A stretch of DNA of 31,040 nucleotides from a virus. Of the stretch, positions 1-31,040 are shown piece after piece. Position numbers and translations under genes: made by a program. Positions within the stretch are counted from its first letter, which is position 1; the number at the start of each line of letters is the position of its first letter. The stretch is taken from IMG/VR virus record IMGVR_UViG_3300044644_001185, positions 1-31,040 of that record. The stretch is one strand, 5' to 3'. The notes under the pieces were generated by a model that was not told the DNA's origin, ran no database searches, and worked only from the letters and a program-made list of their open reading frames with translations.

Positions 1-4
1 CACG

Positions 5-373
5 TCAAGCATCGTTGTCCTCCAGCAGCCGCTTCGCCTGCTCGTCGGTTGCCAGGCCAAGGTCACGCATGTGCTGGACGGCGTCACGCACACCCTGGTC
101 AGTGACCTCCTTGGACTGCGGCACGTACCTGGCCGGCTGCCAGAAGTTGGATAGCACGCTCCACCCTTCTGGGATGGCGGTGTAGGGAAACGGGTAGTGA
201 TCAGCGGCCTCGTCGTCCAGCATTTCCCACAGCGCCTCCTGTGTCGCAGGCCTGTCCTCCAGCGGGCCGCGGGGGACGAACGCCCCATACTCCCAGGCGA
301 CCGGGATATCCATCAGCCGTAGTCCTTGGTGTGGATCTCCGGCCCTTGCAAGGATCAGATACATGTAACTCAT
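5..373 (-). CDS. Hypothetical small phage protein
   Basis: This 122-residue protein is not recognised. The start is the ATG at 373, whose ATGA overlaps the stop of the upstream gene, with an AAGGGGGA ribosome site just before it. The product has aromatic residues mid-chain and an acidic, charged C-terminal helix (about residues 95-122). It is the last complete gene of the leftward arm within the window. Position suggests an early or accessory role; no function is inferred. Confidence 0.75.
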   Translation of the reverse strand: MSYMYLILARAGDPHQGLRLMDIPVAWEYGAFVPRGPLEDRPATQEALWEMLDDEAADHYPFPYTAIPEGWSVLSNFWQPARYVPQSKEVTDQGVRDAVQHMRDLGLATDEQAKRLLEDNDA

Positions 374-702
374 TTGGTCCCCCTTACCCACCATCTACTC
401 CGCCGCAGGAAGTCACGCGCCGCCCGCTTCATCGACCGCTTCGTCGCCCGGTCGTCCGGGCTCATGCCACGCAGCACACTGATGGCCGACTCGCTGAGCA
501 TGGTATTCCAGCAGGCATGCACAGCCTCCAGCCACACAACCGTTAACCCTGCCAGCACGGAGTTGCTCAGGCCACCGTTGATGTCCTGGTTTCTTCGATG
601 CTGGTGAGCGTACAGATCATGCACATGGGACCGCAGCGCGTCTGCCACGTCCATGGCGGCCTGATGCGGACACGTACCGGCATCCACCTTATCAAAGTCC
701 AT
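370..702 (-). CDS. Hypothetical protein with basic C-terminus
   Basis: A 110-residue protein of unknown function. The ATG at 702 is chosen because AGGAGG lies 5 nt upstream; an in-frame GTG at 708 would sit on the ribosome site. The chain looks helical, with a His-rich patch near residues 25-37 and a strongly basic tail from about residue 85 (many Arg and Lys), so nucleic-acid contact is possible. It is coupled to the next gene by a 4-nt ATGA overlap. Confidence 0.75.
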   Translation of the reverse strand: MDFDKVDAGTCPHQAAMDVADALRSHVHDLYAHQHRRNQDINGGLSNSVLAGLTVVWLEAVHACWNTMLSESAISVLRGMSPDDRATKRSMKRAARDFLRRSRWWVRGTK

Positions 703-734
703 CGGCACCTCCTCTTGGGAACCAGTCTACCAAC

Positions 735-932
735 TCAGTGGGGCAGGACCTGATCCTGCTCCACCCTCCGCAACGTCCGCAACACCATCTCCCCGCGCGT
801 CGCCTCCAGCATGGCGTAGTCATCCTGTTCTTCACGCCAGCTGCCCTCCTCATACTCTGTCAGCTCCCTCTCCACGCACCTGATGAGGTACGCCAGCTCC
901 TGGGCTGTCAGTACCAGGGTTGCCTCAGGCAT
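735..932 (-). CDS. Small acidic helical protein
   Basis: A 65-residue protein starting at the ATG at 932, overlapping the end of the upstream helix-turn-helix gene by 8 nt. It reads as two charged amphipathic helices: a first with LTAQELAYLIRCVERELTEYE and a second with ATRGEMVLRTLRRVEQ. Short 'LTxxELxxL' helical proteins are common in phage early regions. No specific role can be read from the sequence. Confidence 0.7.
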   Translation of the reverse strand: MPEATLVLTAQELAYLIRCVERELTEYEEGSWREEQDDYAMLEATRGEMVLRTLRRVEQDQVLPH

Positions 933-1212
933 GGCCCACCCCCACTTCGATGGTGAAGGTCATGGGCACCGGCTCAACGACGCACTCCACCGGCCCGGCC
1001 AGGCGGAGGATCGGCTTGGCCGCACGCTTCAGGTTCCCGTTGGGGAGCCTGGGCAGGCGGATGCCACGCTTGTTAAGGGCGTGCTTCCGCTGGCAGATCT
1101 GGCTATAGGAAATGCCCATCAGGTCAGCCACCTCACGCAAGGTCAGGCCAGCCTCAGCGGCCTGCTTGTACTCAGCGATGAAGGCAGTGGTGTCGAATCC
1201 CAGCTTACGCAT
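925..1212 (-). CDS. Small helix-turn-helix DNA-binding protein
   Basis: This 95-residue protein starts at the ATG at 1212, preceded by AAGGAGAG. Residues about 22-50 (GLTLREVADLMGISYSQICQ, then RKHALNKRG) form a classic helix-turn-helix with the pattern of a repressor or resolvase-type recognition unit. The C-terminal 40 residues are unassigned. It follows the DUF932 gene but is separated from it by a strong hairpin (1234-1259), so its level is probably set separately. It is a candidate regulator of this leftward arm; the target site is not known. Confidence 0.8.
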   Translation of the reverse strand: MRKLGFDTTAFIAEYKQAAEAGLTLREVADLMGISYSQICQRKHALNKRGIRLPRLPNGNLKRAAKPILRLAGPVECVVEPVPMTFTIEVGVGHA

Positions 1213-1233
1213 TGCTTCTCTCCTTGAAGAACA

Positions 1234-1259
1234 GGGGGGCGGCCCAGTTGCCGCCCCCC
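1234..1259 (-). terminator. Intrinsic-terminator-like hairpin after the DUF932 gene
   Basis: A perfect 10-bp stem (GGGGGGCGGC paired with GCCGCCCCCC, 6-nt loop) lies 14 nt after the DUF932 stop. On the minus strand the stem is followed by the modestly T-rich TGTTCTT and then at once by the ribosome site of the helix-turn-helix gene at 1212. There is no room for a promoter in between, so termination is probably partial. Confidence 0.65.
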
Positions 1260-1272
1260 GGGAACAGAACAA

Positions 1273-2001
1273 TCAGAGGGCCAGCAGCTTGGCCCCCACC
1301 TCAGCATCGACCACGCCGTGCAGACGCTGCGTCCGGTAGGCAAGGTCGCCGTACTTCTTCAGCACCTCAGTCACGCTGTTGAAGTAGGACCACAGCGTGG
1401 GAGTCTCAAACTCCGGGTGGCTGGGGGCCTCGTACTCCTCCAGCACTTCGGCAATCGCACGGGCCGGGATGGCCTTGGCCCGGTAGGACCGCAGCACCAG
1501 GTCATGCAGGTGCGGCAGGCCGCGGACCTCGGCCTCCTTGTAGGCGTCGATCCGCTTGGCCTGGTGGCCACGCTTGTCAATCAGCTGGGCCACGCCCTCA
1601 TTCACCAGCCGGGGCAGGCGGTCCAGCACCAGGCGGCTGTGCTTGGTCTTGACCACCACCTCAGCCGAGAAGGCCAGGTTGTCGCAGACGAACACCCGGG
1701 AACCCAGGCAGAACGACACGGGGAACGACTTGTCATGGGAGTTGCGGATCCCGATGACAGTGGCGTAGTCCGTGCCGCCGGCCAGGGTAACGACGCCGAA
1801 CATCCGGGCCCCGCCCGCAGACAGGGCGAAGTTGGAGTCGGTAATCTCCAGGCCAGACGTGACGATGGACTGCTCCACCATCCTGACAACGTCACCGTGG
1901 GGAACCGGGGTCCAGGTGTGGGTGCCAGTGGGAGTGGGGGCGTCGTCAATCTGGTTGCGATCAACCACCGCACCGCCGGCATGAACAATCAGACCAGTCA
2001 T
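1273..2001 (-). CDS. DUF932-family phage protein
   Basis: This 242-residue protein matches the DUF932 (phage/plasmid-like protein) pattern. The central segment, about residues 55-115, holds the family hallmarks: ITDSNFALS, then GIRNSHDKSFPV, then GSRVFVCDNLAF. Family members are widespread in phages and plasmids and their biochemical role is not settled. The start at 2001 has GAGGAGG 5 nt upstream. Hairpin terminators lie immediately on both sides (2019-2052 and 1234-1259), making this gene a separately dosed unit within the arm. Confidence 0.85.
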   Translation of the reverse strand: MTGLIVHAGGAVVDRNQIDDAPTPTGTHTWTPVPHGDVVRMVEQSIVTSGLEITDSNFALSAGGARMFGVVTLAGGTDYATVIGIRNSHDKSFPVSFCLGSRVFVCDNLAFSAEVVVKTKHSRLVLDRLPRLVNEGVAQLIDKRGHQAKRIDAYKEAEVRGLPHLHDLVLRSYRAKAIPARAIAEVLEEYEAPSHPEFETPTLWSYFNSVTEVLKKYGDLAYRTQRLHGVVDAEVGAKLLAL

Positions 2002-2018
2002 AGAAACCTCCTCAGGGC

Positions 2019-2052
2019 AAAAGAAAACCCGGACGGCACGCTGCCGCCCGGG
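2019..2052 (-). terminator. Intrinsic terminator in the DUF932 leader
   Basis: The arms 2028-2038 and 2042-2052 (CCCGGACGGCA / TGCCGCCCGGG) form an 11-bp stem with one central mismatch and a 3-nt loop. On the minus strand the stem is followed by TTTTCTTTT (2027-2019), a textbook rho-independent signal. The DUF932 ribosome site begins only a few bases later, so this is either a read-through terminator or an attenuator for DUF932. Confidence 0.8.
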
Positions 2053-2064
2053 TAATGGGCATCA

Positions 2065-2086
2065 GTACCGTACTTGCGTACAGTAC
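2065..2086. promoter_or_regulatory. Four GTAC boxes arranged as an inverted repeat
   Basis: GTAC occurs at 2065, 2070, 2078 and 2083, giving two GTAC-N-GTAC half sites separated by 4 nt. It lies in the roughly 50-nt non-coding stretch between the end of the 2106-2315 gene and the terminator-attenuator ahead of DUF932. The symmetric arrangement suggests an operator or a dimer binding site. No clear -10/-35 pair accompanies it. Confidence 0.4.
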
Positions 2087-2105
2087 CCCGTCGATAAACT
2101 AGCCG

Positions 2106-2315
2106 CTACAGAACTCGGTGGATGTACTCCAGCTTTTCCTTGACGCTCTCTGTCCAGGCCTGGAACTCGTCCAGCGATTCCAGTGCCACGGCCATGGCCC
2201 GATCTGGTTTGGCCTTGGCTACCTTGTCTGCCAGCACCTGATGGATGGCGCGGTACTCGGCATAGCCAACCCGGTCCGGGTCTGGCATGGCGTACTCACC
2301 GATCACCAGCGTCAT
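2106..2315 (-). CDS. Hypothetical small protein
   Basis: A 69-residue protein starting at the ATG at 2315, with AAGGAGGTG just upstream and a 20-nt overlap with the preceding gene. Predicted mostly helical (residues about 20-65, charged and Ala/Leu rich). It ends the transcription unit that stops at the hairpin 2019-2052. No family is recognised. Confidence 0.7.
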   Translation of the reverse strand: MTLVIGEYAMPDPDRVGYAEYRAIHQVLADKVAKAKPDRAMAVALESLDEFQAWTESVKEKLEYIHRVL

Positions 2316-2478
2316 CCTGCACCTCCTTCCAGTGAGCGTCGGCGTACCGGCTGGCTGCCAGTACCGCCTCCCGCTCCTCCTTGTCCAGCCCGCCCGCCTC
2401 CGCCTCCATCACCGTGGCCGACCGGGCGACGATCAGCCACAGCCCATGCTTCACCTTGTCAGTTAGGCGTGGCTTCAT
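2296..2478 (-). CDS. Hypothetical small helical protein
   Basis: A 60-residue protein beginning at the ATG at 2478 with AGAAGGGGGTG upstream. The N-terminus is basic (MKPRLTDKVKHG), followed by a hydrophobic-amphipathic helix and an acidic helix with DKEEREAVLAA. It overlaps both neighbours by a few bases, as expected for coupled translation. Function unknown. Confidence 0.7.
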   Translation of the reverse strand: MKPRLTDKVKHGLWLIVARSATVMEAEAGGLDKEEREAVLAASRYADAHWKEVQDDAGDR

Positions 2479-2795
2479 CCTGCACCCCCTTCTGCCAGGC
2501 GAATGGCCGCCAGCGCAGCGGCAACTCCTCGGGCGATATGGTTGTCTTGAAGAACGCTGACTGCAAACTTCAACTCCCGCAGCAAATCCGGTGCGGCCAT
2601 AACCAGGCGGGCATCAGCCAGCATCTCGTCGTCGCCCTCGTCAACAAAAACCTGGGCGACCTGCCAGCCAGAGCCTCCGTACGCAGTGTGTTCAATCGGC
2701 AGGTAGCGGTTAGCCATGCGGCCCTCGCACCCCGTCTCGTCAACGTCATCCGGCCAGGACCAGGCGGCCGGACCAAGGGACCAGTTGCGTGTCAT
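2475..2795 (-). CDS. Hypothetical protein with 'AAPDLL' helix
   Basis: A 106-residue protein. The start ATG at 2795 has GGGAGGTG upstream and overlaps the stop of the membrane microgene 2792-2866. Residues about 60-75 carry ADARLVMAAPDLLRELK, a motif very common in small phage early proteins (usually 'NARLIAAAPDLLEAL'), and shared with the protein at 3438-3647. The family is widespread but its role is unknown. Confidence 0.75.
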   Translation of the reverse strand: MTRNWSLGPAAWSWPDDVDETGCEGRMANRYLPIEHTAYGGSGWQVAQVFVDEGDDEMLADARLVMAAPDLLRELKFAVSVLQDNHIARGVAAALAAIRLAEGGAG

Positions 2796-2866
2796 CTCTC
2801 ACCTCCCACAAGTACAAGGATCAGCCTCACCACCAGCAACACAACCTCTACCATGCGGTCATCCAT
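2792..2866 (-). CDS. 24-residue membrane microprotein
   Basis: A short gene filling the apparent gap between two larger ones. It starts at the ATG at 2866, has a strong AAAGGAG ribosome site 6 nt upstream, and stops in an ATGA overlap with the gene starting at 2795. After the start MDDRMVE comes a V/L/I-rich stretch (residues about 8-20) with one internal Arg, then GGER. This looks like a single short transmembrane helix. Spacing, ribosome site and overlap support expression. No homologue is recognised. Confidence 0.6.
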   Translation of the reverse strand: MDDRMVEVVLLVVRLILVLVGGER

Positions 2867-2869
2867 GAC

Positions 2870-3205
2870 CTACTCCTTTGATGAATCCCTTGTTCTCCCG
2901 TACTCCAACGCAGCGCGGATCCTGTCTGCTACCTCGCTTCCGCCGTCCACGGCTGTGCCGTTCTTCCAGTAGACAAGCAGCATCTCGCAGGCAGATGTCA
3001 GCATGTCAAGCCGCGGAAGAGCATCAGCGCAGCACAGCCAAGGAGCCTCGCCGCGCTCAAGCCAATAGCCAGCAACATCCTGGGCAGTAGCGTCCAGCTC
3101 ATCTGCCATCACGCTCAGCTCTTCCTCTGTTGCGCCGGGCGGGTCGTCGTCTATGTGATCCAGCCAGAAAGCCATGGCGTTGTACTTGTATGAACTGTGA
3201 TCCAT
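2870..3205 (-). CDS. Hypothetical acidic protein
   Basis: A 111-residue protein from the ATG at 3205, which has GGGAGGGAGTG upstream and an ATGA overlap with the preceding stop. It is rich in Asp, Glu and aromatic residues, with a Trp-Leu-Cys-Cys segment near residue 57, and ends in a charged helix. It appears soluble and helical. No family recognised. Confidence 0.75.
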   Translation of the reverse strand: MDHSSYKYNAMAFWLDHIDDDPPGATEEELSVMADELDATAQDVAGYWLERGEAPWLCCADALPRLDMLTSACEMLLVYWKNGTAVDGGSEVADRIRAALEYGRTRDSSKE

Positions 3206-3438
3206 CACTCCCTCCCTTCTGCTTTGGCAAGCCAGTCCAGCACGGCCTGCTCGTTCTCTTGTGACACGGTGTAGAAATGCTCAACGCAATAGCCGTGATC
3301 GTCGTCGCCATCGTACGAGTCCAACAGCCCGGCCTTTAGCATGGCCTTCGCTGGCCTCACCTCGCAGTCCACGTTGAAGTCGCCGCTCTCGTCGGTAATG
3401 CGGGCGAACTCATACCAATCGTCATGCCGCTTACTCAT
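3205..3438 (-). CDS. Hypothetical acidic protein
   Basis: A 77-residue protein starting at the ATG at 3438 (AGGGAGGGAGTG upstream, ATGA overlap). The upstream in-frame extension is rejected because this ribosome site is strong and the overlap is exact. It holds a DSYDGDDDHG acidic turn and ends in LDWLAKAEGRE. The upstream neighbour also ends in AKAEGRE, as does its DNA, so the two C-termini look duplicated. Confidence 0.75.
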   Translation of the reverse strand: MSKRHDDWYEFARITDESGDFNVDCEVRPAKAMLKAGLLDSYDGDDDHGYCVEHFYTVSQENEQAVLDWLAKAEGRE

Positions 3439-3647
3439 CACTCCCTCCCTTCTGCTTTGGCTATGGCGGCCTTGCACCGCATCAAGACTTCGTAACCGTA
3501 ATCTTCTGGGTCATTGCTGCCTTCGTCGTATGCAACAATCTCTTTGAGAGCAGCCAGCAACTCCGGCGCCGCAGCCATCAACCTCTGGCTCTCTCTCTTG
3601 TCTCTCCCCCGCAGGATGCTGGGGTACTCACTGTCTCGGTATGGCAT
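3438..3647 (-). CDS. Small phage protein with 'AAAPELLAAL' motif
   Basis: A 69-residue protein from the ATG at 3647 (AGGAG 8 nt upstream). Residues about 22-35 hold SQRLMAAAPELLAALKEIV, the common small-phage-protein motif also seen in the gene at 2475-2795. The end, AKAEGRE, is shared with the next gene downstream. Its 5' part overlaps the upstream gene by 70 nt in another frame, which is longer than usual for this arm. Confidence 0.75.
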   Translation of the reverse strand: MPYRDSEYPSILRGRDKRESQRLMAAAPELLAALKEIVAYDEGSNDPEDYGYEVLMRCKAAIAKAEGRE

Positions 3648-3886
3648 CGCTTGCACTCCTGCTTGGTGTCATCGACTCGTCCTCGCCGTGCCGCAGCGGC
3701 AGCCTCAAGCATCAGCAGATGCTCAAGCCATGCGGCGTACTCGTCGGCTCTTTTCTTGTTTCGCAGGCCACGGAACTCTCGCTGCATCGTCACCTGCTTG
3801 CCGCCATTGTCGTACCGGCATACGCACACTCTGTAGAGCGTGGCCTTGCCGGGCTTGTGAGTTTCGGTTGTTTCAACCTTTGGCAT
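3578..3886 (-). CDS. Hypothetical basic protein
   Basis: A 102-residue protein starting at the ATG at 3886 with AGGAGG 7 nt upstream and a TGATG overlap with the zinc-ribbon microgene before it. The first 60 residues look like a compact strand-rich domain (ATLYRVCVCRYDNGGKQVTM) followed by a helix with AWLEHLLMLEAAAAARRG. The tail contains CKRCHTE. It overlaps the next gene by 70 nt. Function unknown. Confidence 0.7.
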   Translation of the reverse strand: MPKVETTETHKPGKATLYRVCVCRYDNGGKQVTMQREFRGLRNKKRADEYAAWLEHLLMLEAAAAARRGRVDDTKQECKRCHTETVSTPASCGGETRERARG

Positions 3887-3999
3887 CAGTCGTCCTCCTC
3901 GCCAAGAAGCTCTAGCACTTCGACCGTGGTTTCGCACGGCCCGCATAGTTCTTCGTCATCGTCCATCAGTTCCCAGCCGCACCGAATGCAGTTAGGCAT
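3886..3999 (-). CDS. 37-residue zinc-ribbon microprotein
   Basis: A short gene that exactly fills the space between its neighbours: ATGA overlap upstream at 3999, TGATG overlap downstream at 3886, and a TGGAG ribosome site. The product begins MPNCIRCGWEL and continues with CGPCETT, giving Cys-x2-Cys twice (residues 4/7 and 19/22), a minimal zinc ribbon. The tail is acidic (LLGEEDD). It may bind a protein partner or nucleic acid; no target is inferable. Confidence 0.65.
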   Translation of the reverse strand: MPNCIRCGWELMDDDEELCGPCETTVEVLELLGEEDD

Positions 4000-4190
4000 C
4001 ACGCAATCTCCAGTAGGTGAAGGATGTCGGACAGGACAGACTTCTCATGGCGATACTGGATGGCGTCGGCATCGTCGGCTCCGCCCATCCTCTCCGCTGC
4101 CTTTATGTCATCGGCTAGCCGGTCGCACTCACACAACAGGGCAGTCCGCAACTCCTCGGCCTGCTCGTCGGTCAGCTCAATCGTTGGCAT
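3999..4190 (-). CDS. MPTI-family small helical protein (copy 1)
   Basis: A 63-residue protein starting MPTIELTDEQAEELR. The same opening recurs in the next two upstream genes, so these are tandem paralogues. After the opening there are two charged helices with a loop at MGGADDADA. GGAGAG precedes the ATG at 4190. Small phage proteins of the pattern 'LTDEEAEELRxxL' are common but uncharacterised. Confidence 0.75.
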   Translation of the reverse strand: MPTIELTDEQAEELRTALLCECDRLADDIKAAERMGGADDADAIQYRHEKSVLSDILHLLEIA

Positions 4191-4386
4191 TGTGTCTCTC
4201 CGTTTGGTGAAGCATGGCTTGGTAGTGCCACTTGCGGGTCAGGTGATCGATGTATGGCGGGTAGAAAACCCTGTCGGAGTCATCTGCCCGAAGGTCATCC
4301 ATCGCCTTGTCTTCTGCGTCAATGGCCTGCCGCAGCAATGGGATCAGCAACCGCAGGCCGGCGTCGGTCAGTCGAATCGTTGGCAT
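4177..4386 (-). CDS. MPTI-family small helical protein (copy 2)
   Basis: A 69-residue paralogue starting MPTIRLTDAGLRLL at the ATG at 4386, with TGGAGG upstream. An in-frame upstream start is rejected because the paralogues on both sides begin with MPTI. It overlaps the following copy by 14 nt and the preceding copy by 68 nt. The C-terminal half is more aromatic than in the other copies (VFYPPYIDHL). Confidence 0.75.
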   Translation of the reverse strand: MPTIRLTDAGLRLLIPLLRQAIDAEDKAMDDLRADDSDRVFYPPYIDHLTRKWHYQAMLHQTERHNAND

Positions 4387-4561
4387 ATGCAGCCTCCAGT
4401 TTGGCGAGGATGCCCCGCAGTTCATGGATGAAGTAGGTCCACTGGCTGATGTCTTGCGGATCTGTGGCCTTTTCAGACCGTTCCTTCATGCGATCTATCC
4501 GGTCCAGCATCAGTTGCCGCACCTCCTCGGCCTCGTCGGCAGTCCAGTCAATCGTTGGCAT
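4319..4561 (-). CDS. MPTI-family small helical protein (copy 3)
   Basis: An 80-residue paralogue starting MPTIDWTADEAEEVRQLM at the ATG at 4561, with GAGGAG upstream. It aligns by eye with copy 1 over the first 60 residues (charged helix, loop, then HELRGILAKLE). The last 20 residues, after DSTDRRR, are extra and coincide with the part that overlaps copy 2 in another frame, consistent with a read-on after duplication. Confidence 0.75.
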   Translation of the reverse strand: MPTIDWTADEAEEVRQLMLDRIDRMKERSEKATDPQDISQWTYFIHELRGILAKLEAAYANDSTDRRRPAVADPIAAAGH

Positions 4562-4925
4562 CGGCGTTCTCCTCAGGGGCCTTGTAATACCGAATGCTGT
4601 TCAGCGTGTCCCGCTCCATCACTTCGCCTATCCGCTTCAGCCAGGCTGAGCGGGTCCGGGTCGTCACGTTGGTGGACAAGCCAACCCACCGCCGCACCCA
4701 CCCCTCCAACTCCTTGGGATTAGGGTCTTCCCCCAACCACATGAAGTCCAGCTTGATCCGATGCTGGTGCCACAGCCGGAAGACCCACTCGTCCACGTTC
4801 TCCGCCGTGATGCTGCCCAGGTCCAGGCCGATGGCGGCCCAGATCAGGGCGTGCCGGATGCACTTCTCGTCCTCATCCTTGGGCAGTGGCTCTGCGCAAT
4901 CGGACGTACTCCAGTCAAGGCTCAT
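4548..4925 (-). CDS. Hypothetical protein
   Basis: A 125-residue protein from the ATG at 4925 (GAGGAGGAGG upstream, ATGA overlap with the preceding stop). It looks like a folded alpha-helical domain with several Trp residues (FRLWHQH, LDFMWLGEDPNPKELEGWV). The Trp-rich second half is compact and could be a protein-interaction domain. Not assigned to a family. Confidence 0.75.
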   Translation of the reverse strand: MSLDWSTSDCAEPLPKDEDEKCIRHALIWAAIGLDLGSITAENVDEWVFRLWHQHRIKLDFMWLGEDPNPKELEGWVRRWVGLSTNVTTRTRSAWLKRIGEVMERDTLNSIRYYKAPEENADAND

Positions 4926-5143
4926 TGGTCCTCCTCCTCGTCCACAAGGGTTTCGTAGAACTTCTGCATGCAGTTCCGCATGAACTCGTACGGATCGACA
5001 CCTTCCTGGTCGCACAGGTGCATGATGCTGACAACCAGAGTCTCCATCACAGCACCTTGGTCGTTGGTAATCTCGTCATCTGTGGCGAATGCCCTGCACG
5101 CTCGCATGCCCTGCTTCGCCAGTCGCTTGTCTCCGGTCAGCAT
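4922..5143 (-). CDS. Hypothetical helical protein
   Basis: A 73-residue protein from the ATG at 5143, with AAGGAGG 7 nt upstream; longer in-frame starts lack a ribosome site. It has Cys at several helix positions and an acidic C-terminus (LVDEEEDQ). The TGATG overlap ties it to the zinc-binding protein upstream. Unknown function. Confidence 0.75.
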   Translation of the reverse strand: MLTGDKRLAKQGMRACRAFATDDEITNDQGAVMETLVVSIMHLCDQEGVDPYEFMRNCMQKFYETLVDEEEDQ

Positions 5144-5322
5144 CACTGGTCCTCCTTTATGGGTTCGTCGCACTCATACTGCGGGTTGGTCAGCACCTCC
5201 GGCCGGTACTTAGACAACCTCTCCGCACGGCAGGCCCGGCAGCACCGCGTCAAGGGGATGCCGCGGGCGTCGTACTCCACGCAGGACGGCTCGGCTGAGC
5301 CGCAGGGGCAGGTCCGGTTCAT
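5143..5322 (-). CDS. 59-residue zinc-binding protein
   Basis: This short gene has ATGA and TGATG overlaps with its neighbours and GAGGTG upstream. The product opens MNRTCPCGSAEPSC and continues RCCRACRAERLSKYRP, so it contains Cys-x-Cys...Cys and Cys-Cys-x2-Cys clusters suited to one zinc site. The 'CRACRAERLSKYRPEVL' region resembles a small conserved phage family. Likely a nucleic-acid or protein adaptor; the exact role is unknown. Confidence 0.7.
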   Translation of the reverse strand: MNRTCPCGSAEPSCVEYDARGIPLTRCCRACRAERLSKYRPEVLTNPQYECDEPIKEDQ

Positions 5323-5552
5323 GCGTTCACCTCGGCCAGGGACTGAAGGGCTTCCAGTAGACGCTCATTCTCACAGGTACTGCGGTCGTACGCCTCGTCC
5401 GCAGAGTGGATGGCATCCACGGACCATGACTCCATGTGGTACGTGGACTCATCCGGGTAGCGGACCATCAGGCGGATCAGTTGTCGCAAGGCGTCCTGTG
5501 CGTTGTCGCAGTTACGCATGCAGACGTTCAGGGTGATGTTGTGATAGGTCAT
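5319..5552 (-). CDS. Hypothetical protein
   Basis: A 77-residue protein from the ATG at 5552 with AGGAGG upstream and an ATGA overlap. It begins with a beta strand (MTYHNITLNVCM) followed by helices, and ends LLEALQSLAEVNA. No recognised family; the gene sits in the middle of a long coupled run. Confidence 0.75.
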   Translation of the reverse strand: MTYHNITLNVCMRNCDNAQDALRQLIRLMVRYPDESTYHMESWSVDAIHSADEAYDRSTCENERLLEALQSLAEVNA

Positions 5553-6220
5553 TCGTCATCCTCCTGAGTGCCACGCGGTGACTCTAACGCAATCCACTTC
5601 TGGGCCGCATCGCACAGCATCATGCCGCAGTAGTTCTCCCCTTGCAGGATGAACTTGCGGAGCCTGCTGCCAAGCGATGCGCGGTTGCCGACAGGGTCAT
5701 CCGCATACTGGAACGGGAAGTCCTTGGCAGTCACGCTGGCATGGCACTGCTCATCGACAGCCTTGTTGAAATCTGACAGGTCGTAGAACCGACCGACATG
5801 CAGTCGCTCATTGAACTCCCGGCCCAGCAGCACAACAGAATCCATCAGGTCACCGTACCCATCGTCGCCGCGGTCAAAGCTGAAGCGGCACCCGTCACCG
5901 CCAGCGTAGGCCTTGCGTTGGTAGTCGCCATAGGAGATGGCGAAGTGGACAGCCGCTGGCAGTCGCCAAGAGGAGCCGAAACAGGCCGCCTGCCGCATGA
6001 ACTCATCGGCCGCTGCCTCGGACACACCCTCGGTGCGGTGCTGCATGGTCCGCAGAACCAGCATCCGGAACGCATCCGCCATGGGCCAGAAGTGTTCCGG
6101 CTCCACCGCTGGGGTTGTCATGCGGAGCATTCGGAACGCCTTGTCGTACCGGGAACGTGCCTGGCGGAAGGCCGCCGCATCGGCGTTGATGCCATCCAGA
6201 ATGTTCGTTGTCGTAGCCAT
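5549..6220 (-). CDS. Hypothetical 223-residue protein
   Basis: A 223-residue protein starting at the ATG at 6220 (TGATG overlap with the preceding stop; GGAG upstream). It appears to be one folded alpha/beta domain with no transmembrane segment. Notable segments are PAVHFAISYGDY (about residues 88-99) and CRFSFDRGDDGYGDLMDSVVLLG (about 110-132, acidic). No catalytic motif is recognisable. It is one of the larger proteins of this arm, so a distinct enzymatic or binding role is likely but unassigned. Confidence 0.75.
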   Translation of the reverse strand: MATTTNILDGINADAAAFRQARSRYDKAFRMLRMTTPAVEPEHFWPMADAFRMLVLRTMQHRTEGVSEAAADEFMRQAACFGSSWRLPAAVHFAISYGDYQRKAYAGGDGCRFSFDRGDDGYGDLMDSVVLLGREFNERLHVGRFYDLSDFNKAVDEQCHASVTAKDFPFQYADDPVGNRASLGSRLRKFILQGENYCGMMLCDAAQKWIALESPRGTQEDDE

Positions 6221-6438
6221 CACTCCACCTCCACCTTGCTATCGGTTTCGATCCACACCCTGGCACCGCAGGAGAGCGGGGCATCAGGCTCATAACGCAC
6301 AACGCAAGGACCGTCGATCCGCACGGAGCGTGCATAGCGGTTGTCCTTGTAGGTCTTCACTGTCAGCACGGGGTCACGCTCGCCAGTCTTCTGGTTCTTG
6401 CGGATCACATGCTGGTTCACATGGACGATGGTCTTCAT
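6220..6438 (-). CDS. Conserved small phage protein
   Basis: A 72-residue protein beginning MKTIVHVNQHVIRKNQKTG at 6438; an ATG at 6447 is also possible, and neither has a strong ribosome site. The pattern HVNQHVIR...GERDPVLTVKTYKDN...PLSCGARVWIETD recurs in many phage genomes as an uncharacterised small beta-rich protein. It is the first gene after the terminator at 6471-6514, which lies in its leader. Confidence 0.75.
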   Translation of the reverse strand: MKTIVHVNQHVIRKNQKTGERDPVLTVKTYKDNRYARSVRIDGPCVVRYEPDAPLSCGARVWIETDSKVEVE

Positions 6439-6447
6439 GGTGTGCAT

Positions 6448-6596
6448 CCGTACAGGTATGGGGAAGACAAATAAAAAACCCCGGCAGGTACTTAGACGTT
6501 TTTCCCTGCCGGGGCCCCAACAGGAGCGGGCCCGAAGGCCCACCCACAGTCACTCAGATTCTATCAACCTGCCTCACGGCACAGCAAGCCGTTCGC
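6448..6596 (-). other. Non-coding leader between two leftward units
   Basis: About 150 nt without a supported gene. It contains the strong terminator at 6471-6514 and a second small hairpin, GGGCC-CGAA-GGCCC, at about 6529-6542. No clear promoter is visible for the downstream genes, so they are probably transcribed by read-through past the terminator. Confidence 0.5.
6471..6514 (-). terminator. Intrinsic terminator
   Basis: CCCCGGCAGG (6479-6488) pairs perfectly with CCTGCCGGGG (6505-6514) across a 16-nt loop. On the minus strand the stem is followed by TTTTTTATTTG, a strong rho-independent signal. It separates the clamp-like and repeat-protein genes from the long run of small genes. Confidence 0.85.
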
Positions 6597-7070
6597 TCAG
6601 AGGGCTCCTGACTTCACGGCGTGCAGCAGGGCGACGGCCAGTTTCCGGTAGTCGATGTTCTCGGCCACCGAATCCATGTCGATATGCCCGGCGATGTCCT
6701 CCAGATCCAGCTCGCCGGCAATGTCGGACACGCTGATCTCGCCGGCAATGTCGGACGTGTCCAACGCACTGGCGATCTCACTGTGGTCAACCTCTCCGGC
6801 GATGTCCGCCACGTCGAACTGCTGGGCTAGTTCTTCGATGCTGACGGCCTCGGCCAGGCTCTCGTAATCCAGGGTGTGGCCGGTCTTCACCAGATCCACC
6901 ACCCGCTCGGCAATGGGGTCCGTGTCCATCTGCAACTGCACCTTGCTGGCCAGGTCCAGGATGTCCGGCTTTGGCACACGCAAGGCTGCCAGGGCAGCGA
7001 TGGCATCCACCTTCTCGGCAATGATGCCCTGGATGTAGGCGTGGAAACGGTTCTTCAGATAGCGAATCAT
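6597..7070 (-). CDS. Protein with tandem 'DIAGEI' repeats
   Basis: A 157-residue protein from the ATG at 7070 with AAGGAGG upstream. The first 35 residues form a helix (MIRYLKNRFHAYIQG...). From about residue 70 to 145 there are consecutive units of about 10 residues: SIEELAQQFD, VADIAGEVD, HSEIASALD, TSDIAGEIS, VSDIAGELD, LEDIAGHID, MDSVAENID, YRKLAVALL. Such short acidic repeats are known in phage proteins but have no defined role; an extended rod or binding array is plausible. Confidence 0.8.
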   Translation of the reverse strand: MIRYLKNRFHAYIQGIIAEKVDAIAALAALRVPKPDILDLASKVQLQMDTDPIAERVVDLVKTGHTLDYESLAEAVSIEELAQQFDVADIAGEVDHSEIASALDTSDIAGEISVSDIAGELDLEDIAGHIDMDSVAENIDYRKLAVALLHAVKSGAL

Positions 7071-7082
7071 CAGGGTTCCTCC

Positions 7083-7721
7083 TTAGTCTTGGGCAAGGGG
7101 CATGATCACGGACTCAAACTTCACTTCACACTCGGCGCTGAAATGCACGGCACTCTGGCTGTCGGTAGCCGTGGCATGCACTTGATCGAAGCCACACTGG
7201 ATGGCCGTCTCGCACATGTCACGGACATACCGGGCATCCAACTTCACCTTGGCCCCGCAGATCTCCAGTTCCAGGGACGGCTTGGCGCCGCAGTCTGCCT
7301 GTTCCTTCAGGGCTTTCCGGGCCTCGTCCCTCAGGGGCTTAACCGCAATCGGCCACCACCCCTGCCCCTCCTTGGGGTACAGCACCTGCTCAGTCTTGGG
7401 CCACTGCTCCAGCTCCTCATGCGGCACAGTGGTCATGCTGTTCTTCCCGTACAGCGTGACCGTGCCGTTCAGCCCCACGGAGTAGCCGTCAGGGGTGACG
7501 CCCACTGCCCGCAGGGTCTTGGCCAGGGTCTTGGACGGCAGCCCATACTCCTTTGGCTCTCCATCACACGGCCAGGTCAGGCGGCACAGTCGCCGCCCGT
7601 CCGTGGCCTCGGCAAACACGGTGCCATCGGCACGCTTCAGTCGGACACAGCCCAGCTGGTAGCGGCTGGCCTCGTCGTCAGCCCACTTGGGCAGGGCAGC
7701 GATTGCTTTAGGCAGGTGCAT
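7083..7721 (-). CDS. Sliding-clamp-like (DnaN-like) protein
   Basis: A 212-residue protein from the ATG at 7721 with TGGAGG upstream. It resembles a partial bacterial beta clamp: VRLKRADGTVFAEATDGRRLCRL (about residues 26-48) copies the clamp motif 'ATDGHRLA', and the chain ends FESVIMPLAQD, like the clamp's terminal 'YVIMPMRL'. At 212 residues it is shorter than the three-domain clamp (about 370), so it would cover two domains or be a divergent form. A DNA-replication processivity role is inferred. Related short clamp-like proteins occur in other phages. Confidence 0.6.
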   Translation of the reverse strand: MHLPKAIAALPKWADDEASRYQLGCVRLKRADGTVFAEATDGRRLCRLTWPCDGEPKEYGLPSKTLAKTLRAVGVTPDGYSVGLNGTVTLYGKNSMTTVPHEELEQWPKTEQVLYPKEGQGWWPIAVKPLRDEARKALKEQADCGAKPSLELEICGAKVKLDARYVRDMCETAIQCGFDQVHATATDSQSAVHFSAECEVKFESVIMPLAQD

Positions 7722-8019
7722 CGGAATCCTCCAGGTTGGCAAGGTGGTTGCGGGCCAGTTCACTCCAGTTGACGGCAGAGATGGCCGCCCCAAGCAGGTC
7801 GGACAGCAGGCCCGACAGGCCAGCCTTCTCGGCGTCGTACTCCACAGACTCCTTCATCTCGTCGGCCAGGTATCGGATCGCTGCCCCTTGGGAGAAGCAG
7901 TCGTTCTCGCCACTATCCCGGGCCTCCTCTGCCCGCTCTTTCCAGAACTCCTGGTCGGCCTGGTTGTTGTCAAACCACAGGGCGACCAGCCAGGTTTCGA
8001 CGTTGGTGTAGCCGTTCAC
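7708..8019 (-). CDS. Conserved 'NGYTNVETWxVALW' phage protein
   Basis: A 103-residue protein starting at GTG 8019, preceded by AGAGG and giving a GTGA overlap with the upstream stop. The N-terminal NGYTNVETWLVALWFDNN matches a widespread small phage family (pattern 'NYETWxVxLWxxND', DUF7249-type). The remainder is helical and acidic. The function of the family is unknown. Confidence 0.8.
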   Translation of the reverse strand: MNGYTNVETWLVALWFDNNQADQEFWKERAEEARDSGENDCFSQGAAIRYLADEMKESVEYDAEKAGLSGLLSDLLGAAISAVNWSELARNHLANLEDSDAPA

Positions 8020-8246
8020 GTAGCACCTCTCTTGTGGGTCTTCAGGAAATGACGCACCAGCAGATCCAAGCCGATCACCCGGTATCCCAGCGGCATGAAC
8101 TCCGGTGTCTGCTCCCACCGCTCATCCGCATCGCTGATCCGCACTACGCAGCCGCGGAGGTTGGACCAGGTTTCGCCGTCGTTCAGAACCACCACAGCCC
8201 GGCCGGCATCCAGGTCCGCCAGGGCACGCTCGTCTTCGGCGTCCAT
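8016..8246 (-). CDS. Hypothetical protein
   Basis: A 76-residue protein from the ATG at 8246 with TGGAG upstream, overlapping both neighbours. It looks like a small beta-barrel-type fold: RAVVVLNDGETWSNLRGCVVRIS followed by FMPLGYRVIGLDLLV. No family recognised. Confidence 0.7.
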   Translation of the reverse strand: MDAEDERALADLDAGRAVVVLNDGETWSNLRGCVVRISDADERWEQTPEFMPLGYRVIGLDLLVRHFLKTHKRGAT

Positions 8247-8482
8247 CACGCACACTCCAGGATGCCGCACACGTCCTTGTAGACCCCAGCACTGCGGCCC
8301 TCGTACTGGGGGTACTTCCGAACAAACTGCCGCACCACATAGGCCAGCCGCTCACTGCGGTGCTGCCCGCAGGCACGGGACGCATGCCAGCACTGGCTGA
8401 CATAGTTCCGCTCGCACTCCTTGATGAACCGCACCTCGTAGGGAGGCTGAAGGGTCAGGGTCTGCATGTAGTCAAAGTCCAT
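8246..8482 (-). CDS. Hypothetical protein
   Basis: A 78-residue protein from the ATG at 8482 with GAGGAGGTG upstream. It contains several Cys and His residues (KECERNY, QCWHASRACGQH, DVCGILEC), possibly a metal site. The Arg-rich middle may contact nucleic acid. Not assigned. Confidence 0.7.
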   Translation of the reverse strand: MDFDYMQTLTLQPPYEVRFIKECERNYVSQCWHASRACGQHRSERLAYVVRQFVRKYPQYEGRSAGVYKDVCGILECA

Positions 8483-8726
8483 GTGTCACCTCCTCGCCTG
8501 AAAAGCCGTAGTCAACGCCCATGCCCTGAGTGAACTCGCCGTTGATGCGAACAATCGCACCAGGCTCAAACAACTCGCCCGCCATGGCGTGCCACCTGTC
8601 AAACACCTGCCCGGCAGTGGCTCGCACGTCCGGAAGAACGACAGGGAACTCCGTGGTGTAGAACGCACCAATGGAGCCGCGGGGCCGCACCTGCACTGAC
8701 GCCGTATAGCGATACTGTTTCTCCAT
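8472..8726 (-). CDS. Hypothetical protein
   Basis: An 84-residue protein from the ATG at 8726 with GAGGTG upstream. The first half is strand-rich (YRYTASVQVRPRGSIGAFYTTEFPVVLP), the second begins with a helix. Overlaps the next gene by 11 nt. Function unknown. Confidence 0.7.
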   Translation of the reverse strand: MEKQYRYTASVQVRPRGSIGAFYTTEFPVVLPDVRATAGQVFDRWHAMAGELFEPGAIVRINGEFTQGMGVDYGFSGEEVTHGL

Positions 8727-8734
8727 CACGCACC

Positions 8735-9619
8735 TCACGCTGCCAGGTAGTACTCAGGTTCAGCCTCGGCGGGGTGTACGCTCCCCACCAGGTCAATGCC
8801 GGTCGGCACCGCAAACTCAGACTCACAGGCATCCTCACGCTTGTCGCCGGACGCCTTCAGTCGCAGGCCCACGCAGATGTCCTGGGGGTCCAGGAACCGC
8901 AGGTCCAGCCGGTCACCGTCCACCACCTGCCAGACCTTCCCGTTGGGGTCAGTCCAGGTGGCAGGCAGGTAGCCGAACTCACTGCCCCACGGGTTCCACA
9001 CGGTGTCGAACACCACGGCGATGTTCGATCCGGTGCGGTAGACACGCTCCCAGTCCTTGGCCTGCGTGCCGTCGTTGTAACTGTATGTCAGGTGGTAGTT
9101 AGCTGGAACAGAACCCAGACGCTCAGAGCATTTGGTGTAGTCCCAGAACCGCCAGCCATAGTCAAACATCCATGGGAACAACTTCTGCCAGTTGACATCG
9201 GAGTCCACATTGGCACGGGCTGCGATGATGTAGTCACTGGCATTGCGGGTGATCCTGTCCATCTCACGCCGCAGGTAGGCACCGAACGTCCGGGGGTTCT
9301 CACTGAGCCACCGTGTCAGGTTGATCCGGGCCGCACGCACAAAGTCAGACTGACCATGCCCAGCCTCCCAGGTGACACAGGGGCCAGAACACATGGACAA
9401 TCCCCTGCGGTTGGCCCACTGTCCAATCTCATAGACATCCTTGCCATCATCCAGCATCTGCTGCATCACAGACCTTCTCAGGGCCCGTGGGCAGGTATTG
9501 ACACCAGAGCTGTCAGAGGAGGCCAGGGAGATCGTATAGACCTTGTATTCCTCTCCGTGGTGGCTGATCTTCGTATTGCTGTCACCGTCCTGAATGATCT
9601 GGGCGATCTTGTATGACAT
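8735..9619 (-). CDS. GP88/DUF7227-like phage protein
   Basis: A 294-residue protein from the ATG at 9619 with CAGGAG upstream, the first gene of the leftward arm. It resembles the phage GP88/DUF7227 group: SYKIAQII...DGDSNTKIS at the N-terminus, Cys-containing stretches NTCPRAL and LSMCSGPC, then ANVDSDVNWQKL...WRFWDYTK and PANYHLTYSYNDG in the middle. The family's role is not established; the Cys residues may bind metal. As first gene it should be the most highly and earliest expressed of the arm. Confidence 0.65.
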   Translation of the reverse strand: MSYKIAQIIQDGDSNTKISHHGEEYKVYTISLASSDSSGVNTCPRALRRSVMQQMLDDGKDVYEIGQWANRRGLSMCSGPCVTWEAGHGQSDFVRAARINLTRWLSENPRTFGAYLRREMDRITRNASDYIIAARANVDSDVNWQKLFPWMFDYGWRFWDYTKCSERLGSVPANYHLTYSYNDGTQAKDWERVYRTGSNIAVVFDTVWNPWGSEFGYLPATWTDPNGKVWQVVDGDRLDLRFLDPQDICVGLRLKASGDKREDACESEFAVPTGIDLVGSVHPAEAEPEYYLAA

Positions 9620-9634
9620 GGCTAACTCCTGTTG

Positions 9635-9675
9635 GCTGTCCGCATCACACTTGCCCGCATCGCTGTCCGCATCAC
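9635..9675. repeat. 14-bp direct repeat in the leader of the leftward arm
   Basis: GCTGTCCGCATCAC occurs at 9635-9648 and again at 9662-9675, 27 bp apart, just upstream of the first leftward gene. The second copy runs into the inverted repeat at 9675-9691. It may be a duplicated binding site. Confidence 0.5.
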
Positions 9676-9691
9676 CCACGGAAACCGTGGG
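9675..9691. promoter_or_regulatory. Perfect 7-bp inverted repeat
   Basis: CCCACGG-AAA-CCGTGGG forms a perfect hairpin or dyad between the divergent transcription units. In the leftward RNA it would be a stable leader hairpin; in DNA it could be an operator. Confidence 0.5.
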
Positions 9692-9710
9692 GGGGCTGGC
9701 CGTGGCCCGG

Positions 9711-9730
9711 CAGTGTACGCTGGTACACTG
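9711..9730. promoter_or_regulatory. Perfect 8-bp dyad, candidate operator
   Basis: CAGTGTAC (9711-9718) and GTACACTG (9723-9730) are exact reverse complements separated by GCTG. The dyad lies in the divergent control region, adjacent to the phased A-tracts, and has the size of a dimeric repressor site. The helix-turn-helix protein at 925-1212 is one possible ligand, but this is a guess. Confidence 0.5.
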
Positions 9731-9738
9731 CGGGGCCG

Positions 9739-9775
9739 GAAAACTGCGGAAAACGCGGGGAAAACGGCCGAAAAC
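9739..9775. promoter_or_regulatory. Helically phased A-tracts (predicted bent DNA)
   Basis: GAAAAC occurs at 9739, 9749, 9760 and 9770, spacing 10, 11 and 10 bp, in otherwise very GC-rich DNA. A4 tracts in phase with the helix cause intrinsic curvature, as at many promoters and origins. The last copy sits within the palindrome CGGCCG-AAAA-CGGCCG. Confidence 0.55.
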
Positions 9776-9807
9776 GGCCGCGGCGGCGCCGAGCGATTTG
9801 GCCGCCT

Positions 9808-9836
9808 TAAATAGTCCCGCGCCGCTCGCCCAAAAA
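9808..9836 (-). promoter_or_regulatory. Weak candidate promoter for the leftward arm
   Basis: On the minus strand TTTTTG (9836-9831) and TATTTA (9813-9808) are separated by exactly 17 nt, the only AT-rich pair in this region. It points toward the first leftward gene, about 190 nt away, with the bent DNA and dyads downstream. The match to sigma70 is modest. Confidence 0.35.
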
Positions 9837-9950
9837 AAACGCGGCGGCCCGGAAGATTTTCCCGGCGGCGGCGCGGGAGTCTAGATGTCGGCCGAACGAA
9901 CGGCCGACCGGCCGCCCCGCCGATCCGGGGCACCAACAGGGAACCCAACC

Positions 9951-10154
9951 ATGTCCGCGACTTACGAACTCCGCCCCGCGACGAAGACCGCCCCCGCCAC
10001 GCTTGTGGTGACGATCCCCGTGAACGCCGACGCCCCGCTCAGTAGCACCGGCAAAACGCGGCTTGTGGCCACCACGCACGGCAACCAGCCCACGCCCATC
10101 ACTATCAACGGGCAGGTGGTCAAAGTCGGTTTGACCGCCTTTTACAAGGCCTGA
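9951..10154 (+). CDS. Hypothetical 67-residue protein, first rightward gene
   Basis: Starts at the ATG at 9951 (weak ACAGGG upstream). The product (MSATYELRPATKTAPATLVV...) looks like a small beta-rich domain, with TIPVNADAPLS and ITINGQVVKVGLTAFYKA. Codon use is extremely GC-rich, like the rest of this island. It is followed by a long perfect hairpin (10167-10200). Function unknown. Confidence 0.6.
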   Translation: MSATYELRPATKTAPATLVVTIPVNADAPLSSTGKTRLVATTHGNQPTPITINGQVVKVGLTAFYKA

Positions 10155-10166
10155 CCCACCGCAGCC

Positions 10167-10200
10167 GCCGCCGGGGTTGCAATGTCGCAGCCCCGGCGGC
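10167..10200 (+). terminator. Long GC hairpin between two small genes
   Basis: GCCGCCGGGG (10167-10176) pairs perfectly with CCCCGGCGGC (10191-10200); TTGC and GCAG extend the stem to 14 bp with one T-G pair and a 6-nt loop. No T-run follows, so it may stabilise the RNA or cause factor-dependent termination instead of classic termination. Confidence 0.5.
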
Positions 10201-10231
10201 CCGGCCGCCTCACCCCACAGGATCCCCACCC

Positions 10232-10450
10232 ATGGCCTTTACCCTAGAACTCTCCGCCGACTACCACGGGCCGCAGGGCCGCATTGTGACCGACTACCAC
10301 CAACACCGATTGCCCACCATGGCCGACACGCTCCAGATCATGGATGCACACTGGCAGCGGATCAGCCGCCGCCGCGGGACACAGTTGCATGTGCGAATCA
10401 CGCCCGACCATGGAACGCCCATAGTCACAAAGAGATTCCGCCGAGACTAA
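10232..10450 (+). CDS. Hypothetical 72-residue basic protein
   Basis: Starts at the ATG at 10232. The product has beta-strand-like ends (FTLELSADYHG... and QLHVRITPDHGTPIVTKRF) around a central helix (ADTLQIMDAHWQRISRRR). The Arg-rich middle may touch nucleic acid. It lies in the GC-rich island, and the ribosome site is weak. Confidence 0.6.
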   Translation: MAFTLELSADYHGPQGRIVTDYHQHRLPTMADTLQIMDAHWQRISRRRGTQLHVRITPDHGTPIVTKRFRRD

Positions 10451-10462
10451 CGAAATACTAAC

Positions 10463-10491
10463 TTGCAACCCCCGCCCGAGCCGATTACAAT
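10463..10491 (+). promoter_or_regulatory. Sigma70-type promoter
   Basis: TTGCAA at 10463-10468 and TACAAT at 10486-10491 are separated by exactly 17 nt, close to the bacterial housekeeping consensus and striking in such GC-rich DNA. It would drive the gene starting at 10538, leaving a leader of about 40 nt with a small hairpin (CCACGG/CCGTGG, 10499-10516). Confidence 0.7.
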
Positions 10492-10537
10492 CACAGAACC
10501 ACGGCCGACACCGTGGAACCCCAACGGAGCCGATACC

Positions 10538-11215
10538 ATGAACTTTCCCCACGCCACCGCCGACCAGTGGACCGCCGCCCAGCGGATCCTCCGCGGGATC
10601 CTCAGCCGTCACGGCGTCTATGGACCGGACGCCGACGACACCGTCCAGCAGTGGACGTTTAAGGCGATGACCAAGGCCCACCGGAAGGTATGCCCGGTTA
10701 GCCCCACCGCCGCGGCAGTAGGCATGAAACGGCTGGTGGCCAAGTACGGGATCGGAAGGCTGCTCCGTGAGACGCAGCCCAAGGCCCAGACATACGCCCG
10801 CCCGGTGGGCCGGACGGGGCTGGACGAGTCGCAGCCCGACCACGTGTTCGACGTGGCCCCGGGGAAGGCACCGGCCAGCAGCAACCCGGCCACCATGGCC
10901 GAGGCCGGGGAATCGCTTGCCGAGCGTATGCCCCGCTTCGCCCAACGGGCCAGGGCCAGGGGCATGACGCCCGCCGCGCTCGCCCTGGTAGCGGCGGGGT
11001 GGGGGCCGCTTGATGACGAAGACGCCGCCAAGGCTTCGCCAAGCGTCCCGCAATGCGGCCCCGGCTACACGCCGCCGGGCCGGGGATGCCCGGGCTTGCA
11101 CGCCAGCCGCCGCCCGACCGGAGAGCCGATGCACATGGCCGCGCCGGTCACCTACCTTGATGGAGTGAACCTCACGGCGTACCGGGCAGAACTGGCCCGA
11201 TACTACGGACGTTGA
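10538..11215 (+). CDS. Possible sigma-factor-like regulatory protein
   Basis: A 225-residue protein from the ATG at 10538 with CGGAG upstream; an upstream TTG is excluded since it is the -35 box. Residues about 15-50 (RILRGILSRHGVYGPDADDTVQQWTFKAM) have the spacing of sigma region 2 in ECF-type factors ('L...GV..PDAEDLVQETFLKA'). No convincing region 4 is seen; the C-terminal half is Pro/Gly-rich with two Cys. It has its own sigma70-type promoter. A transcription role is a tentative inference; it may be an unrelated helical protein. Confidence 0.35.
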   Translation: MNFPHATADQWTAAQRILRGILSRHGVYGPDADDTVQQWTFKAMTKAHRKVCPVSPTAAAVGMKRLVAKYGIGRLLRETQPKAQTYARPVGRTGLDESQPDHVFDVAPGKAPASSNPATMAEAGESLAERMPRFAQRARARGMTPAALALVAAGWGPLDDEDAAKASPSVPQCGPGYTPPGRGCPGLHASRRPTGEPMHMAAPVTYLDGVNLTAYRAELARYYGR

Positions 11216-11222
11216 CCAACCG

Positions 11223-11263
11223 CCCCGGCCGCAGCAGACCCGACACGGGGAGCGCGGCCGGGG
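11223..11263 (+). terminator. Terminator-like hairpin after the sigma-like gene
   Basis: The 9-bp perfect stem begins 7 nt after the stop of the gene ending at 11215, with a nested inner stem. No T-run follows. Position favours an RNA 3' end or stabiliser. Confidence 0.45.
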
Positions 11264-11371
11264 CCGACTGAACCCGCGACCAACCGCGGCCCCAGCCGGG
11301 AGGGGTGATCCAGGCCGACCGGCCCCGGGGAAACCCGGGGCCGCCACCGTACACGCTCCGCAGCAGACCCG
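11229..11371. repeat. 14-bp direct repeat CCGCAGCAGACCCG
   Basis: Identical copies at 11229-11242 and 11358-11371 within the gene-free stretch. A second 14-bp pair, GCCACCGTACACGC, lies at 11343-11356 and 11549-11562. Such iterated short words fit an origin or protein-binding array but are also expected occasionally in biased DNA. Confidence 0.4.
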
Positions 11372-11953
11372 CCGCCGCCTGATCACCGGCCGCGGACGAG
11401 CGATCCCCAGCCGGGGAACGAACGGACGGCCGAACGAATCGCCACTGGGCGAGGGGTGGCCGCGCCGAACGTCAGGAGCGAATCCCCCGCCAGCGCAGCG
11501 GGGGACACGCCGCCGGGGGCCGTGGCCGAAAGAAGGCCCGCCCCGGCGGCCACCGTACACGCGGCCCCGGCACCAGTGCGACCGCCGACAGGCGACCACG
11601 CACGGCCGGGGCCGCACGGGCGGGCGATGCACCACCACCGACCCCGCCGCCACCACCGCCGGCCGGCCCGGCTCGCCCGGCACCAGGCCGACGCACCCGG
11701 CGAGGGGGGGTGGCAGCATACGAACCGCCACCGAACACGTAACCCAAGGCCCGGCCGAGGCTTGCGGCTTCCCGCGACCCGGCCTGGCCATGGCCCGCGA
11801 CCGTATCGCCGGAGGGTACCGGGAGCCTACCGTGACCGGCGGCCCGACACGCGGCAGCGGCACTCGCTTCGCTCGCGGCTCCGGCGGGGCCCCTACCCCC
11901 CCGGAGCAAAGACAGTAGTTTAGTCAATCCGCCGCGCCGATTTTTTGAAAACT

Positions 11954-12009
11954 CCGGGTTTTGCGTGACCGCTTAACCGCCGTCCGCTGTACGCTTGGCC
12001 ACCATGGGC
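11954..12009 (+). promoter_or_regulatory. Conserved leader element, copy 1
   Basis: CCGGGTTTTGCGTG (11954-11967) followed by CCACCATGGGC (11999-12009, including the start codon of the HNH gene). The same two words occur in the same order at 12582-12625. The pair probably marks a shared promoter or translation-control element. Confidence 0.5.
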
Positions 12010-12546
12010 ATGGCGTACGAAGACGACCTTCGGAAGCGGCGGGAGGATCCGCGGCGAAATGCGTACGGCCGCGACTACTACCAGAAGAACAAGGACTACT
12101 TCCGGGAGTACCAAAAGGAGTACAAGAAGTCCGGCCGGCGGAAGCCTGGAGGCTGGGGCAACTACAAGGCAGACACGCATGAGAGCCGCTGCTGGGCCGT
12201 GGCGGCCGGGATGTGCGGGTCGTCCAGGGCCCGCTCCCGCCGTGAGAAGTGGCCGTTTGGCCTATCCACCGAGTGGATCGCCAGGCGGATACGGGCAGGC
12301 AAGTGCGAGCTAACGGGCGTGCCGTTCGTTCTGGAGCGGAAGTCTCCGTACATGCCATCCCTGGACCGGATCGACAGCAGCAAGTTTTACACCGCTGACA
12401 ACTGCCGGGTCATCCTCCTCATCCTGAACCTGGCCAAGCGGGACTGGCCAGAGGATGTTTTCCAGGCCGCGTTCCTGGCTGCGGCCGATGGGCTCCGCGG
12501 GTCCCTTCCCGGTTCTGGAGCGCCGCCACCTCCGGGATCCCCGTGA
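12004..12546 (+). CDS. HNH-type endonuclease-like protein
   Basis: A 180-residue protein from the ATG at 12004. The N-terminal 50 residues are basic and aromatic (DYYQKNKDYFREYQKEYKK). The C-terminal half carries the phage HNH-type core: CELTGVPF (residues 101-108), SLDRID (119-124), YTADNCR (129-135) and LNLAK (141-145). In this family SLDRID replaces the usual His-containing HVDR and the paired Cys of zinc-bound forms are only partly present. It probably cleaves DNA, as homing or packaging-associated nucleases do. It opens the accessory block and shares its leader sequence with the next gene. Confidence 0.65.
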   Translation: MGMAYEDDLRKRREDPRRNAYGRDYYQKNKDYFREYQKEYKKSGRRKPGGWGNYKADTHESRCWAVAAGMCGSSRARSRREKWPFGLSTEWIARRIRAGKCELTGVPFVLERKSPYMPSLDRIDSSKFYTADNCRVILLILNLAKRDWPEDVFQAAFLAAADGLRGSLPGSGAPPPPGSP

Positions 12547-12581
12547 CCGGGTCCCCTTCTGCTCCCGGAGTTTCCCGCCCC

Positions 12582-12625
12582 CCGGGTTTTGCGTGGTCGC
12601 TCGCTGGGCACTGACCACCATGGGC
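12582..12625 (+). promoter_or_regulatory. Conserved leader element, copy 2
   Basis: CCGGGTTTTGCGTG (12582-12595) and CCACCATGGGC (12615-12625) repeat the leader of the HNH gene with 12 fewer bases between the two words. The ATG inside it (12620) opens only a 13-codon frame ending at 12661, just before the kinase-like gene. Confidence 0.5.
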
Positions 12626-12683
12626 GGACTCGCTGATCGACTGGTTGCGTCTTCAGGCTGATGCCCGCTGGGCATTAGCCTGT

Positions 12684-13361
12684 ATGGGGACGCCGATCAG
12701 GCTTAGCTACGCGCAGCAGTTGGGCAAGGCGCTCACCAGCCCGCCCAGCTCCGCGGCAGAGGCGTCGATTCAAGCGTTGGCCCGGATGCATAGCGCGGCC
12801 CCTGGCGGTCAGGGCGGTGCGTTGGCGGCGAGCCTGCTCATGAAGCCCCAGGCCTCACGGGCGCTAGAGGCGGTGGACGCCATCCTGGCCCGCCAGGGGT
12901 TCCCGCTGGGCGAGCCGATAGGCGCGGGTGGCGAGGCGGCGGTCTTTGGGTCTGGCGACCATGTCGTCAAGATCTCGGCGGACCCATTCAACGCCGGGCC
13001 CTACCACCTCCCAGACATCCCCGGAGTGGCGCCGTATGTCTACGCCGACCGTGCGGGGCCGTTCCGGATTGGCGTTCAACCCCGCGCGTCCGAGGTGGCG
13101 TCTCCGGCCATGATGGCGGCGGACCCCAACAACTACCGGATGTGGCGTGACCGGGCGGACACGCTGTACGACGTAATGGCCCGCCAGGGGCTTCACTGGG
13201 ACGACGCTAAGCCGCACAACCTGGGCATCATGCCGGCCGGCAGCATGGCCGTGATTGATGGCTGGCTTCGCCCGGACAAGGGCGTGGAGTACCGCCGGGC
13301 CAGGGAGCGTTACCCCACTACGGAAGATGCCATCCGGGCCCTGCTAGTGAGGCCGCAGTAA
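12684..13361 (+). CDS. Protein-kinase-fold protein
   Basis: A 225-residue protein from the ATG at 12684; the frame is open back to 12615 and a TTG at 12645 is an alternative, and no start has a clear ribosome site. The key kinase landmarks are present in order: a Gly-rich loop GEPIGAGGEAAVFGSGD (about residues 76-92), Lys96 in HVVKIS, a catalytic loop HWDDAKPHNLGI with Asp174, Lys176 and Asn179, and an Asp192 (AVIDGW) in the DFG position. The C-lobe is short, as in minimal or atypical kinases. The 70-residue N-terminal helix region is unassigned. It overlaps the ART-like gene by 1 nt (TAATG). It may modify host proteins; its substrate is unknown. Confidence 0.65.
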   Translation: MGTPIRLSYAQQLGKALTSPPSSAAEASIQALARMHSAAPGGQGGALAASLLMKPQASRALEAVDAILARQGFPLGEPIGAGGEAAVFGSGDHVVKISADPFNAGPYHLPDIPGVAPYVYADRAGPFRIGVQPRASEVASPAMMAADPNNYRMWRDRADTLYDVMARQGLHWDDAKPHNLGIMPAGSMAVIDGWLRPDKGVEYRRARERYPTTEDAIRALLVRPQ

Positions 13362-14212
13362 TGGGTGGTCCGCTTCGCCCCAGTCTCCTGCCTCGCCTGG
13401 CCGGGCAGTCGTCGCCCAAGATCATCGCCTACCACGGCAGCCCGCACAGCTTCTCCCGGTTTGATGCGTCCAAGATCGGTACGGGTGAGGGCCAGCAGGC
13501 GTATGGCCATGGGCTGTATTTTGCTGGCAATGAGAAGGTGGCCGATGGCTATCGGGAAGCACTAAGTGCCGGGGGGCTTGTGAGGCACACGCCGGAAGAG
13601 AAGGCCGAGTTTCTGTGGAGGTATATGGCAAATTCCGGCGCCACAGACCCAAGGCAAGCTGTGCTTAAAACCCTAGCCAACGATCAGGCGACTCTGGGCG
13701 TGGACAACCGGGCGGCCATCGAATACCTGATGTCGCTGCCGTCAGATTTTGTCCCTCCGCCCCCAAGCCCTCCGCCAAGACTTGGCCACATGTACGAAGT
13801 GGAGATCGACGCTCCGGAAGGCCAGCTGCTGGACCTGGACCTTCCGGTGCAGAGCCAGTCCCAAGTCGTCCAAGATGCCCTGGGCAAATACGTAGAGGCG
13901 CCTCGCTGGTTCTCGCTGGGCCAAGAAGGGTGGGCCGGGGAGAACGCCTACATGCGGATGGCCGGCGACATGGCCAATGCCAACCCGCGGATCGTCGGCG
14001 GCTATCACGTCACCCATGACCAGCCGGCCGCCTCCGCGGCACTGCTGCAACGAGGCGTCCCCGGCATCCGCTACCTGGACCAGGGCTCCCGCTCCGCAGG
14101 CGAAGGCACCCACAACTACGTGATGTTCCCCGGCACAGAGGATCGCATTCGCATCCTCCGCAAGTACGGCCTGCTAGCCCCTATGGCGTTGCCGGCTATG
14201 AGCGAAGAGTAG
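13361..14212 (+). CDS. ADP-ribosyltransferase-like (ART) protein
   Basis: A 283-residue protein whose ATG overlaps the kinase stop. Residues 23-55 (AYHGSPHSFSRFDASKIGTG, then AYGHGLYFAG) match the ART-like domain found in phage polyvalent proteins, with His25 of YHGS and Tyr53 of GLYF as likely NAD-contacting residues. The C-terminal GVPGIRYLDQGSR...THNYVMFPG (about 232-260) is the other conserved part. Between lies an insertion with a Pro-rich turn (VPPPPSPPP). Such domains usually attach ADP-ribose to host targets; here it is a stand-alone protein instead of a segment of a giant polyprotein. Confidence 0.7.
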   Translation: MGGPLRPSLLPRLAGQSSPKIIAYHGSPHSFSRFDASKIGTGEGQQAYGHGLYFAGNEKVADGYREALSAGGLVRHTPEEKAEFLWRYMANSGATDPRQAVLKTLANDQATLGVDNRAAIEYLMSLPSDFVPPPPSPPPRLGHMYEVEIDAPEGQLLDLDLPVQSQSQVVQDALGKYVEAPRWFSLGQEGWAGENAYMRMAGDMANANPRIVGGYHVTHDQPAASAALLQRGVPGIRYLDQGSRSAGEGTHNYVMFPGTEDRIRILRKYGLLAPMALPAMSEE

Positions 14213-14240
14213 CAGGGCAATAACCACTAAGGAGAACGCC

Positions 14241-14585
14241 ATGAATCCGGAAGATCGCATTCGCCAGCTGATGGAAGAGAACGCCATGCTGCGAGCGCAG
14301 CTGCAAGGCGGGTCGCGCTATGGGGACTACCAGGGCCCCACGGGCATTCCCAACGCCCACGGCGTTACCCCTGAGGAATACCGGGCCGACATGGACGAGG
14401 CCGAAGCTGCGGCGGCGGCTAGTTACATGGGCAACGGCATGAGCGACCTCATGTACCGCACGCCGCCCCGCCCCTCGCAGTACATGCGGCCGGAGCGGAA
14501 GCAGCCTCCGCAAGGTAATCGCCCGACTCCGTACGTCCGCAAGGAGGGCAAGAAACCTGCCGGCCGCAGCGTGGGGCTGGACTGA
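14241..14585 (+). CDS. Small protein with N-terminal 'EDRIRQL' motif
   Basis: A 114-residue protein from the ATG at 14241 with AAGGAG upstream. It begins MNPEDRIRQLMEENAMLRAQL, a short amphipathic helix. The following genes begin with closely related segments (EDNIRRLR, ENNIRKLR, EDNIRRLR). The rest is Gly/Pro/Ala-rich and basic at the end (RKEGKKPAGRS), probably disordered. It could be a virion-associated or cargo protein; this is inferred only from position. Confidence 0.7.
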   Translation: MNPEDRIRQLMEENAMLRAQLQGGSRYGDYQGPTGIPNAHGVTPEEYRADMDEAEAAAAASYMGNGMSDLMYRTPPRPSQYMRPERKQPPQGNRPTPYVRKEGKKPAGRSVGLD

Positions 14586-14638
14586 TGTTCGACCAAATCG
14601 AATGGATGGACTGGGAGGGCGACTTGTATGGCGACTGA
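14585..14638 (+). CDS. Possible 17-residue microgene
   Basis: An ATG overlapping the previous stop (TGATG) opens an 18-codon frame encoding MFDQIEWMDWEGDLYGD, acidic and Trp-rich. Its end overlaps the start of the next gene. It may be a real micropeptide or only a ribosome-coupling device that carries ribosomes to the next start. Confidence 0.35.
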   Translation: MFDQIEWMDWEGDLYGD

Positions 14639-14852
14639 AGACAACATTCGCCGCCTCCGCCAGCCGGAGAAGAACGTCTTTGAAGAGCTGGAAGAGCATG
14701 AGCGTGAGATGAAGGACTGGGCTGAACGCCGCAAGGGGCAGTCACGCTTTGTGCCCGGCAAGACGGCCGAGCTAAACATCGGCAACCGCGGCTACATCTG
14801 GGCCCGCGGCCAGCGGCCCGCCAAGAAGCGATCCAGTCCGAGCGACACATGA
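14628..14852 (+). CDS. Small protein with N-terminal 'EDNIRRLR' motif
   Basis: A 74-residue protein from the ATG at 14628 with GGGAGG upstream. It opens MATEDNIRRLRQPEKNVFEE, sharing its first 11 residues closely with the genes at 14849 and 14985. The middle is a charged helix (ELEEHEREMKDWAERR), the end is basic and Gly/Pro-containing. No enzymatic motif. Confidence 0.7.
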   Translation: MATEDNIRRLRQPEKNVFEELEEHEREMKDWAERRKGQSRFVPGKTAELNIGNRGYIWARGQRPAKKRSSPSDT

Positions 14853-14995
14853 GCAGCGAGAACAACATCCGCAAGCTCCGCCCGGGGCTGTGGGCGAACA
14901 TCCACGCCAAGCGTGAGCGGGGCGAGCCGCCTGCCAAGCCCGGCGACAAGGACTATCCCGACAAGAAGCAGTGGAGGAAGCTGAGTGGCAAGTGA
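14849..14995 (+). CDS. 48-residue protein with N-terminal 'ENNIRKLR' motif
   Basis: A short gene joined by ATGA overlap to the previous one. The product opens MSSENNIRKLRPGLW and continues as a basic, Pro/Gly-rich chain ending WRKLSGK. Its 3' end overlaps the GTG start of the next gene. The shared opening makes a real gene likely despite its size. Confidence 0.65.
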   Translation: MSSENNIRKLRPGLWANIHAKRERGEPPAKPGDKDYPDKKQWRKLSGK

Positions 14996-15251
14996 GGATA
15001 ACATCCGCCGCCTCCGCTCTCCTGCCTGGACTCGCAGCGAGGGCCAGGATCCTGATGGCGGCCTGAACGCTAAGGGCCGTGCGTCTTACAACCGTGAGAC
15101 TGGTGGCAACCTGAAACCACCCCAGCCCGAAGGTGGTCCTCGCCGGGACTCGTACTGTGCCCGCAGTGCCGGCCAGATGAAGATGTGGCCAAAGGCCGCC
15201 AAGGACCCTAACAGCCGACTCCGGAAGGCCAGGCGTGCCTGGGATTGCTAA
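14985..15251 (+). CDS. Conserved small phage protein with 'EDNIRRLR' N-terminus
   Basis: An 88-residue protein starting at GTG 14985 with GGAGGAAG upstream. It opens MASEDNIRRLRSP. From about residue 27 it matches a widespread small phage family with the pattern GLNAKGRASYNRETGGNLKPP...CARSAGQM...DPNSRLRKARRAW-x-C. That family does not, as far as I recall, start with the EDNIRRLR segment, so the segment looks like an added N-terminal module. It overlaps the next gene by TAATG. Confidence 0.75.
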   Translation: MASEDNIRRLRSPAWTRSEGQDPDGGLNAKGRASYNRETGGNLKPPQPEGGPRRDSYCARSAGQMKMWPKAAKDPNSRLRKARRAWDC

Positions 15252-15889
15252 TGGGCTGTTGTCGCTGCTGCACAACGACGGGCGCGTGCTGCAATGGAGG
15301 CGTGTGTACCGAAGAGACATGCGCCGACTGTGAAGACGCGGGCGGTGTGTTCCAGGGCGTAGACACGGAGTGCGTCTCTGGCCTGTGCCCCTGCGACCCG
15401 CCGGCCGATCCATCCTTGTGCCAGAAGTGCGTGGACGGCGAAGCGGTCGTCTACTGTCCGGAGTCGAAGCCCTATTGCTGTGACGGGGTGTGCCAGGCGG
15501 AGCCGTGCTGCGAGGTGATCTCCCTCGGAGGCTGCGGAACAAATAATCTATACTGCACGCTTGAGGAAGCCCAGGCCGCACTCGCTGGCCTTCGCTCCAA
15601 CCTTATAGGCTGCCTGGATGGATTTGAAGCGGCGCTGACTGGTGGGGGGTACTCCAACGTGATCATCGACGTTCAGGAGGTTGCGCGGCTGACAGATTGC
15701 TTTCCCGCCGGAGAGGGCCAGGAGTGCGAGGAGGTGTGCTACATCGCGGAGGTGTTTGTGACCGTCACTGCGGAGTGCTGCGGCTATCAAGACTGGGAAG
15801 CGGAGGAGTATCCGTGGGAGTCCGATACGTGCGTGACGTGCCCGATAGGCAGCATCCCGCCCTGCGAGCCCGGGGAGCCTCCGCCGTGA
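15251..15889 (+). CDS. Cysteine-rich protein
   Basis: A 212-residue protein from the ATG at 15251 (TAATG overlap). About 31 Cys residues, mostly in the first 110 positions, in repeated patterns such as GACCNGGVCTEETCADCEDA and KPYCCDGVCQAEPCC, then a mostly Cys-free helix (about residues 108-150) and a further Cys cluster to the end. No signal peptide. Similar Cys-rich repeats are known in planctomycete and environmental phage proteins. It could be a metal-binding or disulfide-rich virion or surface protein. Confidence 0.7.
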   Translation: MGCCRCCTTTGACCNGGVCTEETCADCEDAGGVFQGVDTECVSGLCPCDPPADPSLCQKCVDGEAVVYCPESKPYCCDGVCQAEPCCEVISLGGCGTNNLYCTLEEAQAALAGLRSNLIGCLDGFEAALTGGGYSNVIIDVQEVARLTDCFPAGEGQECEEVCYIAEVFVTVTAECCGYQDWEAEEYPWESDTCVTCPIGSIPPCEPGEPPP

Positions 15890-16305
15890 GCCTGGTCGGC
15901 ATTGCCAAAGACGCACTGGCGAAGCGCGCGGCAATCAGGGGCGACTACCTGGAGGCTGTCATGGGGCATGTTGTCAGGCAGAGCGACACGCATGTCTTCC
16001 TGCCGCGGGACGAATATGAGGCCTTGTGCGAGCGGTTTAGGTCTTACCCGCGGGGCCCAGGCACAGAACTCAAGGCCCTCCTGAAAACCATCGGCATCGT
16101 CGCCAAGCCCAACTGCTCTTGTAACAAGAGGGCAAAGATCATGGACGAAAAGGGCTGCGACTGGTGCGAGGAACACATTGACGAGATCGACGGCTGGCTG
16201 GCAGAGGAGGCGAAGAAACGGAAGTTGCCTTACCTCTCCTTGGCAGGAAAGACATTGATCCGCCTGGCGATACGCAGAGCGCGGAAGAAGGGCACTAAGA
16301 CGTAA
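15886..16305 (+). CDS. Conserved phage protein with Cys cluster
   Basis: A 139-residue protein starting at GTG 15886, overlapping the previous stop as GTGA, with GGGGAG upstream. After a helical first half comes CSCNKRAKIMDEKGCDWCEEHIDEI, giving a Cys-x-Cys...Cys-x2-Cys site, then a basic helical tail (IRRARKKGTK). Phage proteins with this 'CxCxxRAxxMDxxGxxWC' signature are common but uncharacterised; a structural zinc and nucleic-acid contact are plausible. Confidence 0.75.
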   Translation: MSLVGIAKDALAKRAAIRGDYLEAVMGHVVRQSDTHVFLPRDEYEALCERFRSYPRGPGTELKALLKTIGIVAKPNCSCNKRAKIMDEKGCDWCEEHIDEIDGWLAEEAKKRKLPYLSLAGKTLIRLAIRRARKKGTKT

Positions 16306-16315
16306 GGAGACTGCC

Positions 16316-16681
16316 ATGGCCTGGGCTGAGTTTTTGCAGAATCAGATGTTCCCTGACGCCGCCGCCGCCGAGCGGGAACGGGAGGCGGAGGAACGCCAGC
16401 GGCAGCAGCGGATCAACCGCGGCCAGGCTGCTGTTCGCCCCGGAGTGACGCCTGGCGTGCAGGGGCCGATGCCGTTCCTTAACTTCGCCAACGCCATGAT
16501 GGCGCCGGGCATGAACGCCCACTCTGCGGCCATTGGCCAGGTAAACGACGTGATCTCCCGGGAGATGCAGTCCCGGGTGGCCCAGGCCCGGGAGGCCCGC
16601 CGCATGCAGCATGAGAAGGACATGAAGCGGATGGAGATTGATGCCATGCTGGAGCGGGTTCGCCAAGCTGGGGGGCGCTGA
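16316..16681 (+). CDS. Coiled-coil-rich small protein
   Basis: A 121-residue protein from the ATG at 16316 with AAGGAG upstream. Two strongly charged helices (about residues 15-37: EREREAEERQRQQRINR; and 83-120: REARRMQHEKDMKRMEIDAML) flank a flexible Met/Ala/Gly segment. It is coupled by TGATG to the J-domain-containing gene. It may be a minor virion or assembly protein. Confidence 0.7.
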   Translation: MAWAEFLQNQMFPDAAAAEREREAEERQRQQRINRGQAAVRPGVTPGVQGPMPFLNFANAMMAPGMNAHSAAIGQVNDVISREMQSRVAQAREARRMQHEKDMKRMEIDAMLERVRQAGGR

Positions 16682-17772
16682 TGGCTGAAGAGTTTGGCCC
16701 AGACCAGGAGCTGGCGTCCCGGGCCGAGCGGCTTCGGCAGGCCCGCCTTGCACTGGCTAAGATCCGCCAGCCTGAGTGGCAGCTGCGGGAGGGCCTTGGG
16801 CTTCCCTACGGCCCACTGCTCCCCGGCCAGGACGTGGCGGTAGCCCGGGCGGACTCGCAGGCATACTACGGCAGCCCCGAAGCCGGGGCTGTGGAGTTTG
16901 CGGAGAAGTCTCTGGAGCAAGGCGTCGAAGACCACCCCCAAAACCTCCTGGCCTCTGCCATGGCCGGCGCGGAGAAGGTGCGGGTGCCGGAGCTGTCAGG
17001 TTTTCAGTGGGCGTACGCCAACCCCAGCCTACTGACCGCCGTGCCGCGGTCGGACGACGATAGGCTGGCTAACGCCCGCCAGATGTACATCCTGGACAAG
17101 ATTCGACCTCACACTCAGCGGCACCCACCCGGCAGCCCCCTTGCGATTGACAACTACTACGGCCCCGGGAAGGACATCCTGGCGGACGCCATGGTGGAAG
17201 ACAGGTACTTCCAGGAAAATCCGGCCATCCGCAAGATGCTGGCATCCCCCTATGAGTACGTGCCGGACGGTTATTCGCCGGAAATGGAGAAGCTATCGCC
17301 CGAGCAGCTAATCACTGACCCGCTGAACCGCGCCACTAGCGCAGTGTATGGCGGCCTGTCGCGGTTCTCTGACAACTACCTCGCTTTCGGGCGGGACATG
17401 GCGCGCGGGCAGGGCGGATCTGCCTTCAAGGACTTTGTTTACGGAATCCCCAACCTTGTCAGTCCGGTTTTCCACCGCGGTGGTCCCGGGTCCGAGCAGG
17501 ACTGGCGGCCTGATGCCGGTTCGATGGCCGCGCCTATTGAAGTGGCCGGCCAGCTGCCGTTCTTGTTTTACCGGGGCGTCATGCCCAAGCGAGCCTTGCC
17601 GGCCGGAGAGCGAATCCGCCAGCTGGTCGATCCGGACGTACTGAACGCCGCATACAGGTCCGCGGCCCGGCGTCACCACCCGGACGTGGGCGGCACCACC
17701 GAGGCCATGCAGATGCTCAACCGCCTGCGAGACATGGGCGACGTGCAGGGCATCGCTCGCATGGCTCAGTGA
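16681..17772 (+). CDS. Virion-region protein with C-terminal J-domain-like segment
   Basis: A 363-residue protein from the ATG at 16681 with GGGGGG upstream. Residues about 1-315 are unassigned, soluble, and Pro/Gly/Tyr-rich. The last 50 residues (DPDVLNAAYRSAARRHHPDVGGTTEAMQMLNRLRD) reproduce helix II, the HPD tripeptide (about residues 331-333) and helix III of a DnaJ J-domain. J-domains recruit and stimulate the Hsp70 chaperone DnaK. It lies directly before the scaffold and capsid genes, so recruitment of host DnaK to capsid assembly is a plausible role. Confidence 0.6.
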   Translation: MAEEFGPDQELASRAERLRQARLALAKIRQPEWQLREGLGLPYGPLLPGQDVAVARADSQAYYGSPEAGAVEFAEKSLEQGVEDHPQNLLASAMAGAEKVRVPELSGFQWAYANPSLLTAVPRSDDDRLANARQMYILDKIRPHTQRHPPGSPLAIDNYYGPGKDILADAMVEDRYFQENPAIRKMLASPYEYVPDGYSPEMEKLSPEQLITDPLNRATSAVYGGLSRFSDNYLAFGRDMARGQGGSAFKDFVYGIPNLVSPVFHRGGPGSEQDWRPDAGSMAAPIEVAGQLPFLFYRGVMPKRALPAGERIRQLVDPDVLNAAYRSAARRHHPDVGGTTEAMQMLNRLRDMGDVQGIARMAQ

Positions 17773-17844
17773 AAATCGGATTACGCCCCAGGCATTCCGG
17801 GCATTCTTTCCACAGGCAACCCCCCCTAGCCTGAAAGGAAAGAC
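17773..17844 (+). promoter_or_regulatory. Leader of the capsid unit with C7 motif
   Basis: The 72-nt spacer contains TCCAC followed by a run of seven C and TAG, then AAAGGAAAG ahead of the scaffold start. A similar arrangement (TCCAC, then eight C and TAA) precedes the gene at 23096. No sigma70 promoter is clear. Confidence 0.35.
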
Positions 17845-18849
17845 ATGAGCGAAGAGATCCAGCAGGTTGACTCGCCGGAGATGCCGGCACCTGAGGTTCC
17901 TTCCCAGTCCTTTGACAATCCGACACCGCAGCACACGCCGGCCCCCGCCGGTAGTGTGTACGACGCCTTCAAGGCGCTCCCTGAGTTTCAGGGCGCCGAC
18001 GACGTGTCCATCGCCCGCACGCTGTATCAGTCGATGCAGGGCTACCAGCAGGCCCAGAGCCAGCTCCGCCAGTATCAGGAAACGATGCCGGCGACGATGG
18101 AGTACATGCAGAACCGGCAGCGTTACCAGGAATGGGTGAACGCTCAGCAGGCTCAGCAGCAGAAGGCCGCCGAGCCGCCGAAGTGGTGGAACCCGCCCCA
18201 GGTCAAGGACACCTGGCGGAACTACATCATCCGCGACCCGCAGACGGGCAAAGAGGTCATCGACGCCAACGCTCCGCTGGAAGCCAAGATGGCGCTCCAG
18301 GAGTATCAGACCTACACGGCCGACTTCGCCAAGCGATTCGTCACCAACCCCGAAGACACGCTCAAGCCATTTGTCGAACAGGTGGCCATGCAGAAGGCCC
18401 AGGAGCTGGTTCAACAGCACCTTGGCCAATACACCGCACAAAACTACGTCCAGAGCCTGGAGCAGCAGAACGCTGACTGGCTCTACGACCAACGAGGCCA
18501 GGTCAGTCCGGAGGGCCGGGCGATCCAGGGCTACATCGATCAAGCGGCGAAGTCAGGGATCTCGTCTCCCGATGCCCGGTGGCAGTACGCCACCAGCATG
18601 CTGGAGCGGGACCTGCTGAACCTTCGCTACCAGCAGATGATGGCAGGCATGCAGCAGCCTCCTCCTCCCCAGGAGATGGCGCCTCCGCCAGCAGAGCCGG
18701 TAGCACAATCGAACATGCAGTTCCTGAGGGAGCGTGCCACTCGCACGCCCAGCAGGAGCGGCGGGGCATCGGAGCCGCGGGCTCCGCGGCCGAAGATGAC
18801 CTTGGAAGAGCGCCTCAAGAGCCAGCTTGTGAAAGACGGCCTGATCTAG
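17845..18849 (+). CDS. Putative scaffolding protein
   Basis: A 334-residue protein from the ATG at 17845, with AAAGGAAAG upstream. It is directly followed by the major capsid gene, has an acidic Pro-rich N-terminus, long Gln/Glu-rich helices (AQSQLRQYQETM, AQQAQQQKAAEPP), a Pro-rich hinge near 275 and a basic C-terminus (LEERLKSQLVKDGLI). This composition and position are typical of phage scaffolds, which guide capsid assembly and bind the coat via a basic C-terminus. There are no catalytic motifs. Confidence 0.75.
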   Translation: MSEEIQQVDSPEMPAPEVPSQSFDNPTPQHTPAPAGSVYDAFKALPEFQGADDVSIARTLYQSMQGYQQAQSQLRQYQETMPATMEYMQNRQRYQEWVNAQQAQQQKAAEPPKWWNPPQVKDTWRNYIIRDPQTGKEVIDANAPLEAKMALQEYQTYTADFAKRFVTNPEDTLKPFVEQVAMQKAQELVQQHLGQYTAQNYVQSLEQQNADWLYDQRGQVSPEGRAIQGYIDQAAKSGISSPDARWQYATSMLERDLLNLRYQQMMAGMQQPPPPQEMAPPPAEPVAQSNMQFLRERATRTPSRSGGASEPRAPRPKMTLEERLKSQLVKDGLI

Positions 18850-18858
18850 GAGTAAGAA

Positions 18859-19965
18859 ATGCCGAGTACGACCGACTTCGCTCGTTCTATCGCCACTACG
18901 CTGGTTAACCACCTGCGTGAGGAGGAGATTGCGTCCCTTCGCAAGTACATGGTGTTCGCCGCCATCGAAAGCCGTGGCAACATCCGGATGAACATGTCCG
19001 GCCGCGGCTTCGATTGGGAGGTGTCGTACCGCCTGCATCAGCCGCAGGGGAACAACGGAGAAACGCCGCGTTCCTTCAGCCGTCAGAACCTCTGGAAGAA
19101 GGCGGAGCTGGAGTACCGGGGCTACCAGGCCACGGACGCCATCTTCCGCAAGGAGCTTCTGGAGAACCGGGGCACCAACGCCCTGGTGAACGTGGCTGGC
19201 AAGATGAGCAGCCGGCTGCTCACCAGCATCGAACAGTACCTGGCCAATGAGATCTACATTGACGGGTCGGCCGCCGGCAATGAGCTGAGATACCACGGCC
19301 TGGAAAGTTTTTTCGGCACCAACGGCACGCTGAACGTGGCCACGGGTGCCCAGCGGTCGGCCAACGCGGCGGACCCGTTCGGCTCGCCGTCTGACAGCTA
19401 CGCCTCGCTTAACACGGGGCTGGGCTTCTACGGCGGCTCGCAGCTGGAGGGCGTCTGGCCCGCCGGCAAGGCTGACAGCGAGTATGACTTCTACAGCCCG
19501 CTGGTGGTGAACTACACCAGCACGTACTTCGGCGGCAGTAGCTGGGCTGCCAACTGCGTGAAGGCTCTCCGTGAGGGCCTCCATTTTGCCAAGCGGAATG
19601 ACACCAAGGAAGACGCCGTCGATCTGGTGGTCATGGACCGGAAGTTGTACATCGACTTCCTGAACGCCCAGGACGCCAAGGAGCGGGTGACGATCTCCAG
19701 CGAGAACAGCCTGAAGAGCTACGGCTTCAACACCGTGCAGCTGGACGGCGTGGAGCTGGGCACGGAGTACGCGGTGCCGGCCAACTGTGCGTACGGCCTT
19801 GCGGTTGGGAACATCGAACTCCTGAACATGGAGGGACAGATGTACAACAGTGAGGGCCCCTTCTACGACGAGACTACGCAGTCTTATCGTTACTGTGTGT
19901 CCACTCTTGGCAACCTGAAGTTCAAGTCGCCTCGTAACTTTATCAAGTGGGTCAACCTCGCCTGA
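18859..19965 (+). CDS. Major capsid protein
   Basis: A 368-residue protein from the ATG at 18859 with TAGGAG upstream. It follows the scaffold and precedes small head genes. Segments typical of an HK97-fold coat include the N-terminal helical arm, DAIFRKELLENRG and GKMSSRLLTSIEQYLANEIY (spine helix and P-domain type), a Gly/Ser-rich insertion (AADPFGSPSDSY), and a C-terminal strand region (AYGLAVGNIELLNMEGQ ... LKFKSPRNFIKWVNLA). It forms the capsid shell. The fold is inferred from order and pattern, not from a single signature. Confidence 0.8.
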   Translation: MPSTTDFARSIATTLVNHLREEEIASLRKYMVFAAIESRGNIRMNMSGRGFDWEVSYRLHQPQGNNGETPRSFSRQNLWKKAELEYRGYQATDAIFRKELLENRGTNALVNVAGKMSSRLLTSIEQYLANEIYIDGSAAGNELRYHGLESFFGTNGTLNVATGAQRSANAADPFGSPSDSYASLNTGLGFYGGSQLEGVWPAGKADSEYDFYSPLVVNYTSTYFGGSSWAANCVKALREGLHFAKRNDTKEDAVDLVVMDRKLYIDFLNAQDAKERVTISSENSLKSYGFNTVQLDGVELGTEYAVPANCAYGLAVGNIELLNMEGQMYNSEGPFYDETTQSYRYCVSTLGNLKFKSPRNFIKWVNLA

Positions 19966-19982
19966 CCATAGGAGCAGCCTGA

Positions 19983-20537
19983 ATGTCACTGAACGTAGAT
20001 CCTCCCTTCGCTCTTGGCCAGACCCTTGGCGTGTCGTCCACCGCGGACGGCGTCGGCTGGGTGGGCGTGGTGAAGCAGTTTCCTGACGTGAATCCCGTTA
20101 CGGGCAAGATCCGGTCGAATCGGGTCAAGACCTGCATCGCCGTGCGGAACGTCTCTGGCGTCACCCTCCTGCCCAAGCGGGTGGTGACGTTTAAGAGCGG
20201 CTCGCTCTCGGAGGTGGACGGCTATACCCGTCTCACGGACGCCGCGTCGGCCGGCGTGGTGGACGAGCATATCCCGGCATCGGGCGTGGCCAACAACGAT
20301 GTGTTCTGGGTCACGGTCAACGGCCCGACTGAGATCAAGCTGGGCCCTGCCCAGGAGGCTGCGGTGGATACCTCGCTTGTCGCCCTCACGGCGGCGGCCA
20401 GCACCCACAGCACCACCGCTGGCCAGGCCCAGACTGCCGCGGCCACGTTCCTCCAGGCTGGCTACATCGGCCGGGCGCTCTCGGCCGGCACTACGGGCCA
20501 GAACGTCCTGGCGGTAGTTAACCTCGTCCGGAGTTAA
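19983..20537 (+). CDS. Putative head decoration or head-completion protein
   Basis: A 184-residue protein from the ATG at 19983 (AGGAG 8 nt upstream), next after the coat gene. It is beta-rich with Gly, Val, Thr and Ala, including RNVSGVTLLPKRVVTFKSG, the 'decoration/DUF2190-like' pattern. The C-terminal third is Ala/Thr-rich (LTAAASTHSTTAGQAQTAA). A capsid-stabilising role is inferred from position and composition. Confidence 0.55.
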   Translation: MSLNVDPPFALGQTLGVSSTADGVGWVGVVKQFPDVNPVTGKIRSNRVKTCIAVRNVSGVTLLPKRVVTFKSGSLSEVDGYTRLTDAASAGVVDEHIPASGVANNDVFWVTVNGPTEIKLGPAQEAAVDTSLVALTAAASTHSTTAGQAQTAAATFLQAGYIGRALSAGTTGQNVLAVVNLVRS

Positions 20538-20539
20538 GC

Positions 20540-20806
20540 ATGAGCGCCGACGCCAATCTCTTGCGGAAAATCGTCATCGGCCTGGCTGACCAGCAGGCCG
20601 GTGACGAGGTGGGGGCGGTGATTCGCCACACCACCGGCAATGTCACCGCGCTGACGGTAGCGCCGACCTCGCTCCGCCTGGGCGTGACGGGCGGCACGGT
20701 GGCGTTCTTTGGCGGCACGGGTTCGACCCGGGCCACCAGTGCGGCCGTGACGGACTTTGCCACGCTGAAGGTAGCCCTCCAGAACTACGGCCTGGTTGGA
20801 ACTTGA
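20540..20806 (+). CDS. Small virion-associated protein
   Basis: An 88-residue protein from the ATG at 20540 with GGAG upstream. It looks like a short beta-rich unit (VTALTVAPTSLRLGV... TVAFFGGTGSTRATS) and ends with a helix (ATLKVALQNYGLVGT). Such 'FFGGTG...RAT..' endings are found in phage fibre-like or appendage proteins. It is the last gene before the terminator at 20836. Function inferred weakly. Confidence 0.6.
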   Translation: MSADANLLRKIVIGLADQQAGDEVGAVIRHTTGNVTALTVAPTSLRLGVTGGTVAFFGGTGSTRATSAAVTDFATLKVALQNYGLVGT

Positions 20807-20835
20807 TACGTGCCCTTTCGGGGGCTAGGGGGAGG

Positions 20836-20870
20836 CCTCTGACCTGGGCAACCGGGTCAGAGGCTTTTCT
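20836..20870 (+). terminator. Intrinsic terminator after the capsid genes
   Basis: CCTCTGACCTGG (20836-20847) pairs with CCGGGTCAGAGG (20852-20863) through a GCAA tetraloop, one T-G pair, followed by CTTTTCTATT. It ends the capsid transcript and likely limits downstream expression. Confidence 0.85.
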
Positions 20871-20873
20871 ATT

Positions 20874-21020
20874 ATGGACGACTCCGCAATCCAGAATCTG
20901 GACTACCTCCGAGAGCTGATCGCCCTGGTGCGAGGCAGCGAGATGGAGGACATGGCCCGCCTGCGGATGATCTACGGCATGGGGGTGGGGACGGACGCAG
21001 TGACTGAGGAGGATCGCTAG
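20874..21020 (+). CDS. 48-residue protein starting in the terminator tail
   Basis: The ATG at 20874 follows the terminator at once; the AGAGG at the 3' arm of its stem (20859-20863) is the only ribosome-site candidate, so folding of the hairpin would hide it. The product (MDDSAIQNLDYLRELIALVRG...) is an acidic helical peptide. The stop TAG overlaps the next GTG start (TAGTG). This overlap and coding composition support a real gene. Confidence 0.55.
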   Translation: MDDSAIQNLDYLRELIALVRGSEMEDMARLRMIYGMGVGTDAVTEEDR

Positions 21021-23032
21021 TGGGAGACGCCATAAACCCAATCACGGGGCGACATCTCTCTGGCCGTCCGGCTGGAAGAGGCGCAGCGCAGACGGCGTGG
21101 GACCAAGCCAATCCTAACTACTTCACCACAGGTGCCGGTTCGTTCCTCCCCTCGCAGCAGACGCAGCAGATGGCCGACAGCTACAAGCAGCGTATTGGCT
21201 CCGGCCAGACGGGGTTGACTCGCGGCCCTGAGAGCCTTGCATACCAGCAAGTGTATGGCGGTGGTCCTGGCGGCGCTAGCAATGGCTACCTGCAAGACGG
21301 CGGCGTTGACGCTCGCAAGATCGACGGCCAGATCGCAGACCCGAGGTATCGCCAGGGCCCGCAGTCGAATGCCGGCGGAGGAGCGTATGCGGCCTATCGC
21401 CCAGGCCAGGCCCAATCCCAGCAGAGCCCCTACGCCAACTCCACGGCATACGGGCAGTCCGTGAGCAACACGCCCAACGTCCAGGGCGGGCAGATGCACT
21501 CCTTCTACAGCCAGCCCGCAGGCCAGGGCCCCGCCTTCCAGCAGCAGATGCCCTCCTTCCAGTTCGCTGGCGGCACGGACTGGATGGGCAACCAGTACAC
21601 CGACCCCAACGCCATGATGGCCCAGACAGGAGCCATGGCGCTGGCGTTGAACCAGCAACGTCAGGGCATGATGGGCCAGGGGCAGTTTGGATCCCTGAAT
21701 CCCCAGATGGCCTACAACCAGGGCATGGAGATGCTCCAGCAGGGCTGGCAAAATCCGTTTGCCCAGCAGCCCCAAGACCCGGGCGGCAACATCCGCGACC
21801 TGATTCAGGGGCCGCAGCCGGGCAAGCCGGGCCCCACGCCTGGCCTGCCTTCGGGCCTGTATCGCCCAGACCGCATGAAGGTTGACCGTGGGCCAGACTG
21901 GCATACCACCTATTACAACCCATCGACCGGCGAGACTTTCGACTCCTACAAAAACACAGTCCGGCCCGAAGAGGGGTCCGGGTGGGTTAACCAAGGCCGC
22001 CAGCGGACCCAGGAGGCCGCACCCGAGATTCCAGACGCACGCGGCGGATTTACCCCCCCCGGCCAGGCCCAGCCCGCCCAAGACCCCTACGGCTCGTCCA
22101 CGCCGTACCGCATCAACGACTACGATCCGATGAGGTCCGACTACGGCATTAACGAGACGATGTATAGGCCCTGGATGGACAAAGACGGGGTGGCCCGCGA
22201 TCCCATGAATGGGGAGCGGGACATGGACATGGATGGGGTAGTTGACCGAAGCCCGCCCCCCGGCGGCGGCCCCGGCCGTCCGATCAACCGCCCGCCGCCC
22301 ACTGCCGAGCAGTTCCGCCAAGACCGGCAGGAGCAACAGCAAAGGCAGTCCGTGAACGACCTGTACCGCCGGGCCAACCTCCAGCCCGGTGCGTCCACGG
22401 ACGAGCTGATGCTGGGGCTGATTAACAACAGCCGAGGCGGGACGCTTGTGCGGCCGGAAGAGATGGCTGGCCTGCCTGCGGATATCCGTGGGGCAGTGTC
22501 TCAGTACCAGGATCTGGCTGGCATGGCGCAGGGCTTGGATCGGTCCACGGCTCCCGGCGCCCAGCAACGCCGGCAGGACATTGGCGCTGCCATGGAGCAG
22601 ATGAAGAGCCGCATGACCGAGCGCGCCCAAGCCTCCCAGGCCCTCCAGCGGGACTATGGAATGTCGCCGGCCGACGCCGCCGCCTGGGTGAACCGTGAAA
22701 TGCCCATGCCCGACCAGGCCGCAACCATGCGGGGGCTGGAGCAAAAGCAGACGGCGTACCGGGACCAGGCGAGGTCTGCCTCGCTGGACAGGCGGGCCAA
22801 GCAGGATATGGAGGCCGCCAAGCCCAAGGCTCCGTCAGCCACCGACCAGTGGAACCGGATTAAGGCGACGACGAACACGCAGACCAAGCCCCTGTCTCCG
22901 GCCCACCAGCGGGTCTACGAGGCCATGGTAGCCGAGCAGATGAAGTCCAGGGGCATGGGCGACACCTGGACTTCAACGGGCAGTCCGATTGCCAACTGGG
23001 GCCGGGCCAGGAACGCACGGCGAGGGCCCTGA
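21020..23032 (+). CDS. Large Gln/Pro-rich virion-type protein
   Basis: A 670-residue protein starting at GTG 21020 with GAGGAGG upstream and a TAGTG overlap. The first 300 residues are Gln-, Gly- and Pro-rich and probably flexible (AQSQQSPYANS, GPQPGKPGPTP). Around residues 388-412 there are two Asp-rich loops (DKDGVARD, DMDMDGVVD) of the EF-hand-like calcium-binding type. The last 220 residues are charged helices. It lies in the morphogenesis block. An internal virion or ejection protein is a reasonable guess; no homologue is recognised. Confidence 0.6.
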   Translation: MGDAINPITGRHLSGRPAGRGAAQTAWDQANPNYFTTGAGSFLPSQQTQQMADSYKQRIGSGQTGLTRGPESLAYQQVYGGGPGGASNGYLQDGGVDARKIDGQIADPRYRQGPQSNAGGGAYAAYRPGQAQSQQSPYANSTAYGQSVSNTPNVQGGQMHSFYSQPAGQGPAFQQQMPSFQFAGGTDWMGNQYTDPNAMMAQTGAMALALNQQRQGMMGQGQFGSLNPQMAYNQGMEMLQQGWQNPFAQQPQDPGGNIRDLIQGPQPGKPGPTPGLPSGLYRPDRMKVDRGPDWHTTYYNPSTGETFDSYKNTVRPEEGSGWVNQGRQRTQEAAPEIPDARGGFTPPGQAQPAQDPYGSSTPYRINDYDPMRSDYGINETMYRPWMDKDGVARDPMNGERDMDMDGVVDRSPPPGGGPGRPINRPPPTAEQFRQDRQEQQQRQSVNDLYRRANLQPGASTDELMLGLINNSRGGTLVRPEEMAGLPADIRGAVSQYQDLAGMAQGLDRSTAPGAQQRRQDIGAAMEQMKSRMTERAQASQALQRDYGMSPADAAAWVNREMPMPDQAATMRGLEQKQTAYRDQARSASLDRRAKQDMEAAKPKAPSATDQWNRIKATTNTQTKPLSPAHQRVYEAMVAEQMKSRGMGDTWTSTGSPIANWGRARNARRGP

Positions 23033-23059
23033 ATCCGCTAGCGGCCATCTGTTCAGTTC

Positions 23060-23095
23060 TATATACTTGTCCACCTCCCCCCCCTAAGGTGACAC
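23060..23095 (+). promoter_or_regulatory. Candidate promoter/leader of the GT-MT and packaging genes
   Basis: The spacer before 23096 contains CTATATACTTG, the most AT-rich word in this GC-rich area and -10-like, then TCCAC, eight C and TAA, and an AAGGTG ribosome site. No convincing -35 is present. Confidence 0.3.
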
Positions 23096-24487
23096 ATGCA
23101 GCAGAAGTTTAACGTCGGCATCGTTACGTTCTCTTACGGCGGCAACGGCGGGATTTCCTCTGAAGTCCCCGACATCCGAGAGTGGATGGTCCCGCTGGTG
23201 GCCAACGCCTCCAAGGATCCCCGGATCGACCAGATCCGCATCTGGAACCTGGCGGATACGCCGATCACCATGACTCGCAACCGGGCAGTCATGCAGGCCC
23301 GTCAGTTCGGCGTGGACTGTCTCATCATGGTGGACAGCGACATGAAGCCAGACATGCTCGCCGGCCAGGCGGACGCCAAGCCGTTCTTCGACTCGTCGTT
23401 CGACTTCTTCGTCAACCACTACCACAAGGGGCCGTGCGTCATCGGGGTGCCATACTGCGGCCCGCCCCCTGTGGAGTGCGTGTACGTGTTCCGGTGGAAC
23501 AACCTCCAGTCCCAGAACCCAGGGCCGGACTTCCAGCTGGAGATGTACGACCGGCACACGGCCGTGAAGATGGCCGGCATCCAAGAGTGCGCTGCGCTTC
23601 CCACCGGGCTGATCATGTACGACATGCGGGTCTTTGAACTCACTGAGCCCAAGACCCCGGAAGACAAGCCATGGTTCTATTACGAGTGGAAGGACATGTA
23701 CGCCGCCGAGAAGGCGTCCACTGAAGACGTAACCATGACCCGGGACGTGTCCTTGGTGGGCGCGCAGAAGCTGGGCTACAACCCCGTGTACTGCAACTGG
23801 GACGCCTGGGCCGGTCACTGGAAACCCAAGTGCGTGGGCAAGCCCCAGGTGATCACCGCCGAGGGCGTGTCCAAGAAGATGAAGGACTGCTGGGAGGCGA
23901 ATGTAGAAAGTGGAGTCAAGATTGTTGACTTCAAATCCCCCGTCCTGGACAAGCTGCCCAAGCCGTTCGACGGCATGGGGATGGAGCTTCCGGGCGAGGA
24001 CGCCAACGCCCTGACCGCCATGGTGACGCAGTTCATCAAAGACCACGGCCACGCACCAACGGTGTGTGAGGTCGGTTCATGGGCCGGCAGGAGTGCCATC
24101 ATCATGGCCAAGGCTGGGGCCAAGGTGACCTGCGTGGATACGTGGGAGGGCTCAAAGAACGACGACGGCTGCAAGGCATACGACGGCTCCAGGGGCCGAC
24201 CGCTACATGTGTTTTTCCGCAACACCGCCGGGCTCCCCATCACAGCCCACGTTGGCAGGTCGCCGGATGCGGCCAGGGATTTCGATGATCATTCATTCGA
24301 CATCGTCTACATCGATGCCGAGCATGACTACGAATCGGTCAAGGCCGACATCGCAGCCTGGAGGCCCAAGGCCAGGCATGTCTTGGCGGGCCATGACTAC
24401 GGCTGTTTTCCTGACGTACGGCGAGCCGTGAAGGATTCCGGCATCACCCCGCACGTCGAAGGCAACGTCTGGATGACGCAAGTGTGA
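23096..24487 (+). CDS. Glycosyltransferase-methyltransferase fusion
   Basis: A 463-residue protein from the ATG at 23096 (AAGGTG upstream). Residues about 1-240 look like a GT-A glycosyltransferase: VGIVTFSYGGNG at the start, a substrate-binding MTRNRAVMQ, and a DSD (about residues 80-82, VDSDM) as the metal/nucleotide-sugar motif. Residues about 315-463 form a class I SAM-methyltransferase: VCEVGSWAGRSAIIM (motif I), VTCVDTWEG, IVYIDAEHDYESV and HVLAGHDYG. Together they may glycosylate and methylate a phage or host glycan or protein. It sits between virion and terminase genes. No substrate can be deduced. Confidence 0.7.
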   Translation: MQQKFNVGIVTFSYGGNGGISSEVPDIREWMVPLVANASKDPRIDQIRIWNLADTPITMTRNRAVMQARQFGVDCLIMVDSDMKPDMLAGQADAKPFFDSSFDFFVNHYHKGPCVIGVPYCGPPPVECVYVFRWNNLQSQNPGPDFQLEMYDRHTAVKMAGIQECAALPTGLIMYDMRVFELTEPKTPEDKPWFYYEWKDMYAAEKASTEDVTMTRDVSLVGAQKLGYNPVYCNWDAWAGHWKPKCVGKPQVITAEGVSKKMKDCWEANVESGVKIVDFKSPVLDKLPKPFDGMGMELPGEDANALTAMVTQFIKDHGHAPTVCEVGSWAGRSAIIMAKAGAKVTCVDTWEGSKNDDGCKAYDGSRGRPLHVFFRNTAGLPITAHVGRSPDAARDFDDHSFDIVYIDAEHDYESVKADIAAWRPKARHVLAGHDYGCFPDVRRAVKDSGITPHVEGNVWMTQV

Positions 24488-24490
24488 CGC

Positions 24491-25018
24491 ATGGACGGCA
24501 CCAAACGCTGCACCAAGTGCCAGAAGGAGCTGCCGGCCCATGCCTTCCATGTGGCCGAAGACGGCCGGCGGCACGCCATGTGCAAGACCTGCCGCTCCGA
24601 GCGGGAGCGGAAGCGAAGGAAAAAGGGCAAGGATGAGCGGCTGGATCGGATCGAAGCCGACGCGGTGGACGCCTTCTGCCAGGTGGCTCGCCTGGGAGGG
24701 AGCAACGTCCCCCACTCAGCCGAGCTGGTGGAGACGATCCTGGAGTACATGGGCGGCGTGGCTGGGTTCAGTAACCTGTTCATGAAGCAGTATTACGACT
24801 CCCCTCCTGGCGGCGCTCACCGGACCAGGATGCTGGAAACGATGGTACGGCTGGTGACGAACAACACCGCCATGGGCGGTGCCAAGAAACCCCTGTCGCA
24901 CTGGTCCGAAGAAGAGCTGGACGACGAGCTGCGGCAGCGGCTGCTAGAGACGGCGACTGTGATCAACGCCCTGCCGGCCCCGGAGAAGCGTGAAAAAGCA
25001 CCCGCGCAAGATACCTGA
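24491..25018 (+). CDS. terS: Zinc-ribbon protein, candidate small terminase
   Basis: A 175-residue protein that starts 3 nt after the preceding stop and overlaps the large terminase by 29 nt. The N-terminus is a zinc ribbon (CTKCQKELP ... CKTCRSERERKRRKKGK), then a basic stretch; the remainder is helical (SAELVETILEYMGGV, RMLETMVRLVTNNTAMGG, SEEELDDELRQRLLETA). Position and helical content suggest the small terminase, which recognises the packaging site. The zinc ribbon at the N-terminus is unusual for small terminases. No direct family match. Confidence 0.5.
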   Translation: MDGTKRCTKCQKELPAHAFHVAEDGRRHAMCKTCRSERERKRRKKGKDERLDRIEADAVDAFCQVARLGGSNVPHSAELVETILEYMGGVAGFSNLFMKQYYDSPPGGAHRTRMLETMVRLVTNNTAMGGAKKPLSHWSEEELDDELRQRLLETATVINALPAPEKREKAPAQDT

Positions 25019-26669
25019 ACAGCCGAAGCCTCCGGTTGTTCCTGGCATTACCCAGCACCGCCTGAACGTCCTGAAGGAGGTTCAGGCAGAGCTGAAGAGC
25101 CGCAAGATAGAGGCCCTCCGGCTGTACAAGCCGATGCCGCACCAGGAGGAGATGCACGCCTGTCTGGCGTCTGAGCGTGTGGTGCTTGGCGGCAACCGAT
25201 CCGGCAAGAGCCTCAGCACCTTCGTAGAGGACGCCCGGGCCCTGACGGGCCAGGACCCGTACGGCAAGTACCCCGCAGAGGGCGGGAACCTGGTGGTGAT
25301 CGGCAGGAACTGGCCACACATTGGCCTGGTCTGCTACCCCATGCTGTTCAAGGCCGGGGCGTTCAAGATCATCAAGGACCTAGAGACTGGAGCGTGGCGA
25401 GCCTTCAATCCCGTCACAGACGCCGAGCGGAAGAAGGACGCCAAGCCTGCTCCGCCGCTCGTCCCGCCCAGGTTCGTAGAAGAGACATCCTGGGTCCTGA
25501 AGAACGCCGGCTACTGCCAGCGTGTCGTCCTGTCGAACGGCTGGACGGTTCATTTCTTCTCCTCAGAAGGTGAGCCGCCCCAGGGTTTTCAGGCCGATTT
25601 GGTACACCTGGACGAGGATATATCTAACCCCGCGTGGGTGGGGGAGATGCAGGCCCGTCTTGCTGACCGTAAGGGCCGCTTGCTGTGGAGTGCGATGCCA
25701 CATTCCAAGAACGATGCCTTGCTGGGGCTGTGTGAGCGGGCCGACAAGGAACTGGAGGAGCGGAGAGATCCGCCCCGCATCAAGAAGTTCACCTTCCGGT
25801 TCCTGGACAACGCCCACATTGACGCGGAGGAGAAGGAGAAGAACATCTCCCGCTGGTCTTCTCTTGGCATAGACGAGCTTCGCATGCGGGCGGAGGGCGA
25901 GTTCACCCAGGACTCCATCCTGATGTACCCGTCCTTCAATCCCACGGTCCACACCTTCCCCCGGGAGGCCTTGCCGTCCGGCATTCCGCCGGAGTGGACT
26001 CGCTACGTGTCCATCGACCCTGGCCACACAGTGATGGCATGCTTGTTCGGTGCCGTCCCGCCCGACGAGAAGATGCTGCTCATCTATGACGAGCTGTACA
26101 TCCGCAACGCCAACGCCCTGATCTGGGGCGAGGAGTTTGCCAAGAAGGCCCAGGACCAGCACTTCTACGCTCTCATCATGGACATGCACGGTGGCACGCT
26201 GCGGGACCTTGGGTCCGGCCGGCTGCCGTGCGACCTGTATTCGGAGCAACTCCGGGACCGCGGCATCCGGGCCCAGATGACGGGCCACCAGTTCATCCCC
26301 GGCTCCGACGACATTCCCGCCCGTACCGCCCTGGTCCGCCAGATGCTGCACATCCGGGGCGACGGCAGCACGCAGCTGAAGTTCCTGGAGGGGGCCACGC
26401 CGGAGCTGATGCGGGAGCTGAAGCGATACAAGAAGAAGGTGATCCAGAGCAACTCCGGGCCGTTCATCACGGACGTGCCCAACACGCGGGGCGACGTGCA
26501 TGCCGTCCAGTGCTTGGAGTACCTCTGTGCCTACGAGCCGAAGTACCACCAGCCGCCCCTGAGGCCTGGCAAGGAGCCGTGGTACGTGAAATGGCTGGCG
26601 GAGAAGAAGAAACGCCAGGGAGACGATGGCAAGGGTTATGTGGTCTTAGGTCCTAGCAGAAAGGGATGA
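24990..26669 (+). CDS. terL: Large terminase subunit
   Basis: A 559-residue protein from GTG 24990 with GGAGAAG upstream. It carries all core motifs of the packaging motor: Walker A GGNRSGKS (about residues 67-74), Walker B LVHLDED (about 204-210), and the RNase H-like nuclease acids in SIDPGHT (about 340), IMDMHGG (about 395) and TRGDVHAV (about 500). The ATPase drives DNA into the capsid; the nuclease cuts concatemers. It is complete and intact. The preceding zinc-ribbon protein and following portal gene fit the usual packaging module. Confidence 0.95.
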   Translation: MKKHPRKIPEQPKPPVVPGITQHRLNVLKEVQAELKSRKIEALRLYKPMPHQEEMHACLASERVVLGGNRSGKSLSTFVEDARALTGQDPYGKYPAEGGNLVVIGRNWPHIGLVCYPMLFKAGAFKIIKDLETGAWRAFNPVTDAERKKDAKPAPPLVPPRFVEETSWVLKNAGYCQRVVLSNGWTVHFFSSEGEPPQGFQADLVHLDEDISNPAWVGEMQARLADRKGRLLWSAMPHSKNDALLGLCERADKELEERRDPPRIKKFTFRFLDNAHIDAEEKEKNISRWSSLGIDELRMRAEGEFTQDSILMYPSFNPTVHTFPREALPSGIPPEWTRYVSIDPGHTVMACLFGAVPPDEKMLLIYDELYIRNANALIWGEEFAKKAQDQHFYALIMDMHGGTLRDLGSGRLPCDLYSEQLRDRGIRAQMTGHQFIPGSDDIPARTALVRQMLHIRGDGSTQLKFLEGATPELMRELKRYKKKVIQSNSGPFITDVPNTRGDVHAVQCLEYLCAYEPKYHQPPLRPGKEPWYVKWLAEKKKRQGDDGKGYVVLGPSRKG

Positions 26670-26671
26670 TC

Positions 26672-26983
26672 ATGGATGCGTGGAAGATGCCGGAAGTGAG
26701 CCTGGGCGACACGGTGCTGTACCGCCCCCATGAGGGCGCCCCGGCCCAGATGGCCTTTGTGTCCAAGGTGGGCCAGGACACTCTGGAGCTGTGGGTCCTG
26801 GCGCCTGGCTACGGCGGAACGGAGAGGCCGTCAGTCCACCACAAGGACGACCCCCGCCTGGAGACGAGCGTGGAGTGGAAGAAGTTTGGCATCTGGGAAA
26901 GCCGGCCCCGGGATCCTCGCCTGGCCCAGCTCTCCGAGCGGCTTTCGGCCCTGGAGAAGGCCGTTCAGGGCAATAAGAAGTAG
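26672..26983 (+). CDS. Small protein between terminase and portal
   Basis: A 103-residue protein from the ATG at 26672 (GAAAGGG 6 nt upstream); the ATG at 26666, overlapping the terminase stop as ATGA, is an alternative. It looks like a small beta domain (VSLGDTVLYRPHEGAPAQMAFVSKVG) followed by a helix (LAQLSERLSALEKAVQG). Function unknown; a minor packaging or head gene by position. Confidence 0.7.
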   Translation: MDAWKMPEVSLGDTVLYRPHEGAPAQMAFVSKVGQDTLELWVLAPGYGGTERPSVHHKDDPRLETSVEWKKFGIWESRPRDPRLAQLSERLSALEKAVQGNKK

Positions 26984-26997
26984 CCCAGGAACCGCCC

Positions 26998-28998
26998 ATG
27001 TCTGACCAGAACCCGCTCCGGCCCCTTGTCCAGGGGTGGCTGGAGAAGCTGAAGCTCGCCAAAGACCACAAGCGCCCGTTCCAGGAAGACGCCGATGAGG
27101 CGATGAACTTCTACGACGGGGACAACGCCTGGATGTTCCGGTCGGAGTACGCCCGCGGGGAGAAGGGGTTCATCAAGGGCATCTCCCCGCCCGCCTTTCG
27201 GATGACCATCAACCGTGTTTGGGAGGCCGTTCGGCTCTTCGGGTCCGTCATCCATCACCGGAACCCATCCCGGCGGTGTACCCCCAGGACCTACCCGGTC
27301 ATCTCGCCCCAGATGCTGGGTGTCTTCCCGCAGCCGCCCGTGCCCCAGATGGGGCCTGACGGTCAGCCAGTCATCGGCCCTGACGGCCAGCCGGTGATGA
27401 TGATGGACCCGATGATGCAGATGTACCAGCAGCAGGTCCAGCAGACCCAGATGTTGTCGGAGCGGCGGGACATCATTTGCAAGCTGCTGGAAGACTACCT
27501 GAACTACACCCCCAATGAGCTGAACCTGAAGAACCACAACCGCAAGGTGGTGGACGAGGCCCTGATCAAGGGTGCGGGGTGCTGGTTTACGGAGCTGTAC
27601 CAGGTGCCCGGCGGCGAGTCCCGGATGGCCGGCAGCTTCTATGAGAGCTTCGACAACGTCTTGTGGGACCCGGACGCCGACGACCAGGAAGACATCCTGT
27701 GGATGGCCCGGCGGCGGTGCCACCCCAAGGAGTTTGTGGCCGCCAAGTTCGGCCTGGACCCCGAGCAGCTGAAGGGCCACGCCGAAAGCTATGACTCTCG
27801 CAGCACCCGCAAGGAGCGGGGCTACGAGACGAAGAAGAAGATGGGCAAGACCAACGACCTGGTCACCTACTGGGAGATCTACTCCAAGACCGGATTCGGC
27901 GACCGGCTGAAAGACGCCCCCAAGGAGCTGAAGGGCAAGTTCGACGCCCTGGGCGAGTACTGCTACATCGTCGTCTGCGAGGGCGTGGATCACCCCCTGA
28001 ACATCCGCCCGGACATGCTCCAGGAGGAGGTGGACGAGACGGGGGTCCCTCCCGCCTTGTTCCAGGCGGCCCAGTGGCCGATCCCCTTCTGGGCCGAGCC
28101 CAATGGCTGGCCCTGCACCATCCTCCAGTGGCACGGCAAGCCCGGGTATTCGTACCCCATCTCGCTGATCAAGCCGGGCATTGGTGAGCTGCGGTTCATC
28201 AACTATGCGATGAGCTTCATGGCGACCAAGATCGCCACCTCCAGCCAGACCCTGATCGGCGTAGCCAAGGCCGCCGACAACGACATCAAGGCCAAGATCC
28301 TGGACTCCGACGAGTCGGGCTTCAAGATTGTGGAAATCTCTGAGGCCATCGGCCGCAGCGTCAACGACATCATCAGCGTCTTCCAGCTTCCGGGCGTACC
28401 CACGGACCTCTGGAACATCGTCGCCGCCGTCACTGAGCTGTTCGACCGCCGCGTCGGTTTGACAGAGCTGGTCTACGGCATGACCAGGGCATCCTTCAGG
28501 TCAGCTGCTGAGGCTACCGTGAAGGCTGAGCAGATCTCTGTGCGGCCAGACGACATGGCCAACCAGCTAGAGGACGCCCTGTCGGAGCTGGCCCGCAAGG
28601 AGGCCTTCCTGGCCCGCTGGCTGATCCAGCCGCAGGACGTGCTGCCGCTGATGGGCCCCCTGGCGGCGCAGGCCTGGGCCATGCACGTGCAGTCCATGGA
28701 CCCGGAGCAGCTCCTGCGGGAGTTCGACTTCCGCGTGGAGGCCGGCAGTGCCAGGAAGCCCAACCCGGGGACGAAGGTGGAGCAGATCAACTCCGCCATG
28801 CAGATCATCATGCCGGTGGCCCAGGGCCTCTTGCAGGCCGGCCAGCCGCAGCTCTTCAACGCCCTGATGGCCGACTGGGGCCGGGCAATGGACATGGACG
28901 TGGCGAAGTACGCGGTGCCGCCCCCGCCGCCGCCACCACCGCCGGGGCCGGAGCAACAAGGTGGAAATCCCCCAGGAAGTCCTCCGCCGGGGCCGTGA
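26998..28998 (+). CDS. Portal protein
   Basis: A 666-residue protein from the ATG at 26998 with CAGGAA upstream, directly after the terminase module. It starts with a helical region (KDHKRPFQEDADEAMNFYDG), includes repeated DGQPV linkers and a Gln/Met-rich insertion (about residues 105-155), and a core with RDIICKLLEDYLNY and NEHxxx-type strands. The C-terminus is a Pro-rich tail (about residues 640-666). The portal forms the ring at one capsid vertex through which DNA passes. Portal identity rests on length, position and core helical pattern. Confidence 0.8.
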   Translation: MSDQNPLRPLVQGWLEKLKLAKDHKRPFQEDADEAMNFYDGDNAWMFRSEYARGEKGFIKGISPPAFRMTINRVWEAVRLFGSVIHHRNPSRRCTPRTYPVISPQMLGVFPQPPVPQMGPDGQPVIGPDGQPVMMMDPMMQMYQQQVQQTQMLSERRDIICKLLEDYLNYTPNELNLKNHNRKVVDEALIKGAGCWFTELYQVPGGESRMAGSFYESFDNVLWDPDADDQEDILWMARRRCHPKEFVAAKFGLDPEQLKGHAESYDSRSTRKERGYETKKKMGKTNDLVTYWEIYSKTGFGDRLKDAPKELKGKFDALGEYCYIVVCEGVDHPLNIRPDMLQEEVDETGVPPALFQAAQWPIPFWAEPNGWPCTILQWHGKPGYSYPISLIKPGIGELRFINYAMSFMATKIATSSQTLIGVAKAADNDIKAKILDSDESGFKIVEISEAIGRSVNDIISVFQLPGVPTDLWNIVAAVTELFDRRVGLTELVYGMTRASFRSAAEATVKAEQISVRPDDMANQLEDALSELARKEAFLARWLIQPQDVLPLMGPLAAQAWAMHVQSMDPEQLLREFDFRVEAGSARKPNPGTKVEQINSAMQIIMPVAQGLLQAGQPQLFNALMADWGRAMDMDVAKYAVPPPPPPPPPGPEQQGGNPPGSPPPGP

Positions 28999-29494
28999 GG
29001 CCTGCGAGACATACGAACGGGCCCTGCCGCACGGCGAGCGGTGGGCGCTTATGTGCGCCACCCAGACCCCTCCTGGCACTAGAGGCTCTGACAGGGCCTT
29101 TATGGAGGGCCGCCTGAACCAGCAGTGGCTGGACGACATGCCCAAGAAGCAGGCCAACACCATCCTCAGGGAGGCCCGTGCAGCAGGGATCCCAGTGGCC
29201 GGCAAGGTCTACATCGGCGGCCTGGCGGACAGCCGAGCCCACCGGGACCCAATGGCGTGGGTGGACTCCACGGCGGACATTAAGAGAGTAGCGAGGGCTC
29301 GCAATCTGACGGTGGAGGGGGCCGTGACCCACAAGGGCACCCTCATGCCGCCCAAGAGGACGGTCCTGAATGAGCGGATCGTCCAGGAAGAGCTGCCTCG
29401 CTACCGCAAGCAGAACCCTGGCAAGAAGGACGGCGAGCTGCGGGAGATGATTATCAACCGCCAGGCCCACCCACTGAAAAGGAAAGGTAAATGA
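28961..29494 (+). CDS. Hypothetical basic protein
   Basis: A 177-residue protein from GTG 28961 (GGAG about 8 nt upstream), overlapping the portal's Pro-rich tail by 38 nt in another frame. It has a helical N-terminus, a small fold around GIPVAGKVYIGGLADSRAHRD, and a basic C-terminus (HPLKRKGK). It resembles uncharacterised phage proteins found near portal genes. A head or neck role is possible. Confidence 0.7.
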   Translation: MEIPQEVLRRGREACETYERALPHGERWALMCATQTPPGTRGSDRAFMEGRLNQQWLDDMPKKQANTILREARAAGIPVAGKVYIGGLADSRAHRDPMAWVDSTADIKRVARARNLTVEGAVTHKGTLMPPKRTVLNERIVQEELPRYRKQNPGKKDGELREMIINRQAHPLKRKGK

Positions 29495-29817
29495 TCGAAA
29501 TCACCCGCTTCCAAGAGACGGTCACTGTCACGGCGGCCAGCTCTGCCGCCACGTCAAGCCCCCGCTTCAGTTTCCAGCACATGGCCGGGGCGGGCGTTCT
29601 GATCGGCAACACGGGCGGTGCCACGCAGATTGCCTGGCACGGTGCCTCAGAGCATGAGGCGACCCCCCTCCAGATCTTCTCCGATGGCTCCGCGGTGACC
29701 ACGGCCGTCACGGTGGGTGCCCACCCCGTGCCGGACGCCTGCTTCTCATTCCCGTACGTGGTGCCCGTCATTGCCGGCGGGACCAGCTGCCAGATGACGG
29801 TTGTGGCCAAGGGCTGA
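29491..29817 (+). CDS. Small beta-rich virion-type protein
   Basis: A 108-residue protein from the ATG at 29491 with GGAAAGG upstream and an ATGA overlap. It is Thr/Ala/Gly/Val-rich, with strands such as FQETVTVTAASS, AGVLIGNTGG, and SCQMTVVAKG. No catalytic motif. Likely a small structural protein such as a decoration or fibre-base subunit. Confidence 0.65.
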   Translation: MIEITRFQETVTVTAASSAATSSPRFSFQHMAGAGVLIGNTGGATQIAWHGASEHEATPLQIFSDGSAVTTAVTVGAHPVPDACFSFPYVVPVIAGGTSCQMTVVAKG

Positions 29818-29856
29818 CCCCTCCTTCGTCACATCACCACTCTTGCGACATTCACC

Positions 29857-30660
29857 ATGCCGATGAATCCGAGACTATTACGCCCGCTGGCAAAGGGTAG
29901 AACTCTCTATTTCAACGGCGCGGTCGATAGCGACTGGGCCACGCTCGGCAACTGGTGGACGAGCGGTGCGTTCACCACGCAGGCGTCTGCCCTGCCGACT
30001 AGCGGCGACAGCGTTGTTCTCAGTGCAACGTGCGGCACTAACAGCGGCAGTGCGCCGACCGTTGTGAACTTTACGTTAAATGACCCTGATTACTACGCAT
30101 TCTATCTCTTCGTTGCAATCACCGTCACCGGCAACGCGACGTTCAACGACGGTTCGTACAACTACGGCACCGTCACCGGCGACGCCACGTTTAACGACAG
30201 TTCGAACAACAGCGGCACCGTCTCCGGCGACGCCACATTTAACGACAGTTCGTACAACGACGGCACCGTCAACGGGAACGCGACGTTCAACGACAGTTCG
30301 AACAACAACTACGGCACCGTCTCCGGAGACGCCACGTTTAATGACACATCGTACAACTACGCCGGCACCGTCACCGGCGACGCCACATTTAACCACAGTT
30401 CAAACAACACCGGCGGCACCGTCTCCGGAGACGCCACGTTCAACGACAGTGCGTGGAACAACTACGGCACCGTCACCGGCGACGCCACGTTCAACGACAG
30501 TTCGTACAACAGCGGCACCGTCTCCGGAAACGCGACGTTCAACGACTTGTCTGTCAACCTCACTGGGGTCGTCGCTGGCGACGCCACGTTCACCGGCTCT
30601 GCCTGCAACGACGGCGGCACGGCTGGCACGTTCGTCCCCAACCCACCGCCGTCCTGCTAA
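29857..30660 (+). CDS. Ten-repeat beta-solenoid-type protein
   Basis: A 267-residue protein from the ATG at 29857; no ribosome site is clear. Residues about 1-85 form an N-terminal domain (TLYFNGAVDSDWATLGNWW). Residues about 87-250 hold ten units of 16-17 residues with the core GTVSGDATFNDSSYN, alternating V/T and S/N, G-D/G-N, Y/N. This regular pattern predicts a right-handed beta-solenoid with one coil per unit, as in phage fibres and adhesins. There is a C-terminal cap with two Cys. It probably acts in host recognition. Confidence 0.7.
   Translation: MPMNPRLLRPLAKGRTLYFNGAVDSDWATLGNWWTSGAFTTQASALPTSGDSVVLSATCGTNSGSAPTVVNFTLNDPDYYAFYLFVAITVTGNATFNDGSYNYGTVTGDATFNDSSNNSGTVSGDATFNDSSYNDGTVNGNATFNDSSNNNYGTVSGDATFNDTSYNYAGTVTGDATFNHSSNNTGGTVSGDATFNDSAWNNYGTVTGDATFNDSSYNSGTVSGNATFNDLSVNLTGVVAGDATFTGSACNDGGTAGTFVPNPPPSC
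30118..30600 (+). repeat. In-frame tandem repeat tract
   Basis: Ten consecutive 48-54-bp units encode the solenoid repeats. Units share GACGCCAC(G/A)TT and GGCACCGTC words and alternate between CCGGCGA and CTCCGGCGA forms, so recombination between units could change repeat number. Confidence 0.7.
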
Positions 30661-30674
30661 TAGGAGATATCACA

Positions 30675-30980
30675 ATGCAACTTCCGCAACCCGTTACGAT
30701 CCAGCCGCCGACCATCACTCGCAGCACGGGCGAGGTTCGCGTCCAGAAGCCGGTCACGCTCACGGAACTGGACATCACCATCATTGACAACGCCAAGCGG
30801 AAGTCCTGCGTGGCGAGGATTCGCCCCTGTCCGCAGCCCGTCACGCTCTGGAGCGGCGCTGCCTACGACGCGGCGGGCGACTACACGCAGGCGCAGGTTG
30901 AGGCGAAGGTGCTGGAGGCGATTGGGCCTGACGTTAAGGCCGGGCTGGAGGCGTTGTTTGTGCCTCCGGCGCGGCGTTAG
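30675..30980 (+). CDS. Hypothetical small protein
   Basis: A 101-residue protein from the ATG at 30675 with TAGGAGATAT upstream. It begins with Pro/Val/Thr-rich strands (QLPQPVTIQPPTITRSTGEV, QKPVTLTELDITII) and ends with a helical segment (QAQVEAKVLEAIGPDVKAGLEALFVPPARR). It probably is another small virion protein or fibre accessory. No family recognised. Confidence 0.65.
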   Translation: MQLPQPVTIQPPTITRSTGEVRVQKPVTLTELDITIIDNAKRKSCVARIRPCPQPVTLWSGAAYDAAGDYTQAQVEAKVLEAIGPDVKAGLEALFVPPARR

Positions 30981-30997
30981 ACGACACTAATCTGGTG

Positions 30998-31031
30998 CCG
31001 GAACTATCAAGCGATCCTTGATGGTTGCCGG
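30998..31031 (+). terminator. Hairpin after the last gene
   Basis: CCGGAACTATCAAG (30998-31011) and CTTGATGGTTGCCGG (31017-31031) pair over about 13 bases with one bulge and one mismatch, 5-nt loop. The window ends soon after, so a following T-run cannot be judged. The arms also contain a direct repeat of TGCCGGAAC. Confidence 0.45.
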
Positions 31032-31040
31032 AACAGGCGT

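Follow-up and report, generated by a model that had tools for sequence, protein, structure and literature searches.

The window analysed here, a stretch of viral DNA of 31,040 nucleotides, forms half of a 60,301-bp IMG/VR record, which it matches at 100% wherever the two were compared, and that parent record is one member of a family of phages of 57-60 kb. Judged by the orientation of the open reading frames, the parent record of about 60 kb contains one divergent point, in the region at about 9.7 kb, and one convergent point; the claim of an earlier sequence-only reading of the window, that both transcription directions begin nowhere else, is therefore true for the parent record as well, and one short region sets the direction of the whole genome. 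The leftward operon of about 11.5 kb consists mostly of small genes, begins with a gene of the GP88 family and also encodes a sliding-clamp-like protein, a DUF932 protein, a small HTH protein and a serine resolvase, while the rightward operon of about 48 kb carries the genes for capsid, terminase, portal, ERF recombinase and helicase. The genes and features of the locus, in window coordinates, are as follows.

925..1272, minus strand: gene of a small HTH_23 protein (E=5.9e-6), the candidate cognate regulator
8735..9619, minus strand: GP88-family gene (PF17338, phrog_1617), first of the leftward operon, with a conserved start codon at 9619
9636-9644 and 9663-9671, minus strand: direct repeats TGCGG[AG]CAG, with a degenerate copy between them, just upstream of the GP88 ribosome-binding site
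9704..9737, no strand assigned: dyad GGCCCGGCAGTGTAC-GCTG-GTACACTGCGGGGCC with the core AGTGTAC-N4-GTACACT, candidate operator or hairpin
9739..9778, no strand assigned: phased A4 tracts starting at 9740, 9750, 9761 and 9771, with predicted intrinsic curvature
9808..9836, minus strand: candidate leftward promoter, with a T-tract (-35-like) at 9831-9836, N17 and TATTTA at 9808-9813
9815..9825, no strand assigned: left arm of the turnover inverted repeat, TCCCGCGCCGC
9857..9887, plus strand: candidate rightward promoter, with TTTT at 9857-9860 followed by TCTAGA/TAGATG at 9880-9887
9868..9878, no strand assigned: right arm of the turnover inverted repeat, GCGGCGCGGGA, ending 72 bp before the start codon of the right gene
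9887..9908, plus strand: predicted leader hairpin GTCGGCCG-AACGAA-CGGCCGAC
9951..10154, plus strand: gene of a 67-aa protein, first of the rightward operon, no Pfam match

The two sets of genes thus diverge from a single intergenic region and have early genes at their head, as in divergent phage control regions. Regarding the left flank, the assignment to the GP88 family is based on matches to Pfam (E=1.3e-20) and PHROG (E=1.9e-36), and relatives of the protein are 70-97% identical, with 68% in L009. Further relatives are gene 86 of 87 in mycobacteriophage Nyxis, where it heads the leftward operon, and gp2 of pelagiphage HTVC309P; in both phages the GP88 relative is the first gene of an early operon or close to it. 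Regarding the right flank, other relatives have an unrelated small gene in place of the 67-aa gene. The TGCGG[AG]CAG direct repeats precede GP88 in both main groups of relatives, and tandem copies 27-29 bp apart were detected only upstream of GP88 in the three genomes scanned. A scan of viral contigs for further members returned known family contigs and unrelated sequence only: every matching contig of this phage family has the repeats upstream of GP88, and the non-family matches inspected were unrelated sequence containing no control region. The direct repeats are a signature of the family in the relatives examined.

The intergenic region was extracted from 13 relatives or variants, the window being counted among them; the group designated L046-L052 leaves out L049 and L050, both of which belong to the first group. 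The dyad reported in the sequence-only reading, CAGTGTAC at 9711-9718 and GTACACTG at 9723-9730, is exact, extends to 14 of 15 complementary bases (9704-9718/9723-9737) around a 4-nt loop, and is present in a single copy both in the window and in the parent record. Its core AGTGTAC-N4-GTACACT is found in two lineages, namely in the near-identical L042, where the 15-bp arms are perfect, and in L009, where the core is kept with a different loop and different flanks at nearly the same distance from the GP88 start (90 nt, vs 91 nt in the window). The core was not found in relatives other than L042 and L009, and the dyad was rejected as the main feature of the locus because it is missing from most relatives; what had been noticed first is a less conserved part of the region.

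The four A4 tracts do lie in helical phase, as reported earlier from the letters, with a spacing of 10/11/10 bp, although the coordinates first given for them were one base early throughout. They make up the sole chain of at least three phased tracts of 4 nt or longer in the 31 kb. Predicted curvature, computed with the Bolshoy wedge model, reaches its window maximum here (107.7 degrees per 51 bp, centred on 9756), against a window mean of 24 degrees and a 99th percentile of 59, the second-highest peak being 80.1; A-tracts in helical phase together with high predicted curvature are characteristic of intrinsically curved DNA. Phased tracts and a predicted curvature of 91-146 degrees are kept in L041, L045, L050 and L009 despite differing flanks, and in L050 a T4 stands where the window has one of its A4 tracts, so that the curvature itself, and not the letters, seems to be kept in these relatives. 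Phased tracts and curvature are absent from L046-L052, L014 and L026.

The most conserved architectural element of the region is the inverted repeat at 9815-9825/9868-9878, which the sequence-only reading had missed and compared with which the dyad and the curvature are less constant. An inverted repeat was detected at the same place in all relatives examined, while the sequences of the arms are unrelated: TAAGTCGGCGCGCT in L041, AATAGTTCACCGCG in L014, AGCCGGGACCGG in L050, CTACAGCGGCGA in L047, GTACAGCGGCG in L051, AAGAGGGACG in L009 and AACGGGGCG in L026, with shorter forms in L045 and L046/L048. The distance from the end of the right arm to the start codon of the right gene is 66-73 bp in most variants and 50-57 bp in three, and the distance between the arms ranges from 23 to 82 bp; in the L046-L052 group the middle between the arms is conserved as CCTTACGAAAAAGAAAGG and close variants. 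The arms were taken as the best repeat of each region, a choice that the shuffled controls make in the same way, and against dinucleotide shuffles with position restricted the Fisher combined probability for ten variants was p = 3e-10. Pairing between a variant's own arms amounted to 9.6/10, vs 3.1/10 between arms of different variants, a comparison that is uncorrected for the choice of the best repeat, and no permutation reached the observed total of arm pairing. Complementarity also continues outward past the perfect core, with 54 of 110 positions paired vs about 31 when the arms are slid. Whole or nearly whole searches of three genomes (G001, G004 and G006) found the arm sequences only as the inverted pair, twice per genome, and they likewise occur only twice in the long partial stretches available for other relatives; a role as multi-copy stoperators was rejected on these counts.

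Regarding promoters, the TTTTTG-N17-TATTTA pair described earlier as pointing left is present on the minus strand (plus-strand letters CAAAAA at 9831-9836 and TAAATA at 9808-9813), whereas it is no strict sigma-70 match: a scan of 9600-9960 requiring at least 9/12 hexamer matches and a spacing of 16-18 bp returned none, and the candidacy of the leftward promoter therefore rests on its conservation in relatives. In 9/10 independent variants, read by eye, a leftward -10-like box (TATAAA, TAATAA, TATTAA, TATTTA, TATATG and similar) follows 15-20 nt after a T-tract and lies outside the left arm. The rightward counterpart is weaker, as the succession of T-tract, arm and TA/TT-box was recognised by eye in only 6/10 variants, and promoter-like boxes are missing or poor in the other four, which include the whole L046-L052 group. 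Local palindromes around the -10 boxes were not demonstrable (p = 0.09) and were set aside. Downstream of the rightward candidate, the leader hairpin at 9887..9908 is identical in L041, while L045 and L050 keep its loop with an altered stem.

Support for the proposed divergent control region with bent DNA comes from the unique divergence point, from the membership of the left gene in a family that heads early operons, or lies near their head, in other phages, and from the curvature and A/T-rich -10-like boxes that are kept in diverged relatives. The interpretation preferred here, held tentatively and at slightly below an even chance, is that the region represents the master divergent control region of the phage, with back-to-back promoters and with the arms as a fast-evolving operator pair. 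Two promoters would share the short region, the leftward one starting the GP88 early operon and the rightward one the operon of about 48 kb, with their -35-like T-tracts facing inward and their -10-like boxes on the outer sides. The spacer of each promoter would then be one arm of a single inverted repeat, so that both promoters would carry an identical site of 10-14 bp, pointing the same way with respect to the start that it serves; a count of two copies in each genome searched agrees with a single site at each promoter. A regulator of the phage, possibly the HTH protein encoded at 925-1272, might bind both arms and shut or coordinate both promoters. If one regulator recognises the arm, any shift in its specificity has to alter both arms together, and regulator and site would change specificity in step from one related phage to the next, like immunity specificity elsewhere. 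The curved DNA and the short dyad to the left of the promoters may help a second bound protein, or a loop, to act on this switch.

Binding of the small HTH protein to the control region is plausible, if unproven, since its gene is the fastest-changing of its neighbourhood, the recognition helix above all. Its positional orthologs are at most 69% identical (one was undetectable by tblastn), compared with 74-91% for the adjoining DUF932 protein, so the gene is far more variable than its neighbours, and most of the variation falls in the recognition helix, which differs where the arms differ. Such co-evolution of helix and arms is suggestive only, as it is drawn from five genomes in which both track genome divergence and shared ancestry is not separable. 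Several observations also stand against the operator model: the curved DNA lies downstream of the start of the leftward promoter and is absent in one group of relatives, no strict sigma-70 promoter was found, the rightward boxes are missing or poor in 4/10 variants, and the distance between the arms varies between 23 and 82 bp.

In more general terms, the locus may hold a control element that conserves base pairing and not sequence, either a switching immunity operator pair or a folded RNA or DNA element, a possibility judged somewhat less probable than its opposite; if true, immunity groups, or a structured control element, could be read from the repeat. Selection on a folded RNA or DNA would account for the pairing equally well, as selection on structure is expected to preserve complementarity while the letters change. 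The inverted repeat might accordingly form a folded leader hairpin that controls elongation of a very long operon, by put/nut-type antitermination or by attenuation, from which an operon of about 48 kb would benefit; the highly structured folding of the control region (z -4 to -5), the second leader hairpin downstream and the conserved middle in the L046-L052 group are all in line with this. The hairpin would form in a rightward transcript from left of 9797 or in a leftward transcript from right of 9880. Neither strand is favoured, since the excess of G-T over A-C outside the core is not above that of slid controls and folding z-scores at 9676-9825 are similar on both strands; the choice of a strand by G-T wobble was dropped for the former reason. 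The variation of the middle from 23 to 82 nt and the promoter-like TA-boxes at the outer edges of the arms also stand against the leader hairpin, which is held to be less likely than the operator model.

A replication origin, in which the repeat, the curved DNA and the TGCGG[AG]CAG repeats would be opened by a phage initiator and the inverted repeat would extrude or form a primer hairpin, is considered improbable. The restriction of the direct repeats with 27-29 bp spacing to this place, the curved DNA and a change in the sign of the GC skew near the divergence in G001 agree with an origin, but gene direction switches at the same point as the skew, and the cumulative skew has its minimum near 12 kb instead of 9.7 kb. 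By sequence, no known initiator and no solved structure was found among the relatives of GP88, and its AlphaFold model (pLDDT 40) was too poor to use; an initiator role for GP88 on the grounds of fold was set aside for these reasons. The inverted repeat could also be kept by mutation and have no function. Template switching at quasi-palindromes corrects the two arms to each other by copying one onto the other; it leaves unexplained the constant distance to the right gene, the presence of the repeat in every relative examined and the boxes at both outer edges, and is judged very improbable here.

Compared with known systems, the region shares parts of the cluster A mycobacteriophage and pLS20 systems and has the defining set of neither. 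The Pc/Pr conjugation switch of pLS20 has divergent promoters, two operators separated by a static bend of periodic A/T tracts, and looping (PMC4207663). The likeness lies in divergent promoters controlled together, as proposed here, and in a bend of phased tracts; in pLS20, however, the two promoters overlap each other and each operator contains several copies of a single regulator's motif (PMC4207663), whereas here the dyad and the promoter arms are unrelated in sequence, AGTGTAC being absent from the arms so that no common motif flanks the bend, and looping and binding are only proposed. In cluster A mycobacteriophages such as L5 and Bxb1 the operators are asymmetric, measure about 13 bp, are oriented with transcription and differ along with the repressor, and L5 has 24 or more stoperator sites along its genome (PMC5712189, PMC6550527). 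The present region resembles the cluster A Pleft in having a GP88-family gene near the head of a leftward early operon, and its turnover arms recall those asymmetric sites in varying between relatives; the many site copies of a stoperator system were not found, the arms occurring only as the inverted pair, and no repressor relative was identified. The proposed divergent control of phage operons by operators overlapping promoters also recalls the lambda-type immunity region (OR/OL), which differs in its tripartite palindromic operators, the arms here not being local palindromes. The leaders of HK022 (put) and lambda (nut) place structured elements where long early operons begin. A structured element at the start of a long operon is also present here, with only a proposed role as leader, and Rfam 15 gave no match in the control region at the gathering threshold.

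Regarding lifestyle, the tailed phage of about 60 kb is probably temperate, as its genome encodes a tyrosine integrase, an ERF recombinase and a serine resolvase. In the G001 record, serine resolvase and tyrosine integrase are found in one phage (L105:8450-9310 and L104:16521-17336). Regarding the host, a search with the capsid gene found one relative (67%) in a single Pirellulaceae MAG contig, which points to a possible planctomycete host as a lead and not as proof; a GP88 search of genome contigs gave no match, and the first 600 bases of the Pirellulaceae contig contain a 14-bp inverted repeat and no recognisable counterpart of the control region. Regulation is little known in phages that may infect planctomycetes.

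Two further observations concern other parts of the window. The product of 7083-7793 (minus strand) weakly matches processivity factors of DNA polymerase (phrog_947, E=6.6e-7), and this processivity-factor-like protein is present in most relatives at only 32-60% identity. On the plus strand, a probably noncoding stretch of about 700 nt at 11216-11930 consists of 6% T, 17% A and 77% G+C, the T content being the lowest of the window and 5-12% in relatives. It contains many hairpins with GAAA and TTCG loops and has no Rfam match; against shuffled sequence, folding at about 11476-11625 gave a z of -6.5 for the plus strand and -2.9 for the minus strand. Across five variants the hairpin at 11222-11268 retains 98.8% of its pairs; in three stem pairs both sides have changed, and the loop is kept. 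Within the T-poor region, copies of ACCGTACAC follow immediately 3' of GC-rich hairpins both in the window (11347 and 11553, plus strand) and in the relatives L009 (L009:1638 and 1830), L018 (L018:2050), L024 (L024:4515) and L025 (L025:4364 and 4631), as if the region were built of repeated modules. The stretch at 11216-11930 may represent a large structured noncoding RNA transcribed from the rightward operon.
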